DNA from: Cenarchaeum symbiosum A
Lineage (GTDB): Archaea > Thermoproteota > Nitrososphaeria > Nitrososphaerales > Nitrosopumilaceae
Direction of reading: 5' to 3'
DNA length: 64,000 nt
Assembly (NCBI GenBank): GCA_000200715.1
Contig: DP000238.1
Coordinates: 256,832-320,831 of the forward strand
Below are positions 1 to 64,000 of this stretch, piece after piece; position 1 is the stretch's first letter; every line of letters starts with the position of its first letter. A program made the position numbers and the translations under genes. Below the pieces are notes generated by a model, which did no database searches, was not told the origin of the DNA, and saw only the letters and a program-made list of their open reading frames with translations.

Positions 1-349
1 CTGTCATGCCGCCCTTTGAGCGGCCGGCGAGGCCGGATAGCAGCGACATTACTCCGTACTTTTTCTTGCGCAGCCCCATTATGGAGATCTCCTCCTCGCC
101 GGATAGCTGCTCGGCGCTGCCCTCGGTCCAGTCCCCCTTTATCCCGCCCCGGAACGTGCAGGGGGCAAACCGGACGCGCGGGTTGTTTGCTATTCTTTTT
201 GCCTTGCCGGTGGACCTGCCAGTTGCCACGTATATCACGCCTTCTGTCGCCACAAACCATACGGGTGTCTTGACCCCCTCGCCGCTCTTTTTGAAGGTCT
301 CCAAGCTGATGTACTTTAGCTGCCCGATATTCTCTGCCGCGCCTGCCAT
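1..349 (-). CDS. PPOX-class (F420-type) flavin/deazaflavin oxidoreductase, partial
   Basis: The gene enters from outside the window and only its first 116 codons are present. The ATG is at 349-347. The N-terminus reads MAGAAENIGQLKYISLETF, followed by VKTPVWFVATEGVIYVATG and TGKAKRIANNPRVRFAPC. This is the split-barrel pattern of pyridoxamine-5'-phosphate-oxidase-like proteins of the F420-dependent class: strand, 'TPVWF', 'GKAKRI', then 'VR(F/L)APC'. Family members reduce substrates with F420H2 or FMN. Two CofE-type F420 ligase genes elsewhere in the window fit with F420 use. The C-terminal part is outside, so the substrate class cannot be judged. Confidence 0.75.
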   Translation of the reverse strand, partial: MAGAAENIGQLKYISLETFKKSGEGVKTPVWFVATEGVIYVATGRSTGKAKRIANNPRVRFAPCTFRGGIKGDWTEGSAEQLSGEEEISIMGLRKKKYGVMSLLSGLAGRSKGGMT

Positions 350-462
350 GCGGGATGGCCCCCCGGGGCCGGATTTAAGCCTGTGTGTGCCAGGCCGCGG
401 CGTCCCGCTTTTGCGGGATCTGCTGACCAAAGTTTAAATGGTTACCGACGGGGCAGCTCGGC

Positions 463-537
463 GGGCTCATAGTCCAGTTCGGTCATGACGTCGCCCTTAC
501 ACGGCGAAGATCCGGGGTTCAAATCCCCGTGGGCCCA
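463..537 (+). tRNA. tRNA-Val (anticodon TAC)
   Basis: A full cloverleaf of 75 nt can be folded by eye. The acceptor stem is GGGCTCA with TGGGCCC. The anticodon stem TCGCC/GGCGA encloses the loop CTTACAC, giving anticodon TAC. The T arm is CGGGG-TTCAAAT-CCCCG, and the discriminator is A537. No intron is present and CCA is not encoded. A TATA-like AGTTTAAATG at 431-440 lies about 27 nt upstream of the 5' end. Confidence 0.95.
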
Positions 538-625
538 TGTGTGATATTTCTGCAGCGGGGGCCTGCATATCCTCCGGCCGGTGCGCCCGTATATGTATAA
601 ATACGCAGGACCGGCGCTTTATGTC

Positions 626-784
626 GTGCCAATCGATCTAGTCTGCGGCATCGAGCTCGACGAGGACCTTGCGTTAAAACACGAGTACAAGGGCAAAGAG
701 TATTACTTTTGCTGCAACGGCTGCAGGCGGATCTTTATCAAAAAGCCCAAAAAGTGGAGCAAGGCTCAGCCTCACGCCGGATAG
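626..784 (+). CDS. YHS-domain small metal-binding protein
   Basis: A 52-residue protein beginning at GTG 626 (VPIDLVCGIELDEDLAL). It carries the YHS signature: a first Cys in 'DLVCG', then 'EYKGKEYYFCCNGCRRIF'. YHS domains are small Cys-rich metal-binding folds found alone or in heavy-metal ATPases. The start was chosen because a TATA box (TATAAATA, 596-603) lies about 26 nt upstream, giving a leaderless mRNA. An in-frame GTG at 581 precedes the TATA box and is unlikely. The 3' end overlaps the convergent asparagine-synthase-like gene by 13 nt. Confidence 0.75.
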   Translation: MPIDLVCGIELDEDLALKHEYKGKEYYFCCNGCRRIFIKKPKKWSKAQPHAG

Positions 785-1716
785 GCGCCGCACATTGCGC
801 AGAATTTGTACCCGTCGGGAACCGGATGCCTGCAGTAAGGGCACGGCCTGCCGCCCGCCGGGGGCTCCGGCTTTCCAAAGATCCGGCGGTACGCCTCGTA
901 ATAGTGGAGCGACTCCTTGCTCCTCACCCTGATCCCGTCAGATGCCTCTATTGCACCCCGCTTTGACTCAAACGTGCCGTCAGAGACCACGGATTCAAAG
1001 AGGCCTGTCAGCCCTGCCGTGCCGGAGCCGTCCTGTAAAGCGGCCTTTGGCCTCCACGCTATGGCCCGCGGTATGGCATCCTCAAAGGCCTTGCGGAGGA
1101 TCCACTTGCCGTACGTCCTGCCGCCCTCTTCCCTTACCTTGTACTCTGCGGGGACAGACCTTGCAATCTCGGCCACTTTTGGCGCCAGAAAGGGCGACTC
1201 GATTCTCACCCCTAGCGCCTTGCCTATCCTGTGGGAGTCAAAGTGCATTACGCCGAGGATTCTCTGCTGCTCCTCTTCTATCTCTGCGGGGCCGAGGCGC
1301 CCGAAAAAGTCATACCCTGCAAAGAGCTCGTCTGCGCCGTCGCCTGTTATCATGCTAGTCCACCCCGTGCCGGCTACCCTCTCTATCAGCAGGTACATTG
1401 CAGCCGAGTTTCTTATTTCGATATCGTTGAAGCTGCCCAGCACGCGGATCGTCCCCTCTATCGCATCGAGAATCTCTGGAGTGGTGGCCCGGATTATGCG
1501 CGGGGGCGCCCCCATCATGGCGGCTGCCATCTGGTGGTAGGCAAGGTCTGTCCCCACAAAGTCGTCTGCTATCACGGCCGCCGCCTCGGCCCCTTCGCCT
1601 AGCAGGCACGCTATAACAGTGCTGTCGAGGCCGCCTGAGAGCGCCAGGTTCTTGGACCCGCAGGCCCTGACTGCCGCCCTGAGCTCGTCGCGCAGCCGCG
1701 CCATCATGGACTCCAT
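772..1716 (-). CDS. Asparagine-synthase-like ATP-pyrophosphatase with C-terminal zinc ribbon
   Basis: A 314-residue protein with the PP-loop motif ALSGGLDST at residues 25-33 and a downstream 'GDGADELFAGYDFFGR', both typical of the asparagine synthetase C-terminal ATP-pyrophosphatase domain. The glutaminase (N-terminal class II amidotransferase) domain is absent, so ammonia or another amine donor would be needed. The C-terminus adds a two-knuckle zinc ribbon (CPYC...CAMC). ATG 1716 is chosen because a TATA-like ATTATAAT lies about 25 nt upstream; longer readings would run through the divergent regulator gene. The substrate is unknown; such stand-alone forms need not make asparagine. Confidence 0.75.
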   Translation of the reverse strand: MESMMARLRDELRAAVRACGSKNLALSGGLDSTVIACLLGEGAEAAAVIADDFVGTDLAYHQMAAAMMGAPPRIIRATTPEILDAIEGTIRVLGSFNDIEIRNSAAMYLLIERVAGTGWTSMITGDGADELFAGYDFFGRLGPAEIEEEQQRILGVMHFDSHRIGKALGVRIESPFLAPKVAEIARSVPAEYKVREEGGRTYGKWILRKAFEDAIPRAIAWRPKAALQDGSGTAGLTGLFESVVSDGTFESKRGAIEASDGIRVRSKESLHYYEAYRRIFGKPEPPAGGRPCPYCRHPVPDGYKFCAMCGAYPA

Positions 1717-1798
1717 TGCGGCAGCTCCCTTGGCGGAATTATAATAGCCTAGCTTGGCCTGCCCCGGCGGACTCGCATGCTTTAAATCACAAGATGGC

Positions 1799-2227
1799 AT
1801 GGTGGAATCATTGCTGCTTCCAGCCGAGATTGAATCCAAGACTCTCATACCGGCGCTCCGCGCCATACTTGCAAGGAAGCTGGCTGGCACCCACAAGATA
1901 AGGGAGGACCGCATATCGAACATGCTCGGCGTGACGCAGGCTGCAGTCAGCAACTATATCCGGGGCACCCGCGGGGATCCCAAGCTCATGGAAAAGCTCG
2001 GCCGGGAGACCAGGATTGCCGCCATGCTGGAAGAGCTCAGCGAGGACCTGGCGTCGAGCATGGAGTACACGCCGTCGAGCCTTGCAAAGTTCATAGGCCT
2101 GTGCAACTACATAAAGTCGAGCCTGTTCATCTGCGAGATCCACCACAACCTGGAATCCAACATAGACGAAAAGGTATGCAAGGAATGCGAGAACATGCTG
2201 CTAAAGGGCCCGGGCTCTGTCTATTAG
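1799..2227 (+). CDS. HTH transcriptional regulator
   Basis: A 142-residue protein. Residues about 33-52 (DRISNMLGVTQAAVSNYIRG) form a clear helix-turn-helix of the Xre/sigma-like type. A mostly helical middle follows, then a CKEC pair near the C-terminus that could bind a metal or form a disulfide. ATG 1799 sits about 18 nt after a TTTAAAT element (1780-1786). The gene is divergent from the asparagine-synthase-like gene and could regulate it. Related one-domain regulators are common in Thaumarchaeota. The ligand is unknown. The 3' end overlaps the convergent alba gene by 4 nt. Confidence 0.7.
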   Translation: MVESLLLPAEIESKTLIPALRAILARKLAGTHKIREDRISNMLGVTQAAVSNYIRGTRGDPKLMEKLGRETRIAAMLEELSEDLASSMEYTPSSLAKFIGLCNYIKSSLFICEIHHNLESNIDEKVCKECENMLLKGPGSVY

Positions 2228-2502
2228 ATATTCTTTGCCAGCGTTATCTCGATGGTGGAGAGTATCTGGCCCATCACCATTATGTTCTCGCTGTCAACGT
2301 GGATCTTTTCGACCGACGAGGTCCCTTTCATCATCTTGTCGGTTATGATGTTGGCTATGGCCACCGCGTTGGGTATGTTCTCCCCGCTTGCCTTGAGGGT
2401 GATCCTGCCCAGGCTGCCCAGCCTCTCTAGCACGTCGATCGCCACCCTCATGACGGGATCGTCCTCCACCTTGAAGATGCCGCCCTGCTTGCCTACCATC
2501 AT
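2224..2502 (-). CDS. albA: DNA/RNA-binding protein Alba
   Basis: A 92-residue Alba-fold chromatin protein. The N-terminus MMVGKQGGIFKVEDDPVMRV and the later 'RITLKASGENIPNAVAIANI' match the Alba pattern, in which a basic loop and an amphipathic helix contact nucleic acid. The usual central Lys (KARG in crenarchaeal Alba) appears as 'LKASG'. ATG 2502 is supported by a TATA box (TTTTAAATTT, 2527-2536, read on the minus strand) 25-30 nt upstream. An ATG at 2499 is equally possible. Alba coats DNA as dimers; acetylation of the N-terminal Lys is known in other archaea. Confidence 0.88.
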   Translation of the reverse strand: MMVGKQGGIFKVEDDPVMRVAIDVLERLGSLGRITLKASGENIPNAVAIANIITDKMMKGTSSVEKIHVDSENIMVMGQILSTIEITLAKNI

Positions 2503-2550
2503 GGCACTTGTCCCGTCCCCAGTTCTTTTAAATTTTGAGGACAAATTGTC

Positions 2551-3018
2551 CTACTTGAAATAGCTGATTGGTATGTTCTGATAGTCGCCATTGGGCAGCA
2601 CTCTCCTTATCACTATGGGTATTATCCTTTTCTCTAGCTCCCCCATTGCTATGTCCAGGGACGTCCTCGCGTCTGCAGGTATCTCTATGAACGGCGGGGC
2701 TCCCAGCGAGAGCTGCAGCGCCCTTGCGCCCATTATCCTGGCCTTTTCAAAGCGGGTCAGCACGGGCGGCCCTATCAGTATCTTTTTGTCCGATGTGAGC
2801 TCCTGCGGCTCGTGCACGGTGTCTATCTCTATGACGTCCCTCTCCTGGATCTCCTTTATTCTGACCTCTAGCTCTTCTTGTTGTTCCTCGGTGAGCTCAT
2901 TGACCTCGGCTAGCCGCCTGTACGATTCGAGCGCCTTGCTTAGCCCTATGTCAATCTCCGGCTCGCCTGCGGCCTCGGAGCCCTCTACAACTAGCTCCTG
3001 ATCATTTGCATCCGACAA
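2551..3018 (-). CDS. rpoK: DNA-directed RNA polymerase subunit Rpo6 (RpoK/omega)
   Basis: A 155-residue protein. The C-terminal half has the conserved omega/Rpb6 core (LTRFEKARIMGARALQLSLG), followed by 'IPIVIRRVLPNGDYQNIPI'. The first ~75 residues are an acidic, Glu-rich extension not present in short crenarchaeal RpoK (about 60-90 aa) but seen in eukaryotic Rpb6. Rpo6 holds the large subunits together. A TATA box (TTATAAATC on the minus strand, near 3045) lies about 27 nt upstream of ATG 3018. Confidence 0.9.
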   Translation of the reverse strand: MSDANDQELVVEGSEAAGEPEIDIGLSKALESYRRLAEVNELTEEQQEELEVRIKEIQERDVIEIDTVHEPQELTSDKKILIGPPVLTRFEKARIMGARALQLSLGAPPFIEIPADARTSLDIAMGELEKRIIPIVIRRVLPNGDYQNIPISYFK

Positions 3019-3095
3019 GCGATCGTGTCTTTTGGGACTGATTTATAACCCTTTTTAAATAAAAATGCAAAAGACGGCCCATTTCGCACCCTGCA

Positions 3096-3314
3096 TCATG
3101 TTTGGGCGGCGCCCGTCATCTTTGTGCGCAGCCGCTTCTTCCACTTTACATTGCGGGGTACGCCGCGCGTCCTGTATCCGCAGCAGGGGCAGTGTATGCC
3201 GTCCCAGTTTATGAAAATATCGCACATCTGGCATCTCTTCTGGCCGTTTTCATACCTGCCTCCGCTGACCGGCTTTTTGGCCTTGTACCTGAGGCATATT
3301 CCCTTGCAAGACAC
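3096..3314 (-). CDS. Small Cys-rich zinc-binding protein, conserved in Thaumarchaeota
   Basis: A 72-residue basic protein starting at GTG 3314 (MSCKGICLRYKAKKP). It has CxxxC, CQMC and CPCCG clusters, enough for one or two zinc ribbons, and a Lys/Arg-rich tail. No enzymatic motif is seen. It resembles a small zinc-finger family I associate with ammonia-oxidising archaea. A TTTAATTAT element about 25 nt upstream (near 3339) supports the GTG start. A role in nucleic-acid binding is plausible from the charge but unproven. Confidence 0.65.
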   Translation of the reverse strand: MSCKGICLRYKAKKPVSGGRYENGQKRCQMCDIFINWDGIHCPCCGYRTRGVPRNVKWKKRLRTKMTGAAQT

Positions 3315-3518
3315 CGATCAAAGTGGCCTTTGTTCATAATTAAATGTGTGGCAGAAAAGCGCCGGGCCGGAGGGCACCATGGGGGGCCTCGCCGGGCAGG
3401 GGGCACTGCCGCATGCCGCGCTGTATAATCACATTATATGCCGGCAGGCAGGTGTGGCCGTGCCGGCTGTATGAATCATAAACTAGGTTGATATTGATCG
3501 GGCACCGCCCGGTGCCTG

Positions 3519-5489
3519 ATGAGGGGCCCGGGTATTGTGCTGGCAATATTGGCCTTGGCAGTGCTGGTGCCGGGCGTGGTCTTGGCGGCAAACTTTACGG
3601 ATGCCCCCAAAGGGCCTACAACCACGTGCCTGGACCCCGGCGTTTCAGACGGGCAGCCCGGCGGAACAGACTGCACGGCCATGCATGCTGATAACGGCAC
3701 CGAATGGGCCGGCTCGCACATGCACGGCAATGCGTCCGTCCAGGAGATACATGTCGTCTGCAACGAAGACGGGTGCTCTACGCACACCCATTACTATAAC
3801 ATGGAGGCGGGCGGACCGGCCATGCCGCACGGGGCAGATGGCGCACATTCTGCAAGCCCGGATCCCGCAGAGGAGCCCGGGCCGCCGCCGAGTCTGGGCA
3901 CGTCTGCGCTCACGGATAGCTCCCCCGCTCTGAGTGATACATATTCACTGACAGCAAGGCCCGGCGTGAAGGCTGCTCCCGTAATGGATGATGCTGCCTC
4001 GGCGGGCACAGATTCCGATATGCCGGATGATGCCGCTCCCGCGCGTGATGCGGCCTTGAATGATACGGATTCTGGCGCGCCCGCAATGGATGATGCGGCT
4101 CCGGAGGGCGCCGGCGCGGCCGGGCCCGTCGCAAATGATCCTGTCCCGACTGTTACTAGCGCACCGCCCGAGCCCGCCGCAACTGTTCCCGCTCCAACCG
4201 TCCCCGACGTTCCCGAGCCCGTTGTGCCCGAGCCCGCCGCAACTGTTCCCGCTCCAACCGTCCCCGACGTGCCCGAGCCCGTTGTGCCCGAGCCCGCCGC
4301 AAATGTTCCCGCTCCAACCGTCCCCGACGTTCCCGAGCCCGTTGTGCCCGAGCCCGCCGCAACTGTTCCCGCTCCAACCGTCCCCGACGTGCCCGAGCCC
4401 GTTGTGCCCGAGCCCGCCGCAAATGTTCCCGCTCCAACCGTCCCCGACGTGCCCGAGCCCGTTGTGCCCGAGCCCGCCGCAAATGTTCCCGCTCCAACCG
4501 TCCCCGACGTTCCCGAGCCCGTTGTGCCCGAGCCCGCCGCAACTGTTCCCGCTCCAACCGTTCCAGACGTGCCCGAGCCCGTTGTGCCCGAGCCCGCCGC
4601 AAATGTTCCCGCTCCGGAGGGCGCCGGCGCGCCGACAGATCCCCCTGCCATGTTGATCACGCCATTGGTGGAAAACGCGCGCGTGGAGGGCAACTTTACG
4701 TACGGCCCGCACCCCCGGAATACGTTCGAGCTGTACCTGACAGACGGGCACGGCAGGACGCCCGTGATGGTATACTTCCACCAGGGCATGCCCGCGAACA
4801 GCAGCATCCCGCGCGGCGAATGGCACGTTACAACCGACGAGCTGCTCTCCCGGGGGATATCCGTAATACACGCGGACTATCCGTTCATCGACGAGACCGA
4901 CATCAAGGGCATGGTGGGAAACGCGTCTCTTGTAATTGACTACATAGCTGTCAACGGCCTCGACATTGGAGTCGACCCCGAAAGAATGGGGGTATACGGC
5001 TCGGGCGCGGGCGGCGGCATTGCGCTGTACATTGCAACGGGCAGCCGCACAGGGCTCATAGACGCCGTAGGCCACTTTAACGCGCCGTCTACATTCGACA
5101 TTGGCAGCTGGCCTGCAATAATCGGCCTTCCCCTGACCGATCTTACACGGGAGGTGGGTGCGGATGTGCCAGCCCTGTACGGGGTGGATTCATTTGACGA
5201 TCTGGCCCGCGGGGAAGCGCTGAGGCTGCGCGTCTCGCTGGACATGCTGGGCAACATGGATGCTGGCAGCCCGCCGATCGTGGTCTGGACGGACGGCGTT
5301 GCGGGCGGGGACAGCCTCGAATCCCTGATGATGCATCCGGGCCACGCCCGGGCCCTGCTGGACAGGTGCAGGGAGCTTGGCATCTTGTGCGTGGATAACG
5401 CCCTGGGCGGCAGGATATTCGTAGAGCGACTCGGGGCCGGGGCGCATGACTTTATGATAAGGGGCGGCGGATTCGGCACATTAGGCTAG
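3519..5489 (+). CDS. Secreted protein: Pro-rich 20-residue repeats plus degenerate alpha/beta-hydrolase domain
   Basis: A 656-residue protein with an N-terminal signal peptide (RGPGIVLAILALAVLVPGVVLAA). An Asp/Ala/Pro-rich spacer follows, then residues about 218-365 made of seven-plus 20-residue repeats (VPAPTVPDVPEPVVPEPAAT/N). The C-terminal domain (about 380-656) resembles dienelactone-hydrolase/esterase folds: 'PVMVYFHQG', 'GVYGSGAGGGIAL' at the nucleophile elbow, and a terminal 'GAGAHDFM' His region. The elbow reads G-S-G-A-G-G where G-H-S-M-G-G is usual, so the catalytic Ser seems replaced by Gly. A non-catalytic binding or surface role is inferred. ATG 3519 follows a TATA-like TGATATTG at about 3490. 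Confidence 0.7.
   Translation: MRGPGIVLAILALAVLVPGVVLAANFTDAPKGPTTTCLDPGVSDGQPGGTDCTAMHADNGTEWAGSHMHGNASVQEIHVVCNEDGCSTHTHYYNMEAGGPAMPHGADGAHSASPDPAEEPGPPPSLGTSALTDSSPALSDTYSLTARPGVKAAPVMDDAASAGTDSDMPDDAAPARDAALNDTDSGAPAMDDAAPEGAGAAGPVANDPVPTVTSAPPEPAATVPAPTVPDVPEPVVPEPAATVPAPTVPDVPEPVVPEPAANVPAPTVPDVPEPVVPEPAATVPAPTVPDVPEPVVPEPAANVPAPTVPDVPEPVVPEPAANVPAPTVPDVPEPVVPEPAATVPAPTVPDVPEPVVPEPAANVPAPEGAGAPTDPPAMLITPLVENARVEGNFTYGPHPRNTFELYLTDGHGRTPVMVYFHQGMPANSSIPRGEWHVTTDELLSRGISVIHADYPFIDETDIKGMVGNASLVIDYIAVNGLDIGVDPERMGVYGSGAGGGIALYIATGSRTGLIDAVGHFNAPSTFDIGSWPAIIGLPLTDLTREVGADVPALYGVDSFDDLARGEALRLRVSLDMLGNMDAGSPPIVVWTDGVAGGDSLESLMMHPGHARALLDRCRELGILCVDNALGGRIFVERLGAGAHDFMIRGGGFGTLG
4098..4631 (+). 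repeat. 60-bp tandem repeat array inside the secreted protein gene, flanked by 21-bp direct repeats
   Basis: Between about 4171 and 4610 a 60-bp unit repeats seven-plus times with only two variable sites (gacgtt/gacgtg and aactgt/aaatgt). The two variants travel together and mostly alternate, so the real unit of expansion looks like 120 bp. An identical 21-bp sequence starting gctccggaggg lies at 4098-4118 and again at 4611-4631, at the two edges of the array. The frame is kept throughout. Confidence 0.9.
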
Positions 5490-5559
5490 CGGTCTCGTAT
5501 CGGGCCCGTCCGCGCCCCCCGGGGAATTTTCACAAGGATAAAAAGGACAGGGCGGGGCC

Positions 5560-6342
5560 ATGCGGCCTGTGGCACTGACAGTAATTCCGATAAGGGCGCG
5601 CAGGGAGACTGGCAGGTTTGGCCTGCTTGGGGCCGTGCTTTGCGCCATAAAAGATGGCGGGGCGGAGCTCCAAGACGGCGACGTACTGGTGGTATCTAGC
5701 AAGTATGTGGCAAACTCGCAGGGCAGGATGGTCGATTTGGGCGGGATAAGCCCGTCCCGGGAGGGGGCGGATCTTGCCCGGAGATACAGGATAGATCCCG
5801 AGATGGCCGAGATAGTCCTAAGGGAATCCGACGCGGTGCTTGGCGGCACGGCGGGCTTTGTGCTCACCTCCGGGGGCGGCATGATGGCCCCCAATGCGGG
5901 CATAGACAGGTCCAACACGGCAGGCGGCACGGCGGTGCTATACCCGGAGGATCCCTACGGGACAGCAGAGGCGCTAAGAAGGGGGATATTTCTTGCATGC
6001 GGGGCGCACGTTGGCGTAATCCTGTCGGACAGCCGGCTCATGCCCGCAAGGGTTGGCACCACCGGCGTGGCCATATCGTGCGCCGGGATGGAGCCAGTAG
6101 AGGATGCCCGCGCGCGGCCCGACCTCGACGGAAACCCCCTCAAGGTTACATTCCAGGCGGTGGCCGACAGCCTGGCATCTGCCGCCAACCACGGCATGGG
6201 CGAGGCGGCAGAATCCGTCCCGATTGCGGTATTGAGGGGGTCGGGGGCCCGGCTGACCGGCAGGAGGATCCTGCCGGCGGAATCCGCTGTGCACCACGAT
6301 ACATGCGTCTACGTCCGGGGGCTCTCCGGCACAAATCCCTGA
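5560..6342 (+). CDS. Divergent paralogue of F420-0:gamma-glutamyl ligase (CofE-like)
   Basis: A 260-residue protein matching CofE along its length: 'VIPIRAR' at the N-terminus, 'LQDGDVLVVSSKYVANSQGRMVDL', and 'NAGIDRSN'. CofE adds glutamate to coenzyme F420-0 using GTP. The later conserved block, which in the canonical paralogue at 54613-55383 reads SDTFGRPFRMGQTDCAIGVSG, is here SDSRLMPARVGTTGVAISCAG, so substrate or activity may have changed. ATG 5560 lies about 20 nt after a TATA-like GGATAAAAAG. Other possibilities are a diverged CofE or a related amide-forming enzyme. Confidence 0.7.
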   Translation: MRPVALTVIPIRARRETGRFGLLGAVLCAIKDGGAELQDGDVLVVSSKYVANSQGRMVDLGGISPSREGADLARRYRIDPEMAEIVLRESDAVLGGTAGFVLTSGGGMMAPNAGIDRSNTAGGTAVLYPEDPYGTAEALRRGIFLACGAHVGVILSDSRLMPARVGTTGVAISCAGMEPVEDARARPDLDGNPLKVTFQAVADSLASAANHGMGEAAESVPIAVLRGSGARLTGRRILPAESAVHHDTCVYVRGLSGTNP

Positions 6343-6377
6343 CTGCTTTAAATATGGCAGCCCGCGGGGCGGCCGCA

Positions 6378-6929
6378 ATGGAGTACCACACGAAATATCC
6401 AAAGACGCTCTCGCTTGGCGGCGGGGAGAAGGACCGCGTGAGAGTCGACGGCGGCGCGGGCGTCGAGCACCTGTACCTTGTGGTAAAAAAGAGCGCCGAC
6501 GAGCTGGCCAGCATATTCAAGAGCGAGGGGTTTACCCGGGTAAAGTTTGAGCACCGCAAGCCCTTCCAGATAGGCCGCGGCCTCAACCTCAAGCTCAAAA
6601 AGCCCTGGGAGATGCATGTCCGGTTTGTAGAGATCAAAAAGGGGCTCGTGGCGATACAGGGGGAGGTCGAGGTGTCGCGCGACTACCTCCAGCACCTCTT
6701 CTGCCAGAACACGCCCGTTGTATACGAAATAGAGGAGATGCTAAAAAAACACCGTATAGACTACCGGATATGGAACAGCCGGATAAGCAGGTATGTACAC
6801 TCGGTGCTAGACAACTACAAGATACGGCTCTCTGCCCCCAACATACCCGTCTTTGCGTGGAAGCCCATGGTGCCATTCATAGGGACAGTGGGCATATTCT
6901 ACCTCTGGAAGTACGTGCAGACTATCTAG
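6378..6929 (+). CDS. Conserved hypothetical protein with C-terminal hydrophobic segment
   Basis: A 183-residue basic protein of unknown function. It starts at ATG 6378 (MEYHTKYPKTLSLGGGEKDR), about 27 nt after the TATA box TTTAAATAT (6346-6354). An in-frame ATG at 6354 overlaps that box and is less likely. The middle is rich in Lys/Arg. The C-terminus has a short hydrophobic stretch (VPFIGTVGIFYLWKYV) that could be a membrane anchor. No catalytic motif is visible. It follows the CofE paralogue by 35 nt but has its own promoter. Confidence 0.6.
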   Translation: MEYHTKYPKTLSLGGGEKDRVRVDGGAGVEHLYLVVKKSADELASIFKSEGFTRVKFEHRKPFQIGRGLNLKLKKPWEMHVRFVEIKKGLVAIQGEVEVSRDYLQHLFCQNTPVVYEIEEMLKKHRIDYRIWNSRISRYVHSVLDNYKIRLSAPNIPVFAWKPMVPFIGTVGIFYLWKYVQTI

Positions 6930-6971
6930 GCCCGTGAAGGTTTAATTACAATTTTTGCCCCCGGGGAACAG

Positions 6972-7499
6972 TTGGAAGGGCAGGAGCTAGTCATGTCGTC
7001 GTCGGGAGTCTCGCCGTGGGAGCTCGAGGTGGCCTATGGGTACTTTGTGGCCATGTTTGCGGTCCGCCAGGAGGAGCTCGAGCCGGACCCCGACTTTATC
7101 AGCGTGTTAAAGATAGAGATACCCGTGCAGTTCTCGCAGGAATTCTTTGACTGGTTTGGGTTCAGGCGCTGGGACAAGATAAAGTCGCTCTTCAAGGAGA
7201 TGAAGCGGAGGCGCGGCAGCAGAAAGGCCATAAAGCTGCAGCTGATCTTTGCGGGCAGCCCCTCGGTTACGTTTGTGGCCGATGCCATGGACAAGGGCCT
7301 GTACGACAACTCTATAGAAAAAATAGACTTTGTGCTCGAGCTGCTCCCCTACCATCTCGGGCCCGGCAGGCTGCCGGCAAACACGACGGACGTCTCGTAC
7401 AGGTACGACGGGGATGCAAGGAGGTGGCGCTTTGGCAGCGCTACTGCAGACGGCGCAGAGTACGAGTTTAAGGGCGAAGGGTGGAAAAAGGTCAGCTAA
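6972..7499 (+). CDS. Conserved hypothetical protein
   Basis: A 175-residue soluble protein with no motif I recognise. TTG 6972 is placed by a TTTAATTA element (6940-6947) about 28 nt upstream; ATG 6993 is the alternative. Notable stretches are 'SQEFFDWFGFRRWDKIKSLFKEMKRRRGSRKAIKLQLIF' (amphipathic and basic) and a C-terminal beta-rich part. It ends 8 nt inside the convergent gene at 7492-7917, which is also unknown. Confidence 0.55.
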   Translation: MEGQELVMSSSGVSPWELEVAYGYFVAMFAVRQEELEPDPDFISVLKIEIPVQFSQEFFDWFGFRRWDKIKSLFKEMKRRRGSRKAIKLQLIFAGSPSVTFVADAMDKGLYDNSIEKIDFVLELLPYHLGPGRLPANTTDVSYRYDGDARRWRFGSATADGAEYEFKGEGWKKVS

Positions 7500-7917
7500 G
7501 CTCCAGTGGTTCTAGCATGCCGTGGAGCTCCTTGTACTTTGATTCTATGAACACAAGCGATTCTGAGAGCTTTTTGGACTTGCCGTACTTGAACCGGACG
7601 AGCTCCCGGTGGTGCCAGTATGTCTTGCTGCCAGCAGAGATGGTAGTAAAGTGGTCTGTCCCCTTGAGGGAATCAGGCAGGCTTGCGTCGAGGGGCAGCA
7701 GATACTCTACAATCACCCATTCGTCCCCGTCGGGATAGTCCGCTCCGGTATCCACATCAAAGAATACGTGCAGCAGGCCCGACTGCATCAGCCCGCCGTC
7801 TGTTATAGACGGGTGCCGCACGTCCGACCGTAAAAAGTCAAGGCCGAGCAGCTGCGGCTCAAAGTAGCCGGTGATTATCGACCTGCGGAACACCCTGTTG
7901 GCCTCCTGTAGGTTCAA
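7492..7917 (-). CDS. Conserved hypothetical protein
   Basis: A 141-residue protein starting at TTG 7917 (MNLQEANRVFRRSIITGYFEPQ). An AATTAATTA element lies about 30 nt upstream (7945-7953). No recognised domain. Composition is that of a soluble globular protein with many aromatic and charged residues (VHPSITDGGLMQ-type beta pattern, then 'KTYWHHRELVRFKYGKSKKL'). It converges on and slightly overlaps the unknown gene at 6972-7499. Confidence 0.5.
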   Translation of the reverse strand: MNLQEANRVFRRSIITGYFEPQLLGLDFLRSDVRHPSITDGGLMQSGLLHVFFDVDTGADYPDGDEWVIVEYLLPLDASLPDSLKGTDHFTTISAGSKTYWHHRELVRFKYGKSKKLSESLVFIESKYKELHGMLEPLELS

Positions 7918-8010
7918 GCGTAAGGTATCTGGGGCTGGGGCTTGCTAATTAATTCTTAGGTGGTGGCCCGGATGCCGGCGGAGCGGGGGCCCCTCCCGCA
8001 GGCACAAGGC

Positions 8011-8973
8011 TCAGACTTCGAGCCCGTCGAGCAGGCCCGAGATATCGGCGGCAGGCTTGCCGTGGCTTGTGATCCTCTGCTCTGAGGGGTGGTTCTCGAG
8101 ATAGTTTGGCACCTTGTCGGAGAGGCGCGTCTCGTACGGGGTTATTATCTCGTTTCTGTAGAATATCCCTGTCGGTATCTTTTTGTCCCATTCGAGCGAC
8201 TTTATGAGCGCCTGGCTGAGCCTCTCGTTTATCTCGGATTCCTCGTTGTAATGTACCTCGGGGTCGTATCCTGTATCCTCGAGCTTGTATATTCTCGAAT
8301 GCCTCTCCGCCGAGCCCTCTGCTGCGTCTAGGCCCGCATACCAGTCCCGCGTGTTGATATCGTTGTATGTCGGGCAGGGCTGCAGCACGTCCAGGAACGC
8401 AAGCCCCTTGTGGCGCACCGCAGCTATTATCAGGTCCTTTAGATGCCGCACATCATACGCGTACCCCCTGGCGACAAACGTATACCCGCTGGCGACGGCC
8501 AGCCCTATCGGGTTTACGTTGTAGTTTGTGTTGGGCGAGGGGAGCGACTTTGTCTTCTCGCCGAGCCTGAGCGTCGGGGATGCCTGGCCCTTGGTGAGCC
8601 CGTATACCCCGTTGTTGAACAGCACGTACGTCATGTCTATGTTCCGCCTGCCTGCTGCCACAAAGTGGCCCGCGCCTATCCCCAGGCCGTCGCCGTCCCC
8701 GCCTGCTGCCACCACCGTCATGTCGGGGTTTGCGAGCTTTGCACCCTGGGCGAACGTCAGGACGCGCCCGTGCAGGGTGTGTATCCCGTAGACGTTGACA
8801 TAGTGGGACGTCTTGCCAGAACAGCCTATCCCTGAGAAGAGGGCGGCCTTGTGCCGGGGGATCTCCATTTCTGCCAGGGCCATCTGGATCGCGTTTGCTA
8901 TGCCAAAGTCGCCGCAGCCTGCGCACCAGTCGTTGTGCACATCGGTCTTGTAGTCTGCGAGTTTAAGCGCCAT
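8011..8973 (-). CDS. korB: 2-oxoacid:ferredoxin oxidoreductase, beta subunit
   Basis: A 320-residue thiamine-diphosphate subunit. It shows '[15 protein letters not shown]' near the N-terminus, '[13 protein letters not shown]', the TPP/Mg motif '[16 protein letters not shown]', and '[15 protein letters not shown]'. With the alpha/gamma subunit encoded directly upstream it converts 2-oxoglutarate or pyruvate plus CoA to the acyl-CoA, reducing ferredoxin, and works in either central oxidation or reductive carboxylation. The start overlaps the korA stop by 11 nt, so the two are co-transcribed and probably translationally coupled. Confidence 0.92.
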
Positions 8974-10891
8974 GCATTAGCACCTCCCTTTTTTTCGCGC
9001 CGCCGCGGAGTATATCTTTGAGTGCACCGTGCACTTCAGTGCTGGTCATTGCCCTGCCTGTATACTTTAGTATGTAATGGTCGGGCTCCCTGCCCAGGTG
9101 CTGCCTGAGCAGCCCGCCGAGCTGCCCCGTCTGGTTGGATTCTACATCTATGATCACCCTTGCGTCACCTAGAAGGAACCTCAGGTAGTCTGCCGGGAAC
9201 GGCTGGAGCATCTTGACCTGGACAAAGCCCACCTTTTTGCCCTCTTGTTCCAGCATGGAAATGGCGTCGAGGACGGGCCCCTTTGAGGATCCCCACCCTA
9301 TCACCGTATACTCGTGGACCCCGTACGATATGGCCTGGTCCTCGTCGGGGACCTCCCTGAGTATCCTGCCCAGCTTGGAGTGGCGCTTGTCCATCATCTG
9401 GACGCGGACCACCGGGTCTTCGGTTATGTGGCCGTACTCGTCGCTCTCATCCCCTGTATTCCAGAATATGCCGTTTTCGAGGCCTATCTTCGAGCGCGGC
9501 GATATCCCGTCGGGGACCAGCGCGAACCTCCTGTAGTCGCCAGGCTCCATGGATTCTAGCAGCTTGCCCCTGTTTATTGTCATCCGGTCCGGCTCAAAGC
9601 GGGGGCACGTGGTGACCGAGCTGGCCATTGCCTTGTCCATCATGTGGATTACGGGCAGCTGGTAGATGTCCGCCAGATTAAAGCACATGGCCGTATCGTA
9701 AAAGCTCTCTTCGACGTCCCCTGACGAATAGACCACCCGCGGAAACTCGCCGTGCCCCGCGTGTATCGCGAATAGCAGGTCGTCCTGGCCGTGCCTTGTG
9801 GGGAGGCCCGTAGACGGGCCGCTCCTCTGGTAGTTGGTCACCACCAGGGGGACCTCGTTTATCCCTGACCAGCCGAGCATCTCTGCCATCAGGGAGAAGC
9901 CGGGGCCGGAAGTGCACGTGGCCGAGCGCGTGCCCGTAAGTGATCCCCCTATGGCCATGCCCATTGCGCTTATCTCGTCTTCTGTCTGGACCACCAGCAG
10001 CGAGCCGGGCCTGTCGCCTGCCACCTCGAATGTCTCGTTTGTCTCGAGGTATACGCTTTCGTCTGACGCGGGGGTTATGGGATAGTACGGCTGGAACCTG
10101 CACCCGCAGGCTATCTTGCCGAGGGCGGTCCCCTGGTAGCCCTGAACGAGCATGGTGTGGGGCTTCTTGGAGGTATTGCCCAGCTTGCACCCGCAGTCAA
10201 GGCCCGCGCCCATTTCATGCGCCATGCGGGCCACCTTTCTGTTCAGCTCGGCCACCTTTGGCTTTTTTGCAAATATGGACATTACCGATCCGTATAGCGG
10301 CTCGGGCGACATTCCCAGGACGCCAAGCGACAGCGAGACCCCTATCACATTGAACATCCTCTTCATGTTGCGCAGCTTGGGGTTGTCCTCTTTTTCCGCA
10401 AGCTCCTGCAGTATCGAGCTGAATGATACCGGGATGAGCTTGACGCCTGCGTCCGAGACTGTTTCGAGCATGCCGTCGACAGTGGCGGGCTTGCCCTTGT
10501 CTGCGAGGTGCCCGTCGAGCCTCTTTCTAAATGGCCCGTCAAGCGTTGCGACCGCGTCGGTAGTTATCTTGCCCAGTTCAGTATCGTACAGTATGGCCCC
10601 GCCCGCAGGGACCTCTTCGGCATGGCGGAATATGGTCTCGGCGTCATAGGATGTGATCAGGTTGACATCGTTTACGTTGGAGCGTATGGTCCCGTCGGCC
10701 ACCCTGACCAGAAAGTAGCTGTGCTCGCCCTTTATGTTGGAATAGAACTCACGCTTGCCAAACACCTGGTACCCGGCTGCCGAGCATACATGGGAGAATA
10801 TGTTGGCGGCCGATTCGACCCCGCTGCCCTGGGGCCCGCCTATCAGCCAGGAGATATCGGTATCCACGAAATGGGCAGGCTTGTACGGCAT
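8963..10891 (-). CDS. korA: 2-oxoacid:ferredoxin oxidoreductase, fused gamma-alpha subunit
   Basis: A 642-residue fusion. Residues 1 to about 190 are the gamma domain ('[22 protein letters not shown]'). From about 250 on comes the alpha (pyrimidine-binding) domain with '[14 protein letters not shown]', '[34 protein letters not shown]' and '[19 protein letters not shown]'. The YPITP motif is typical of archaeal 2-oxoacid ferredoxin oxidoreductases of the two-subunit type. No TATA box lies at the usual distance, so it may be transcribed from the promoter of the small Cys-rich gene 84 nt upstream, or from a weak GGAATAATAC element near 10960. Confidence 0.92.
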
Positions 10892-10975
10892 ATTAACAAT
10901 ACGGATCGCCTGTCCTGGCTGGGTATGGGACTGTTGGATCCCTGCGGGCGCCTAGAGTATTATTCCTTTGGGGGC

Positions 10976-11113
10976 CTATCCGCCGGTGCCCGCGTCATCT
11001 ACAGCGCAGTCGCACTTGTCGCGCTCCCCGCAAAAGGGGCATACGCACTGGCAGTTATCCAGCATGTTGCCGCAGCTCATGCAGCACGCAAACTCCTCCA
11101 TGTCCGGATCCAT
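10976..11113 (-). CDS. 45-residue Cys-rich miniprotein upstream of korAB
   Basis: A previously easy-to-miss reading frame of 46 codons. It starts at ATG 11113 (MDPDMEEFACCMSCGNMLDN) and ends at TAG 10976. It has nine Cys at positions 10, 11, 14, 21, 23, 25, 28, 34 and 36 in CCxxC, CxCxCPFC and CDC clusters, so it should bind zinc or an iron-sulfur cluster. The TATA box centred at 11140 lies 27 nt upstream, giving a leaderless mRNA. It is on the same strand as korA and 84 nt ahead of it, so a link to ferredoxin chemistry is possible but unproven. Confidence 0.65.
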   Translation of the reverse strand: MDPDMEEFACCMSCGNMLDNCQCVCPFCGERDKCDCAVDDAGTGG

Positions 11114-11136
11114 CTGTCTTGGGCTCCACACGAATC

Positions 11137-11143
11137 TTATAAA
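11137..11143. promoter_or_regulatory. Single TATA element shared by two divergent leaderless genes
   Basis: TTATAAA at 11137-11143 reads as TTTATAA on the other strand, so it can bind TBP in either direction. It is centred 26-27 nt from both the GTG at 11166 (plus) and the ATG at 11113 (minus), the spacing expected for leaderless archaeal transcripts. No second TATA-like element is seen between the two starts, which are only 52 nt apart. Confidence 0.7.
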
Positions 11144-11165
11144 TGGTTTCAGGTCAGATTCCTAC

Positions 11166-12110
11166 GTGAGAAAGAGGATACTGCTGACCAGAAGGCTGCA
11201 AGACTTTGCACAGGCCCGGCTGGGCAGGCGGTACGACCTAGAGGTGTATTCTGGGCGGGTCCCGATGCCACGAAGGGCTCTGATCCGCGCGATCTCCGGG
11301 GCACATGCGCTAGTCTGCTTTCCGTATGATGTGATAGATGCAGGGGTAATGGACGCGGCGCCAGATCTTGAGACGATCGCCACCTACAGCGTGGGGTACG
11401 ACCACATCGACGTGGCGCATGCAAGGGGCAGGGGGATAACTGTCGGGTATACGCCGGATGTGCTCACCGACGCCACTGCAGATCTTACAATGGCCCTGAT
11501 GCTGGACCTTCTCAGGAGGGTCACGGAAGGCGACAGGATAATCCGCGCGGGGAGGTGGCGGCAGATCTACGGGGCCGACGACTATCTTGGAACAGACGTG
11601 GGGGGCAAGACTCTTGGCATACTGGGGATGGGGAGGATAGGCTCCCGGGTGGCAAAGCGGGCCGCTGCATTTGGGATGAAGGTGATATACCACAGCAGGA
11701 GCAGCACGGGCCCCGGTACGCGCGTGACACTGGGCCGGCTGCTCGAAAGATCGGATGTGCTCTCCATACACGTCCCGCACACGCCCGATACACACGAGAT
11801 GATGGATATGTCAAGGCTGCGCAAGATGAAGAGGTCTGCGTATCTGATCAACACCTCACGGGGGAGGGTGGTCCACGAGAAAGACCTGGCGGCTGCACTC
11901 CGGCAGGGAATAATAGCTGGCGCCGCACTAGATGTATTCCACTCGGAGCCTGTCGGCCCGGCAAACCCGCTTGTAAAGATGCAAAACGTGGTGCTGGCGC
12001 CCCACATAGGCAGCTCTACCGACGGCACCCGGAGAAAGATGGCAGAGCTTACCGTGAAAAATTTAGAGCTGGGGCTCTCCGGCAGGGAGCCCGCCTATTC
12101 TGTAAAATAG
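11166..12110 (+). CDS. D-2-hydroxyacid dehydrogenase (glyoxylate reductase/phosphoglycerate dehydrogenase family)
   Basis: A 314-residue NAD(P)-dependent dehydrogenase starting at GTG 11166 (VRKRILLTRR). The nucleotide-binding motif is 'TLGILGMGRIGSRVAKRA'. Signature Arg/Glu/His regions are 'LINTSRGRVVHEKDLAAAL', 'GAALDVFHSEP' and 'VVLAPHIGSST'. The family reduces 2-oxoacids (hydroxypyruvate, glyoxylate, 3-phosphohydroxypyruvate). The short length without an ACT domain favours a glyoxylate/hydroxypyruvate-type enzyme over a regulated SerA. The start is set by the TATA box at 11137-11143. The end overlaps the convergent gene by 16 nt. Confidence 0.85.
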   Translation: MRKRILLTRRLQDFAQARLGRRYDLEVYSGRVPMPRRALIRAISGAHALVCFPYDVIDAGVMDAAPDLETIATYSVGYDHIDVAHARGRGITVGYTPDVLTDATADLTMALMLDLLRRVTEGDRIIRAGRWRQIYGADDYLGTDVGGKTLGILGMGRIGSRVAKRAAAFGMKVIYHSRSSTGPGTRVTLGRLLERSDVLSIHVPHTPDTHEMMDMSRLRKMKRSAYLINTSRGRVVHEKDLAAALRQGIIAGAALDVFHSEPVGPANPLVKMQNVVLAPHIGSSTDGTRRKMAELTVKNLELGLSGREPAYSVK

Positions 12111-12496
12111 ACTTCGGTCCCGTACTTTGAGGACAGGCCGTCATATAGCGCCTTTCTGTCCTGTGAAAGGGCGCCTTCTGTATCATACATCTTTGTAAAA
12201 AAGGCGCCAAGGACGCGCTCGCCATCATCGTCAAGAAACCTGACGCTGTAGCTGGTCCTGCCGGGCTTTTCCTCGGCGACGAAGCGCGCCGACGCAATCT
12301 TGCCGGAGTCTATGTGCATGTGGCACGGGCCGTCGTTGTCGCCTATGGTAATCCACTGCTCTTTGCGGCGTATGCCGAGTGAGTTGCTCCTTATCTCGGC
12401 CACGGCCCCGCCGCCCCTGATTATAAAGAGAATATCGCTTACGCCGAGCAGGTCCATCAGGCCATTCTGTGCGTGTCCGTTCGGGGCCGCGATCAT
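12095..12496 (-). CDS. Conserved protein resembling heme-utilisation (HemS/ChuX-like) domain
   Basis: A 133-residue protein. The segment 'GPCHMHIDSGKIASARFVAEEK...SVRFLDDDGERVLGAFFTKMYD' recalls the HemS/ChuX/HutX pattern (beta strands around 'HL...IASA.VV.KP', then 'ELFDADGE'), but the match is by memory and partial. It is the second gene of a two-gene unit: its ATG overlaps the stop of the upstream gene (ATGA, 12493-12496). Function is uncertain; a heme-binding role is only a suggestion. Confidence 0.5.
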   Translation of the reverse strand: MIAAPNGHAQNGLMDLLGVSDILFIIRGGGAVAEIRSNSLGIRRKEQWITIGDNDGPCHMHIDSGKIASARFVAEEKPGRTSYSVRFLDDDGERVLGAFFTKMYDTEGALSQDRKALYDGLSSKYGTEVYFTE

Positions 12497-12774
12497 GCGT
12501 TCCGGATGCCGTCTATCTGGACCAGGTCATCGCCGCAGGATCCGTTGACACAGTCCGTGCCCACCGCCTTGAGGACCTCAAAGTTGACCTTGCCTGATGG
12601 TATCTTGCCCTCGCCCTGGAGCACGCCGATCTTGCCGGTCACGGCCTGCCTGTGCTTGTTGCACGTGACGCCGATCATGTATTCGTCGCTCTCGGAGACC
12701 ACGGATACTACAAACCCGGGCGGGTTCACACACCGCTTGCCCTCCTCTCTTATAGAGCATCTGTCGGGTATCAT
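12493..12774 (-). CDS. Small Cys-containing conserved hypothetical protein
   Basis: A 93-residue protein starting at ATG 12774 (MIPDRCSIREEGKRCVNPPG). It has five Cys, including a C-terminal 'TDCVNGSCGDDLVQID', which could form a metal site. A GTTAATAACC element about 26 nt upstream (near 12800) marks the promoter of this gene and the overlapping downstream gene. I do not recognise the family beyond a general likeness to small thaumarchaeal proteins. Confidence 0.6.
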   Translation of the reverse strand: MIPDRCSIREEGKRCVNPPGFVVSVVSESDEYMIGVTCNKHRQAVTGKIGVLQGEGKIPSGKVNFEVLKAVGTDCVNGSCGDDLVQIDGIRNA

Positions 12775-12926
12775 GGGGAATAACACGCTTTGATGGTTAT
12801 TAACCTTGGCTGCCTGGGGCGAGCCGCGGCTAATCGGGGCACGCAGAACATGCCATCCATTGGGCCCGCATGCGGCATTGCACGGCAACCGCCACGATTA
12901 TACCGGCGCAGGTGGCGGCATATGCC

Positions 12927-14237
12927 ATGACAAAGAGGTTTGACGTGGTAATAGTGGGTGCGGGCATACTGGGGACGTCAATCGCGTACTTTCTTGGGCA
13001 CCTAAACCCCTCCCGGGAGATAGCCGTTGTCGAGCAGGCGCTCAGGGTGGCGTTTCATACAAGCGGCAGGAACACGGGCAAGGTCCACGCCCCGTACCTG
13101 TACGATCCCAAGAAGAAGGCGCTCACCGCAAGGGCGTCGTTCCACGGGTATGCAATGTGGGAAGAGTACTCGAAGAACCGCGGACTGCCGTTCAAGCGGG
13201 ACGGCGTCGTCGAGGTGGCCATGGACGCTGACGCAACAGGGGTGCTCGATAGGCACCTGCAATGGGGCATGGAAAACGGCCTTGGAGAAGATGAGATAAT
13301 GCTGCTCGACAGGGCGGAGATGGAAAAGAGGGAGCCCAATGTAAAATGCGAAGCGGCGATATACTGCGGGCGCGACGCCTCTGTCGATTATGCGGCCTTT
13401 ACAAGGGCACTTGGAGGCGACACGACTGCAGCCGGCGTGCGCTTTTTGCTGAATACGCGCGCAACCGGCATATCCCGCATAGATGACGGCTGGAATGTCA
13501 CCCTGGACGGGGAGCACGAGGTGGAGGCCGGCCTGCTGATAAATGCGGCAGGAGGGGAGGCAGTCGACCTTGCGCATGCGGCGGGCGTGGCGAAAGACCT
13601 TACGGATGTGCATTTTAGGGGCGAGTACTGGAGGGCGCCTGCAGAATACTCTGGGCTTACTCATTCGAGCGTCTACTCGGTGCCGGCCCGGCCAGAGTAC
13701 CCGTTTTTGGATCCGCACTGGATAGTGCGCTCCGACGGGACCTGCGAGGTGGGGCCCAACGCGGTGCCGGTATTCAGCCCCTACGGGTATACGGGGCGCG
13801 AGAACGCAAGGCGGCTTGTACCAAAGATGTTCGAGATGCTCTCTTCTGGCGCAAGAAAGATGGTCTTTGACCGGCAGTTTCAAAAGCTGGCGCTCGGCGA
13901 GGTCCGGTCGTCGCTCTCAAAGTCTGCCATGATAGGCAGAGTCCAAAGCTTCCTGCCGGGGATAGACCCGGGCAGGTTTACCGAGAGGGGCTCTGCGGGG
14001 ATACGCTCGTCGGTGGTAGACTCGGGGGGCCACTTTGTACCTGATGCGGTCCTGGCCCCCGGCCACTCGTCATTTCACATACTCAATTATAACTCGCCTG
14101 GCGCCACCGGGGCACTGCCGTTTGCCGCCCATATAGTGGGGCGCCTTGGCGCCGAGGGACTGTTAAAAAACGAGATGGAAGACGCGCAGTGCGGACCCTG
14201 GAGGTTCGGCGAGGTGGCGGCGCACATGGCCGGATAG
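12927..14237 (+). CDS. FAD-dependent oxidoreductase (L-2-hydroxyglutarate oxidase-like)
   Basis: A 436-residue flavoprotein. The Rossmann motif 'FDVVIVGAGILGTSIAYFLG' is at the N-terminus, followed by 'VVEQ...FHTSGRNTGKVHAPYLYDP', 'INAAGGEAVDLAHAAG', and a C-terminal 'HILNYNSPGATGALPFAAHI'. This is the DAO/LhgO-type fold that oxidises 2-hydroxyacids or amines using FAD. ATG 12927 is preceded at about 27 nt by GATTATACC (12896-12904). It sits near a 2-hydroxyacid dehydrogenase and KorAB, so a role in 2-oxoglutarate or hydroxyacid turnover is a reasonable inference. Confidence 0.78.
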   Translation: MTKRFDVVIVGAGILGTSIAYFLGHLNPSREIAVVEQALRVAFHTSGRNTGKVHAPYLYDPKKKALTARASFHGYAMWEEYSKNRGLPFKRDGVVEVAMDADATGVLDRHLQWGMENGLGEDEIMLLDRAEMEKREPNVKCEAAIYCGRDASVDYAAFTRALGGDTTAAGVRFLLNTRATGISRIDDGWNVTLDGEHEVEAGLLINAAGGEAVDLAHAAGVAKDLTDVHFRGEYWRAPAEYSGLTHSSVYSVPARPEYPFLDPHWIVRSDGTCEVGPNAVPVFSPYGYTGRENARRLVPKMFEMLSSGARKMVFDRQFQKLALGEVRSSLSKSAMIGRVQSFLPGIDPGRFTERGSAGIRSSVVDSGGHFVPDAVLAPGHSSFHILNYNSPGATGALPFAAHIVGRLGAEGLLKNEMEDAQCGPWRFGEVAAHMAG

Positions 14238-14239
14238 TG

Positions 14240-14340
14240 TGGCGCCGGGAGGGAGATTCGAACTCCCGATCCCTTGCGAGAACGCGCTGTATGGTCGCTG
14301 ATTTCCAGGCGCGCGCCCTACCAGGCTAGGCGACCCCGGC
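14240..14340 (-). tRNA. tRNA-Ser (anticodon GGA) with a 14-nt intron
   Basis: On the minus strand the acceptor stem GCCGGGG/TCCCGGC, D stem GCC/GGC, anticodon stem CGCGC/GCGCG, long variable arm TCTC-GCAA-GGGA, T arm GGGAG-TTCGAAT-CTCCC and discriminator G fold well. CCA appears to be encoded. The anticodon loop needs 14 extra nt removed after CTGGAA (segment ATCAGCGACCATAC), at the canonical 37/38 site. A TATA box (TTATATAA) lies about 26 nt upstream, near 14366. The 3' end is 2 nt past the stop of the FAD oxidoreductase gene. Confidence 0.92.
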
Positions 14341-14693
14341 ACAAAGTGGGGCGGCATTTGTCATTATATAACAGGCGCCTTTTTCTGGCGGTCCGGCAAG
14401 CGGCCGGGCTGTGCAAAAAAACCCCTTGTTGTGGGTTTTACACACTGACAATAGGCTGGAAAGCCGCAAGTATTCTGTCCTGAAATGATTAAGCATGTTG
14501 CGGACTAGGCGTTGCAAAGGATCGTTACTGGCAAAAAACTCCGGCTAATTCGGTAAGAGTGAACCGCCAGTGGCGCACGGTCCATTTTAGGTGCACATGG
14601 AGATCCCTAGGTTTTTTCCATGCGCATGACTTTAACTCTCGTCTAGTTTGTATGATCAACATGTATAATAATCACCTACGCTCTAGGCGTTTT
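14341..14693. other. Gene-poor, AT-richer junction between tRNA-Ser and the accessory patch
   Basis: This 353-bp stretch holds the tRNA-Ser promoter (14362-14371) and the TATA-like GTATAATAATC (14658-14668) for the next gene. The rest changes to visibly lower GC. I see no coding frame with support, no att-like copy of the tRNA 3' end and no structured RNA. Confidence 0.5.
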
Positions 14694-15242
14694 ATGGATC
14701 CAATTGAATGGGTTGCTCTTATAGTAAGCACACTTGCTGCGATCGGCACAATCGTCACGGTGGTTATATCTGCTTACAAATATTTTGGCAAAAAAAATGC
14801 TGAAAAAATACGTTCAATACAAAATTTATACTGTGAGTTAAATGACACCTTGAAAGGACTAGACATTCTAAAATATCCGCACAATGTTCTATCTATGAAA
14901 ATAGACGTTTCTGCAGGAAATGAAAAAATAGCATATTTCATGAACAGATCTCTGAATCACGATTTTTATGACAGTTTGATATCATCTGGTGCTATCTATT
15001 TATTGGATCAGGATATTCAGCAAACCATACAGCATATCTTCAGACTGATCAAAACACACAACAATTATCTCGAAATTGCGATGCGTATGCTTAGACAACC
15101 ACAACCGGTAATGGAAGAAATCTGGCCATATGTCTATTGGCTGGAACAAAACCAACCGCGCATAACGATGATCATTCGGGAAGTTATGGACAAGCTGGAG
15201 GAGCGCTTTATGATTGATGAGTGCCTGCCCTCGGCAGTATAG
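14694..15242 (+). CDS. Membrane-anchored NHDFYDS-family protein (dispersed copy)
   Basis: A 182-residue protein starting at ATG 14694 (MDPIEWVALIVSTLAAIGTI). One N-terminal transmembrane helix (about residues 5-28) is followed by a basic stretch and a helical cytoplasmic-type domain with 'MNRSLNHDFYDSLISSGAIYLLDQDIQQTIQHIFRLIKTHNNYLEI'. The same pattern occurs in the protein at 27442-28071 and the decayed copy at 26742-27040. Gene GC is clearly lower than the neighbourhood, suggesting acquisition. TATA-like GTATAATAATC lies about 30 nt upstream. Longer in-frame starts exist but precede the TATA box. Function unknown. Confidence 0.6.
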   Translation: MDPIEWVALIVSTLAAIGTIVTVVISAYKYFGKKNAEKIRSIQNLYCELNDTLKGLDILKYPHNVLSMKIDVSAGNEKIAYFMNRSLNHDFYDSLISSGAIYLLDQDIQQTIQHIFRLIKTHNNYLEIAMRMLRQPQPVMEEIWPYVYWLEQNQPRITMIIREVMDKLEERFMIDECLPSAV

Positions 15243-15397
15243 AATTTACCTTCTAGATCGGGGTAAGTGGTTTTGCGCCCTTTCGCGTATCTGACCTGAT
15301 CACTTATCGGTCATTAAATTATAGTTTTGAATAAGCTGTCGCCATACTGGATTTTAGATCTGTCTTGAATAATAAACTGCAGCGCTAAAACGACTTT

Positions 15398-16507
15398 TCA
15401 GTTTTTCTCCTTCGACCTGCCCAGCCTCTCTGCCGCAACCGGGTCGCCCGCCTTTACCCTGTATTTCTCGGGCACCTCGGCCAGCTCGATGCTGTCATAG
15501 GATGTCCTATCCACCTCCGGCATCTTCGACCTGCCCAGCCTCTCTGCCGCAACCGGGTCGCCCGCCTTTACCCTGTATTTCTCGGGCACCTCGGCCAGCT
15601 CGATGCTGTCATAGGATGTCCTATCCACCTCCGGCATCTTCGACCTGCCCAGCCTCTCTGCCGCAACCGGGTCACCCGCCTTTACCCTGTATTTCTGGGG
15701 CACCTCGGCCAGCTCGATGCTGTCATAGGATGTCCTATCCACCTCCGGCATCTTCGACCTGCCCAGCCTCTCTGCCGCAACCGGGTCGCCCGCCTTTACA
15801 CTGTACTTTTCGGGCACCTCGGCCAGCCTGGTGCCGTCATAGGACGACTTTGCAGCTCTCCGCACACTCGCCTCGCCCAGCCTTTCTACCGCAACCGGGT
15901 CGCCCGCCTTTACACTGTACTTTTCGGGCACCTCGGCCAGCCTGGTGCCGTCATAGGACGACTTTGCAGCTCTCCGCACACTCGCCTCGCCCAGCCTTTC
16001 TACCGCAACCGGGTCGCCCGCCTTTACACTGTACTTTTCGGGCACCTCGGCCAGCCTGGTGCCGTCATAGGACGACTTTGCAGCTCTCCGCACACTCGCC
16101 TCGCCCAGCCTTTCTACCGCAACCGGGTCGCCCGCCTTTACACTGTACTTTTCGGGCACCTCGGCCAGCCTGGTGCCGTCATAGGACGACTTTGCAGCTC
16201 TCCGCACACTCGCCTCGCCCAGCCTTTCTACCGCAACCGGGTCGCCCGCCTTTACACTGTACTTTTCGGGCACCTCGGCCAGCTTGATGCTGACATAGGA
16301 TGGTTCTTCAGCTTCTTGTATACTCCGTCCACCCTGCTTGTCTGGACTGTCGGTTGCCTTTGGATCGCGTTCAATATGAATCGTGGTCTTGCCAGATTTG
16401 TCTGGCCGGCTAACGGTTATTTTTACCCCGTATACGCTGACTATTTTGGTTCCCTTATCTCCGTAGGGTGGCTTCTCTTCTGCCCTTTTTTCAGTAGTAC
16501 TTGCCAT
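15398..16507 (-). CDS. Tandem-repeat protein with eight 38-residue units
   Basis: A 369-residue hydrophilic protein. The first ~75 residues are unique (MASTTEKRAEEKPPYGDKG...). Then come eight units of 38 residues with core LAEVPEKYxVKAGDPVAxER. Two subtypes exist: four N-terminal units with 'LGEASVRRAAKSSYDGTR' and four C-terminal units with 'LGRSKMPEVDRTSYDSIE'; the last is cut after 28 residues. There is no signal peptide or TM helix. ATG 16507 follows TTAAATAAC at 28 nt, the same element and spacing as the small Pro-rich genes at 26-27 kb. It lies tail-to-tail with the NHDFYDS-family gene. Function unknown. Confidence 0.7.
   Translation of the reverse strand: MASTTEKRAEEKPPYGDKGTKIVSVYGVKITVSRPDKSGKTTIHIERDPKATDSPDKQGGRSIQEAEEPSYVSIKLAEVPEKYSVKAGDPVAVERLGEASVRRAAKSSYDGTRLAEVPEKYSVKAGDPVAVERLGEASVRRAAKSSYDGTRLAEVPEKYSVKAGDPVAVERLGEASVRRAAKSSYDGTRLAEVPEKYSVKAGDPVAVERLGEASVRRAAKSSYDGTRLAEVPEKYSVKAGDPVAAERLGRSKMPEVDRTSYDSIELAEVPQKYRVKAGDPVAAERLGRSKMPEVDRTSYDSIELAEVPEKYRVKAGDPVAAERLGRSKMPEVDRTSYDSIELAEVPEKYRVKAGDPVAAERLGRSKEKN
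15412..16290 (-). repeat. 114-bp coding tandem repeats
   Basis: The unit length of 114 bp is shown, for example, by gggtcgcccg at 15441 and 15555. Units within each subtype are almost identical in DNA, including synonymous positions, which indicates recent amplification or gene conversion. The subtype boundary lies near 15830. Confidence 0.9.
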
Positions 16508-16666
16508 GTCATGTATTATACAAGCCGTTATTTAACTACCATGTGAGTTTAGACTGCCTGCCTCAAAGGCAACAGGCGGGCCGGATGCAGCTCCCAATGC
16601 TTGTCGTTTCCGGGCAGGATGCCGCAGGACGGGCGCAGGCTCGACTTTGCATTGGTTGACGGCCCC

Positions 16667-17104
16667 TCAGAATATGTTCACCGTGGCCGTTCCCTCCACC
16701 TCTAGCTCCCCGGAGACCGCGGTCGCAATTATCTTGTACGTGCCGTGCAGCGCGGCATCCCCGTCGCTCTTTATCTGATCCCAGACCAGGGCGGCCTCCT
16801 CGCCGGGCCCCATCGTGCGCTCTCCTCCCGAGGACTCTGGCGCGTACAGCTCTATCCCGTCGAGCTGCACCACCCTTACCCCGTACGAGGAATCGTCGAA
16901 CTCCAGCGGGACCGATCCTGTATTTATTATCCTTATCAGTATCTCCTCGCCCCTCCCAAAGCCCTGCTTGTCGGCAAGAACGGACAGGGACGGCCCCTCT
17001 ACGAACACCAGCGGGCCCCCGCCCGTATCCACCAGCAGGGCCCCGGCTATGCCGCCGGCAGCTGCACCAACACAGACCGCCAATACAAGCCCCGCCGGCA
17101 TCAT
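16667..17104 (-). CDS. Exported or membrane-anchored beta-rich protein
   Basis: A 145-residue protein with an N-terminal hydrophobic segment (PAGLVLAVCVGAAAGGIAGALLV) that can be a signal anchor, followed by a beta-rich domain ('EEILIRIINTGSVPLEFDDSSYGVRV', 'AALVWDQI', 'GTYKIIATAVSG'). The pattern resembles an Ig-like fold such as the BsuPI-type inhibitor domain, but this is tentative. The ATG overlaps the cbf5 stop (ATGA, 17101-17104), so it is the last gene of the long spc-cbf5 transcript. Confidence 0.6.
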   Translation of the reverse strand: MMPAGLVLAVCVGAAAGGIAGALLVDTGGGPLVFVEGPSLSVLADKQGFGRGEEILIRIINTGSVPLEFDDSSYGVRVVQLDGIELYAPESSGGERTMGPGEEAALVWDQIKSDGDAALHGTYKIIATAVSGELEVEGTATVNIF

Positions 17105-18102
17105 TCCTTCTCCTTGTAGGTGCCCTTTGAATGCCAGCTCTTTGGGTACGTGTCCGTCTTCATGATCAATCTTTTCGTCTTGAATGCGTGCCCCTTTGTG
17201 GCGTCGGCTATCACCTCTGCCTCCATCTCTGCCTCGGCTAGCGCCACCACCTCGCCTTTCTGCGTGTACACGCCTGCCAGATCGCCTATCCTTAGATTAT
17301 CCGAGACCTGCAGTATCCCCGGTATGGCCAGCTGCGCCCCGTGGCAGAGCGCGTCCACGGCAGAATCCCTTATCACCACCGCCTTGATGCCGGCTAGCGC
17401 CTCCTCGACCGGCCGGATGATCCTCTGCAGCCTGGAGCCGTCGCCCTCCTTCCACACGGCATACGCCTCTGCCAGCTCGTGCATTGTGACAAGCCCCGAG
17501 CCCTCGGTAAAGTGGTCGACGCGCGTCCTGCGCAGCTCTATCATAGACGCGCCAGATCCCACCACCTCGCCCATATCATATAGCAGCTTCCTGATGTACG
17601 TGCCCGCCTCGCACGAGACCCTCATCAATACCAGGCGCTCCTTCTGTTCCAAGACCTCTATCTCGTGGATGGTCTTGACACGGGTCCTCCTCAATACCGA
17701 CGACCTCTGGGGCGGCTTTTGGTGTATCGGGCCCGTAAAGAGGCGCGCAAGCTCGCCCAGTTTTTCAGAATCCTGCAGGGCGTGAAAGCGCCCCACCGCT
17801 ACATACTCCTTGGGGCCTATCAGCAGCACGCCGAGCGCCTTTGTGGCCTCGCCGAGCCCGAGCGGGAGCACGCCCGATACCTGCGGATCAAGCGTCCCGC
17901 TGTGGCCCGCCTTTGGTATCTCTAGTATCCTCTTTGCCCAGGCTACCGCCTCGTGGCTTGTCGGGCCCGGCGGCTTGTCCAACAATACGATCCCGTACTC
18001 TAAAAGCTGCTCGACGCTCCTCTTGTCGTGGTACGTGCCGTGCGCGTCATCTGTCACATCCTGGTCTATCACGCGGAGCCCCGAGAGCTGCGCCAGGGTC
18101 AA
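17101..18102 (-). CDS. cbf5: tRNA/rRNA pseudouridine synthase Cbf5 (TruB family)
   Basis: A 333-residue protein with the TruB catalytic block 'GHSGTLDPQVSGVLPLGLGEATK' (catalytic Asp in the TLDP motif), 'GTYIRKLLYDMGE', and a C-terminal PUA domain with 'GAQLAIPGILQVSDNLRIGDLAGVYT'. Cbf5 is the pseudouridine synthase of H/ACA RNPs and also makes Psi55 in archaeal tRNA. The TTG start at 18102 overlaps the stop of cmk (TTGA), implying coupling. This gene order is standard for archaeal spc operons. Confidence 0.93.
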   Translation of the reverse strand: MTLAQLSGLRVIDQDVTDDAHGTYHDKRSVEQLLEYGIVLLDKPPGPTSHEAVAWAKRILEIPKAGHSGTLDPQVSGVLPLGLGEATKALGVLLIGPKEYVAVGRFHALQDSEKLGELARLFTGPIHQKPPQRSSVLRRTRVKTIHEIEVLEQKERLVLMRVSCEAGTYIRKLLYDMGEVVGSGASMIELRRTRVDHFTEGSGLVTMHELAEAYAVWKEGDGSRLQRIIRPVEEALAGIKAVVIRDSAVDALCHGAQLAIPGILQVSDNLRIGDLAGVYTQKGEVVALAEAEMEAEVIADATKGHAFKTKRLIMKTDTYPKSWHSKGTYKEKE

Positions 18103-18656
18103 AGCATCTCTCTTACCTGCGACTTTGCAGACTGTATCACCTGGTCCGCATCAAGATTGTCGGTGTTTATCACCACGTTGAATATGCTCGAATCCTCGCC
18201 GAACTCAAAGTCGTACATCTTTTTGTACAGCACCTTGTTTGCCAGGTACCTGCGCCTGGTTATAGCCAGCGCCTCTGCCATGCCTATGCTGTCGCGGCTG
18301 CCCATGCGCCTTGAGCTGTTCTCGTGCGAGCCGGCAAGCCAGATCTTTATCCCGTCGTCTACCAGCCACGGCAGCGTATAGCTTGTTATGACCTTGCCGC
18401 CCTCGTCAAAGAGCGCCCTGAGGCTGTCGTCGACCCTTCTGTCAAACTCGGGGTTTTTGGATCTCTTGTCAAGGAACCTCATGCCCTCTTCTGTATCCCA
18501 CCAGTCGTCCCCGCCGGAGTCAAAGCCCTCCTCCCGCGCTATCCCCTTTAGCACGTCGCCGCCGCTCAGATATTCCAGCCCGAACTCTCCTGCTAGCGCC
18601 CGTGCTACTGTGGTCTTGCCCACCGCGGGGGGCCCCGATATGACTACCGAGCGCAT
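18099..18656 (-). CDS. cmk: Cytidylate kinase (archaeal type)
   Basis: A 185-residue protein starting at ATG 18656 (MRSVVISGPPAVGKTTVARA). The P-loop GPPAVGKTT and 'LSGGDVLKGIA' match archaeal CMP kinase, which phosphorylates CMP/dCMP. The 'DFEFGEDSSIFNVVINTDNLDADQV' end is typical. Its A of ATG is the A of the upstream TGA stop (1-nt overlap). Longer in-frame readings run back through the upstream gene and are not used. Confidence 0.88.
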   Translation of the reverse strand: MRSVVISGPPAVGKTTVARALAGEFGLEYLSGGDVLKGIAREEGFDSGGDDWWDTEEGMRFLDKRSKNPEFDRRVDDSLRALFDEGGKVITSYTLPWLVDDGIKIWLAGSHENSSRRMGSRDSIGMAEALAITRRRYLANKVLYKKMYDFEFGEDSSIFNVVINTDNLDADQVIQSAKSQVREML

Positions 18657-19285
18657 CAGCTGAGGTCCATTGTGGTCTTTGTCAGCTTCATGTTTATTCC
18701 GCTGAATGCTATCGAGGATAAAAAGTACCATGCCCACAGGTATATCGCGTTCTCCTCCTGGCATACATGCTCGGGGTCTGCCGCCTGCTCTGCCGTGCAT
18801 GTAAGCTGGAACCAGTCGCCTGGCAGCACGTTGAGCGGTATCGGCGAGACTGCCACCGTATACGGGAAGAGCTCCGGCAATACAAAATAGAATATGAGCA
18901 GCAGGGGCACCATCGTTATCATCATTGGGCGCATGTTCATCTGCATCATCTCCATGTTCATCTTGTTCATGTAGGAGGACTTTTTGCTCAGCTCGGCCTG
19001 CTTTGCCTGGTCTTTTGACTTGAAGGCGGCCATCCTCTCCTTCTGCCACGCGCGGGTCTCTTTCATTATCCTCCTCAGCTTGGTCTGGTCGATCATCTTC
19101 TTTCTTATCGCGGAATTGAAGAGGTTCAGCAGTATCCCAAAGCCGACCACGCTGAACAACACGGCCACGGCCCCCTTGATTACGGGGTCGTCGCTGCCAA
19201 GGGCGCCCCCTCCGCCCATCCCAAAGAATCCGCCGTCCTGCAGGATCACGTCCCCGAGGAAGAGCAGAATTGTCTCAATCATCAC
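18656..19285 (-). CDS. EMC3/TMCO1-like membrane insertase (DUF106)
   Basis: A 209-residue membrane protein. Predicted TM helices are near residues 36-58 (VIKGAVAVLFSVVGFGILLN), about 120-142 (MITMVPLLLIFYFVLPELF) and near the C-terminus (YLWAWYFLSSIAFSG). A long, charged, Met/Lys-rich coiled region lies between the first two ('LRRIMKETRAWQKERMAAFKSK'). That layout is the archaeal YidC-related DUF106/EMC3 family, which assists membrane protein insertion. It sits between adkA and cmk beside secY, the usual place in archaeal genomes. Confidence 0.85.
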   Translation of the reverse strand: MMIETILLFLGDVILQDGGFFGMGGGGALGSDDPVIKGAVAVLFSVVGFGILLNLFNSAIRKKMIDQTKLRRIMKETRAWQKERMAAFKSKDQAKQAELSKKSSYMNKMNMEMMQMNMRPMMITMVPLLLIFYFVLPELFPYTVAVSPIPLNVLPGDWFQLTCTAEQAADPEHVCQEENAIYLWAWYFLSSIAFSGINMKLTKTTMDLS

Positions 19286-19287
19286 GT

Positions 19288-19875
19288 CTACAGCCCTATT
19301 GCGTCTATTGCCTTTTGCGCCGCCAATTCAACCTTTCCCTCCGCGTTCTGGACCGCCTTTACGGGCGATCCCGATATTACAGAACAGGTCGATATCATCG
19401 ACTGGTGGAAGTTGAGCTCCTTTTTTATGCCGTCCAGGGTGACCTTGTCCCGGCTCCTGGTATCGTCCTGGAGCCTCCTGTTGTAGATATCCTCAGGCCT
19501 CGCATACACCGATATGAAGTTGCTCGGGCGTATCGCTTTTAGCACATGCTCTGGAAGCCCCGGATAGTACCCCGAAGGGGTCGAGATGAACGCATGGGTG
19601 TCGACTATCACATAATCCTCGGTAAGCCGGGCTATGGAGTCTGCCGCCGTCCTCTGCAGGTCCTGCTGCTCGGACATGGGGAGCTTGCGAAGCTTGTCCC
19701 TGTCGGTCACGCCCCTCTTTCTGGCCTCGTCAAACATCACTGTCCCAAAGCTGACCACGTTTACGGTCCTGCCGTTCTCTTTTAGTATCTCTACTAGCTT
19801 GGAGACCAGCGTGCTTTTGCCCACGCCGGGTATGCCGACTATGACTACTTTTTTACTTTCTGCCAAGCAACGCAC
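19288..19875 (-). CDS. adkA: Adenylate kinase, archaeal AdkA type
   Basis: A 195-residue protein with the P-loop VIVGIPGVGKSTLVSKL and 'VNVVSFGTVMFDEA', characteristic of the trimeric archaeal adenylate kinase rather than bacterial Adk. Motifs 'DTHAFISTPSGYYPGLP' and 'DDTRSRDKVTL' also fit. It interconverts AMP, ADP and ATP. The start overlaps the secY end by 23 nt; a start slightly downstream (for example Leu4/Ala5 region) is possible. Confidence 0.9.
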   Translation of the reverse strand: MRCLAESKKVVIVGIPGVGKSTLVSKLVEILKENGRTVNVVSFGTVMFDEARKRGVTDRDKLRKLPMSEQQDLQRTAADSIARLTEDYVIVDTHAFISTPSGYYPGLPEHVLKAIRPSNFISVYARPEDIYNRRLQDDTRSRDKVTLDGIKKELNFHQSMISTCSVISGSPVKAVQNAEGKVELAAQKAIDAIGL

Positions 19876-21289
19876 CGAGCCGCGGCATGACCACCTCCAC
19901 CTGCTCCCTTACCAGCTGGTTGTAGTAGTTTATCAGAATATCGACCATCAGCAGTATCCCTATCCCGCTGCCAAACACGCCGAGCACATCAGAGGCGCCG
20001 GCGAGGGCGCCGAGTATCATGGATCCTATGATTGTCACCGACGGGATGTACTTGTTGAGCAGCACCTCTATCGGCTGGTTGGACCTGCGGAATCCGGGTA
20101 TCTGCACGTCGGCATCGAGGAGGTTCTTTGCCGCGCTCTTGGGCGAGAGCCCGCCAAGCTCCACCCAGAGCTTGCCAAAGACCACCACTATCCCTATCAT
20201 GAATAGCACATACCCGACGGCCCGCATGGGGTCGAGCGCCGCAATGTCGAGCCCTCTTGGCGGCGTTATATAGTATACAATGCCGCCGATCGGAGTCGAC
20301 GGATTGGTCAGATCGAACTGGGCCAGCACGTTGAGGAAGATGTTGTCGTTTCGCGGGTTAAAGTTGGACCAGAACATCTGGCCTATGAATATCGCGTTGG
20401 CCGTGAGCGCCGAGGCGAGTATGACGGGTATGTTGGAGACGTACATCAGCTTTATCGGGTAGGTGGCAGAAAAGCCCCTGTACTTTGTGGATACTATGGG
20501 TATCTCTATCTTCATGCCCTGGGTGTACACAAGTATGAGCAGCACGCCGCCAGTGAGTAACAGCCCGAATATACTGGGCAGCTGGTTGTACCTAAAGAAG
20601 ATATCCTCGAAGTTGCCCATGCCGACGGACGCCCACTGGCCTATGAACGGGAATATTCCCACTGCAAAGCCGTCGCCTGCGGGAAGGGGGCTGAACAAGC
20701 TCCACAGTATCTGCTGTGCGACGCCCGCCATTATGAACAGGCTGATGCCGCTCCCGAGGCCCCATCCTTTCTGGATGAGCTCGTCGAGGAACATTATGAT
20801 TATCGACGACGCCATGAGCTGCCCTATCAGTATGTACAGAACACTGGGATCCGCTATCCCGGGGCCGTACACGGCTATCCCGTATATCGAGGATTCGACC
20901 ACTATCACAACGTATGAGACCATCTTGGTGGCAGTCTGGAAGATGCCGCGCTCTTCGGGTTTTTTAAAGTCGAACTTTAGTATCTCTGATCCCCTGAGCA
21001 GCTGCATGAGCAGTCCTGCCGTCACTATCGGGCCTATGCCGAGCTCGACTAACGTGCCCTGCTGGGAGGCAAATATCACCCTGGCAAACGCGAGAAAGTC
21101 AAACTCTGGGACCGTCGCCCCGAACAGGGGCGTCTGGGCCATCACCATGTATATGAGAAGGGCAAGCCCGCACCAGAGCAGCCTTGTCTGCAGGCTGAGC
21201 TTCTTTTTCGGCTTTGGGACCTGAGGCAGGTACGGCTCTGCAACCAGCACCATCTTGCGTATGAGTGCGGTTGCCGTGCCCTCTGCCAT
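19853..21289 (-). CDS. secY: Protein translocase subunit SecY
   Basis: A 478-residue, ten-helix channel protein of the archaeal SecY/Sec61-alpha family. Evident features are an N-terminal 'LQTRLLWCGLALLIYMVM', a plug region, 'GIGPIVTAGLLMQLL', 'DELIQKGWGLGSGISLFI' and the helix 10 end 'GIGILLMVDILINYYNQL'. It forms the protein-conducting channel with SecE, which is encoded at 32661-32822. It is placed directly after uL15 with no gap. Confidence 0.95.
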   Translation of the reverse strand: MAEGTATALIRKMVLVAEPYLPQVPKPKKKLSLQTRLLWCGLALLIYMVMAQTPLFGATVPEFDFLAFARVIFASQQGTLVELGIGPIVTAGLLMQLLRGSEILKFDFKKPEERGIFQTATKMVSYVVIVVESSIYGIAVYGPGIADPSVLYILIGQLMASSIIIMFLDELIQKGWGLGSGISLFIMAGVAQQILWSLFSPLPAGDGFAVGIFPFIGQWASVGMGNFEDIFFRYNQLPSIFGLLLTGGVLLILVYTQGMKIEIPIVSTKYRGFSATYPIKLMYVSNIPVILASALTANAIFIGQMFWSNFNPRNDNIFLNVLAQFDLTNPSTPIGGIVYYITPPRGLDIAALDPMRAVGYVLFMIGIVVVFGKLWVELGGLSPKSAAKNLLDADVQIPGFRRSNQPIEVLLNKYIPSVTIIGSMILGALAGASDVLGVFGSGIGILLMVDILINYYNQLVREQVEVVMPRLGALLGRK

Positions 21290-21706
21290 CTATGATAGCA
21301 CCTCTCCGCCTGCCCGCTTTATCTTTTCCTCGGCAGAGGCGGTCAGCCTGGAGATCTTTACCGAGTAGGCGCCAGATACGGTGCCCCCTCCCAGCAGCTT
21401 GTCATATCCGCTGGCTGCAAGGTCTATGACCTTTTTCCCGCCCTCTTCTGTCCCAAACCTTGTGTGGAAGTCGTCAAGATCCCTTACAGAGGCCCATTTC
21501 TTGGCCGCGTTGGAGTGGGGCGGGTGCGTGCTGTCGTGCCCAAAGTGGCCGGGGTCTTCTTTGAGCATGCTGCTAAAGTGGTGCTTTAGCTGGCCCGATA
21601 CTCCGACTCCCCCCTTGTGTCCGCTCGCCCTGTGCTGGCCCACCTGGCCCCAGCCGTGGGTCCTGGAACCCCTGAGTTTTCTCGTCTTGCGGTTGCGGGT
21701 GGCCAT
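21290..21706 (-). CDS. rpl15: 50S ribosomal protein uL15
   Basis: A 138-residue basic protein with the start 'TRNRKTRKLRGSRTHGWGQVGQHRASG' typical of archaeal/eukaryotic uL15 (L27a) and a C-terminal 'VSGAYSVKISRLTASAEEKIKRAGGE'. It follows uL30 immediately, in the standard spc order. Confidence 0.95.
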   Translation of the reverse strand: MATRNRKTRKLRGSRTHGWGQVGQHRASGHKGGVGVSGQLKHHFSSMLKEDPGHFGHDSTHPPHSNAAKKWASVRDLDDFHTRFGTEEGGKKVIDLAASGYDKLLGGGTVSGAYSVKISRLTASAEEKIKRAGGEVLS

Positions 21707-22174
21707 TTAGATCATGCTCCTGACTAGCTCGGATAGCTCGCGGTTGGCGCCAAGGACGCCCTTTTGCCCGTACATTTTCTTTGTGCTTCTCTTAAAGCCG
21801 TGCCTTGGCGGGGCGAGCGCAAACCACGGCTTGATGCGGTCTATCTTTGACATCGATGCCTTGCCGGTGGCTAGCGCGTCTGCGAGCTCTTTTATCCCGG
21901 GATAGTCGGTCCCCTCGAGGTCTTTTTCTGTGAGCTTTTTGTAGCCAGGGCCCCTGCCCCTCTTGGTTAATAGTTCCATGGCCAATCCGGCGTCAATCTC
22001 CTGCCATGCAACATAGTGCTTTACCTTGTCCAGCATGCCGCGGGTGTTCTCTTTTGACTGTATTATTGTCGCCCGGTGCTTTTTCTCCAGTCTGAGCAGC
22101 TTTAGCGTGGTCTCCGCCCAGTGGGGCACGTCAGCCTGCCCCTTTATCCTGACAACTATGTATGCGCCCGCCAT
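21707..22174 (-). CDS. rpl30: 50S ribosomal protein uL30
   Basis: A 155-residue protein of archaeal length (bacterial L30 is about 60). It begins 'AGAYIVVRIKGQADVPHWAETTLKLLRL' and has the archaeal/eukaryotic L7-like 'LTKRGRGPGYKKLTEKDL' segment. It lies between uS5 and uL15 with spacings of 4 and 0 nt. Confidence 0.94.
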   Translation of the reverse strand: MAGAYIVVRIKGQADVPHWAETTLKLLRLEKKHRATIIQSKENTRGMLDKVKHYVAWQEIDAGLAMELLTKRGRGPGYKKLTEKDLEGTDYPGIKELADALATGKASMSKIDRIKPWFALAPPRHGFKRSTKKMYGQKGVLGANRELSELVRSMI

Positions 22175-22178
22175 ATAA

Positions 22179-22838
22179 TCATCCCTGGCTGAACGTCTGC
22201 CTCAGGCATTCCAGCACCGCCTTGGACGTCGAGTTTGTCGTCGGCGTGGATCCCTTTGCTGTCGTATATGCATCCTTGAGCCCCGCAAGCTCAAGCAGCC
22301 TCCTTATCTTGCCCCCGGCAACAAGGCCGAGCCCCCTCGGGGCTGGGAGTATCTCTATTACCACGCTGCCGCCCTTGCCCCTTACTTTGAATGGGACCGA
22401 GTGCTTTTGGTCGCATCTGCATTCCCAGCTGCCGCAGCCGAGCTTTATCGGGCCGACATTTAGCAGGGCCTGGTTGTTTGCCTTTTCTATGGCTATCCTC
22501 ATCTGCTTTGCCTTGCCCTGGCCTATCCCCAGATAGCCGTTCTCGTTGCCTGCTGCCACTATCGCCTTGAAGCGCGTGGACTGGCCGTTGGATGTCATCT
22601 TTTGTATGATGCCCACGTCTACGACCTCGGTCTTGAGGTCGGGGAGGAGCTTTTTGATTATTCCTGATTCCTGTATGCGGGCCCCCGCCTCTTGGATCTC
22701 CTCAAGGGATGTGATCTCGCCTGCGTTGACCCTCTTGCCCAAGGCGGTCTTTGGGACCCATGGGGCCTCCTCGCGCGGCTCTCTGCGGCGCCTGGGACGG
22801 CCGTCCCGCCCGCCTGGCCTGGACTGGGGGTGACTCAT
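22179..22838 (-). CDS. rps5: 30S ribosomal protein uS5
   Basis: A 219-residue protein. The S5 motifs 'QSTRFKAIVAAGNENGYLGIGQGKAKQ' and 'VRGKGGSVVIEILPAPRGLGLVAGGKIRRLLELAG' are clear. The first 30 residues are an Arg/Pro-rich extension (RPGGRDGRPRRRREPREEA), common in archaeal S5. The start overlaps the uL18 stop by 1 nt. Confidence 0.95.
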   Translation of the reverse strand: MSHPQSRPGGRDGRPRRRREPREEAPWVPKTALGKRVNAGEITSLEEIQEAGARIQESGIIKKLLPDLKTEVVDVGIIQKMTSNGQSTRFKAIVAAGNENGYLGIGQGKAKQMRIAIEKANNQALLNVGPIKLGCGSWECRCDQKHSVPFKVRGKGGSVVIEILPAPRGLGLVAGGKIRRLLELAGLKDAYTTAKGSTPTTNSTSKAVLECLRQTFSQG

Positions 22839-23317
22839 TACATATCCCCGTCTATGACCGTCTTTATCTGCTTTACGTCGTTCTTTACGGTCAGATGCTC
22901 CCCGCTTATCCTCTCATCGGGGGGGAATGTCGAGGGGTCTATGGGGACGTCTACTCCCGCATCGGAGACCCCCTTGAGGGCCGCCGATATCCTGTCGGTG
23001 TACCTTCTAGTCCCCGTGTACATTATGGCGCTCTTGGCGCCCTTTTTGACTGCCCTCTTGCCCGCAAGATACCCTGTCAGGTAGGAAGCGGGGATGCTCT
23101 TTCTGGATCCCTTCCAGCCCTTGGAGGCGAGGTATCTGGAATGCCCCGAGGCTATCACCACGTCGCCGTCCATCTTGGGCGCATGGATCTGCACCTGGGC
23201 GTTCTCGTTGCTGATGTGTACGGTCACAAAGTCGCGCCTGCCCATCAGCATGCTTCGGCGCTTTTTGTAGTTGGTCTTCTCCTCTCTGAGCCTCCGGAGA
23301 ATCCTTGAATGGGCCAT
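22838..23317 (-). CDS. rpl18: 50S ribosomal protein uL18
   Basis: A 159-residue 5S-rRNA-binding protein. It starts 'AHSRILRRLREEKTNYKKRRSML' and contains 'RDFVTVHISNENAQVQ' and 'GYLAGKRAVKKGAKSAIMYTGTRRY'. A TATA box (TTTATAAGAG on the minus strand, 23342-23351) about 27 nt upstream shows that this spc segment starts here. In many archaea L32e and L19e precede L18, but here they are separate at 30.7 kb. Confidence 0.94.
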   Translation of the reverse strand: MAHSRILRRLREEKTNYKKRRSMLMGRRDFVTVHISNENAQVQIHAPKMDGDVVIASGHSRYLASKGWKGSRKSIPASYLTGYLAGKRAVKKGAKSAIMYTGTRRYTDRISAALKGVSDAGVDVPIDPSTFPPDERISGEHLTVKNDVKQIKTVIDGDM

Positions 23318-23351
23318 GTATAAGGCGCGGCCGGGAATGCTCTTATAAACG

Positions 23352-24257
23352 TTAGATGCCGAGCGCGAGCAGCAGGGCCTTTTGCGAGTGCAGCCTGTTC
23401 TCCGCCTCGTCCCATACCGCGGACTGCGGCCCGTCGATTACCTCTCCGTCGACCTCCTGGCCGCGCTTTGCGGGAAGGCAGTGCATAAAGATCGCATCGT
23501 CTGCCGCCTTTTTCATCAGGGGTGCATTCACCCTGTACTTTGGCAGAAACTTGCGCTCCCTTTCTTTGTCCATGTTGTGTATGGATGCAAATGTATCGGT
23601 GAATACTATGTCCGCGCCGGCGGCAGCTTCTGCCGGGTCGGTGGTAAGCTTTACGTCTATGGATTCCCTGCATTTGTCCACCACGCCCGGAATGGGGCGG
23701 AAGACTGCGGGCGTGGCCACGGATATGTCAATGCCTACTGCCGCGCAGCCGTACAGAAGGGAGTTGCAGACGTTGTTGCCGTCGCCTATCCAGGCAGCCC
23801 TTAGCCCTTTCAGCCTGCCCTTTCTCTCTTTTATCGTCATCAGGTCGGCAAGTATCTGGCAGGGATGGAACGTATCTGAGAGCCCGTTTATCACGGGGAC
23901 CGAGGCGCTTGCGGCAATCTCCTCTATTGTCTCATGGCCAAAGACCCTTGCCACTATCACATCTACGTATCCTGATAGCGCCCTTGCCGTATCCGGTATG
24001 GTCTCGCCGCGGGAGAGCTGCATGTCCCCGGGCGGGAGGTATATGGCCTCCCCGCCGAGCTGGAACATTCCTGCAGCAAAGCTTACGCGCGTCCTTGTCG
24101 ACGGCTTTTGAAATACCATGGCAAGCGTCCTGCCGTCTAGCGGGTGGGCCTTGCTCCTGCCGCCTTTTTTGAGCCTGATGGCCGATTCAATTATCCCCAG
24201 GATCTCTTTTCTGTCGAGCTCCGCGCCCGTAAGCAGGTCCTTGGATCTTATCTTCAA
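23352..24257 (-). CDS. argF: Ornithine carbamoyltransferase
   Basis: A 301-residue protein starting at TTG 24257 ([20 protein letters not shown]). It has the carbamoyl-phosphate motif 'FQKPSTRTRVSFAAGM', 'HPCQILADLMTIKE' and 'FMHCLPAKRGQEVDGEVIDG', the last specific for OTC over ATC. It makes citrulline in arginine synthesis. The TTG start overlaps the ftsY stop (TTGA, 24254-24257), so it is translated from the pfdA-ftsY-argF transcript. Confidence 0.92.
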   Translation of the reverse strand: MKIRSKDLLTGAELDRKEILGIIESAIRLKKGGRSKAHPLDGRTLAMVFQKPSTRTRVSFAAGMFQLGGEAIYLPPGDMQLSRGETIPDTARALSGYVDVIVARVFGHETIEEIAASASVPVINGLSDTFHPCQILADLMTIKERKGRLKGLRAAWIGDGNNVCNSLLYGCAAVGIDISVATPAVFRPIPGVVDKCRESIDVKLTTDPAEAAAGADIVFTDTFASIHNMDKERERKFLPKYRVNAPLMKKAADDAIFMHCLPAKRGQEVDGEVIDGPQSAVWDEAENRLHSQKALLLALGI

Positions 24258-25606
24258 CGCCTGAATCTCCCCTTCCACGATCCCTTGGCCTCTTTGCCCT
24301 GCCTGCCTTCCGAGATCCACGATTTTATTTTGGATGCTGCCCTTTCTGCCTCGTCGTCGGTCTCGGGCGGGGGCGTGTCATGCAGCTCAAGGTATGCCTC
24401 GATGTCCTTTGTGTCTATTCCGTCAAAGGGGTCGCCGCCTTTGGGGTGCTCTTTGCCGTCGTGCGGTGACTGCTCTGCTGCCTGCTCCTGCTCTCGCCGC
24501 TTGTTCGCCTCCATCTCCTCTTGCTCCCGCTCCTTTGCTGCCTGTGCATCTGTCTTTTGCTCTCGCCGCTTGTTCGCCTCCATCTCCTCTTCCTCCACAG
24601 ATGAGCCGCTGTTCACGACTGCAACCTCCGTTTCGCGCACAGTCTCCGGGATCTCCCCGGCAGGCGGGGCACCCCCAGATTTGGCGGCTTCTGTACCCTG
24701 CACGCCCTCGCTGCCAAACACGGTCTCGATGAACGTCTCCTTGCTAAAAGGCCTTATGTCGCCGTACTCCTGCCCCGTTCCCACGTAGATCACGGGCGTG
24801 GACGTGGTCTTTACTATCGAGAGCGCCGCGCCGCCCCTTGCATCCGCGTCGTTCTTTGTCAGTATCGAGCAGTCAAACTTGATGTGCTCGTGGAACTCCC
24901 CTGCCTGGTTTACAGTGTCGTTGCCCGCCAGCGAATCGCCCACAAAGATCTTGAGGTCGGGCTGCACCACGCGGATTATCTTTTCAATCTGCTCCATCAG
25001 GTTCTTGCTGGTCTGCATCCTGCCCGCCGTGTCCACCAGCACGCAGTCCACGCCGTGCGACCTGGCGTACAGGACTGCGTCACGGGCCACTGCCGCCGGG
25101 TCGGAACCGTAGTTTTGAGCCACGATCTTTAGGTTTAGCCGCTTTGCGTGCTCGCGCAGCTGCTCTATTGCGCCCGCGCGAAACGTGTCTGCGGCAGCCA
25201 GCACCACGGATAACTTGGAGTCCCTCAGCATATGGGCTATCTTGGCCACGCTTGTGGTCTTGCCGGTCCCGTTTATTCCGACGAACACTATGATGTAGGG
25301 ATCATCCTTTTTGGCCCTGATTCTCTCCAGCAGGTCCACCGCGCCGGCGCCGTCAAAGAGGTCGGAGATTATCCCGATGAGGCTCTCCCTTACATGCTCC
25401 CCTATGACGTGCTTGTCCACGCTGGTGCCCACCAGCCTGCCCTTGAGGTCCTCCTTTATGGAATCTGCAACCTCTGCCGCCACGTCGGATTCGAGCAGCG
25501 AGATCTCCAGCTCGTCTAACATGCCCGTTATGTCCTTCTCCTTGAGCTCCTTCTCGGCCAGGCTTTTGGCCGCGTTAGAAAATGCAGACTTTATGCTATC
25601 AAACAT
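24254..25606 (-). CDS. ftsY: Signal recognition particle receptor FtsY with long C-terminal extension
   Basis: A 450-residue protein. Residues 1 to about 290 are the NG domain: N-terminal helices, '[18 protein letters not shown]' (G1), '[13 protein letters not shown]', '[11 protein letters not shown]' (G3) and '[15 protein letters not shown]' (G4-like TK-D). FtsY binds SRP54 at the membrane. Oddly, after the NG domain come ~150 charged residues with a 23-residue duplicated block ([11 protein letters not shown]...) and a C-terminal '[19 protein letters not shown]' module. Most FtsY proteins carry the acidic extension at the N-terminus. The start overlaps pfdA by 8 nt. Confidence 0.9.
24489..24591 (-). 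repeat. 34-bp direct repeat within ftsY
   Basis: The sequence tgctctcgccgcttgttcgc and its 14-bp continuation occur identically at 24489-24522 and 24558-24591, 69 bp apart. Both keep the frame and encode the repeated [11 protein letters not shown] block of the C-terminal extension. Confidence 0.85.
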
Positions 25607-26030
25607 TGCCGCTCGTAGAGTGGCTGTGCTGTCCCATCATCTGGTCGAGGTGCGCCTTGCCGTGCTCCAGGTTGGCCGCCGCCTCCTGCCTCTTTGCGGA
25701 AGTATCCCGCAGGGCAATCTCGATCTCTTTTATCCTGGATTCCAGATAGCTGAGCGCGGCATCCTTGTCCTTTTCTACTGCCGCACCGGCGCCTATGTTG
25801 ATGACTATCTTCTCGCCCGAGGATACCTTGCTCTTGGCAAACGTGCCAAGGCCCAGGGGCACCAGTACCTCTGATTCCCCCTTCTCGCCTATCCCCTTGA
25901 CCGCGCTGACTGCCGCGGCAGCCTCCTTCATGACGCCCACCAGCGCGGATTCGCGCTGGGACATGTCGGCCACGTATGTCTCGAGCATCTGGAGCTGGTA
26001 GAGCATCTTTTGCGCTTCTTCCTCGCTCAT
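25599..26030 (-). CDS. pfdA: Prefoldin subunit alpha
   Basis: A 143-residue coiled-coil protein starting at ATG 26030 ([20 protein letters not shown]). Two long helices flank a beta hairpin region '[36 protein letters not shown]', the prefoldin alpha pattern. Prefoldin hands unfolded proteins to the thermosome. A TATA box (TTTATAACC on the minus strand, about 26053-26061) is 27 nt upstream. A longer in-frame reading crosses that TATA box and is rejected. Confidence 0.92.
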
Positions 26031-26211
26031 ATTTGGCGCCGGCCCGTCGCAGGTTATAAACTGATTTGTTGGCATCCGGGTGCTTGGATTGCACACTGGC
26101 ATGGCCGCCCCTATCCACATTGGCTGTAACACCGCAACGTCACGTGGCCGTGCTGCATGGTCGGGGGATCATATACAATCACAAGGCGCTTTTCATCCAG
26201 ACCCACGTACA

Positions 26212-26243
26212 TGTTTTAAGTAACATGGCATGTGTGTGATGAT
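26212..26243 (+). promoter_or_regulatory. Promoter of the triple-repeat small Pro-rich gene
   Basis: TTTTAAGTAACATG at 26214-26227 precedes TGATGAT and ATG 26244. The TATA-to-ATG distance is about 27 nt, and sequence and spacing match the promoters at 26591 and 27291. Confidence 0.65.
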
Positions 26244-26588
26244 ATGGATGAAAAACAGAAACGGGCTGAAATCAAGGAAAGATTTGTCATGACCGGGGGC
26301 TGTCCCATGCCCAGACTGCCCTCTTATCTCGGCGCAAAGCAGGGTGTGATAAAGCCGCCTGCCAAGCGCCCTGTGGAGGACAAGGGGTTTGTCATGACCG
26401 GGGGCTATCCCATGCCCAGACTGCCCTCTTATCTCGGCGCAAAGCAGGGTGTGATAAAGCCGCCTGCCAAGCGCCCTGTGGAGGACAAGGGGTTTGTCAT
26501 GACCGGGGGCTATCCCATGCCCAGACTGCCCTCTTATCTCGACGTGAAGAGGAGCAATCCAACTGGCAAGCGGCCTTTACGTACGTAA
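26244..26588 (+). CDS. Small Pro-rich repeat protein, three-unit member
   Basis: A 114-residue protein (MDEKQKRAEIKERFVMTGGC...). It contains three 35-residue units with core FVMTGGYPMPRLPSYLGAKQ followed by a basic GVIKPPAKRPVEDK linker. The underlying 105-bp units (ttt at 26283, 26388, 26493) are almost identical. The core matches the single-unit proteins at 26621 and 27321 (FA-S-x-x-S-F/L-P-M-P-E-x-x-S-Y-L). No signal or TM segment. ATG 26244 rather than 26232 is chosen by alignment with the other two family starts. Function unknown. Confidence 0.6.
   Translation: MDEKQKRAEIKERFVMTGGCPMPRLPSYLGAKQGVIKPPAKRPVEDKGFVMTGGYPMPRLPSYLGAKQGVIKPPAKRPVEDKGFVMTGGYPMPRLPSYLDVKRSNPTGKRPLRT
26281..26560 (+). 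repeat. 105-bp coding tandem repeat, about 2.7 copies
   Basis: Copies start at about 26281, 26386 and 26491. They differ at only a few bases (for example ggctgtccc in copy 1, ggctatccc in copies 2 and 3), and the third diverges after 'CTTATCTCG'. Confidence 0.9.
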
Positions 26589-26620
26589 CATTTTAAATAA
26601 TATGTCCGGTATGTGATGAT
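26589..26620 (+). promoter_or_regulatory. Promoter copy of the small Pro-rich gene family
   Basis: TTTTAAATAA (26591-26600) and the following 20 nt up to ATG 26621 are nearly identical to 27289-27320, including TGTCCGGTATGT. The distance from TATA centre to ATG is about 26 nt, so transcripts are leaderless or nearly so. Confidence 0.65.
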
Positions 26621-26755
26621 ATGGCCAAAGAACAGAAAAAGAAAGAGAAATTCACAGAAGGATTTGCCTCGCCCGCTAGCCTTCCTATGCCTGAGCTGCC
26701 CTCTTATCTTGGAGTGAGGACGAGCAAGCGCAAGCCAGATACTACGCAGCCTTAA
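26621..26755 (+). CDS. 44-residue Pro-rich protein, copy A
   Basis: A 44-residue reading frame (MAKEQKKKEKFTEGFASPAS...). It is the same length as copy B at 27321-27455, with 'FASPASLPMPELPSYLGV' as the shared core and a basic tail ending TTQP. Its promoter duplicates that of copy B, and its stop region overlaps the end of a convergent, decayed NHDFYDS-family gene by 14 nt. The conserved length and core between copies support translation. Function unknown. Confidence 0.55.
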   Translation: MAKEQKKKEKFTEGFASPASLPMPELPSYLGVRTSKRKPDTTQP

Positions 26756-27040
26756 ACATACTTTCTAATTTTTTCATTATGGGCGGAATTTCATCTTTCT
26801 GTGAATCTTCCGCGTCGTTCATCCACTCGTAATATCTCTGATTCTGTTCCCTTACAACGGAGAATTCTTTGACACTATAAGCAGACAGTACCGTGCACGA
26901 GTAGTGATGCTGAGATAGTTGTTGTGGGATTTAATTATTCTGAAAAGGTTCTGTATGCTTTGCTGTAGTTGTGGCTCCAAGAAGTTAATCATCCCGGAAC
27001 TGATCATACTGTCATAGAAATCATGATTAAATGCCATGGG
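26742..27040 (-). pseudogene. Decayed copy of the NHDFYDS-family membrane protein
   Basis: Reading the minus strand from about 27038, 'MAFNHDFYDSMISSG', 'NFLEPQLQQSIQNLFRIIKSHNNYL' and 'ITTRA' align with the intact gene at 27442-28071. One base is then missing (gcagacagtaccgtgcacg here versus gcagacagtatcggtgcacg in the intact gene). In the next frame homology resumes ('LSAYSVKE', 'EQNQRYYEWMNDAED', 'IMKKLE') to TAG 26742. The N-terminal TM part upstream of the NHDFYDS motif is missing, so this is a 5'-truncated, frameshifted remnant. Confidence 0.75.
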
Positions 27041-27288
27041 CATCTTCCCAACCTCTAATACTCGGCCCAGAGGTTGCGGGCATGCCGGTGTGTGATGCCC
27101 AATCATTCTGCCACCCCCGATGCAGGCTGACCCTTCCGGCGCTGGCGTATGGGGTGCCTGATCCCGGAATCTGTAAGGTGCTGGTCCCTCATGCCGGGCG
27201 GTCCGTAGAGGGGGCACAAATCCTCTTTCCCACGCCTCGGCGGGGGGGACAAGATTTCGGGATACTACACATTAGAATTCGCATGCAA
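27041..27288. other. Spacer between decayed copy and copy B
   Basis: About 250 bp that is again GC-richer than the flanking accessory genes. No supported reading frame, RNA or repeat is seen. The left edge is the point where similarity to the intact membrane-protein gene stops abruptly. Confidence 0.4.
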
Positions 27289-27320
27289 CATTTTAAATAA
27301 CATGTCCGGTATGTAATGAT
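27289..27320 (+). promoter_or_regulatory. Promoter copy of the small Pro-rich gene family
   Basis: TTTTAAATAA (27291-27300), then catgtccggtatgtaatgat to ATG 27321. It differs from the copy at 26589-26620 at only two positions. Confidence 0.65.
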
Positions 27321-27455
27321 ATGGCTGAAGAACAGAAAAAGAAAGTGGAAATCAAAGAAGGATTTGCCTCTACCGGCAGCTTTCCCATGCCTGAACCCCT
27401 TTCCTATCTTAACGTAAAAACGCGCAAACCTAAGTCAACTGCTAAGCAGCCTTAA
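27321..27455 (+). CDS. 44-residue Pro-rich protein, copy B
   Basis: A 44-residue frame (MAEEQKKKVEIKEGFASTGS...) with the core 'GFASTGSFPMPEPLSYLNV' and a basic tail ending TAKQP. Highly charged N-terminus, no TM or signal. The last 14 nt overlap the end of the convergent intact NHDFYDS-family gene, the same arrangement as copy A with its decayed partner, so the pair was duplicated as a unit. Function unknown. Confidence 0.58.
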   Translation: MAEEQKKKVEIKEGFASTGSFPMPEPLSYLNVKTRKPKSTAKQP

Positions 27456-28071
27456 CATATTTTTCTAATTTTTTCATTATGTCTGGAATTTTATCCCTCA
27501 GTGCATCTTCCGCATCGTTCATCCATTCATAATATCTCTGATTCTGTTCCTTTATAACGGACAACTCTTTGACACTATAAGCAGACAGTATCGGTGCACG
27601 AGTGGTAATGTCGAGATATTTGTTGTGCAATTTAATTATCCTGAAAATGTTTTGTATACTTTGTTGTAGCTGTGGGTCCAAGAAATTAATTATTCCGGAA
27701 CTGATCATACTGTCATAGAAATCATGGTTAAATAACATATTTATAAAGTGGACCGTCTTTTTCTTACCATTCGAATCCAGTATCTCCATTTCTTTACGAC
27801 TGATTGAGTCTTTTTTACCTTTTATGGTCTGTAAAGTATCAGCTATCTCGAAATATAGATTTTCAGAAGCTCTGGATCTATCGGCATCCCTTTCTGCTAT
27901 ATATTTATCTTCAGCAGCCTTCTTTTCTCTGGAATATTTATCTTCAGCAGCCTTCTTTTCTCTGAAATACTTGGTTGCGGTCAGTGTTAAGACTATGATT
28001 GCAGCAATGTAAGAGATGTCCTCCAATGGATCACTTATGAAATTGGCGTAAAAATTTTCAAGTATATCCAT
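27442..28071 (-). CDS. Membrane-anchored NHDFYDS-family protein, intact copy
   Basis: A 209-residue protein starting at ATG 28071 (MDILENFYANFISDPLEDIS). A TM helix (about 19-37, ISYIAAIIVLTLTATKYF) is followed by a Lys/Glu-rich coiled coil with a duplicated REKKAAEDKY block, then the family domain 'MLFNHDFYDSMISSG...DPQLQQSIQNIFRIIKLHNKYLDI' and 'EQNQRYYEWMNDAEDALRD'. TATA-like GTTTTAAACAT (28094-28104) lies about 27 nt upstream of ATG 28071; an ATG at 28104 overlaps it. AT-rich codon use. Tail-to-tail with copy B of the small Pro-rich gene. Function unknown. Confidence 0.62.
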   Translation of the reverse strand: MDILENFYANFISDPLEDISYIAAIIVLTLTATKYFREKKAAEDKYSREKKAAEDKYIAERDADRSRASENLYFEIADTLQTIKGKKDSISRKEMEILDSNGKKKTVHFINMLFNHDFYDSMISSGIINFLDPQLQQSIQNIFRIIKLHNKYLDITTRAPILSAYSVKELSVIKEQNQRYYEWMNDAEDALRDKIPDIMKKLEKYVKAA

Positions 28072-28212
28072 AATATAAGTAAGGTATGGGTATGTTTTAA
28101 ACATAACGAATGGACACTAAGAGATTGGATGGGTGCCCTGAAACAAAACATGCGCAAAGACCAGGCGCCGCGGCAACGCACGAAACCGCGTTTTTAATAA
28201 AAAAATACTGTC

Positions 28213-28833
28213 CTATTTTGCCTTGGAAAGCCTGCTCTCGACCTCGTCCCAGTTTATTACGTTCCACCAGGCCGATATATAATCGGGCCTCTTGTTCTGG
28301 TACTTGAGATAGTATGCATGCTCCCACACGTCGCAGCCAAGCAGCGGAACCAGCTTTTCAGTCCTGGGGCTGGTCTGGTTGGGCATGGCCTTGTACTCTA
28401 CCTTGCTGCTTGACGGGTTGTATACGAGCCACCCCCACCCGCTGCCCTGTATCACGGCAGTGGTGGACGAGAACTTTTCCTTAAAGTCTGCAAAGCTTCC
28501 AAAGGACGAGTTGATGGCGTCGGCAACAGCCCCGCCGGGTTCCCCGCCCCCGTTTGGCTTCATGTTGTTCCAGAATAGCCTGTGGTTGTCGTAACCGCCT
28601 GCATTGAAGTTGATTGCCTTGCGCTGCGCCTCGGGCACCTGGCCTATGTTGGCCAGGATCTCGGTGACGTCCTTGCCCTGTATATCCGCGGGGCAGTCCT
28701 TTAGCGCCGCGTTGAGCTTGGTAGTATACGTCTGGTGGTGCTTTGTATGGTGTATCTCCATGGTGCGCGCGTCTATGTGCGGCTCCAGTGCGTCGTATGC
28801 ATATGGCATCTCCGGAAGTGTGTATTCTCCCAT
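28213..28833 (-). CDS. sodA: Superoxide dismutase (Fe/Mn family)
   Basis: A 206-residue protein starting at ATG 28833 ([20 protein letters not shown]). Metal ligands appear in '[12 protein letters not shown]' (His), '[12 protein letters not shown]' (His) and '[23 protein letters not shown]' (Asp and His). It removes superoxide in the cytoplasm. A TATA-like AGTAATAAATTG (28856-28868) is about 27 nt upstream. The metal choice (Fe or Mn) cannot be set by eye. Confidence 0.93.
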
Positions 28834-28893
28834 GTACCCGCCCCCTATTCCATGCAATTTATTACTTTAGGCACGGCCGAGATCGGGTACTGT

Positions 28894-30513
28894 TCAGGGC
28901 GCGGACGGGCCCGCCCTCTGGATCTCGTCGGGCGTCTCTTTGAACTTTTCAAAGTTCTCGGCAAACATGCGGGCAAGATCCCTGGCGGCCGCGTCATAGG
29001 CCTCCCCGTCCTCCCACTGCCTTCTAGGGTCGAGGATCCCCTGCGGCACGCCGGGGCACTCTACAGGCACGTCAAGGTTGAAGAGACCGTCATGCCTGTA
29101 CTCGACGCCGCTCAGGGCGCCGGTCAGCACGGCGGTCACCATGGCCCTGCTGTACTTTATCTTTATGCGCCTGCCGACCCCGTACGGCCCGCCGGACCAG
29201 CCGGTGTTAATCAGGTAGACTGCCGCGTCGTGCTTGCCTATCTTTTCGCCGAGCATCCTTGCGTATACTGCCGCGGGCCTTGGCATGAACGGCGCCGCAA
29301 AGCATTCCGAGAACACGGCCTGCGGCTCCTTTATCCCCCTTTCTGTGCCCGTCAGCTTGCTCGTATACCCCGACATGAAATGGTACATCGCGCCCTCTTT
29401 TGTAAGCCTCGAGACCGGCGGCAGGACCCCCATTGCATCTGCAGTAAGAAACACCACCACCTTTGGGTTGGTCCCCATGCTGGGTATGACCGCCCCTGGT
29501 ATGTATTCCAGCGGGTATGCAGCCCTCGTATTCTCAGTTAGGCTGCCGTCATCAAAGTTCGGCCTGCTAGTCTCGCCGTCTACCACCACGTTTTCCAGCA
29601 CGGCCCCCGACTTTACTGCATTCCATATCTGCGGCTCGGCCTCTTCGCTCAAGTTTATGCACTTTGCATAGCATCCTCCTTCAAAGTTGAACGAGCCCTT
29701 TTCGGACCATCCATGCTCGTCGTCTCCTATCAGCATCCTGTCGGGGTCTGCCGACAGCGTGGTCTTGCCCGTCCCGGACAGCCCAAAGAAGAGCGCAGTG
29801 TCTCCGCCCCTGCCAATGTTTGCCGAGCAGTGCATGGGGAGCACCCCCTTTGCAGGCAGCACATAGTTCATCACGCTGAACATGGATTTTTTTATCTCGC
29901 CGGCATATCTTGTCCCGCCTATCAGCACGGTCTTTCTTGTAAGGTCTATCACTATGAATACATTCGAGTTTGTGCCGTCCCGCTCGGGGACCGCCTCAAA
30001 GTCGTTTACACACAGTATGGTAAATTCAGGCTTGTGGGCTTCGAGCTCTTCGGGGCTGGGCCTGATGAATAGCTGCCTCGCAAAGAGGCTCTGCCATGCA
30101 TGGTCGTTTATCACCCTGACTGCAATCCTGTTCTCGGGATCCGCCCCCACGAACCCGTCGAACACGTACAGCTCCTTTCCCTTGACAAACCCCTTCATCC
30201 TCTCGAATATCTCTGCAAACCTGCCGGGATCAAACTTGTGGTTTACCTTGCCCCAGTCGACCGTATCGCGGGTCGTCCCGTCGTATACGATATAGCGATC
30301 GCCAGGGGAGCGCCCGGTGTACTTGCCGGTCCTCACGGAGAGCGACCCCGTGCTGGTCACCACCCCGTCGCCCTTTTCTACAGCTATCCTGATGAGCTCC
30401 TGCGGCTCGAGATTCCTGTGGGCCCTGCCGGGCAGCATCCCCGTGGCCTGCAGCTGCGAGAGGAGCCTTGCCTCTACCTGTCCATCCAAGTATGTGATCC
30501 CGCCATGGGGCAT
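28894..30513 (-). CDS. pckA: Phosphoenolpyruvate carboxykinase (ATP)
   Basis: A 539-residue protein. The nucleotide motif 'FFGLSGTGKTTLSADP' (kinase-1a), the metal motif 'LIGDDEHGWSEKGSFNFEGGCYAKCI', and 'TGRSPGDRYIV' near the N-terminus identify the ATP-dependent enzyme rather than the GTP-dependent form used by several other archaea. It converts oxaloacetate and ATP to PEP and CO2, so it would serve gluconeogenesis from the carbon fixation products. Single gene, flanked by sod and L32e. Confidence 0.94.
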   Translation of the reverse strand: MPHGGITYLDGQVEARLLSQLQATGMLPGRAHRNLEPQELIRIAVEKGDGVVTSTGSLSVRTGKYTGRSPGDRYIVYDGTTRDTVDWGKVNHKFDPGRFAEIFERMKGFVKGKELYVFDGFVGADPENRIAVRVINDHAWQSLFARQLFIRPSPEELEAHKPEFTILCVNDFEAVPERDGTNSNVFIVIDLTRKTVLIGGTRYAGEIKKSMFSVMNYVLPAKGVLPMHCSANIGRGGDTALFFGLSGTGKTTLSADPDRMLIGDDEHGWSEKGSFNFEGGCYAKCINLSEEAEPQIWNAVKSGAVLENVVVDGETSRPNFDDGSLTENTRAAYPLEYIPGAVIPSMGTNPKVVVFLTADAMGVLPPVSRLTKEGAMYHFMSGYTSKLTGTERGIKEPQAVFSECFAAPFMPRPAAVYARMLGEKIGKHDAAVYLINTGWSGGPYGVGRRIKIKYSRAMVTAVLTGALSGVEYRHDGLFNLDVPVECPGVPQGILDPRRQWEDGEAYDAAARDLARMFAENFEKFKETPDEIQRAGPSAP

Positions 30514-30684
30514 GCGCGATGGCCTGTCATAAGATAAGTCGATCCGACCGGAATTTCCTTATTATCTCTTTTGCGCCGGGGCCCTGTGCCTGAATTGCAC
30601 CGGTGCTTGGACACGGCGGAAAAGCCCGCCCTGCGGCCCGCGCCCTTAGATACCTATTTATCTTATCCACCGGGTGCTGCCGGC

Positions 30685-31089
30685 ATGCCGATCAACAAGG
30701 AGAAGCTTCTGCAAAGATCCGAGGTGGCAAAGCACCGGCCGGACTTTGTGCGTGCCGAGAGCTGGCGCTACAAGAGGATCAAGCCCGCATGGAGAAAGCC
30801 CAAGGGTGTGGACAACCACCAGAGAAAGCAAAAGAGCCGCGGCAGGCCCGGCCTGGTCAAGGTCGGATACGGGGGCCCGAGGGCCGCGCGCGGCCTGCAC
30901 CCGTCAGGCTACACGGACAATTTGGTATACAATACAGCAGACATCTCTGTGCTGGACCCCGCCACCGACGGCCTCCGCATAGGCCACAGCGTGGGGGCCC
31001 GCAAGCGGAAGATCATTGCAGCTTTTGCAGTGGAGAAAAAGTTCAAGATATTCAACGCGAGGGTGAGCCCAGATGGTAATCAATCTTAG
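30685..31089 (+). CDS. rpl32e: 50S ribosomal protein eL32
   Basis: A 134-residue basic protein starting at ATG 30685 (MPINKEKLLQRSEVAKHRPD). 'SWRYKRIKPAWRKPKGVDNHQRKQKSRGRPGLVKVGYGGPR' is typical of eL32. TATTTATC about 27 nt upstream (30654-30663) supports this start; longer readings precede the box. It overlaps eL19 by 17 nt. Confidence 0.94.
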   Translation: MPINKEKLLQRSEVAKHRPDFVRAESWRYKRIKPAWRKPKGVDNHQRKQKSRGRPGLVKVGYGGPRAARGLHPSGYTDNLVYNTADISVLDPATDGLRIGHSVGARKRKIIAAFAVEKKFKIFNARVSPDGNQS

Positions 31090-31525
31090 GACAAAAAAGA
31101 GGCTTGCCTCGCGCGTCACCGGCGCGGGCATCCACCGGATATACTTTGATCCCACCCATCTTGACGACATAGCCGACGCCATAACGAGAAACGACATACG
31201 CAGCCTCATCACGGCCAACACGATAAAGATAAAGCCAGTCTCTGGCACCTCCCGGGGCAGGGCGCAGCACAAGCGGCGCCAAAAGGCAAAGCGCGGCTCC
31301 AAGGCGGGCTCAAAGCAGGGCCGCATGGGCGCGAGGGTCGGCAAAAAGCAGGTATACGTAAAAAAGGTCCGCGCGCTCCGCTATCTATTGGCAGTCTTCA
31401 AGGACAGAAAGGACATTACAAACCCCGAGTTCTGGGCGTTATACAAGAAAGTGGGCGGCAACACGGTTAGAAACAAGGCGCACCTCCACCTGCTAGTCGA
31501 CGAGATAAAGGCAAAGAGATCCTAG
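31073..31525 (+). CDS. rpl19e: 50S ribosomal protein eL19
   Basis: A 150-residue protein. It begins 'VINLRTKKRLASRVTGAGIHRIYFDP', followed by 'RNDIRSLITANTIKIKPVSGTSRGRAQ' and a strongly basic middle. This is the archaeal/eukaryotic eL19 pattern. The start lies within the end of eL32, so the two are coupled. The end overlaps the convergent ogt gene by 4 nt. Confidence 0.94.
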   Translation: MVINLRTKKRLASRVTGAGIHRIYFDPTHLDDIADAITRNDIRSLITANTIKIKPVSGTSRGRAQHKRRQKAKRGSKAGSKQGRMGARVGKKQVYVKKVRALRYLLAVFKDRKDITNPEFWALYKKVGGNTVRNKAHLHLLVDEIKAKRS

Positions 31526-31836
31526 AACTCAAACAGGGACCCGTCCAGATCCCTTATCTTGCCTCCGCTTATTCCTATTCCCTCTTTCTCCAGCATGGCG
31601 CTCTTTATCATCTCGCCTCCGGACATGCCGCCAGGCGAGTATCCGCCAACTTTCCCGTCGGATCTTACCACCCTGTGGCAGGGCACTATTCCCGGGTACG
31701 GGTTGTTCTTCATTATCCTGCCTATGATGCGCTGCCCGTTGGGCAGGCCTACCGCCCTTGCAAGCGCGCCATACGTGGTGACCTTGCCCCGCGGCACCCT
31801 GCACAGCTCCTTGTAGACTCTTTCGTCGAGCTTCAT
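31522..31836 (-). CDS. ogt: Methylated-DNA-protein cysteine methyltransferase (short form)
   Basis: A 104-residue protein: only the C-terminal MGMT domain, with the active-site 'NPYPGIVPCHRVVRSDG' (acceptor Cys in PCHRV) and the DNA-binding helix 'TTYGALARAVGLPNGQRIIGRIM'. Full-length Ogt is about 150-170 aa; short forms include ATL proteins, but those lack the Cys, which is present here. It repairs O6-alkylguanine. The ATG overlaps the dtdA stop (ATGA). Confidence 0.88.
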   Translation of the reverse strand: MKLDERVYKELCRVPRGKVTTYGALARAVGLPNGQRIIGRIMKNNPYPGIVPCHRVVRSDGKVGGYSPGGMSGGEMIKSAMLEKEGIGISGGKIRDLDGSLFEF

Positions 31837-32609
31837 GCGGATATCACCTCGAGGCCTGATCCCTCGAGCATATTCAATATCCTCCTCTTTTCGGGGCCCA
31901 GGCCGCCCTCGTCTACTAGAACAGCTGCAGCGCCTGCGTTTCTCTCCAGTATGTGCGAGAACATTTTATCGTCGAGATTGACAAGGGCCCTCTTTGGGAC
32001 AACCGTCCCCAGGGCGTACTCTCCCTTTAGCAGCACATCGGTGAACTTTTCCGGATAGTGTGTCCCGCCTACACATATCACAAAGGGGGTTTTTTCGTCC
32101 TGTTCTTCTGCCGTCTCGCGGACCAGCTCGGCCACCGCCCCGCACAGTCCCTTGTCATTCCACTGCTTTTCTGTCGTGCCCACCTCGACGAATATCGACG
32201 GCTTGTCAAGGCCCGTCGGGCCGTGGTGTGTCGCCTCTATCGTTATATCAAAGCCATTGAATTTTTCCCTTCTCTCCGAGAGCCGCCTCATGTACCTCCT
32301 CTGGAACCCCGGGTACGGGATGGCCACCTCCCTGTCGCTTCCCCCGAACTGCGCCTCTGCAAAGTTGCCCGTGCTGTGGCATGTCAGGGCCAGCTTGCCC
32401 GATTCTGCCCCGTGCCTGGAGAGAAAGACGTACCCGTCGTACTCGTATTCCCCCCCGATCCAGTCGGCCGATATGGCCGGGCTGTCTATTATGACCAGGT
32501 CAAAGTGCCTGCCGTGCCAGATCTTGCCGTCAGGCTCCATCCCCTCGGCCAGATATCTGGCCATGTTGCTGCCGGCGGGGTCGCCCCCGTGAGCCACGAG
32601 AAGATCCAT
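31833..32609 (-). CDS. dtdA: D-aminoacyl-tRNA deacylase (archaeal DtdA/GEK1 type)
   Basis: A 258-residue protein starting at ATG 32609 (MDLLVAHGGDPAGSNMARYL). Diagnostic blocks are 'GYVFLSRHGAESGKLALTCHSTGNF', 'IEATHHGPTGLDKPSIFVEVGTTEKQWND' and 'FVICVGGTHYPEKFT'. DtdA removes D-amino acids from mischarged tRNA. TATA-like ATTAATATGG (32632-32641) lies just over 25 nt upstream. Longer readings pass through this box into the divergent secE side. Confidence 0.9.
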   Translation of the reverse strand: MDLLVAHGGDPAGSNMARYLAEGMEPDGKIWHGRHFDLVIIDSPAISADWIGGEYEYDGYVFLSRHGAESGKLALTCHSTGNFAEAQFGGSDREVAIPYPGFQRRYMRRLSERREKFNGFDITIEATHHGPTGLDKPSIFVEVGTTEKQWNDKGLCGAVAELVRETAEEQDEKTPFVICVGGTHYPEKFTDVLLKGEYALGTVVPKRALVNLDDKMFSHILERNAGAAAVLVDEGGLGPEKRRILNMLEGSGLEVISA

Positions 32610-32660
32610 TGGAGAAAGGATATAAAGACGCCATATTAATGCCCGCCGTTGAACCCCCGG

Positions 32661-32822
32661 ATGACCCTCAAAAACATGGTAAACACCATGAAGATGGCCA
32701 AAAAGTCCGACAAGGAGGATTATATGCAGCACCTAAGGCTCGTCCTACTCGGGATAGGAGGAGTCGGGACGATTGGATTTATAATCCAGTTCGTCTTCTC
32801 GGTAGCTACATTCGGTAATTGA
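32661..32822 (+). CDS. secE: Protein translocase subunit SecE (Sec61 gamma)
   Basis: A 53-residue single-TM protein (MTLKNMVNTMKMAKKSDKED...). The amphipathic N-terminal helix is followed by a TM helix 'HLRLVLLGIGGVGTIGFIIQ', the usual archaeal SecE layout. It directly precedes spt5 and uL11, the conserved secE-nusG/spt5-L11 order. The stop is 1 nt before the TTG of spt5. It completes the SecYE channel with secY at 19853-21289. Confidence 0.88.
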   Translation: MTLKNMVNTMKMAKKSDKEDYMQHLRLVLLGIGGVGTIGFIIQFVFSVATFGN

Positions 32823-32823
32823 A

Positions 32824-33279
32824 TTGTCGGAGGAAGTAAAGTCCCATCTCTTTGCAATAAGGACCACCGGTGGGCAGGAAAAAATGGTAATGAACATACT
32901 GGAGGCAAAGGCCAGGATGAACAAGATTGACATACAATCGGTCTTTGTCGTCGACAACCTCAAGGGGTACGTGGTGGTGGAAGCCAACGACCCGAACGCG
33001 GCCTACCAGGCGACAGACGGCGTGCGGCATATCAAGGGCCAGCTTAGGGGCGAGCTCGATTTCAAGGATATCGAGGGCTACCTTGTAAAGAAGTCAACCG
33101 TCACCTCGCTTGAAAAGGACCAGACCGTCGAGATTACGGGCGGGCCCTTCAAGGGCATGAAAGCAAGCATAACGCGCATCGACCACGAAAAAGAAGAGGC
33201 GACTGTAGTGCTCTTAGACGCGTCGTACCAGCTGCCTGTCACAGTCGACGCAAACTACCTGCAGGTATCCTCGTCCTAA
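32824..33279 (+). CDS. spt5: Transcription elongation factor Spt5 (NusG homologue)
   Basis: A 151-residue protein starting at TTG 32824 (LSEEVKSHLFAIRTTGGQEK). The NGN domain (1 to about 90) contains 'GYVVVEANDPNAAYQATDGVRHIKG'. The KOW domain (about 95-145) contains 'GQTVEITGGPFKGMKASITRI'-type sequence. It binds the RNA polymerase clamp with Spt4 and raises processivity. Co-transcribed with secE. Confidence 0.94.
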   Translation: MSEEVKSHLFAIRTTGGQEKMVMNILEAKARMNKIDIQSVFVVDNLKGYVVVEANDPNAAYQATDGVRHIKGQLRGELDFKDIEGYLVKKSTVTSLEKDQTVEITGGPFKGMKASITRIDHEKEEATVVLLDASYQLPVTVDANYLQVSSS

Positions 33280-33311
33280 ACGGTTAAATCCCCCGCGGCG
33301 GGCGTGCCCCC

Positions 33312-33794
33312 ATGGGCGGCATTCAAAAGATAGCGGCGCTAGTGACAGGCGGCCAGGCATCTGCAGGCCCGCCGCTTGGCCCCGCAATGGGCCCGCTTGG
33401 CGTCAACATCATGGAGGTCATAGCGGCCATAAACGACGAGACAAAGGACTTTGAGGGCATGAAGGTCCCTGTTACGGTCTCTGTGGATACTGATACAAAA
33501 AAGTGGGAGGTCGAAGTAGGCATTCCATCTGCTGCTGCGCTCCTCCTCAAGGAGGCGGGCATACAGAAAGGCTCCGGCACCCCGGGCACAGAATGGGTCG
33601 GCGATGTAACAATGGACTCTGTGGCAAAGGTGGCCCGGACAAAGCTCGAATCCTCGTACGCATCATCTGTAAAACAGGTGGCAAAGGTTGTGGCGGGAAC
33701 ATGCGTCCCCCTTGGAATAAAGATAGAAGGCAAGACGCCCCGCGAGATAACCGCCGAGATAAACGAAGGCAAGTGGGACGAAAAGTTCGCCTAG
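33312..33794 (+). CDS. rpl11: 50S ribosomal protein uL11
   Basis: A 160-residue protein with 'KIAALVTGGQASAGPPLGPAMGPLGVNIM', the classic L11 start, and 'GTCVPLGIKIEGKTPREITAEI' near the end. A TTAAATCC element (33284-33291) lies about 25 nt upstream, so it may have its own promoter besides that of secE. The usual followers L1, L10 and L12 are not here; a convergent Lrp gene begins at its stop. Confidence 0.95.
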   Translation: MGGIQKIAALVTGGQASAGPPLGPAMGPLGVNIMEVIAAINDETKDFEGMKVPVTVSVDTDTKKWEVEVGIPSAAALLLKEAGIQKGSGTPGTEWVGDVTMDSVAKVARTKLESSYASSVKQVAKVVAGTCVPLGIKIEGKTPREITAEINEGKWDEKFA

Positions 33795-34249
33795 GCCCCG
33801 CCGGGATAGACGGGATCCTTGTCGGTCTTTTGCAGCTCCACAAAGGTCTCTGTATTCTGAATGCCCTCTATCTTGCCTATCTTGTCTATTACCACCGAGT
33901 GGAGCGATTCCAAATTTCTTGCCAGCACTCTTATCATCATGTCGAACCTTCCGGTCACCTCGGATATCGACGCCACCTCGGGAGTCTCCATTAGCTTCTG
34001 ATGTATGCTCTCTTTGAACTTGGGATCCCGGTTTATCCCGACTGATGCCTTGACATCTATTCCCAGCAGGGAGTCATCTATCACTATTGTAAACCGCTTT
34101 ATGAGCTTCTTTCTTACGAGGCGCTTTATCCTGCTGTATAAAACAGACGAGTTGATGTTGAGCTTTTTGGACAGGCTCGGCACGGAGACCGAGCTGTCCT
34201 TTGCGAGCTCGTACAAAAGCCTCATATCGAGCTCGTCAAACCTGTGCAT
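33791..34249 (-). CDS. Lrp/AsnC-family transcriptional regulator
   Basis: A 152-residue protein starting at ATG 34249 (MHRFDELDMRLLYELAKDSS). An N-terminal winged HTH ('VSVPSLSKKLNINSSVLYSRIKRLVRKKLIKRF') is followed by a RAM effector domain ('GINRDPKFKESIHQKLMETPEVASISEVTGRFDMMIRV'). An in-frame ATG at 34270 is nearer the CTATATC element at about 34277, so 34249 is preferred. Lrp proteins respond to amino acids or other small ligands; target unknown. Confidence 0.87.
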   Translation of the reverse strand: MHRFDELDMRLLYELAKDSSVSVPSLSKKLNINSSVLYSRIKRLVRKKLIKRFTIVIDDSLLGIDVKASVGINRDPKFKESIHQKLMETPEVASISEVTGRFDMMIRVLARNLESLHSVVIDKIGKIEGIQNTETFVELQKTDKDPVYPGGA

Positions 34250-34337
34250 TGCTGACTGATCTGCCCACATGTAGATATAGTTTTTTCAGAAAACCGCCCC
34301 GTATATTGGAAGATTCCCACAAAAGCTGCCTGTGTGC

Positions 34338-35162
34338 CTAGTCGGGATCTTTTGCCGTTCTGCGCCTCTTTGTCCCAAAGTAGGCCTTTCTGGCAAAGCA
34401 GAGGTATGCCGTGTGGCCTATCCCCTGGAACGAATGGCGGGTCTTGCCTTCCCTTGCCTCTATCTGCCGGAGTATCTGCTCAGAGCACTCTATGTCGGTA
34501 AACTCGTTTGCGACCAGCTCGCTTACCAGCTTTTCTAGCTGGTTCATTGTAGGGCATACTGCGACCATTGGGGCGCTGCCCTTGAGCATCCGGCGCACCT
34601 GGGGAAGGGCGGTCCAGGGATCGCCAAGGTCTATTACTGCCGCGTCTGCATCTGCAACCGGGACGGTCCTTGACTTTCTTATGTCCATCTTGTTCATTAT
34701 CACATATTTTGTCATGCCCGCCCGGGCGATGTTCTTTTCGGCTATTGCCATAAAGTCTGCGTCTACATCGAATGTATGCACGCGGCCCCGCGGCTTTACT
34801 ATGCTGGCAAGAAAGGTCGTAAGTGCCCCGCTGCCCGTGCCTATCTCCACTATGGTCTGGCCGCTCTGTATGCCCATGCGGGACGCCATGTAGCCCGATT
34901 CTTTGGGGTATACTATCTGCGTGCTGTGCTGGAGCTTCATTGTATAGTCGTAGGTGGTGGGCCGGAGCAGGTAGACGTACTTGTCCTTGTTGGTGGTCAG
35001 CCTGGAGCCGTACTCTTTTCCTATGGCGTCGGCGTGGCTTATTATCCCTATGTGGGTGTGCAGCTTTGCATTCTTTGTTATCTTGACGAGCCACTTTTTC
35101 GTCCTGTTATAGTAGAACAGCACGTGCTCGTTTGCCTTTATCTTGTCTGACTTGCCTGCCAT
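34338..35162 (-). CDS. trmI: tRNA (adenine-N1)-methyltransferase TrmI
   Basis: A 274-residue class I SAM methyltransferase starting at ATG 35162 (MAGKSDKIKANEHVLFYYNR). The N-terminal beta domain is followed by 'IVYPKESGYMASRMGIQSGQTIVEIGTGSGALTTFLA' (SAM site) and 'AVIDLGDPWTALPQVRRMLKG' (motif IV DLxxP variant). Archaeal TrmI methylates A57/A58 in the T loop. TATA-like ATTATTATC (35184-35193) is about 27 nt upstream. The C-terminus is unusually basic (GTKRRRTAKDPD). Confidence 0.9.
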   Translation of the reverse strand: MAGKSDKIKANEHVLFYYNRTKKWLVKITKNAKLHTHIGIISHADAIGKEYGSRLTTNKDKYVYLLRPTTYDYTMKLQHSTQIVYPKESGYMASRMGIQSGQTIVEIGTGSGALTTFLASIVKPRGRVHTFDVDADFMAIAEKNIARAGMTKYVIMNKMDIRKSRTVPVADADAAVIDLGDPWTALPQVRRMLKGSAPMVAVCPTMNQLEKLVSELVANEFTDIECSEQILRQIEAREGKTRHSFQGIGHTAYLCFARKAYFGTKRRRTAKDPD

Positions 35163-35205
35163 GAGCGGCGGCACCTACACATCAGATAATAATCTAGTGC
35201 TTGGG

Positions 35206-37068
35206 TCACATCCTGTCGGGCGCGGATATCCCTATCAGGTATAGCGCCCCGGAGACCGCATGCATGAACGCACGGACAAGGCACAATCTTGCATTTGATA
35301 GTGCAGGATTGCCGGCATCTATCACCCTTACATGCTCGTAAAAGCCGTTGAACGCTACGGCAAGGCCGTGGCAGTACCTTGCTATTATCTTCGGTGAGAG
35401 GCTGCCCGCAGCGTCTCCGAGGTGTATTCCAAACATGCCTATCTCCCTGAGCAGGGCCCTCTCGCGGGGGTCCTCAAGCAGGGCATACTCTGCGTTATAG
35501 TCGGGCTCTGCCCCCGCCTTCTCCATGACCCTTGCTGCCCGCGCGTGGCTGTACTGTATGTAGGACGCGGTATCGCCCTCGAGGCTCAGCGACTTTTCCA
35601 TGTCAAACGTTATTGCCCTGTTCAGATCCTGCCTTGCCATCTCATACCGGATGGTCGCAGAGGCAATATCTGCCGATATGCGGCCAAGCTCTACCTTGTC
35701 CATCTCCGGGTTGCGCCTGGACGTCTCGGCGCGGGCCTTCTCCGCCAGCACTCCTAGCACGGTATCTGCGTTTACGTACAACCCCCTGCGCCCCGACATC
35801 TGGGCCGACTTTCCGCCGGTATCTGCCCCAAGTGCCGCGGCCGTCCCGGGGCTGAGGGAGACGGATTCATACCCAAGGTGCACATAAGCCCCCTCGTCGG
35901 ACTTGAACCTGCCCATTAAAGAGGCGATTATCTGCTGCAGGCGCGACTGCCTTGTATCTATCACGGTGACCACCCTGCCGCCTGCGGGGCCCGCGCGCAT
36001 CTCCCCTCCTGATAGAGTGGTCTCCCAGAGCTCCTTGCCCCCGGGCTGCTCCCTGTGGTGTTTGACATACCGAAACGGATCGTCTAGCAGCCCCAGCTTC
36101 CAGGCTGCATACGGTATGTCCTTTGCGATATATGTGGCAGTCCCGTCGCTTCTTACCACCACCTTGTCGTCTGTACCCGACCGAAAGACCCAGCAGCCCG
36201 CATTCTTGCCATCTTTTTCAAGCTCCAACAGTCCCATCTTTTTGAGCCTCTCGAATACCTCGTCCCAGAGGCCAGACCGGACTATCTGGGATTCAAAGTT
36301 CAGGCAGTCATATTGAACGCCAAGGCCCCAGCACGTCTCGAGCTGGCCGTCGAGTACCCTCCTTGTTATCCTGTCTGCTAGATGCGCAGTCTCCGAGGTG
36401 CCGTCCTCGAGCCCGCGGAGTATGACTGCCCTCTTCTCTTTTAGGCCGGGATCCTCCTCGCATGCGCCGGCTGCTTTCGCATACACGTCATCCCCGCAGT
36501 ACTGGTCGAACTTTTTGCCCCCGGGGGGCTCCTCGGGTATTCCAAGCTCTGTAAAGCCGAGTATTATATCGGCCACCTGCAGGCCGGAGTCGTCTATATA
36601 ATTAAGGACGCTGACCTTGTATCCCTCCCGGGAGAGTATCCTGGCAACGGAATCGCCTATCACTATGTTCCTTACGTGTCCTATGTGCAGCGCCTTGTTT
36701 GGGTTTACACTTGTATGCTCGACTGTGACCGGCCCGCCGCCCGCCGGCGCCGGCCCCCCGCCTGCCGCCTCTATCACTATCTCTTTTGCCGCAATGCCCC
36801 AGTCCAGGGAAAAGTTGAGGTATCCGCCTGGGTGCGCTTCTGCCCCTGCTATTACACCGCCCGTCTTGTACTGTACAGCCAGCTCCTGCGCTATCTCAAA
36901 GGGGGCCCTGCCCCGGCTCTTTGCCAGCAGGAATGGCACATTGCATGATAGGTCGCCAAAGCCGGGCTTTGAGGGTGTGACGGAGAACTCGGCGGCCTTG
37001 TGCCCGCACCTGGACATGGCATCTGCCACGCCCCCGCGGACCCCGCCGATTATCTCCCTGTATCCCAT
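35206..37068 (-). CDS. argS: Arginyl-tRNA synthetase
   Basis: A 620-residue class I synthetase. The HIGH motif is in 'SVNPNKALHIGHVRNIVIGDS'. The KMSKS position reads 'GKSAQMSGRRGLYV', the relaxed form common in ArgRS. An N-terminal Add1 domain and the C-terminal helical anticodon domain ending 'HAVSGALYLIGISAPDRM' are in place. The start overlaps the end of the upstream phosphatase gene by 19 nt, so both share the promoter at about 37788. Confidence 0.94.
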   Translation of the reverse strand: MGYREIIGGVRGGVADAMSRCGHKAAEFSVTPSKPGFGDLSCNVPFLLAKSRGRAPFEIAQELAVQYKTGGVIAGAEAHPGGYLNFSLDWGIAAKEIVIEAAGGGPAPAGGGPVTVEHTSVNPNKALHIGHVRNIVIGDSVARILSREGYKVSVLNYIDDSGLQVADIILGFTELGIPEEPPGGKKFDQYCGDDVYAKAAGACEEDPGLKEKRAVILRGLEDGTSETAHLADRITRRVLDGQLETCWGLGVQYDCLNFESQIVRSGLWDEVFERLKKMGLLELEKDGKNAGCWVFRSGTDDKVVVRSDGTATYIAKDIPYAAWKLGLLDDPFRYVKHHREQPGGKELWETTLSGGEMRAGPAGGRVVTVIDTRQSRLQQIIASLMGRFKSDEGAYVHLGYESVSLSPGTAAALGADTGGKSAQMSGRRGLYVNADTVLGVLAEKARAETSRRNPEMDKVELGRISADIASATIRYEMARQDLNRAITFDMEKSLSLEGDTASYIQYSHARAARVMEKAGAEPDYNAEYALLEDPRERALLREIGMFGIHLGDAAGSLSPKIIARYCHGLAVAFNGFYEHVRVIDAGNPALSNARLCLVRAFMHAVSGALYLIGISAPDRM

Positions 37069-37763
37069 TCTCCAGACCGTGCCATCATGGGCGCCAAAAG
37101 GTCGAGCGCTTCCACCACGCCGTCGCCAGCCTCCGCGCGGGTGCGGATGGTGGCGGCCGACCTTACCCCCGGGGGCGCGTTTCCAAGAGCTATGCTTGTA
37201 TCGGCTGTTCTGAACATGGGAACATCAGTCTCGCTGTCGCCTATTGCTATCACTTTGCCGCGCGCACCGAGCATATCGAGAGCTTTTCTGAGGCCCGATT
37301 CCTTGTCTATCCCCTCGGGGTTTAGATGCACGGCATACCCGCTGTCGGCGAGCCCTATGCCAAGGCCCCTCTTTTTTGCAAACTCCCTTGCCGCACCCAC
37401 ATCGAACGTGCTCTCCAGCACTATCTCCGTCATGCGCGGGAATGTGCCCTTTCTTACCGCCCCGAACTCGGGGCCTATGACCTCAAAGGCCCTCTCGCAT
37501 ACATCCATGTCCCCAAGCAGGAGGTGCTCTGACGGGCCGGTGGTTATGCACCCGCCGTTCTCGCCCACGGCCAGCCTGGTGATTCCCCCGTAGACTGCCA
37601 GCATGTAGGCCTCTACCGAGGACCTTCCGGTTACAAGTATGACGTTGTGCCCCGAGGTAGCCAGGTGGCGCAGGGCGGATAGGGCGCCAAGGTGTATGCG
37701 GCCCCCGCCGCCGTCTTCTGTGAGGGTGCCGTCTATATCCACTGCGAATGTGGCGTGCTCCAT
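37050..37763 (-). CDS. Phosphoglycolate phosphatase-like HAD hydrolase (archaeal type)
   Basis: A 237-residue protein starting at ATG 37763 (MEHATFAVDIDGTLTEDGGG). HAD motif I is DIDGTLT, motif II 'ILVTGRSSVEA', motif III Lys region 'IDKESGLRKAL', and motif IV 'VIAIGDSETDVPMFRTADTSIALGNAP'. The C2 cap and length match the archaeal TA0175-type phosphoglycolate phosphatase. TATA AATTATTATG (37784-37793) lies about 25 nt upstream. First gene of the argS transcript. Confidence 0.82.
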   Translation of the reverse strand: MEHATFAVDIDGTLTEDGGGGRIHLGALSALRHLATSGHNVILVTGRSSVEAYMLAVYGGITRLAVGENGGCITTGPSEHLLLGDMDVCERAFEVIGPEFGAVRKGTFPRMTEIVLESTFDVGAAREFAKKRGLGIGLADSGYAVHLNPEGIDKESGLRKALDMLGARGKVIAIGDSETDVPMFRTADTSIALGNAPPGVRSAATIRTRAEAGDGVVEALDLLAPMMARSGEWDTGR

Positions 37764-37852
37764 GGCAGCCGGCCCCGGATCCGGCATAATAATTGCTTCG
37801 CAGGCAGGCCGCGCCACAAATGATAAAATAACTTCAGTGGGGATCATACACA

Positions 37853-38962
37853 TTGGGAATACCGGAAAAGATCAAGGCCATCCAGGACGAGATGTCCCGC
37901 ACCCAGATAAACAAGGCCACCGAGCACCACATCGGGCTGCTCAAGGCAAAGATTGCAAAGCTGCGGCGCGAGCAGGAGGACGACCAGACCAAAAAGAGCA
38001 GTGCCAAAAGCGACGGCTTTGACGTCCGGAGGGCGGGGGATGCCACGGTGGTATTCATAGGAATGCCGAGCGTGGGCAAGTCGACCCTGCTAAACAGGCT
38101 GACGGGGGCCAACTCGGCGGTGGGGGCGTTCCAGTTTACGACCCTTACCGTAGTCCCCGGCATGATGGAGTACAAGGGGGCGAGAATCCAGATACTCGAC
38201 CTGCCGGGCATAATCAAGGGGGCATCTGGCGGCAAGGGCCTGGGAAAGAGGATCCTGTCAGTGGCTCGAAGCGCCGACCTTGTCCTGCTGGTCCTTGACG
38301 TATTCCAGCCGTACCACGAAGACGTCCTGATAAACGAGCTGGGCAACATGGGGATCCGACTCAACCAGGACCCCCCGAATATCGTCATAGAAAAGACCTC
38401 CACCGGGGGCATAGCGGTGGCCCAGCAGAAAAGGCTCACAAAGACCTCGGAGGCGTTTTTGCGGGACATACTGCACCTGTACGGGTATACTAGCGCAAGG
38501 GTGGTGATACGGGAGGATGTGGGCTCTGAGCAGCTCGTCGACTACATATCGGGCAACAAGACGTATGCCCGGGCCCTTACTGTAGTAAACAAGATCGATC
38601 TAGTCGATGCATCCGCCCTGGAAGGGCTTGCAAAGGGCCTGGGGCCGGGCGCCATACGCGTATCGGCTGATTCCAACGAGAATATGGACATGCTAAAGGA
38701 GCGGATCTACCAGGAGCTTGCGTTTATCCGGATATACATGAGGCCCAAAGGGGGGCCCACCGACTATGAAGAGCCGCTGATAATGAGGAAGAATGCTACC
38801 GTCGGCGCCGTCTGCGACAAGCTGCACCGGCGCATGCGGGGCGACTTCCGGTATGCCTTGGTGTGGGGCTCTAGCGTAAAGTTTGGCGGGCAGCGGGTCG
38901 GGATAAGCCATACTCTATACGACGAGGATGTCCTGACGATCGTAAAGGCCCGCGGATCGTAA
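37853..38962 (+). CDS. DRG-family GTP-binding protein
   Basis: A 369-residue GTPase starting at TTG 37853 (LGIPEKIKAIQDEMSRTQIN). The N-terminal coiled helix is followed by 'VVFIGMPSVGKSTLLNRLTG' (G1), 'TTLTVVPG' (G2), 'LDLPGIIKGAS' (G3), 'VVNKIDLVD' (G4), then a C-terminal TGS domain ('ATVGAVCDKLHRRMRGDFRYALVWGSSVKFGGQRVG'). DRG proteins bind ribosomes and are universal in archaea and eukaryotes. GATAAAATAA about 27 nt upstream supports the TTG start. Confidence 0.92.
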   Translation: MGIPEKIKAIQDEMSRTQINKATEHHIGLLKAKIAKLRREQEDDQTKKSSAKSDGFDVRRAGDATVVFIGMPSVGKSTLLNRLTGANSAVGAFQFTTLTVVPGMMEYKGARIQILDLPGIIKGASGGKGLGKRILSVARSADLVLLVLDVFQPYHEDVLINELGNMGIRLNQDPPNIVIEKTSTGGIAVAQQKRLTKTSEAFLRDILHLYGYTSARVVIREDVGSEQLVDYISGNKTYARALTVVNKIDLVDASALEGLAKGLGPGAIRVSADSNENMDMLKERIYQELAFIRIYMRPKGGPTDYEEPLIMRKNATVGAVCDKLHRRMRGDFRYALVWGSSVKFGGQRVGISHTLYDEDVLTIVKARGS

Positions 38963-39082
38963 TCCGTGATCGCGCCCCGAAAGCGCGCATTTTGCGCCAA
39001 ATTGCGTTGATAATTTATTATCAGTTTGTGTAATATTGTTTAGTCTTACGATAAAAAAGCAAGCAGAATCGTCAGTTATTCA

Positions 39083-39457
39083 ATGGCTATGAAAAGAAAG
39101 GCAGTCAAGAAAACCGCCACACGACGCAAGGCGCCTGGTAGAAAACCCGGACCAAAGAAGGGTTCCACCAAGCGACGCAAGTCACCCGGCAGGAAGCCCG
39201 CAGGGCGCAAGCCTGCTGGCCGCAAACCAGCGGCGAAGAAGGGTGCCAAACGACGCAAGTCACCCGGCAGGAAGCCCGCAGGCCGCAAGCCTGCTGGCCG
39301 CAAACCAGCGGCCAAGAAGGGCGCCAAGCGGCGAAAGTCGCCTGGCAGAAAGCCCGCAGGCCGCAAGCCTGCTGGCCGCAAACCTGCTGCCAAGAAGGGT
39401 GTCAAGCGGCGAAAGACCACCAAAAAGACTGCCGCAAAAAGAAAGGTCCGGCGCTAG
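39083..39457 (+). CDS. Histone-H1-like Lys/Arg/Pro-rich repeat protein
   Basis: A 124-residue, extremely basic protein (MAMKRKAVKKTATRRKAPGR...). It is built of three 26-residue units with 'KSPGRKPAGRKPAGRKPAAKKG', encoded by 78-bp DNA repeats (gtcacccgg/gtcgcctgg at 39181, 39259, 39337). SPGRKPAGRKPA-type tails recall eukaryotic linker histone tails and bacterial AlgP/HctB proteins, which compact DNA. A nucleoid role alongside Alba is inferred from charge alone. GATAAAAAAG (39050-39059) is about 27 nt upstream of the ATG. Confidence 0.7.
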   Translation: MAMKRKAVKKTATRRKAPGRKPGPKKGSTKRRKSPGRKPAGRKPAGRKPAAKKGAKRRKSPGRKPAGRKPAGRKPAAKKGAKRRKSPGRKPAGRKPAGRKPAAKKGVKRRKTTKKTAAKRKVRR

Positions 39458-39479
39458 GCGCGCAGGGCTTCGATTAACA

Positions 39480-39518
39480 GCCGCCGGCCTGGCCGGCGGC
39501 CGTTTGCCTTTTTAATTC
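39480..39518 (+). terminator. GC hairpin followed by T-rich run
   Basis: The perfect inverted repeat gccgccggcc-t-ggccggcggc at 39480-39500 is followed by tttgcctttttaattctgtttt. It lies 23 nt after the stop of the H1-like gene and looks like an intrinsic-type terminator, though archaeal termination mainly needs the T-tract. Confidence 0.55.
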
Positions 39519-39599
39519 TGTTTTGTTTAATTCCGGGAAAGTTTTTCCCTCTAATTTTTGTCCGTGCGGGGCTTGTGCAATGCAGCCGGTTCTGCCGGG

Positions 39600-39784
39600 A
39601 TTGCAGGCGCACAGGGCCATATTTTGGAGCTGCTGCATATTACACACCGCCAACTTTACATGATAATACAACATATTCCCTCTGGATTGCAGCGCATTTT
39701 ACGAGACACTGTATTTTCGGAGCTGCTGCATATTGCACATCAGACTTTACATGATAATACAACCTGTTCACTATCTATTGCAGC
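39600..39784. repeat. Two-and-a-bit direct repeats of about 86-91 bp in non-coding DNA
   Basis: Copy 1 (39600-39685) and copy 2 (39686-39776) both begin attgcag, and both contain a shared ggagctgctgcatatt block and a 16-bp tacatgataatacaac block in the same order. A third start, attgcagca, follows at 39777. The two shared blocks are nearly identical and the spacers vary. No coding frame uses them. GATAATAC could act as a TATA-like element. They fill the 39519-39798 spacer between the H1-like gene and the collagen-like gene's 3' end. Confidence 0.75.
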
Positions 39785-39798
39785 ACAGTGCGCAAACT

Positions 39799-41205
39799 CT
39801 AGTACAGATAGCTCATGAGGCGGATCTCTTCTTCGGTTGTAACTATGTCCTTTGAGCGCAGTATCTCCAGCATCTCCTTGAATAGCGCCTTTTGCTGCTC
39901 GGATAACCCGCCTGCGGAGCCCTTGTCGCCCGGCGGGCCCGGCGGGCCGCGTGGACCAACGGGTCCTAGTGGCCCGGGCTCGCCTCTTGGTCCCGGCTCG
40001 CCTAGCGGGCCTGCGGGTCCCAAGGGGCCCCTCTCGCCCTGCGGGCCCTGTATTCCCTGCGGGCCCTTGTCTCCGGGCGGCCCCTGCATGCCTCTTTCAC
40101 CCTGCGGCCCCTGGGGGCCCTGCGGGCCCTTGTCGCCGTGGGGGCCCAGCGGGCCGTTCATGCCCTTGTCACCCTGCGGCCCTATGGCGCCCTTGTCCCC
40201 CTTGTCACCCTGCGGCCCGGGGACTCCCGTCAGCCCCTTGTCTCCGGGCTCGCCCTGGGGGCCCTGCGGCCCCTTGTCGCCCTGCGGTCCGCCTGTTCCC
40301 TCGGGCCCTGTGTTGCCCTGCGGCCCTGGGGGCCCTGCTGGGCCCTTGCCGCCCTCTACTCCTGCTGGGCCCTTGCCGCCCTCGGGACCGGCAGGTCCCT
40401 GCAGGCCCTTGTCACCCGGGGTGCCGGGGGGACCTGTCTCGCCCTTTGTCCCCGTGGGCCCGCGCTCGCCCGTTGGTCCCTTGTCACCTGGCGGCCCGTG
40501 TGGTCCTGCGTCTCCGCGCTCGCCGGGCAGGCCCTGCGGGCCCAGCGGCCCCCTGTCTCCCTTGTCGCCTGCCGGGCCATCCGGACCTGTCTCGCCCGGC
40601 TCTCCTGCTGGGCCCTTGTCACCCCTGTCGCCCATGTCTCCGGTAATTCCCTTGTCACCTGCGGGGCCCTTGTCGCCCTGCGGGCCCGGGGATCCCGGTA
40701 TGCCGCGCTCGCCGGGGGGGCCTATCGGGCCCTTGTCTCCGTGCTCGCCTGGCGCCCCAGCTGGCCCCTTGTCGCCTCTTTCTCCGGGCTGGCCTGCTGG
40801 CCCCTTTTCTCCGCGGCTGCTCGCCGGGGGCTCTGCGGGCGGCTGCTCTTGCCTTGGGGCTGACTGCTCGTATCTAGGCTGGGCCGCGCCGGGCGGCGTC
40901 GAGGATAGGGCCACGTCAAACGCAGAGTGCAGGCTCGAAAAGTGGTCCATGACCACTATGCAGACTGATGCCCTGGCAAAGACGGTAGGCGGAAGGGGGT
41001 TGGCGTCTGTGCCCAGTACTTCTGAGAACGTTCCGCCGTCGACCCTCAGGTGGTAATCGCCCCTCCAGAGGGCGGCAAAGTCCCTCGATATGATGGCCTC
41101 TTCCGGGGGCCTAGATTCTGTTATGGCTATGGTGACCTCAAAGACCCCGGACTGGCTGAACGGGGCGGATCCGCGGACCCTCAGTTTTGAGCCTGAATCT
41201 GACAT
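39799..41205 (-). CDS. Collagen-like triple-helix protein
   Basis: A 468-residue protein starting at ATG 41205 ([20 protein letters not shown]). Residues 1 to about 130 form a beta-rich head plus a Pro/Gln linker. Residues about 132-432 are roughly 100 uninterrupted G-X-Y triplets, rich in [12 protein letters not shown] and GPPG motifs. The last ~36 residues ([20 protein letters not shown]...) are helical and could trimerise the helix. No signal peptide is seen from this start or from the in-frame ATG at 41244. AAAATACAAAAATAC (about 41227-41241) lies about 28 nt upstream of 41205. Collagen-like repeats form trimers in bacteria and viruses. Confidence 0.85.
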
Positions 41206-41307
41206 CACCTCTGCTGCAAATGCGAAGTATTTTTGTATTTTCAAACGGCAGTCTTGGGGGGTTTGTGGCCCTTTCGGGCGTGCCTGTGCGCCCTTGGGGC
41301 CCGGGGA

Positions 41308-41568
41308 TCAGGCGCCAGATACCCTTATCGTGGCCGCGCTGACCAGGGGGTTGTATATGCGAAGCCCGTCACATGCCTTTTTTACGGCCTCTATTGCCTC
41401 TTCCTTGGTCTCCTCTGTTATGGTGAACTTTAGCGTCTTTGCCGTGCGTATCCTGGATACTGTCTTGTACCCGCCCCTCAGGACCAGGTCCTTTAGTATG
41501 GTGTCCCCCTCGGGATCGCTGATCCCGGGCTTGTTGCCTATTGTGACTAGTATCTCGAACTCTGGCAT
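41308..41568 (-). CDS. purS: Phosphoribosylformylglycinamidine synthase subunit PurS
   Basis: An 86-residue protein starting at ATG 41568 (MPEFEILVTIGNKPGISDPE). PurS features are 'GDTILKDLVLRGGYKTVSRIRTAKTLKFTI' and 'EEAIEAVKKACDGLRIYNPLV'. PurS joins PurQ and PurL to make FGAM in purine synthesis; neither partner is in the window. TTTAATTACG on the minus strand (about 41590-41599) lies about 27 nt upstream and rules out the longer reading. Confidence 0.88.
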   Translation of the reverse strand: MPEFEILVTIGNKPGISDPEGDTILKDLVLRGGYKTVSRIRTAKTLKFTITEETKEEAIEAVKKACDGLRIYNPLVSAATIRVSGA

Positions 41569-41974
41569 GATCCCGGGGCCGTACCGGGCGTAATTAAACC
41601 GTGGTTGCGGGGATGGAGGGCGTACTGCACTTGTGCGTGTTTGTACTCTTGGGGATCTGCTCTTGTACGGTCGGCCCAGCTGGTTACCTCGAGACTGGCG
41701 CCGTGGGTTGTAACTGTTCTTGCACCGGCGCCGCCTTTGTGGCATGCATAGGTGTCTTCATGACGGGCGTTGGTACTGCGCGTGGGATACATGCCCGACC
41801 GCGCCCCCTGCTGAACAGATACATGATCTTTTTCCTTGATACTGCCTTCACTCTTGTATGATGCGGCTGCCAAACGGACACCCGACAATCCTGTATGGCG
41901 GGCAGGGTCCCCCCGGAAAAGTGCGCCAACAGGCATATCAAGAATTCAAAAAAAAGATAAAAAAAGTTGGATCT
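41569..41974. other. 406-bp spacer with a weak, unsupported small reading frame
   Basis: Apart from the purS promoter, the plus strand holds a frame from 41601 (or ATG 41613) to 41861. It would encode an 80-odd residue hydrophobic, Cys-containing peptide with a lipobox-like LLGICSC. No TATA box at the right distance or family match supports it, so it is not called as a gene. The AT-rich end near 41950-41970 may be the terminator for the gene on either side. Confidence 0.35.
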
Positions 41975-42640
41975 CTAGGTCATAGATGACGAAAGGTCGA
42001 ACGTGTACGTTACATCAACGGTGTCAGTGCCCGTGGGGCTGACATCGGTAACATCTACTGCCGCAAAGGCCGTAGTGCAGGCTCCATCAACATCGTCTCC
42101 ATAGCATACCAGAACGGTATCCACTGTCTGACCCACAGTTATCTGCTCACCAGTAGTGAATGTAAGAGGGCCGATTACTGCGGTCCCGTCACCTGCAAGT
42201 GTTATTGCTGCTGCCGATTGCGCACATGCGTTAAAGGCTCCCACAGGAGTTACGAGAGTGAAGTCGCTTGTTGTGAGAGCATCATCTAATGGATCTGTAC
42301 CTACACCATTGACCGTAGGAAGAACAGTTTCACCGTCTGTACTACTGATGCAGACTTGGTCGATTCTATTAGCGTCAGTTGGCCCTGTACCGGTTGTACG
42401 GAAGATTGCATTCAAGGTAAACTCTTCACCCGCATCCAGAAGCCGGTTGTGTACCACCGATGAGGACAGTATCTCGCCATCTCCGTTCCTCTGGACCACT
42501 TCTGCCATACCGTATGCGGTAATGGCCGAATCCGTGCTGGTGCTGAATGCACCTGACGGGGTCATCATCAGAGCGAAGAATGCCGCGAAGCCGATCGCCG
42601 TTGCTTTGTACGTCGTCTTTTTGGTCGTCTTTGAAATCAT
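41975..42640 (-). CDS. Secreted YGMAE-family protein, paralogue 1
   Basis: A 221-residue protein with a basic N-terminus and signal sequence (ATAIGFAAFFALMMTPSGAFS). The mature part begins near 'AITAYGMAEVVQRNGDGEILSSSVVHN' and ends 'VDVTYTFDLSSSMT'. A second gene at 58012-58647 has the same frame of motifs ('VAYGMAEAIHMDAGGSVLMSQTVHN' and 'LQVTYTFDVSSDNN') and two similarly placed Cys. Both look like beta-rich surface or pilin-like proteins. TATA CATATAAGC (about 42662-42670) is roughly 25 nt upstream of ATG 42640. Function unknown. Confidence 0.65.
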   Translation of the reverse strand: MISKTTKKTTYKATAIGFAAFFALMMTPSGAFSTSTDSAITAYGMAEVVQRNGDGEILSSSVVHNRLLDAGEEFTLNAIFRTTGTGPTDANRIDQVCISSTDGETVLPTVNGVGTDPLDDALTTSDFTLVTPVGAFNACAQSAAAITLAGDGTAVIGPLTFTTGEQITVGQTVDTVLVCYGDDVDGACTTAFAAVDVTDVSPTGTDTVDVTYTFDLSSSMT

Positions 42641-42865
42641 GGTTTAGGCGACAATTCGCGTGCTTATATGTTTTTTTGATCGGGCATCTTGAGGGCATAT
42701 GGGCTGAAAATGGGCCGATCTCAGGCACGAATTCTGTCCCTGCCTCTCCATCCGGGCGCCTCTCCGGGGTTATCCTGCAAGGCAGATCTGGTGGGGGATC
42801 TACATGTTTGCCTATTGCCGTATCTCTTCTGGCGATCAGAGCCCGTGCCTAGATCTACACCATCG

Positions 42866-42880
42866 GTGAGAGTTTAGGCT
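42866..42880 (+). repeat. Left terminal inverted repeat of the IS66-type element
   Basis: gtgagagtttaggct, matching the right end at 44587-44601 in inverse orientation without mismatch. It is partly covered by an 8-bp inverted pair gtgcctag (42845-42852)/ctaggcac (42879-42886), which may form a hairpin at this end. Confidence 0.85.
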
Positions 42881-42940
42881 AGGCACGGATTTCGACCCCC
42901 GCACCGAAAGATCTATTGATTATGAGATCGTATTATTCGT

Positions 42941-44593
42941 ATGACCTCCGATATCACGCTGCTGCGCAGGGAGCTTCTACGTGCAGCGGAGCGGGAGAAG
43001 GGATACGAGGCCACGATACAGGAGAATGGCAGGCGCACCGCCAAGCTCGAGGCGGCCGTGGCGGGGCTGACGGCGGATCTGGCAACCTCCCGGGAGAGCT
43101 CCAGGGATGCTGACAGAAGGCTCCAGGAGGCTGATGAGAAATTCCAGAAAATCGAGAAAAGGAACCAGGAGCTCGAGGAGGAGATCCGCCGGCTGAAGGG
43201 TAAGCCTGCCGGCGGCGCCTCAAAGCCGAAGGCGTGCCCTCCGGGGGATCCATGCGACGTAGAGGATCAGGAGCTGCTCCGGAGGCTGGAGAAGGGAAGG
43301 TACAGGGACGGGCGCAGGGCGGCGGGGCTCGTGCAGAGGCTGAGGGGCTGCATCGCCATACTCACTGCAGAGAACAAAGAGTCCAGCACCCGCAATGCCA
43401 AGCTCGAGAGGTTCAAGAGGCAGCGCGCGGGGCCCCACATGCCCAGCTCGGCCGAGCAGTTCAAGGGGAATACGCAGTCAGACGATCGCAAAAAGCCCGG
43501 CCGCGGGCCGGGACACATAGGGAAATCATCGACTGTAAAGTGCAACGAGACCGAGAGGCACAGGTGCAACAAGTGCAAGAGCTGCGGCGGCAGGCATCTG
43601 AAGCACAAGGGACAGAGCTGCAGCAAGGAAACCGATGTGGAGGTGATAACCAAGGTCAAGACCATAAACCACATCACCGAGACCCACGAGTGCATGGACT
43701 GTGGCGTGTTAAACACGCCAAAAACACCCATAATACCGGGCACTTCGTTCGGGGTCAGCATCCTGGCGATACTATTCAACCTGTGGCAGAAGGGGACCAC
43801 CATAGACGGCATGACGGACCACATCAGGGAGGAGTACGGGCTGGAATACTGCGGGGCCACCGTGCAAAACGCCATGGCCGCCCTGGGCAAATTCCTGGAG
43901 CCGCTCCAGCAGGAGATAATCCGGGCCATACAGGACACGGGGTGGTGCAACGGCGACGAGACAGGGTACCGGAAAAACGGGGAGGACATCTGGGCCTGGC
44001 TGTTCTGCAACAATCGGTTCACGCTGGTGCTCATGGACAAGGGCCGGTCGATGCAGATCCCCGCGCTCCTCTTCCCGCGGGGCGTGAGGATCATCTGCGA
44101 CGGGCTGGGCTCGTACAAGATATTCCCCACCATGCAGCGCTGCTGGGCGCACATACTCCGGGATGCCAAGGATGCGGCACAAGATGCCGCCTCACAAGAG
44201 CTGCACAGGAGGCTGCAGCAAGTGTTCGCCGACGCCAAGGCGGCCAGAAAGGCCGAGGTATGCGGCATAGAGGCCGAGTTCGTCGTGCAGGAGCTGAGTG
44301 CCCGGACGCGCGGACTGGCGAAGGCCTACATGGATATCTGCCCCGCGTTTGGCAAGAAGCTGGCAAACGCGGAGCCTAACCTGTTTACCTTCCTGTACTA
44401 TCACGACATGCCGCCGACCAACAATGCCGCCGAGCGGGCCATCAAGGCCATCATAAGGCAGAGGAGGTGCAGGGAGCAGCTCAAGACGGCCGGGGGCATG
44501 ATGATGTTCGGCGTGCTTATGACGTGCCTGCTCACGTGGAAACAGCAGGAGATATCGATCCGGGATGGGATATTAGCCCAGATCCAAGCCTAA
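42941..44593 (+). CDS. IS66-family transposase
   Basis: A 550-residue protein. Residues about 1-85 form a coiled coil. A zinc-binding region follows with 'RCNKCKSCGGRH...CSKE' and 'ETHECMDCG'. Then comes the DDE-type core with 'CNGDETGYRKNGEDIWAWLF' (D), 'IICDGLGSYKIFPTMQRCWAHILRD' (D) and 'MPPTNNAAERAIKAIIRQRR' (E). These are the IS66 transposase motifs, 'H-x-x-R-D' and 'NNxAER' included. The frame is open and all three acidic residues are present, so it may be active. IS66 transposases are less common in archaea than in bacteria. Confidence 0.9.
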   Translation: MTSDITLLRRELLRAAEREKGYEATIQENGRRTAKLEAAVAGLTADLATSRESSRDADRRLQEADEKFQKIEKRNQELEEEIRRLKGKPAGGASKPKACPPGDPCDVEDQELLRRLEKGRYRDGRRAAGLVQRLRGCIAILTAENKESSTRNAKLERFKRQRAGPHMPSSAEQFKGNTQSDDRKKPGRGPGHIGKSSTVKCNETERHRCNKCKSCGGRHLKHKGQSCSKETDVEVITKVKTINHITETHECMDCGVLNTPKTPIIPGTSFGVSILAILFNLWQKGTTIDGMTDHIREEYGLEYCGATVQNAMAALGKFLEPLQQEIIRAIQDTGWCNGDETGYRKNGEDIWAWLFCNNRFTLVLMDKGRSMQIPALLFPRGVRIICDGLGSYKIFPTMQRCWAHILRDAKDAAQDAASQELHRRLQQVFADAKAARKAEVCGIEAEFVVQELSARTRGLAKAYMDICPAFGKKLANAEPNLFTFLYYHDMPPTNNAAERAIKAIIRQRRCREQLKTAGGMMMFGVLMTCLLTWKQQEISIRDGILAQIQA

Positions 44594-44601
44594 ACTCTCA
44601 C
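44587..44601 (-). repeat. Right terminal inverted repeat of the IS66-type element
   Basis: agcctaaactctcac, the exact reverse complement of the left end. The TAA stop of the transposase (44591-44593) lies within it. Confidence 0.85.
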
Positions 44602-44652
44602 ACACCATCGCCATGGAAGGTATTTAACTAGAAAAACGATCCTTTGAAACGC

Positions 44653-45762
44653 ATGAAGGAAGCAGGCGAGAGCAGGCCCGCAAGGGCCCCTCCCCGCCCA
44701 AAGAAGGCAGGGACGGATCTTACCGATTCTGACTATCAGCGGAGAAAGCTCCACAAAAAAGGCGTAAATCTAATGGCCGATGAAAAGCTCGACGATGCCG
44801 CCGAGGCATTCGAGCAGGCCCTCCGGTACGACCCGGAGAATGTGGACACCCTGATCAAGCTGGGATACGCCAAGTTCCACCTCGATGACTATACCGACGC
44901 GCTAAAAGTCTACGACCGCATTCTCGACATAGACGTCACAAACGCAGAAACCTGGAACCTAAAGTCGCTCATCCATTACGAGCAGAAAAACTATGCCAAG
45001 GCCCTTGACTGTGTGGAAAAGGCCATAGATTCAGACCCGACATACGGGATGGCCTGGTACAACAAGGGCTGCTACCTCTCCCTGCTCATGCAGATACCAG
45101 AGGCGATAGAATCCCTGAAAAGATCCATCGAGATAGATGTTAAAAACGCCCGCAAGTCGGTAAAGGACAGGGACTTTGCAAACGTCCGGGCAGAAGACGG
45201 CTTTAGGAGGATAGTCGAGGTGGTAGTAATAGAATCCGTCAGGCAGGGCTACCACACTATTGGCGCTATAGTCTGGACCACCTTCCTGAGCAAGGCCGAC
45301 ACCGAAGACGCGCTGCTCAAGCTGCTAGAAAAGGGCCTCATAGTAAAGGGCGAAAAGAAGGAAGGCCTGCAGAGGATCCCCATATACGATTTATCTCCGG
45401 ATATCGCAAGCAGGGTGGGCACAGAAAAGAGGAGCCTGCTTGGCCTGCGCAGAAAGAAGCTGCCCGCGCCTGTAAGGAACCTCAAGGAGTTAGGCCAGAC
45501 CATCCAGGAGATAAAGGCGGCAATTGAAGACGAGGATGTCGACGCGCTTATACGCAGCTTTGACGACCTGATAGATCCCAAAAAGTTCGGCGAGCACATG
45601 ATAGGCCAGTTCCTCGAAGAGCACCGGGAGATAAGGCTGTGGAAGATCCGACTCAAGGACCACGGCGTGGGCTTTCTACAGGACAACAAAAAGAAGATGT
45701 CCGCAGTCTTTGACAACATAGAGACCGCCGTTACAAAGCAGCTCAGAAGCGAGATAGCCTGA
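44653..45762 (+). CDS. TPR-repeat protein with winged-helix segment
   Basis: A 369-residue protein starting at ATG 44653 (MKEAGESRPARAPPRPKKAG). Three to four TPR units cover about residues 25-165 ('AAEAFEQALRYDPENVDTLIKLGYAKF', 'ALKVYDRILDIDVTNAETWNLKSLI', 'ALDCVEKAIDSDPTYGMAWYNKG'). A winged-helix-like part follows ('HTIGAIVWTTFLSKADTEDALLKLLEKGLIVKG') and a helical tail. It probably acts as a protein-binding scaffold. TATTTAACT (44621-44629) lies about 27 nt upstream; the TTG at 44644 is too close. The IS66 element's right end is only about 20 nt upstream of that TATA box. Confidence 0.75.
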   Translation: MKEAGESRPARAPPRPKKAGTDLTDSDYQRRKLHKKGVNLMADEKLDDAAEAFEQALRYDPENVDTLIKLGYAKFHLDDYTDALKVYDRILDIDVTNAETWNLKSLIHYEQKNYAKALDCVEKAIDSDPTYGMAWYNKGCYLSLLMQIPEAIESLKRSIEIDVKNARKSVKDRDFANVRAEDGFRRIVEVVVIESVRQGYHTIGAIVWTTFLSKADTEDALLKLLEKGLIVKGEKKEGLQRIPIYDLSPDIASRVGTEKRSLLGLRRKKLPAPVRNLKELGQTIQEIKAAIEDEDVDALIRSFDDLIDPKKFGEHMIGQFLEEHREIRLWKIRLKDHGVGFLQDNKKKMSAVFDNIETAVTKQLRSEIA

Positions 45763-45903
45763 CTGTCCTACTGTGCAACCCCTGAAAGAATGTGCAGCCC
45801 TGCATCCATGTGACACACCCTGGTTTTCACGCCATGTTATCTTATCAGGATCTATTCGCCGCAGAACCATGGCGGGCCTGACAGGAGATTATCCATCCGC
45901 GGC

Positions 45904-47709
45904 TCAGGCCGCGCACTCGCCCTTTCCGGTCTTTGCGTGGTAGCCGCCTTCATTCCCATAGTCTTTGTAAAAGTCCGGATCATCCTCTATCGCGGGCGCC
46001 ACCGTCAGGGGCGCAAGCTCCGCCTTTAGGGCGTCAAGCGTATCCACTGCGCCGTCGCCGTTGCCTAGGACCAGCCTGTGTATCCAGGACTTGAGCGTAT
46101 CAGACGGCTGCTTGTTATCCCGGAACAGCTCGATTATCCTCAGGATGGCGGGTATGACCCGCTTGGCGGGTATCCTCATGCAGTTTGTGCCAAGGACCGT
46201 CTGGCCGTCAAATCGGCCCCCGACGGACATCTGGTATACCGGGTACATGTTGCCGCCAGCTCTTGAGCCGCCGCCGTAAAAGCCGATGGTGGCTATGCCG
46301 TGCTGGCCGCACGAGTTGGGGCAGCCGCTTATCTTGATGCTAGAATCTGCGAGGTCCGCATCCTCATCTAGGCCCATCTCGAGGAACTTTCTCTGTATCT
46401 CCTTTGCCAGCCTGTGAGAGTTGGTGAGCGCCAGGTTGCACGATGTGGTCCCCGAGCAGCCCACCGGTGTCGACATGGTAAGGGCGCCCGACTTTGCAAG
46501 GCCGGACTCTGTAAGCCTCGAGTATATCGCGGGCAGGTCTTCTTCCTTGACATACCGGATGACCACGTTCTGCCTAAAGCCTGTCCTCGCCCTGCCCTCC
46601 CCGGAATACTCCCTGCATATGGCCGCAAGCGACCTGAGCTGGCCCGCCGTTATGTCGCCAGCTTCCAGCGTTATGAAGACGGTCTGGTAGCCGTCCTGCT
46701 TTTGCGCCATTGTATTGGTTCTAGACCACCTGGCAAAGCCGGAGGGGACGGCAGCGGGCGCCTCGTCGGTTATCCTCATGGGCGTCCTTATGCCGGGCGG
46801 CGCATCGTCCATCTCCAGCCTGGTAATCACGGGCTGGGTGGACCTGACTATGGCCCTCTCCTTGAGGACCAGGTTCTGGAACTTTTCCCACCCCATCTCG
46901 TTTACTAAATATCTCATGCGGTTGCGCGCAAGGTTCTTTCTGTCTCCGAGCCTGTCAAATATGCGCAAGACCGCCATCGAAGTATACAACAGGTCCTCGT
47001 CCGGGGTGAACTCTTCGAGCTGGTGGCCCACAAAGGACCTGTTTCCCAGCCCTCCCCCTAGAAAGACCTTGAAGCCGCGCTGGACCGCCCCCTTGAGCTC
47101 GCGCGTCTGGGGGACGAGCCCCACGTCTACCATCCTGACCATGCCGTGCTCTTCGCAGCATGTAAAGTTGAACTTGAACTTGCGGGGCAGGTTCTGGCAC
47201 ATTGGGTTTCGCAGGAAAAACGAGGCTGTAGCCAGCGCGTAGGGTGTTGCGTCAAACGCCTCCGCCCCGCAGACGCCAGAAAGCGGGCTGCACATCACAT
47301 TCCGGACAGAGTTCCCGCAGGCCTCCCTGCTGGTCATGCCCACTTCTGCAAGGCCCCTCATTATCTCCGATACGTCCTCGAGGACAACCCAGTGGAGCTG
47401 CACATTCTCGCGTGTAGAAAAATGCGCGCTGCCTATAGAATAGGTCTCGGACAGGTATGCAATCTTTTCGAGCTGCTGGGGGAGTATCTCGCCTGCGGGC
47501 ACCTTTATCCTGACCATTGCATAGTCGCCAGTCATCCTGCTGCCGTAGGCGCCGTTTTGCAGCCTGAACCGCCGGAAGCTGTCCGCGTCGTACCAGCCCT
47601 GCCTGAAGAGCTTTACGGTCTTGGCAAAGTTGTCCGCCTCCTCGTTGTCGGCCCAGCCCGCCCGGGGCACGGGGTCCGGGGGCAGTGCCTGCTTTAGCCT
47701 GGATTCCAT
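45904..47709 (-). CDS. Siroheme sulfite/nitrite reductase, ferredoxin-dependent, paralogue 1
   Basis: A 601-residue protein starting at ATG 47709 (MESRLKQALPPDPVPRAGWA). Two NIR/SIR half domains are seen. The siroheme-Fe4S4 ligands are in 'CSGTTSCNLALTNSHR' (C-x5-C) and 'KISGCPNSCGQHGIATIG' (C-x3-C). 'STRENVQLHWV' is the N-terminal ferredoxin-like half. It reduces sulfite to sulfide or nitrite to ammonia with six electrons. The paralogue at 48691-50496 has the same length and is very similar. ATTTATAACC on the minus strand (47731-47743) is about 28 nt upstream. Confidence 0.88.
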   Translation of the reverse strand: MESRLKQALPPDPVPRAGWADNEEADNFAKTVKLFRQGWYDADSFRRFRLQNGAYGSRMTGDYAMVRIKVPAGEILPQQLEKIAYLSETYSIGSAHFSTRENVQLHWVVLEDVSEIMRGLAEVGMTSREACGNSVRNVMCSPLSGVCGAEAFDATPYALATASFFLRNPMCQNLPRKFKFNFTCCEEHGMVRMVDVGLVPQTRELKGAVQRGFKVFLGGGLGNRSFVGHQLEEFTPDEDLLYTSMAVLRIFDRLGDRKNLARNRMRYLVNEMGWEKFQNLVLKERAIVRSTQPVITRLEMDDAPPGIRTPMRITDEAPAAVPSGFARWSRTNTMAQKQDGYQTVFITLEAGDITAGQLRSLAAICREYSGEGRARTGFRQNVVIRYVKEEDLPAIYSRLTESGLAKSGALTMSTPVGCSGTTSCNLALTNSHRLAKEIQRKFLEMGLDEDADLADSSIKISGCPNSCGQHGIATIGFYGGGSRAGGNMYPVYQMSVGGRFDGQTVLGTNCMRIPAKRVIPAILRIIELFRDNKQPSDTLKSWIHRLVLGNGDGAVDTLDALKAELAPLTVAPAIEDDPDFYKDYGNEGGYHAKTGKGECAA

Positions 47710-47730
47710 AACAGGTGTGCTTGGGCGTGT

Positions 47731-47746
47731 TTGGTTATAAATTTTT
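47731..47746 (-). promoter_or_regulatory. TATA element duplicated with the siroheme reductase gene
   Basis: ttggttataaattttt (plus-strand reading) is identical to the sequence at 50516-50531 upstream of the second paralogue. Each lies about 28 nt from the start codon it serves. Confidence 0.65.
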
Positions 47747-47899
47747 GAAAAGCCGCTTGTTCTTGCCACGGCTGCAGCAGGGATGCGCGCATAATGCCAC
47801 AACTAGCAGCCTCTAAAGGGCCGGGCTATACAGGGGGGGCCTATGGGAACAGGCAGCTGCAAGGGCGGCAGGAATGGATTGTTTTTGATTGGCCCCTGT

Positions 47900-48703
47900 C
47901 TATTCCGCCGAGAGGTCCCAGTAGTTGGCCTCTTCCTGCTTTGATGTGGGCTTTGAGAGGGCCTTCCACTCCTTGAAGGAGCGGACGTACAGCCTTACAT
48001 CCTCCATGCCTGCGGACTTTAGCGCGTAATATGCCAGCCCCGAGAGCGTCCCCACGCTCCCACAGTACGTTATGGCCTCTTTTCCGTGGGGTATGTCCCG
48101 GTTGTCCAGCAGCCTTGTAAGCTCGCCAGAAGGCCGGATTATCTTGTCCGGCGATCCCAGGGTCCTGTATGGTATGTTGACCGACCCTGGTATGTGCTGT
48201 TCTAGATAGTTGAGCCGCTCCCTGTTGTCTATCAGTACTGCTCCATCCTCGACGGCCTTTTCTGTCTGCTCGAGTGTAGCCAGTATTGAATCGCGCGGAT
48301 CCACTGCGTGCTTTGCAGATCTTACCTCCGGCGCCGCCTGTTCGGTGTCCAGCCCGATGCCTGTCCAGCCGGAGTATGTTACATCTAGCAGCGAGACGTC
48401 CCCGTGCCCTATGTATTCTAGAGCCCACGCCACCCTTGATGCGAGCGCCCCGAATGTATCATCGTATACTGCCACTGGCATCTCGTCGCCTATTCCCATG
48501 GAGCCGAACAGCTTGCCCATCCGCTCGGGGCTGTCGTCAAGGAGCAGCTCAGATAGTGGCAGGTTGACCGCCGAGGGCAGATGGCCCTTGTTGTAATCTG
48601 CTGCCTTTCTGACGTCCACAACCCGGATGCTGCCGTCGCGGATCTCCGAGCTCAGCCTGTCCGCGTCGACCGTTATCCGCCTGCCGCGGCTCAAGAGGCG
48701 CAC
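47900..48703 (-). CDS. Tandem rhodanese-domain sulfurtransferase
   Basis: A 267-residue protein with two rhodanese domains. The first lacks the active-site Cys: 'VAVYDDTFGALASRVAWALEY' has Asp where Cys is needed. The second has it: 'AITYCGSVGTLSGLAYYAL'. This is the usual inactive/active tandem of thiosulfate:cyanide-type sulfurtransferases. The start is GTG 48703, or TTG 48694, which overlaps the upstream reductase stop as TTGA. It lies between the two siroheme reductases in one direction, so a role in moving sulfane sulfur made from sulfite is likely. Confidence 0.85.
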   Translation of the reverse strand: MRLLSRGRRITVDADRLSSEIRDGSIRVVDVRKAADYNKGHLPSAVNLPLSELLLDDSPERMGKLFGSMGIGDEMPVAVYDDTFGALASRVAWALEYIGHGDVSLLDVTYSGWTGIGLDTEQAAPEVRSAKHAVDPRDSILATLEQTEKAVEDGAVLIDNRERLNYLEQHIPGSVNIPYRTLGSPDKIIRPSGELTRLLDNRDIPHGKEAITYCGSVGTLSGLAYYALKSAGMEDVRLYVRSFKEWKALSKPTSKQEEANYWDLSAE

Positions 48704-50496
48704 TCTCCTCTTCCGGTCTTTGTGTGATAGTTATCCTCGTTCCCATAGTCCTTGTAAAAGTCCGGGTCTACCTCTATCGAGGGCGCCACCGTAAGCGGGG
48801 ACAGCTCTTCTTTGAGCGCGTCCAGGGTATCTATGGTTCCATCGCCGTTGCCGCTGACCAGCCTGTGCAGCCATGACTTTAGCGTATCCGACGGCTTTTT
48901 GTGCTCCCGGAACAGCTCTATCACCTTGAGTATCGCCGGTATGACCCGCTTTGCAGGAATCCTAAGTATGGGTATTCCCAGGGAGGAGTGTCCGTCGAAC
49001 CTGCCGCCGACTAGCATCTGGTATACCGGGTACATGCTGCTGCCAGCCCTTGAGCCGCCCCCGTAAAAGCCCAGCGTGGCCATCCAGTGCAGGCCGCACG
49101 AGTTGGGGCATCCGCTTATCTTGATGCTAGAGTTTGAGAAATCTGGATCCTCGTCTATCCCCAGCTCGAGGAGCTTTCTCTGCACTTCTTTTGCAAGCCT
49201 GTGCGAGTTGGTTAGCGCAAGATTGCACGAGGTGGTCCCCGAGCAGCCGACAGTGGTGGCCATGGTAAGGGCGCCCGTCTTTGCGAGCCCCGCCTCGAGA
49301 AGCCTCGAGTACATCGCGGGCAGGTCGTCCTCCTTTACATACCGGATGACCACGTTCTGATGAAAGCCGGTCCTCGCCTTGCACTCGCCGGAATAGTCCC
49401 TGCAAAGTGCCGCAACCGACCTGAGCTGGGCCGCCGTTATGTCGCCAGCTTCGAGCGTTATGAATACCGAGCGGTAGCCGTCCTGCTTTTGCGGTATCGT
49501 ATTGGTGTGCGACCAGCGGGCAAAGCCGGAGGGGACGGCGGCGGGCGCCTCGTCGGCTATCCTCATGGGGGTCCTTATCCCGCGGGGTGTTCCATCGGTA
49601 TCCAGCTGGGTCAGCACGGACTGGTTGGACCGGGCCAGCGCCCTCTCCTTGAGGACTAAATTCCGGAACTTTTCCCACCCCATCTCGCTTACCAAATATC
49701 TCAGGCGGTTGCGCGCCATCTTTTTTCTGTCGCCGAGCCTGTCGAATACGCTCAGCACCGCCAGGGCCGTGTACAACAAATCCTCGTCGGGCGTGAACCC
49801 CTCCAGCTGGTGGCCCAAAAATGCCTTGTTTCCCTGTCCACCTCCGAGGAATATCATAAACCCGCGCTGCATGACCCCGTTGATCTCGCGCGTCTGGGGG
49901 ACAAGGCCCACGTCTACCATCCTGACCATGCCGTGATCTTCGCAGCATGTAAAGTTGAACTTGAACTTGCGGGGGAGGTTCTGGCACATTGGATTGCGCA
50001 GGAAAAACGTGCCGGTCGCCTGCGCGTACGGCGTCGCGTCGAACGCCTCGTCCCTGCAGACGCCGGCAAGCGGGGCGCACATCACATTCCGGACCGTGTT
50101 CCCGCAGGCCTCCCTGCTGGTCATGCCCACCTCGGCGAGGCCCCTCATTATCTCGGATATGTCCTCGAGAACAACCCAGTGGAGCTGCACATTCTCACGT
50201 GTAGAAAAATGCGCGCTGCCTATCGAATAGGTCTCGGACAGGTACGCTATCTTTTCGAGCTGCTGGGGGAGTATCTCGCCTGCGGGCACCTTTACCCTTA
50301 TCATTGAATAGTCGTTTGTCATCCTGGTGCCGTAGGCGCCGTTTTGCAGCCTAAAGTGGCGGAAGCTTGTCGCGTCGTACTTGCCCTGCCGGAATAGCTT
50401 TACCCTCTTGGCAAACTCATCTGCCTCTTCGACATCGCCCCATCCCTCCGGGGGCTCGGGATCTGGCTGCCTTGCATGACTTAGTTCAGAGGCCAA
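48691..50496 (-). CDS. Siroheme sulfite/nitrite reductase, ferredoxin-dependent, paralogue 2
   Basis: A 601-residue protein starting at TTG 50496 (LASELSHARQPDPEPPEGWG). Same domain order as paralogue 1, with 'CSGTTSCNLALTNSHR' and 'KISGCPNSCGLHWMATLG' holding all four cluster Cys. Notable differences are near the C-terminal substrate side (CGQHGIATIG versus CGLHWMATLG, and GTNCMRIP versus GIPILRIP), so the two may favour different substrates. The TATA element at 50516-50531 is identical to that of paralogue 1. It is followed by the rhodanese gene with a 13-nt overlap. Confidence 0.88.
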   Translation of the reverse strand: MASELSHARQPDPEPPEGWGDVEEADEFAKRVKLFRQGKYDATSFRHFRLQNGAYGTRMTNDYSMIRVKVPAGEILPQQLEKIAYLSETYSIGSAHFSTRENVQLHWVVLEDISEIMRGLAEVGMTSREACGNTVRNVMCAPLAGVCRDEAFDATPYAQATGTFFLRNPMCQNLPRKFKFNFTCCEDHGMVRMVDVGLVPQTREINGVMQRGFMIFLGGGQGNKAFLGHQLEGFTPDEDLLYTALAVLSVFDRLGDRKKMARNRLRYLVSEMGWEKFRNLVLKERALARSNQSVLTQLDTDGTPRGIRTPMRIADEAPAAVPSGFARWSHTNTIPQKQDGYRSVFITLEAGDITAAQLRSVAALCRDYSGECKARTGFHQNVVIRYVKEDDLPAMYSRLLEAGLAKTGALTMATTVGCSGTTSCNLALTNSHRLAKEVQRKLLELGIDEDPDFSNSSIKISGCPNSCGLHWMATLGFYGGGSRAGSSMYPVYQMLVGGRFDGHSSLGIPILRIPAKRVIPAILKVIELFREHKKPSDTLKSWLHRLVSGNGDGTIDTLDALKEELSPLTVAPSIEVDPDFYKDYGNEDNYHTKTGRGECAS

Positions 50497-50515
50497 CGTA
50501 TGGAAACTGCCGGAT

Positions 50516-50531
50516 TTGGTTATAAATTTTT
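50516..50531 (-). promoter_or_regulatory. TATA element of siroheme reductase paralogue 2
   Basis: Plus-strand ttggttataaattttt, identical to 47731-47746. It is centred about 28 nt from the TTG start at 50496, which supports that unusual start codon. Confidence 0.65.
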
Positions 50532-50725
50532 AGGAGATGCTTAGCAGCCGCTAAACATTGCAGGCGGCACAAGCATGCCCGGCTGTGAATCCCGGCAAAC
50601 CGGGCCGTATGGGCCGGAGTATGTCCTCATTGCAGGGCCGGGGTAAGGGCAGGGCTCCCGCCGCAGGCCGGGCTGTTCGGTCCGTCCTGCGAAACTATTA
50701 ATCCCCACCTTGGCCGTTGCCGCCC

Positions 50726-51538
50726 ATGCAAGCGTCCGACACCGAGAGGCCCCGCATATTCAAGGATGTAAGCGAGGCCCAGATAACCCGCGCGATCGCC
50801 ACAGAGTTCAACAGCGTCCTGCTAGATGCAGCAGAATCAGACGTGATAATAATCGGCGCGGGGCCCGCGGGGCTCACAGCATCACGCGAGCTCTCCGGCA
50901 TGGGCTTCCGGGTGCTGGTAATCGAGCAGAACAACTACCTTGGCGGGGGCTACTGGCTGGGCGGCTACATGATGAACCCCGTTACAGTAAGGGAGCCGGC
51001 GCAAAAGATCTGGGACGAGCTGGGCATATCGTACAAGCAGGCGGCAGACGGCCTGTACATTACCCCGGGGCCAAACGCAGTATCGAAGCTGATAGCGGGG
51101 GCATGCGACGCGGGGGTCAAGTTTCTAAACCTTACAAAGTTTGACGACCTGGTCCTAAAGAACGGCAGGGTCGCCGGGGTCGTAGTCAACTGGATGCCGG
51201 TATCTGCCCTTCCGCGGAACATCACCTGTGTCGACCCTATAGCATTGGAGGCCAAGATGGTCATTGATTCATCGGGCCACGATTCAGTCGCCGTCAAAAG
51301 ACTCGTAGACAGGGGCCTCGTACAATGGAAGGGCATGGACCCCATGCACGTCAACGCCGGCGAGGACGATGTGGTACATATGACCGGCGAGGTATTTCCG
51401 GGCCTGGTTGCCGCCGGCATGTCGGTTACTGAAACGCACGGGCTAGCTAGGATGGGGCCCACCTTTGGCTCCATGCTGTTCTCTGGCAAAAAGGCAGCCG
51501 AGGTCACAGCCACCAAGATAAAGGAACTCCAAGGCTGA
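50726..51538 (+). CDS. thi4: Thiamine thiazole synthase Thi4
   Basis: A 270-residue protein starting at ATG 50726 (MQASDTERPRIFKDVSEAQI). It has the FAD/NAD motif 'SDVIIIGAGPAGLTASREL', 'NNYLGGGYWLGGYMMN', and 'SSGHDSVAV' followed by 'GPTFGSMLFSGKKAAEV'. Thi4 builds the thiazole of thiamine from NAD and glycine. The key residue in 'ALPRNITCVDP' is Cys168, at the place where methanococcal Thi4 has His and yeast Thi4 has the sacrificial Cys. A suicidal sulfur donation is thus possible. TATA CTATTAATC (50695-50703) is about 27 nt upstream. Confidence 0.9.
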   Translation: MQASDTERPRIFKDVSEAQITRAIATEFNSVLLDAAESDVIIIGAGPAGLTASRELSGMGFRVLVIEQNNYLGGGYWLGGYMMNPVTVREPAQKIWDELGISYKQAADGLYITPGPNAVSKLIAGACDAGVKFLNLTKFDDLVLKNGRVAGVVVNWMPVSALPRNITCVDPIALEAKMVIDSSGHDSVAVKRLVDRGLVQWKGMDPMHVNAGEDDVVHMTGEVFPGLVAAGMSVTETHGLARMGPTFGSMLFSGKKAAEVTATKIKELQG

Positions 51539-51545
51539 GCACCAG

Positions 51546-52316
51546 TTGGGCCCTGCCTTTGAAGGGGTGATTATCCACGACGAGCCCTCTGTGCCCGAGC
51601 TAGATATGGAGGGACTGCAAAAATTCCTCGAGGGTATGGGGTTCTCCGCGGGGATACAGAATAGCGCATTTGATAACATGGACCGGCGTGTTGCAGCAGA
51701 ACTTGCTGCATCCCGGGTCTTCCGCCCCCTCAGGCCGTTTGAGCGGCACGATCCCACTGTCTCTGAAATAGAGCACGAGCTTGACCGCGCGCCTGCGGGG
51801 CCTGGCAATATAGTCTACTATGACGGCTTTGAGGCGCAGCGGATCATTGCGGGCCTTGTACCGGACGACAGATGCCTGCATATCGTGTTTACAGACAGGC
51901 TGATGTGCACGTACGATCCAGGGGATTATAGGTACCACGGGCGTGCCCTCATAGGCGCCAACCCGTCGGTGATCTCGACTACAGGGATGGTCGAGGCGCC
52001 GGCAAAGCCGCGCAGCTATTACACCGAGCTGATATCGGGCATGGATATAGGCATGAACATGGAGGTGGTAAACAGGAGGTATTCAGGACAGTACCTTGCA
52101 TACCACGACCGGAGGACCTCCCTTGTGGCACAAGGGTATGTGCTCCAGGCGATATTCTACTATATGACGGGCGAGGCGTTTTGTGATACGAAAGAGTGCA
52201 GGCTGCACAACGCGCACTGGCAGTCGGACCTGTTGTACTCGCAGATAGAGCGGGGCCTGCTCTGCCCCCGACACCAGGGGATGCTCGATTCACGGCGGCT
52301 TGATGCACGCGGCTGA
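51546..52316 (+). CDS. Conserved protein, possible metallopeptidase (DUF6775-like)
   Basis: A 256-residue protein starting at TTG 51546, 7 nt after the thi4 stop, so co-transcribed. The C-terminal half has 'FCDTKECRLHNAHWQSDLLYSQIERGLLCPRHQ', a Cys/His arrangement that recalls the end of archaemetzincin-type peptidases. 'IVFTDRLMCTYDPGDYRYHGRALIG' also recalls that group. I do not see a full HExxH motif, so the metal site, if any, must differ. The family assignment is from memory and tentative. Confidence 0.5.
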   Translation: MGPAFEGVIIHDEPSVPELDMEGLQKFLEGMGFSAGIQNSAFDNMDRRVAAELAASRVFRPLRPFERHDPTVSEIEHELDRAPAGPGNIVYYDGFEAQRIIAGLVPDDRCLHIVFTDRLMCTYDPGDYRYHGRALIGANPSVISTTGMVEAPAKPRSYYTELISGMDIGMNMEVVNRRYSGQYLAYHDRRTSLVAQGYVLQAIFYYMTGEAFCDTKECRLHNAHWQSDLLYSQIERGLLCPRHQGMLDSRRLDARG

Positions 52317-52369
52317 TCCGCAAAACCCCATGGAAATGACTTAAATTATTGGACGGGCGCCTTTCTGCC

Positions 52370-53344
52370 ATGATGGCTGCAGAACCCGAGGGCGGGGTGC
52401 TAGTGGAGAAGGGCCCCCCAAAGGAGCCCCGCAAAAAGACGAAATACGATGTGATAATCATAGGGGCGGGCCCCGCGGGATATACCGCGGGGATATACTG
52501 TTCCAGGGCGCGCCGCGACACGCTGATACTATCCGGGATACTGCCCGGAGGACAGCTGGTAAACACCACCGACGTGGAGAACTTTCCGGGCTTTGAGAAC
52601 GGGATAATGGGCCCTGATCTGATGATAAACTTTAGAAAGCAGGCCGAAAGAATGGGCACCACCATAGTGGACGACGAGGTGGTCAACGTGGACTTTAGGC
52701 ACAGGCCGTTCAAGGTATTGACCTCGGAAGAGGAATACGAGGCCAAGGCCGTGATAGTGGGCACAGGGGCGACCCCCCGCAAGCTGGGGGTCGAGGGAGA
52801 AAAGGCCTTTGCGGGCAAGGGCGTCTCGTACTGCGCCACGTGCGACGGCCCGTTCTTTAAGAACATGGAGCTCGTAGTAGTCGGCGGCGGGGATTCCGCC
52901 ATGGAGGAGGCTACGTTTCTTACAAAGTTTGCCACTACGGTGCACGTGGTCCACCGCAGAAAGGAGCTGCGTGCAAGCAAGATAATGCAAGAGCGCGCGC
53001 ATGATGATGAAAAGATAAGGTTCCATCTCGGCTATGAGGTCAAGGAGATAAGGGGCAACGGGAAGGTGCAGCAGGTTGTGCTTGCCTCGCCCGACGGGGA
53101 GGAGCAGATGGATACAGGCGGCGTCTTTGTGGCGATAGGCCACGACCCCAACACGGAGCTCTTCAAAGGCCAGCTCGAGACCGACGACCAGGGGTATATC
53201 GTCCTCAAGGGGGCCTCCCAGACCAGCGTACCCGGAGTATTTGCAGCAGGGGACGTACACGACAGGCGGTACAGGCAGGCAATCACGGCGGCAGGCTTTG
53301 GCTGCATGGCCGGCATAGATGTGAACAACTATCTAGACGAATAG
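52370..53344 (+). CDS. trxB: Thioredoxin reductase
   Basis: A 324-residue flavoprotein starting at ATG 52370 (MMAAEPEGGVLVEKGPPKEP). FAD motif 'YDVIIIGAGPAGYTAGIYCSRA', redox-active 'SYCATCDGPFF', NADPH motif 'LVVVGGGDSAMEEATFLTKFA', and C-terminal FAD motif 'GVFAAGDVHDRRYRQAITAAGFGCMAG'. The N-terminus has ~20 extra charged residues. TTAAATTA (52341-52348) lies about 26 nt upstream of ATG 52370, ruling out the TTG at 52349. It supplies electrons to thioredoxins or directly to other disulfides. Confidence 0.92.
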   Translation: MMAAEPEGGVLVEKGPPKEPRKKTKYDVIIIGAGPAGYTAGIYCSRARRDTLILSGILPGGQLVNTTDVENFPGFENGIMGPDLMINFRKQAERMGTTIVDDEVVNVDFRHRPFKVLTSEEEYEAKAVIVGTGATPRKLGVEGEKAFAGKGVSYCATCDGPFFKNMELVVVGGGDSAMEEATFLTKFATTVHVVHRRKELRASKIMQERAHDDEKIRFHLGYEVKEIRGNGKVQQVVLASPDGEEQMDTGGVFVAIGHDPNTELFKGQLETDDQGYIVLKGASQTSVPGVFAAGDVHDRRYRQAITAAGFGCMAGIDVNNYLDE

Positions 53345-53345
53345 T

Positions 53346-53567
53346 CTACCTTACTTTCTTTATCGTTATGGATATTACCTGGCCGTCCTTTTTGACCTCT
53401 ACCAGGTCGTGGCCGTTCCGGGTGGCCCACCTCGATATGTCCTCTTCTGCGGCAGGATCGTCTGCCTTTATCGTCAATACGTCTCCCACCTGCATCCTCT
53501 CCATCTCGATCTTTGTCCGGAAGACGGGCTCTGGACAGAACAGGCCCGTTGCGTCAATCTCTGGCAT
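53346..53567 (-). CDS. tusA: TusA/SirA-family sulfur carrier
   Basis: A 73-residue protein (MPEIDATGLFCPEPVFRTKI...). The sulfur-accepting Cys11 is in the family motif GLxCPxP. The fold ends with 'GQVISITIKKV'. TusA proteins accept persulfide sulfur and hand it on for tRNA thiolation or sulfur metabolism. Convergent with trxB, 1 nt apart. TATA TTTTAATATC on the minus strand (about 53590-53599) is about 26 nt upstream. Fits with the rhodanese and siroheme reductases nearby. Confidence 0.88.
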   Translation of the reverse strand: MPEIDATGLFCPEPVFRTKIEMERMQVGDVLTIKADDPAAEEDISRWATRNGHDLVEVKKDGQVISITIKKVR

Positions 53568-53614
53568 GATACAGGGCGGGTATAGAGGATATTAAAAGCT
53601 ACTTTGGGCCGCAT

Positions 53615-54532
53615 TTACAGGGATGCCCTGAGCATCTCGGGCAGGCTGCGCCTCTTCATTATACCCGGGTCGAGCCCCTCAAAGTTGACCTTTTTTGAGA
53701 TCCTCCTCATCGATAGCATGCCGAGCCTTAGCATCAGCACCCAGAGGTAGCTCTCCGGGCTCCGGTTGAAGAGCCCGAGCAGTACGGAGAATATCCAGCG
53801 GGACCGGGGGTAGAACTCGCCCACGTAATCCCGTATGTACTCTGCAGAGTTGTCCACCTTGTACCTAAAGTACTCCATGGTCTCCCTTGCAGAGGCGTAC
53901 CCCGTGGCCCGTATGGAGACCCTGCCGTGGCGAAGGGCGTCGAGTATTCCATCAAGCGAGTCCTCTGCCTCTATGACATTTGTGCACCTGCCCAGCGTCG
54001 ATATTACATGTGAATCACTGCCGGCCACTCCTGTAATGCCGCGTTCATGCGCAAACTCGGCAGCCCTTGCGTTGGCTATCACGTCTATGTTGTTGCTGTT
54101 GAATACCTCGACAAGATCGCACCTGCCTGCCTTCTCGCGGAGCGCGTCGAGCAGGCCAAACGGGTGCGGGGCCGATGATACCCCGTCCTGCCTTCTTATC
54201 TCGTCTATTGTCTCTTCCAGGGACATGCCGGGCCTGATCTCCTCGTGTATCCCGTAGGCTATCACGTGGGCCCCCTCGTCGGTGGTGATCTCTTCTGCCG
54301 GGAGTATGCGGATTCTTGCGTATTTGTCGTGGTCGGCCTGGTATCTTACCATCTCCTCATAGCCGGAGAGGGTATTGTGGTTGGTCACAAAGAGCGCGTC
54401 GAGGCCCAGGTGAAGAGACCTGTCTAGCTGCTCGGCGATGCCCACGCTGGAATCATAGGGCGTATCATGGGCCGCCTGGTGAAAATTAGAGAACGAGTTA
54501 TGACAGTGCATCTCGCTGTTTATCTGATCCAT
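53615..54532 (-). CDS. PHP-domain metal-dependent phosphoesterase
   Basis: A 305-residue protein (MDQINSEMHCHNSFSNFHQA...). PHP metal ligands are seen in 'EMHCHNSFS', 'LFVTNHNTLSGYEE', 'ILPAEEITTDEGAHVIAYG', 'SAPHPFGLLD' and 'GVAGSDSHVISTLG'. The C-terminal ~100 residues are a helical, partly hydrophobic add-on ('RWIFSVLLGLFNRSPESYLWVLMLRLGML') that may touch the membrane. TTTAAATT about 28 nt upstream (54557-54566). Substrate unknown; PHP enzymes hydrolyse phosphoesters such as histidinol phosphate or nucleotides. Confidence 0.82.
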   Translation of the reverse strand: MDQINSEMHCHNSFSNFHQAAHDTPYDSSVGIAEQLDRSLHLGLDALFVTNHNTLSGYEEMVRYQADHDKYARIRILPAEEITTDEGAHVIAYGIHEEIRPGMSLEETIDEIRRQDGVSSAPHPFGLLDALREKAGRCDLVEVFNSNNIDVIANARAAEFAHERGITGVAGSDSHVISTLGRCTNVIEAEDSLDGILDALRHGRVSIRATGYASARETMEYFRYKVDNSAEYIRDYVGEFYPRSRWIFSVLLGLFNRSPESYLWVLMLRLGMLSMRRISKKVNFEGLDPGIMKRRSLPEMLRASL

Positions 54533-54612
54533 CCTGAACAGCCTCCGCGCGTCGCCAATTTAAAATCATTCCACAGGCGGGGCCCCGGGCATGACTCTGC
54601 CGGTACCCCTGC

Positions 54613-55383
54613 TCACCTGAAGAGATCCTCTCCCCGGGGGCGCAGCAGGTCATTTGCCGAGCCCTCGCCGGGGGACACAGAGTGGTTTCTGATGACTGCC
54701 GCCGGTATGCGGGATGCCTTGCCCATGACTATCTCTGCCGCGCCGCACAGCTCGTCGGCTACTGCCATCTCGGTTACCCTCAGCTCCCTGCCAAACGTAT
54801 CCTTGGTGCCGATATAGTCGGTTATCGGGCCCATCCCGGAGACGCCTATCGCGCAGTCGGTCTGGCCCATCCTGAAGGGGCGGCCAAACGTGTCCGATAT
54901 TATCACGGCTACCTGCCTGCCCGCCTTTTCGAGTATCTCGCGGCGGATTCTGCCCGCGGACCCGTCGGGATCCTTGGGCAGCAGGGCCGCGTGCCCCTCC
55001 TGTATGTTGCTCTCGTCCACCCCTGCATTGGCGCAGGTTATCCCTCCCTTGGTCTCCACTATGAGGATGCCGTCGCGCATCCTCACTATTCTTTTGGTCT
55101 GGGAGAGTATCACCTCTATAAGCCTCGGGTCTCTGTCGTACGCGGATGCTATCCCCGTGGATAGCATAGACGGTATCACCGATGAGAGGTCGACTATCCT
55201 GCCTTCCTGCTTTGAGACTATCTTTTGCGAGACTATCAGTATGTCATTATCTAGCAGCGGGACCGTCTTGTGCAGCTCCTCTGCAAGCTTGGTCATCTCG
55301 CCCACCTCGACGGGGAGGCGCACGGGTATTACCTCGAGCGCCGAGCCGGGTGTTCTAGGCCCTTGCCGGGATCTCCAGAGCAA
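54613..55383 (-). CDS. cofE: F420-0:gamma-glutamyl ligase
   Basis: A 256-residue protein with the full CofE signature: 'LEVIPVRLPVEVGEM', 'LLDNDILIVSQKIVSKQEGRIVDL', 'ANAGVDESNI', 'IISDTFGRPFRMGQTDCAIGVSG' and 'DELCGAAEIVMGKASRIPAAVIRN'. It adds glutamates to coenzyme F420-0 using GTP. The start at TTG 55383 overlaps the upstream phosphatase by 29 nt; no nearer ATG exists. A diverged paralogue lies at 5560-6342. Confidence 0.88.
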   Translation of the reverse strand: MLWRSRQGPRTPGSALEVIPVRLPVEVGEMTKLAEELHKTVPLLDNDILIVSQKIVSKQEGRIVDLSSVIPSMLSTGIASAYDRDPRLIEVILSQTKRIVRMRDGILIVETKGGITCANAGVDESNIQEGHAALLPKDPDGSAGRIRREILEKAGRQVAVIISDTFGRPFRMGQTDCAIGVSGMGPITDYIGTKDTFGRELRVTEMAVADELCGAAEIVMGKASRIPAAVIRNHSVSPGEGSANDLLRPRGEDLFR

Positions 55384-56005
55384 TTCCGTAGTGCCTGTTT
55401 ATTATATCGAGCATCTTTGAGAGGTCCTTCTCTTCGAGGACTGCATCCGCCCTGTCCTTTACCACGTCTTGCGCCCTGAAGGCTATGCCCAGCCCGCAGA
55501 TGTCAAACAGCTTGAGGTCGTTGGCGCCGTCTACTGCCACCACTATCTCCTCGCGCCGCTGATCCCATTCCTTTATCTTTGTCATCGCGGACCTTGACTT
55601 GTCGGAGTTGACGTTTATCTTTACGCCGTCAAGGACGCCGTTGCGGAATACAAGCTCGTTTGCGTATACGTGGTCCAGCCCGAGCACCTCCTTGAGCCTG
55701 TCGGTCATTATGGTAAAGCCGCCGGAAACCGCCATGATCTTCCATCCTGCCTCCTTGAGGGCGCTGCATGCCTCTCTCGCCCCGGTCATTATGGGCAGCG
55801 CGTCTGCTACTTCTTTGCATGTTTCATAGTCTATGCCGCGCAGCGCCTCGACCCGGGTCCTGAGGCCCTCCTCCCAGTCGATCGCCCCCCTGATGCCCTT
55901 TCTTGTTATCTCCCAGATTTCGTCCTCCTTGTTGAGCTTCTCGGCCAGGATGGGGAGGTATTCTGCGTCAAAAAGGACGCCCTCGACGTCAAAGATAACC
56001 AGCAA
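55355..56005 (-). CDS. Phosphoserine-phosphatase-like HAD hydrolase
   Basis: A 216-residue protein starting at TTG 56005 (LLVIFDVEGVLFDAEYLPIL). HAD motif I is D-V-E-G-V: the second acidic residue is Glu rather than the usual Asp. Motif II 'IMAVSGGFTIMTDRLKEVLGLD', Lys motif 'NSDKSRSAM' and 'VVAVDGANDLKLFDICGLGIAFRA' match SerB. The DxE variant is seen in some archaeal SerB-like proteins but may affect activity. TATA TAAAATAATTAA (about 56026-56037) is about 26 nt upstream. It is upstream of and overlapping cofE. Confidence 0.75.
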   Translation of the reverse strand: MLVIFDVEGVLFDAEYLPILAEKLNKEDEIWEITRKGIRGAIDWEEGLRTRVEALRGIDYETCKEVADALPIMTGAREACSALKEAGWKIMAVSGGFTIMTDRLKEVLGLDHVYANELVFRNGVLDGVKINVNSDKSRSAMTKIKEWDQRREEIVVAVDGANDLKLFDICGLGIAFRAQDVVKDRADAVLEEKDLSKMLDIINRHYGIALEIPARA

Positions 56006-56226
56006 CTTTCTACCTGACGCACGGGGTTAATTATTTTAACGTTGGGCCGGCCGTGGGGCGTTTTCCCCCCATGGGCGGAGCCTCTGCTGGCGCGGCCCGA
56101 GAGGCCGTTTACTTTGTGATCCTTGCAGGATGCGCCCGCTCTATAAAAGGCGCACCATGTTAAAAAACGTGCTATTTAACCTGATACTAGCTAGCAATAA
56201 ATCACGCAACTGCGCAGGGGCACTAT

Positions 56227-56541
56227 ATGTCCGACGGCGATACCTCAGGCGAGCTGGAACACAAGTACGAAGTGGAGATAAAGACCGCCGAGAAGGTGCA
56301 GCGCATGACCGAGGACGTAAAGGCTGAGCTAAAGGCGTCCGGCATGATGGATGCAAAGGGCAAGCTCAAGCTAAAGGGGGTCAGCGCAAAGATGCTAAAG
56401 AGGATGAAGCAGGAATACGTGGACTGCCCGGTGCTGGGCGACGGGATCCAGTTTATACAGTGTTTTGCATGCCCCAACTTCCAGAGCAGGGTGCAGGGGA
56501 AGGTGCTCTGCAAGGGCCACGATCTGCCACCCAAAACCTAA
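56227..56541 (+). CDS. Small Lys-rich, Cys-containing conserved hypothetical protein
   Basis: A 104-residue protein (MSDGDTSGELEHKYEVEIKT...). The first two thirds are helical and highly charged (KLKLKGVSAKMLKRMKQEY). The C-terminus holds four Cys ('VDCPVLGDGIQFIQCFACPNFQSR...VLCKGHDL') that can bind a metal. GCAATAAATCAC (56192-56203) lies about 28 nt upstream of ATG 56227. I recognise it only as a probable thaumarchaeal family. Confidence 0.6.
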   Translation: MSDGDTSGELEHKYEVEIKTAEKVQRMTEDVKAELKASGMMDAKGKLKLKGVSAKMLKRMKQEYVDCPVLGDGIQFIQCFACPNFQSRVQGKVLCKGHDLPPKT

Positions 56542-56568
56542 TTTATCAGCAGTAGGCGGCATCGTGCG

Positions 56569-58008
56569 TTGGGAAAGGTGAAGGTGGGGATTACTGCCTC
56601 AAAGAGTGACGACTTTAGCGAATGGTATACGCAGGTTGTCCTCAAGGCGGAGCTTGCTGATTATGCGCCGGTAAAGGGCCTAATCGTCCTGCGGCCCGAC
56701 GGCTATTCCATATGGGAGTCCATCCGCACCTCCCTTGATGTAAAGCTCGCCGCACGCGGAGTCCGGAACGGCTTTCTGCCCGTGCTGATACCCGAGTCCC
56801 TCTTGGGCAAGGAGAAGGAGCACTTTGCGGGGTTCAACCCGGAGGTATTCTGGGTGACGCATTCTGGCGAGAACAAAGTGGGCGACAGGCTGGCACTGCG
56901 GCCGACCTCGGAGACGCTGGCCTATTCCCTGTACTCCAAGTGGATAAAGAGCTGGCGGGATCTTCCCTTGAGGATAAACTTCTGGAACACGGCCCTCCGG
57001 GCGGAGATCAAGTCGACAAAGCCGTTTTTGCGTACATCTGAGTTTCTCTGGCAGGAGGGGCATACGGTCCATGCGTGCAGCGAAGAGGCAGAATCCGAGG
57101 TGGCGGCCATACTGGAACTGTACAGGGAGACCGTCGAGGGGGATCTTGCCATACCTGTCATAACGGGCAGAAAGAGCGAGAAGGAAAAGTTCGTGGGTGC
57201 GGTGTACACTACGACAATGGAATCGATGATGCCCGACGGCAGGGCCCTTCAGATGGGAACGTCCCACTTTCTGGGCCAGAACTTTTCACGCCCCTTTGAG
57301 GTAAAGTTTGCAGACAAGGACAATGTCGAGCACTTTGCATGGCAGACTTCATGGGGGCTCTCGTGGAGGCTGATTGGCGCCATGATAATGGTGCACGGCG
57401 ACGACAAGGGCCTTGTGCTGCCGCCAAAGGTGGCGCCCCTCCAGGTGGTGATAATACCGATATCGTATTCCGGCGAGGAGGGCGCCCAAGTCCTTGCCGC
57501 GGCGGAAGGGATGGAAGCAGAACTCCTAAAGGCGGGCATAAGGGCGCGCACGGACAAAAGAGAAGAGCTGACTCCAGGCTTCAAGTTCCACGACTGGGAG
57601 ATGCGTGGGGTGCCGGTCCGGATAGAGATAGGGCCGAGGGATCTGAAAGACGGCTCTGCGGTGCTCGCCACCCGGCATGATGGCAAAAAATCAAAGGTGC
57701 CACTCGACGGCGCCGCGGTGAATATAGAGGAGGAGCTTTGCAGGGTCCAGACTGAGATGCTCGGTGCTGCAAAGCGGGCGCTTGACGGCATGATCCACGA
57801 CGCATCCTCATACGGGGCGCTCACAAAGGCAGTGGAGGGCGGCGGCTTTGTCCGGGCTGCCTGGTGCGGTGGGCTCGAATGCGAGGAAAAGGTCAAGGAG
57901 GAGACTGGCGCCGACATACGGGTCGTGCCGGAGGGCGGCGCGGAGGGTGCATGCATAGTTTGCGGCGGACGGGCGGCATCAATACCCCTGTTTGCACGGG
58001 GATACTAG
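56569..58008 (+). CDS. proS: Prolyl-tRNA synthetase (archaeal/eukaryotic type)
   Basis: A 479-residue class II synthetase starting at TTG 56569 (LGKVKVGITASKSDDFSEWY). Motif 2 region 'LPLRINFWNTALRAEIKSTKPFLRTSEFLWQEGHTVHA' and motif 3 'WGLSWRLIGAMIMVHGDDKGLVLPPKVAP' are clear. A C-terminal zinc-binding domain ('WCGGLECEEKVKEETG...CIVCGGRA') and terminal Tyr mark the archaeal/eukaryotic form. CTAATTTATC (56540-56549) is about 25 nt upstream and supports TTG. Confidence 0.94.
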   Translation: MGKVKVGITASKSDDFSEWYTQVVLKAELADYAPVKGLIVLRPDGYSIWESIRTSLDVKLAARGVRNGFLPVLIPESLLGKEKEHFAGFNPEVFWVTHSGENKVGDRLALRPTSETLAYSLYSKWIKSWRDLPLRINFWNTALRAEIKSTKPFLRTSEFLWQEGHTVHACSEEAESEVAAILELYRETVEGDLAIPVITGRKSEKEKFVGAVYTTTMESMMPDGRALQMGTSHFLGQNFSRPFEVKFADKDNVEHFAWQTSWGLSWRLIGAMIMVHGDDKGLVLPPKVAPLQVVIIPISYSGEEGAQVLAAAEGMEAELLKAGIRARTDKREELTPGFKFHDWEMRGVPVRIEIGPRDLKDGSAVLATRHDGKKSKVPLDGAAVNIEEELCRVQTEMLGAAKRALDGMIHDASSYGALTKAVEGGGFVRAAWCGGLECEEKVKEETGADIRVVPEGGAEGACIVCGGRAASIPLFARGY

Positions 58009-58011
58009 ATC

Positions 58012-58647
58012 CTAGTTGTTGTCCGAGCTTACATCAAACGTATAGGTGACCTGCAGTGTGTCATTTTCACTAAACGTAAGGTTGCCAAGTGGGACTGCTG
58101 CGAATATGTAGTTCGCGGAAAAACGGCAGCTACCCTCGTCGTCATCGGGATTTGGACAGACGAGCAGGGCAGTGACGGTGCGGTTCTCGTTAAAGTTACT
58201 ACCTGCGGTAAAGTTGACTGGGCCCATCACGGCAAGGCTCCTGTCATCGGTCTCGTCGTCCTCCACCTCGCCGAACACCGCACAGGCCCCATTGCGCAAC
58301 GCAAAACCGGTGGCGGGATCCATGCTGGCGGCTGTAACACTGTCGGTTACTGGTACGGTAGAGTCGGTAAGGCAAAGGATGTTGATCCTGTGTATCGCTT
58401 CGATGCGGGTCTCTGCGGTCTTGAACAGCCTGTCTATCAGCTGCTCCTCGCCCTGGTCCACCACCAGGTTGTGCACGGTCTGCGACATCAGCACGCTGCC
58501 GCCGGCATCCATGTGGATAGCCTCTGCCATGCCGTAGGCTACGGGCCCGTGGCTGGAGTGCCCCGCGGGGACCGCCAGGGTCAGGGCCAGCACTGCGGCC
58601 AGTCCGACGGATGCGCCGTATATGCCCATCTTGGCTGCGGGGTTCAT
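58012..58647 (-). CDS. Secreted YGMAE-family protein, paralogue 2
   Basis: A 211-residue protein starting at ATG 58647 (MNPAAKMGIYGASVGLAAVL). The signal sequence 'LAAVLALTLAVPAGHSSHG' is followed by 'VAYGMAEAIHMDAGGSVLMSQTVHNLVVDQGEEQLIDRLFKT' and ends 'LQVTYTFDVSSDNN'. It aligns with paralogue 1 at 41975-42640 over the whole mature length, with similar spacing of Cys ('RINILCLTD', 'LRNGACAVF', 'TALLVCPN'). CTATAAGAAC (about 58665-58674) is roughly 25 nt upstream. Unknown function; probably cell-surface. Confidence 0.65.
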   Translation of the reverse strand: MNPAAKMGIYGASVGLAAVLALTLAVPAGHSSHGPVAYGMAEAIHMDAGGSVLMSQTVHNLVVDQGEEQLIDRLFKTAETRIEAIHRINILCLTDSTVPVTDSVTAASMDPATGFALRNGACAVFGEVEDDETDDRSLAVMGPVNFTAGSNFNENRTVTALLVCPNPDDDEGSCRFSANYIFAAVPLGNLTFSENDTLQVTYTFDVSSDNN

Positions 58648-58825
58648 GGGATCCGGCCCATTTCCGTTCTTATAGGTTTTTTGAACCGGCCCGCCAGAAC
58701 GACCGCCCCGCGCCAGAAGGCCCCTCCGGATTCCACAAAACGGACGGTTCTCCGCCAAAGGGATCCCCGTGCCGCAGGCACCGGGGCCCCGCAGATATAA
58801 TAATACGGATTCACAGGGGGCACCC

Positions 58826-60130
58826 ATGACGGCTGTCGCCAGGGAGTCTGCCCTGATCGATCAGTTTGATGCGACAAGGGAGAGGACCCTCGAGCTGGTA
58901 AGGACGCTTGAGAGGGACGACTTTGTGGTGCAGACGGCGCCGTACATGAGCCCCCCAAAGTGGCATCTTGGGCATGTCAGCTGGATATACGAGGCGATAA
59001 TGAGCAAGATAAGCCCCGGGTACGAGTTCTATTCGGGCGATCTCGCTGGATACCTCAATTCCTACTATCAGCAGTTCGGATCACCCATGGACAAGGGGCG
59101 AAGGGGCGTGGTATCAAGGCCGACTTTAGAGCAGATATTCGACTATTTCGAGGAGACAAACCGCAGGGTCCGGGGCTTTATCGAGGGGGGGCTCTCCCCT
59201 GACAATTCTCGGATGATAACCATGGGCACGCACCACGAGTGCCAGCACCAGGAGCTGCTCATCTACGACCTGCAGCATTTGCTTGCCAGCGAGTACAGGC
59301 CTGCAAGGAGGGGCACCGAGCCCAAGCCGGCGGGGGAGACTGGCGGCACCGTGCGCGTAAAGGGCGGCCTGTACACACTGGGGTACGGGGGCGGCGGATT
59401 CTGTTATGATGTGGAGCTTCCCGAGCACCGTGTATACCTGGAAGATTACACCATTGGGGCATACCCCGTCACCAACGGCGAGTACCTATTATTCATGGAG
59501 GACGGGGGGTACGGCAGCTACCGGCACTGGCTTTCTGACGGCTGGGACAGGGTAAAGGAGAACGGCTGGAACTCGCCGATGTACTGGGAGAAAGAAGGTG
59601 ACGAATGGTATACTAACGGCCTTGCGGGAAGGAGAAAGATCAACCCCAAAGAGCCCGTCTGCCACGTGAGCTTTTACGAAGCCGACGCGTACTGTAGGTG
59701 GGCAGGCAAAAGACTCCCGACCGAGGCAGAATGGGAAAAGGCGGCCTTGTGGAATGAAGAAGAGCAGACAAAATCGGTATTCCCCTGGGGCGACGGGGCG
59801 CCATCAGAGGACAGGGCGAACCTGTATGAATCAGGCCTGTGGAAGTGCACAGAAGCGGGCTCGTACCCGGAAGGGGCAAGCCCGTCGGGATGCCATCAGA
59901 TGGTGGGGGATGCATGGGAGTGGACGTCATCCGAGTTTGTTGGGTATCCGGGGTTTAGAAGCGGCTTTGACGAGTATAATGACAAGTGGTTTACGGGACA
60001 GAAAGTCCTCAGGGGCGGCTCGTATGCCACGCCGTCGATGGCCATCCGGGGCACATATAGGAACTTTTTCAGGCTGGATGAGAGGTGGATGTTCTGCGGG
60101 TTTAGGTGCGCCGGGGACGCCCCTGCTTAG
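58826..60130 (+). CDS. egtB: Ergothioneine biosynthesis sulfoxide synthase EgtB
   Basis: A 434-residue protein starting at ATG 58826 (MTAVARESALIDQFDATRER). The N-terminal DinB-like helical domain carries Fe ligands in 'PPKWHLGHVSWIYE' and the HxxxHxE motif 'HHECQHQELLIYDLQHLL'. The C-terminal FGE/lectin-like domain has 'GAYPVTNGEYLLFMEDGGY', 'RLPTEAEWEKAA' and 'LRGGSYATP'. EgtB joins hercynine to a cysteine donor. AGATATAATAAT (58793-58804) is about 27 nt upstream. The partner egtD is convergent with a 29-nt overlap. Confidence 0.9.
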   Translation: MTAVARESALIDQFDATRERTLELVRTLERDDFVVQTAPYMSPPKWHLGHVSWIYEAIMSKISPGYEFYSGDLAGYLNSYYQQFGSPMDKGRRGVVSRPTLEQIFDYFEETNRRVRGFIEGGLSPDNSRMITMGTHHECQHQELLIYDLQHLLASEYRPARRGTEPKPAGETGGTVRVKGGLYTLGYGGGGFCYDVELPEHRVYLEDYTIGAYPVTNGEYLLFMEDGGYGSYRHWLSDGWDRVKENGWNSPMYWEKEGDEWYTNGLAGRRKINPKEPVCHVSFYEADAYCRWAGKRLPTEAEWEKAALWNEEEQTKSVFPWGDGAPSEDRANLYESGLWKCTEAGSYPEGASPSGCHQMVGDAWEWTSSEFVGYPGFRSGFDEYNDKWFTGQKVLRGGSYATPSMAIRGTYRNFFRLDERWMFCGFRCAGDAPA

Positions 60131-61142
60131 AGCAGAGCACCAGCGCATAGCGGTTTTCTTCGTCCTGCCATATCGCGTCTGTTCCGAGCCCAGCCTCGCG
60201 GACCATCTCCCGTATGCGGGGGATAGTATACTTGTGCGAGTTCTCCGTGTGGACGAGCTCGCCCCTGCCAAAGCGGACGGCGGCGCCCGCCGCAGGTATG
60301 GCCACGTCCTGGTCTGCAAGTGATTCTATGTACATTTCTATCCTCCGGGCGGATCCGTTGTATTTGGCCCTGTGGGCAAACGCGGAGAGGTCAAAGTTGG
60401 CCCCAAGCTCCCTGTTCATCCGGGTCAGCACGTTGAGGTTGAACCTGGCGGTGACCCCCTGGGTGTCGTCGTATGCCGCCTCGAGCACCCCGCTTTCCTT
60501 GTCGAGGTCAAGGCCCAGCAGCAGCATGTCGCGCTCGCCCATGCACGAGGCTATTTTTTTCAGGAACAGCTCCCCCTCTCCTGCGTCAAAGTTGCCCAAG
60601 CTGGAGCCCAGGAAGGCTATCAGGTTGGGCCTCTCATCTAAGGTGCTTAGAAACTCAAGGCCCCCATGGTACGTGTCTATTATGCCGGTTATCTCCAGCC
60701 TGGGATAGTCGTCAAGCAGGCCGTGGCAGCTCTCTGCGAGAACATCGGATATGTCTATCGGGAGGTACTCCATTTCATCCTGGACGCCCTCCATCACGTC
60801 TAGTATCAGCCTGGTCTTGGATGAGAGGCCGCTTCCGAGCTCGACTAGCCGGGTGTCCCGGGCCAGAAATGAGCCGAGCTCGCCCCCTATCCGGGACAGG
60901 ATGGACGACTCTGTCACCGTGATATAGTATTCAGGAACGGTGCAGATCTGCCCGAACAGGGCCGAGCCCTCGTCGTCATAGAACCACTTTGGGTTTATCG
61001 ATTTTGAGCTGCCGCCCAGCGTAAACGCCACGTCCCGTGCAAAGCTCTCGCCGGATACTGCCGCATGGGGCCTGAGGCAGTGCAGCCTGGGGCTCAGGCG
61101 GTGTATTTCATAGCCCAGCTCCTGGGCGGTCTGTGAACTCAA
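60102..61142 (-). CDS. egtD: Histidine N-alpha-methyltransferase EgtD
   Basis: A 346-residue protein starting at TTG 61142 (LSSQTAQELGYEIHRLSPRL). SAM motif 'LVELGSGLSSKTRLILDVM', 'PKWFYDDEGSALFGQICTVPEYYITVTE' and 'LIAFLGSSLGNFDAGEGELFL' are the EgtD hallmarks. It trimethylates histidine to hercynine. Together with EgtB it gives the core of ergothioneine synthesis; no EgtA, EgtC or EgtE is in the window. TTTTTATGG on the minus strand is about 25 nt upstream (near 61167). Confidence 0.9.
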   Translation of the reverse strand: MSSQTAQELGYEIHRLSPRLHCLRPHAAVSGESFARDVAFTLGGSSKSINPKWFYDDEGSALFGQICTVPEYYITVTESSILSRIGGELGSFLARDTRLVELGSGLSSKTRLILDVMEGVQDEMEYLPIDISDVLAESCHGLLDDYPRLEITGIIDTYHGGLEFLSTLDERPNLIAFLGSSLGNFDAGEGELFLKKIASCMGERDMLLLGLDLDKESGVLEAAYDDTQGVTARFNLNVLTRMNRELGANFDLSAFAHRAKYNGSARRIEMYIESLADQDVAIPAAGAAVRFGRGELVHTENSHKYTIPRIREMVREAGLGTDAIWQDEENRYALVLCSKQGRPRRT

Positions 61143-61467
61143 TTATTGCCCGCCTAAATGGGGCCCATAAAAACCTGTCCGGGAAAAAGCACATTCCGTG
61201 GCGCGGAGGCACCACTCCGTGAGTTTGTGGATCACCGGGTGTTTTCCACTATTCTATCTGTGCTCCGGAGATGTCATCTCATAGCCGGGACATCCTTTGT
61301 TCTTGGCACCGGACACGGCACTTTCCCCGCGCCTTGGCAGGGGTTCGTGTGTGCAAGCGGTACAATCTGACAAAATGCGATTCCATGCCGCGCGACCGTG
61401 GATCCGGAGTCGATACGCGTAACAACTAGAACTTAAGGTTTTTAAGTTACTGTGGGCGTTTATACGC
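61143..61467. other. 325-bp spacer before the AT-rich pair
   Basis: Holds the egtD promoter (near 61167) and, at 61438-61448, a TTTTTAAGTTAC element for the next gene. The interior is GC-rich, with a few short inverted repeats (for example around gcaccggacacggc), but I find no tRNA, clear structured RNA or coding frame. Confidence 0.45.
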
Positions 61468-61782
61468 ATGGAACAGAGTGTAGAAGAAAAGGTCAAAGAA
61501 TTGTCGGACGAAGAAGTCAAGAATCTGTATGAGGGTGCTATGCAAAAAATTGGTCAGTTGGCCATGTCGAGAGACGAGTCAGCTGGGAATCCATCGTCAG
61601 AGGATTATGAGAAAAAACTTGGGCAGATGACGTTATCGAGATACGAGTCAGCCAAGAAACTGGATGAAATTATATCACTACTTCAGATCCTGCTTGGAGA
61701 AATTCATGCTCAAAAGTCGCAGGAGCGATCACATTCGCGTAAACACGGCAACAAAATATGCATTACAACCAACAGGCCGTGA
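61468..61782 (+). CDS. Small charged protein of the AT-rich protease pair
   Basis: A 104-residue helical, charged protein (MEQSVEEKVKELSDEEVKNL...). It has an internal duplication: 'KIGQLAMSRDESAG' and 'KLGQMTLSRYESAK', 24 residues apart. The C-terminus is basic (SHSRKHGNKI). Codon use is AT-rich compared with flanking genes. TTTTTAAGTTAC about 25 nt upstream. It stops 6 nt before the SDH-family protease gene, so the two form an operon and the small protein may be its adaptor or substrate. Function unknown. Confidence 0.55.
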   Translation: MEQSVEEKVKELSDEEVKNLYEGAMQKIGQLAMSRDESAGNPSSEDYEKKLGQMTLSRYESAKKLDEIISLLQILLGEIHAQKSQERSHSRKHGNKICITTNRP

Positions 61783-61788
61783 TGTTTC

Positions 61789-62715
61789 TTGCCACCTTGG
61801 AGTGATATACTTAAAGAGATACATGACTTAGAAAATGTGACCATTGAAAGCGCGTCCGACAGAATAATTCAAAAATATCTAGAACTACTTCAAAGGCATA
61901 CAAAAAGAGATACAATTTTGTACACATCGTCATGGACCCGTCCTACACGTACGAATGATGTAGTTTCTATAACGGAGGATGATCTCGATGGGTTTATGGA
62001 GGTTGTATACGGCTTGAAAGCCAAAGAGCTGGATTTGGTACTTCACAGTCCCGGTGGCTCGCCGGAGGCTGCTGAAGCAATCGTCTTATACCTGCATGAG
62101 ATATTCGAGGATATCCGAGTTATAATACCACATGCAGCCATGTCTGCAGCCACTATGATCTCATGTGCATCCAACTACATAGTAATGGGCAAGCATTCCT
62201 TCCTAGGCCCGACTGATCCTCAAATGTTTTTGTATACTGCCCATGGGTGGACAAACATGGCTGCACAATATATCCTCGATGACTTCGACGAGGCTCAAGA
62301 AATATCTCGTGACGATCCCGGTAAACTTGTAGCATGGAATCCATTGTTGTCCCAGTATACTCCGGGATTCATTCATGAATGCCGGAGTGCCAAGGAATTA
62401 ACCAAGGAACTTGTAAGAGAATGGTCTAAGACGTATATGTTTGCTGGAAAACCCGACAAATTGGCAAGAGCAACAAGAATATCGGAAAACCTGACTTCAG
62501 ATGATATATTCAAAAGTCACGCAAGACACATACCAAGAAAGAAATGTGAAGAAATGGGCCTTGAGATAATCCATTTGGAAGATGATGAAATACTTCAAGA
62601 TCTGTCACTCTCGGTGTTTCATGCTGCAAATATCTTCTTTCAGCATAGCACGGCTACAAAGATCATCAAAAACCACAACGACAGGACTGTTCTAAGTTTT
62701 CCACCCGAAGAATGA
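61789..62715 (+). CDS. SDH-family Clp-fold serine protease
   Basis: A 308-residue protein starting at TTG 61789 (LPPWSDILKEIHDLENVTIE). It has the crotonase/Clp-type fold of the serine dehydrogenase proteinase family: 'LDLVLHSPGGSPEAAEAIVLYLHEIFEDIRVIIPHAAMSAATMISCASNYIVMGKHSFLGPTDPQ'. The Ser in 'HAAMSAATM' is the likely nucleophile, and 'SPGGS' supports the oxyanion hole. No TM helix, so cytoplasmic. AT-rich codons and a partner of unknown function suggest an acquired accessory unit. Confidence 0.75.
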   Translation: MPPWSDILKEIHDLENVTIESASDRIIQKYLELLQRHTKRDTILYTSSWTRPTRTNDVVSITEDDLDGFMEVVYGLKAKELDLVLHSPGGSPEAAEAIVLYLHEIFEDIRVIIPHAAMSAATMISCASNYIVMGKHSFLGPTDPQMFLYTAHGWTNMAAQYILDDFDEAQEISRDDPGKLVAWNPLLSQYTPGFIHECRSAKELTKELVREWSKTYMFAGKPDKLARATRISENLTSDDIFKSHARHIPRKKCEEMGLEIIHLEDDEILQDLSLSVFHAANIFFQHSTATKIIKNHNDRTVLSFPPEE

Positions 62716-63059
62716 TTTTGTTTCATAGAACCCCTGCATCGCACAACGTATTCTAAACAGGGCATATCGGCACCATATCTGCCCTACCGTTGCTGCAATT
62801 TGGCAATGCCATCAGCACATCCCTCGGGAACGGGCGGGCCCCCAAGCATTCATCTGATTGCAGACGGCCGCTTGCACGGACCATGTGGACAGATGCCCCC
62901 ACACTGCCGGGCTGCTATTGCCCTATCCCGCGCGCATGCTCAGTTGTGGCGGCAAACTGCCTGCCCGGCGCCTTTACACGCGGCATATGCCCAAAGCCGT
63001 GCCTGCCGCATCAAAACCAAATACATAAAGAGAAAAACCCCCAAAATCCACGATATAGC
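62716..63059. other. 344-bp spacer before the zinc-ribbon membrane protein
   Basis: GC content rises back to the chromosomal level after the AT-rich pair. An open frame runs through it into the next gene, but it lacks a promoter and has an unusual composition. The AAATACATAAAG element (63019-63030), about 30-35 nt before ATG 63060, marks the real start. Nothing else is supported. Confidence 0.45.
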
Positions 63060-63632
63060 ATGGATTCGACGGACATCGTAGACACGGTAAACGAGCTGCT
63101 CAAGCTCGGGGTGGGCGACCAGTACCGCCTCGAGCACATAAAGCTCTCGTACATGGAGAGCAAGACCCTCTGGGACAGCGACAAGAGGTATCTTGAGCGC
63201 ATGAAGGAAAAGTACCTGACGGTCCACAAGACCGAAGAGATAGCCGACCCGGCGCTTGCCACCCCTGTAGTCGAGGACGACAGGGAGGTGATCCACTGCT
63301 GGAAGTGCGGCAAAAAGAACCTACTATCCGCGAACTATTGCATGAAGTGCGGGATTGCCCTGTTCGATGTGGGCACAAAGGGAGCACCGCGGCCGCACGG
63401 GGAGGCCCCCGCATCCCGGAGCCGCTTCCCGCGCTGGGCCAAGATCCTTGTAATAGTGGTGGCCGCGCTCTTTGTACTGGCGGCAGTAAGCCTTGCGTTC
63501 TCCTATGGGTACTTTGACGGCACGGACGACGCGCCCCGTGCGCCGGCGCCCCGGCAGGACGGCGCGGCCTCAAAGTGCGGCGCGGGCACGGTATTTGACG
63601 CCCCGACCAACTCGTGCGTGCTGGAACGCTAG
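63060..63632 (+). CDS. Zinc-ribbon, single-TM membrane protein
   Basis: A 190-residue protein starting at ATG 63060 (MDSTDIVDTVNELLKLGVGD). An N-terminal helical region of about 75 residues is followed by a zinc ribbon ('HCWKCGKKNLLSANYCMKCG', about 82-101), a basic linker, one TM helix ('AKILVIVVAALFVLAAVSLAF', about 129-149) and an external tail with 'KCGAGTVFDAPTNSCVLER'. Cytoplasmic zinc domain with exported short tail is inferred. Function unknown. The stop is 1 nt from the end of the convergent ABC ATPase gene. Confidence 0.65.
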   Translation: MDSTDIVDTVNELLKLGVGDQYRLEHIKLSYMESKTLWDSDKRYLERMKEKYLTVHKTEEIADPALATPVVEDDREVIHCWKCGKKNLLSANYCMKCGIALFDVGTKGAPRPHGEAPASRSRFPRWAKILVIVVAALFVLAAVSLAFSYGYFDGTDDAPRAPAPRQDGAASKCGAGTVFDAPTNSCVLER

Positions 63633-63633
63633 C

Positions 63634-64000
63634 TCACTCGAGCCTTGCAAAGCAGGCGACGCGCCTGCCGCCGCCCGCATCCTCGAGTTCAGGCTCCTCG
63701 GCGCACCTGTCTATCGCGTAGGGGCACCGGGATCTGAACGAGCATCCCCCGCGGAGATCGTTTGGCGGGTCGTTTATCCGTATTATCTTCTCCCTGTGCA
63801 GGTTCCCCGGGTCCGGCTCGGATATGGCGTCTATGAGCGCCTGTGTATACGGGTGGGCGGGCCGCAGCAACACCGTGTCGACGGGCCCCTCCTCGACTAT
63901 CTTTCCGCTATACATCACGGCTATCCTGTCCCCAAAGTGCCTGGCGGTGGCAAGATCATGCGTAATGTACAGAAAGGTTATCCCGTGGCTCTTGCGCAGC
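63634..64000 (-). CDS. Oligopeptide/dipeptide ABC transporter ATP-binding protein, partial
   Basis: The C-terminal part of an OppD/DppD-type ATPase, cut by the window edge. 'GITFLYITHDLATARHFGDRIAVMYSGKIVEEG' contains the H-loop His. 'LLRPAHPYTQALIDAISEPDP' and the Cys-rich tail 'GGCSFRSRCPYAIDRC' are the oligo_HPY extension with Cys ligands for an Fe-S cluster seen in this subfamily. The P-loop and Walker B are outside. It energises import of peptides or nickel-type substrates. Confidence 0.88.
   Translation of the reverse strand, partial: LRKSHGITFLYITHDLATARHFGDRIAVMYSGKIVEEGPVDTVLLRPAHPYTQALIDAISEPDPGNLHREKIIRINDPPNDLRGGCSFRSRCPYAIDRCAEEPELEDAGGGRRVACFARLE

Follow-up and report, generated by a model that had tools for sequence, protein, structure and literature searches.

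A convergent pair of genes encoding an NHDFYDS membrane protein and a small charged protein, probably an uncharacterised two-gene system of Nitrosopumilaceae

Genes that meet tail to tail with overlapping 3′ ends are found in type I toxin-antitoxin loci such as txpA/RatA and bsrG/SR4 of Bacillus. The gene pair described here resembles these loci in its tail-to-tail overlap and in having a membrane protein as one partner. It differs in that both genes encode conserved proteins, with no non-coding RNA antitoxin, and in that the membrane protein, instead of a small hydrophobic peptide, is a protein of about 200 aa with a putative cytoplasmic domain. With the type II toxin-antitoxin systems it shares a two-gene unit, a small, charged and apparently disordered partner, a patchy multi-copy distribution and the existence of orphan small genes. 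Unlike them, its genes are convergent and not co-directional, each has its own promoter-like box, the other partner is membrane-anchored, and the pair is known here from its genes alone; no known toxin or antitoxin domain was matched in Pfam, NCBIfam, PHROGs or PADLOC by the 17 members searched. The 2TM/4TM defence effectors (PADLOC PDLC00691 and PDLC00715) likewise combine N-terminal membrane helices with a cytoplasmic domain. Their CBASS-type profiles gave weak hits of 17.9 and 16.6 bits to two single members, scores that membrane segments may reach by chance, and no nucleotide cyclase or sensor gene was recognised by eye among the ORFs around four loci.

More generally, the membrane protein has no convincing match in Pfam, NCBIfam, PHROGs or PADLOC, where any one family was matched by at most one or two of the 17 members, none near its cut-off. 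It has no PDB sequence match and no significant fold match either, the small proteins have no Pfam match, and nothing on this gene pair was found in the open-access literature. As a gene system, whatever its mechanism, the pair fits no known family tested and lacks traits that define the toxin-antitoxin types nearest to it. We consider it very probable that it is a real, conserved convergent two-gene module of Nitrosopumilaceae, and probable that it is a two-gene system that has so far gone uncharacterised and matches no known one.

The window, a stretch of 64,000 nucleotides of the Cenarchaeum symbiosum A genome (one contig of 2,045,086 bases, C1 below), holds the following features.

14694..15242, forward strand: second intact NHDFYDS membrane protein of the window, 182 aa (profile E 1.1e-73)
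15398..16507, reverse strand: tandem-repeat protein, 369 aa, with EVPEKYxVKAGDPVA repeats, convergent with 14694-15242 across a 155-nt gap
26244..26588, forward strand: small-family member of three units, 114 aa, identified by tandem repeat, translation and TATA box, without a membrane partner of its own
26621..26755, forward strand: small protein gene, sister copy, 44 aa, identified by ORF, direct repeat and TATA box
26742..27037, reverse strand: 3′ half of a decayed NHDFYDS gene, convergent with 26621-26755 and overlapping it by 14 nt
27059..27275, no strand assigned: repeat of about 200 nt in the intergenic space that separates the two units, probably outside the module
27321..27455, forward strand: small protein gene, 44 aa, MAEEQKKKVEIKEGFASTGSFPMPEPLSYLNVKTRKPKSTAKQP, identified by ORF, paralogs, TATA box and dN/dS
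27442..28071, reverse strand: intact NHDFYDS membrane protein, 209 aa, overlapping the small gene 27321-27455 by 14 nt

The earlier note had described two 44-codon genes with near-identical upstream blocks, each overlapping an NHDFYDS frame tail to tail by 14 nt, one of these partners being intact and the other decayed, and a three-unit relative just upstream; all of this was borne out. The two small genes lie in an ungapped 300-nt direct repeat of 80% identity with a spacing of 700 nt (26580/27280), and the copies share a second block of 145 nt at 86% identity. Between the two reading frames dN/dS is 0.38. All three small genes (26244, 26621 and 27321) have a TATA box at −29, which reads TTTTAAATAA at 27321..27455, and the intact membrane gene has a TTTAAAA box at −30 of its ATG at 28071. 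The three-unit member is built on a 105-nt tandem repeat (2.5 copies, 99% matched). The decayed membrane gene retains 87% identity to the last 292 nt of the intact one, over 293 alignment columns; it is frame-shifted by indels and has lost the first 338 nt or so, membrane segment included. The fourth family member of the window, in which the membrane gene 14694-15242 faces the repeat protein 15398-16507, was absent from the earlier note. The repeat between the two units has matches of 70-73% at C1:813583, 383921 and 1325652, and part of it also matches ahead of the membrane gene at C1:191 kb. Duplication driven by insertion sequences was considered and is unlikely, since C. symbiosum A has no IS-like transposons according to a published survey (PMC6563490).

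A search of the whole genome with the intact membrane protein matched six loci, and in total the genome holds five intact NHDFYDS membrane genes and several decayed copies. Three intact and three decayed membrane genes face a gene of about 40-44 aa tail to tail. The intact ones are 27442-28071, C1:1702 kb, whose small partner of 44 aa overlaps it by 4 nt, and C1:191 kb, where the overlap is again 4 nt and the 40-aa partner has diverged in sequence. The other two intact genes face a tandem-repeat protein, namely 15398-16507 for the window copy at 14694-15242 and a protein of 272 aa for C1:574 kb; relatives of 15398..16507 were found at C1:1402.7 kb and at C1:575.4 kb, the latter facing another membrane copy. 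Paralogs of the small gene 27321..27455 lie at C1:998.7 kb, 999.2 kb and 1703.0 kb. The region C1:998.7-999.3 kb holds two small genes, each opposite its own truncated membrane gene, and at C1:1152 kb the tail of a membrane gene is all that is left. On at least three occasions in this genome, a membrane gene has decayed while the small gene next to it stayed intact. Some small genes are kept here without any membrane partner (26244-26588 and C1:1077 kb), so that the two genes are not strictly interdependent. The solo gene at C1:1077.3 kb (L032:1803-1931) encodes MGQNDEDMDERGFILKGSQPLPDPPAWLGIRVSKYKPSDDEE and has a TATA box at −30; a candidate membrane-gene remnant beside it was rejected, having no support against shuffles. 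Another solo gene, at C1:1402.7 kb (L061:3192-4020), encodes an EVPEKY-type repeat protein, and the same strand carries, some 60-75 nt further downstream, a 60-nt remnant comprising a membrane gene's promoter and first codons, in an orientation that differs from that of the other pairs.

The loss of membrane genes beside kept small genes fits a role of the small protein as inhibitor or antitoxin. It bears on the strongest of the alternatives, a toxin-antitoxin-like or abortive-defence-like system in which the membrane protein would inhibit growth, the small disordered protein would neutralise it, and orphan small genes would outlast the effector. The genome indeed has more intact small genes than intact membrane genes, three of the former adjoining broken membrane genes, and the multi-copy presence and patchy distribution of the family (11 of 250 family genomes) point the same way, as do neighbourhoods rich in orphan membrane proteins, one of them with a possible tyrosine recombinase recognised by eye. 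However, PADLOC and PHROGs gave nothing beyond hits of about 18 bits to the membrane region of single members, the convergent order is atypical for protein toxin-antitoxin pairs, the small protein has no DNA-binding domain, and another Cenarchaeum has two partnerless membrane genes that appear intact. The small genes may also work in trans, on those membrane copies that are left. We regard this alternative as rather unlikely, and favour a conserved module in which the small protein is a working partner of the membrane protein.

Such a module calls for small frames that are expressed as proteins, and two kinds of evidence concern this point. In four independent pairs of small genes, 57.6 synonymous changes over 132.8 sites stand against 104.4 non-synonymous changes over 455.2 sites (pooled pS 0.43 vs pN 0.23, p=5e-6). 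The small frames are under purifying selection at the protein level, and the codon-level selection whose absence the earlier note would have counted against a paired system was found. Most members, across genera, have a TTTAAATA-type box at −29/−30 of the small ATG, a position that fits leaderless archaeal transcripts and supports the start codon chosen. This selection, together with amino-acid motifs kept across genera, argues against regulation at the RNA level, in which each of two overlapping convergent transcripts would supply at its 3′ end an antisense RNA or a terminator for the other and the small ORF would be secondary. The recurrent overlap of the coding ends by 4-29 nt suggests such a reading, and the Lys-rich coding ends correspond to T-rich tracts on the opposite strand that could terminate the facing transcript. 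Nevertheless, a few nt of overlap would not suffice for antisense action except with long 3′ UTRs, and two members have instead a gap of 155-160 nt and a long repeat protein; we judge this explanation improbable.

The module of two protein-coding genes recurs elsewhere. A profile search of 250 genomes of the family placed the membrane protein in 7 of 22 genera, a few of the matches being weak or distant, and 4 of 398 genomes in a phylum-wide sample were positive, so the membrane family hardly occurs outside Nitrosopumilaceae. Among GTDB contigs, seven loci with the membrane protein were found. In these other genomes the membrane gene is met by an opposite-strand ORF of 41-67 aa that stops inside its final 4-29 nt or 4 nt past its end, and a lake Nitrosarchaeum carries two copies of the module in the same layout. 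Counting ORFs that lie within −30 to +10 nt of the membrane-gene stop, 13 of 17 membrane genes, several of which are paralogs and thus incompletely independent, have a convergent ORF of 40-67 aa at their 3′ end, with an overlap of typically 4, 14 or 17 nt. Among control genes, which were uncurated longest-first ORFs from the same loci and give an approximate rate, an ATG-started convergent ORF was present in 4 of 111 (p=2e-11) and one with any start in 16 of 111 (p=4e-7). Two of the remaining four membrane genes face repeat proteins, and the other two, both in Cenarchaeum sp. G001, have no recognisable partner; the third membrane gene of that genome has a putative ORF of 57 aa.

The converse search, which covers one type of small protein, that of genome G079, gave four matches in 250 genomes (G064, G079, G188 and G246), and all four directly adjoin the 3′ end of a gene of the membrane family. 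The G188 copy is broken, its membrane gene having two stops, in a genome with 8% contamination. The relatives of both proteins are found together, where the earlier note had asked whether they might occur mostly apart. Among themselves, 29 of 120 pairs of small proteins score beyond 99% of shuffles, links across genera included, and 12 of the 13 convergent small proteins show such similarity to another one, the 57-aa L042 being left out. Cross-genus links include C191-L062, which connects the C. symbiosum and GKPRP types, and G064-G135, which have ASRNAPLK in common despite very distant membrane proteins. On a tree of the 17 membrane proteins, several branches of which are weak and one of which (G135) is very long, the eight partner labels can be placed with 9 changes, against a minimum of 7 and a mean of 12.0 under shuffling, where none of 200 shuffles came as low, and both repeat-protein partners fall in one fully supported pair. 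Partner type tracks membrane clade, a pattern that fits co-inheritance. That the two would be coincidental neighbours, lineage-specific families co-duplicated in compact genomes without shared function, is just as improbable as control by RNA. Convergent overlaps are common in compact genomes and some copies stand alone (L032, L061 and G001), but the pairing is kept across at least four genera besides that of the window, at 20-45% sequence identity, with 4 of 111 among controls, reciprocal matches in four of four and a partner type that follows the membrane tree.

How the conserved pair might work is suggested by the anatomy of its two proteins. The AlphaFold2 model of 27442..28071 has a long N-terminal helix, a beta-hairpin and further helices (mean pLDDT 81, pTM 0.62), and the helical domain holds the family motif (L/M)NHDFYDSxxxSG. 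In most members positive charges lie after the hydrophobic segment; by the positive-inside rule this places the C-terminal domain inside, and we infer on this basis that it is cytoplasmic. In the window protein itself the segment is weak and under the threshold used. The small proteins appear disordered by simple composition, with 74-90% disorder-promoting residues and a K/E-rich N-terminus. They carry short motifs such as (I/V/F)AS-x-(N/G)-x-P or SxNAP that differ between types. Those of this genome are FASTGSFP, VASTGGYP and FILKGSQP; the NAP type has IASRNAPLK and SVNAPT repeats, and others have ELPGP...GKPRPP. The motif is sometimes repeated two to four times, or expanded into tandem-repeat proteins of more than 100 aa; one of these, 15398..16507, is predicted to be mostly unstructured (pLDDT 38, from single-sequence prediction, which favours low values). 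Window copies and homologs alike combine an NH[DNRA].YD motif in a membrane-anchored helical domain with a convergent small motif-bearing ORF.

We propose that the product of the first gene is anchored by one or two N-terminal membrane helices and has a helical domain in the cytoplasm, and that the second gene, on the opposite strand with overlapping tails, gives a soluble, charged protein of 40-67 aa, each gene being driven by its own leaderless promoter. The cytoplasmic domain would bind the linear motif of the small partner, which would in turn gate or cluster the membrane protein. The number of motifs varies from one to about eight, which argues that the motif is the working part. We give the pair and this motif-binding mechanism, taken jointly, an even chance. 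More tentatively, the convergent overlapping genes may constitute a new kind of archaeal system, for signalling or as an effector, whose membrane receptor domain reads linear motifs on a multivalent disordered partner whose copy number is tuned by tandem-repeat expansion (1, 2, 3, 4 to about 8 units). Of the interpretation put forward in the earlier note, a functional pair acting as a unit is upheld by co-occurrence and codon selection. The roles that it suggested, an effector with its membrane partner or a surface or defence module, are conjectural, and a surface location of the small protein is unlikely, as no family member has a signal peptide or hydrophobic segment.

Several other assignments were considered and dropped. 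A surface antigen was suggested by the top PDB folds of the membrane protein, OspC/Vsp helical bundles, whose scores are not significant (E at least 0.036, TM-score at most 0.33). For a viral origin there was no significant viral fold, and no relative in three scans of viral contigs. For the repeat protein P0013, the Pfam hits (Raf1_N and others) were taken to be artefacts of its repeats, hardly any stretch passing singly, and an ESCRT/MIM2-like reading of a LPxPxxPSYL motif was abandoned as other small-protein types do not have this motif.

What was an unannotated cluster in a sponge symbiont is now a defined two-gene family with a layout, a motif and a promoter. It spans sponge-associated and freshwater ammonia-oxidising archaea, in which most accessory genes have no assigned function, and a sponge-specific role is unlikely, given the two copies in the lake Nitrosarchaeum. 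Automatic annotation may skip partners as short as the small ones, and the pair may thus be invisible in databases. If the motif binding holds true, this would be a simple archaeal system for linear-motif recognition at the membrane and for the evolution of repeat number.

The module was also met on contigs deposited as Gammaproteobacteria, Acidimicrobiia and Binatia MAGs (L064, L067 and L068). Mis-binning is likelier than transfer to bacteria, because the L067 contig matches 151 places in the genome of an uncultured Cenarchaeum; these matches, of L067:4700-6504 to the 3.2 Mb of Cenarchaeum sp. G001 at 63-84%, mark a large repetitive family. Two arrangements parallel the tandem genes in the window. 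On the Cenarchaeum-like contig L067 the membrane gene is duplicated in tandem in near-identical copies (238-819 and 2950-3531), and at L099:3108-3236 a second ORF of 42 aa (..IYETRQAPSKKRPSDSSDGK) lies in tandem just upstream of the G135 small gene.
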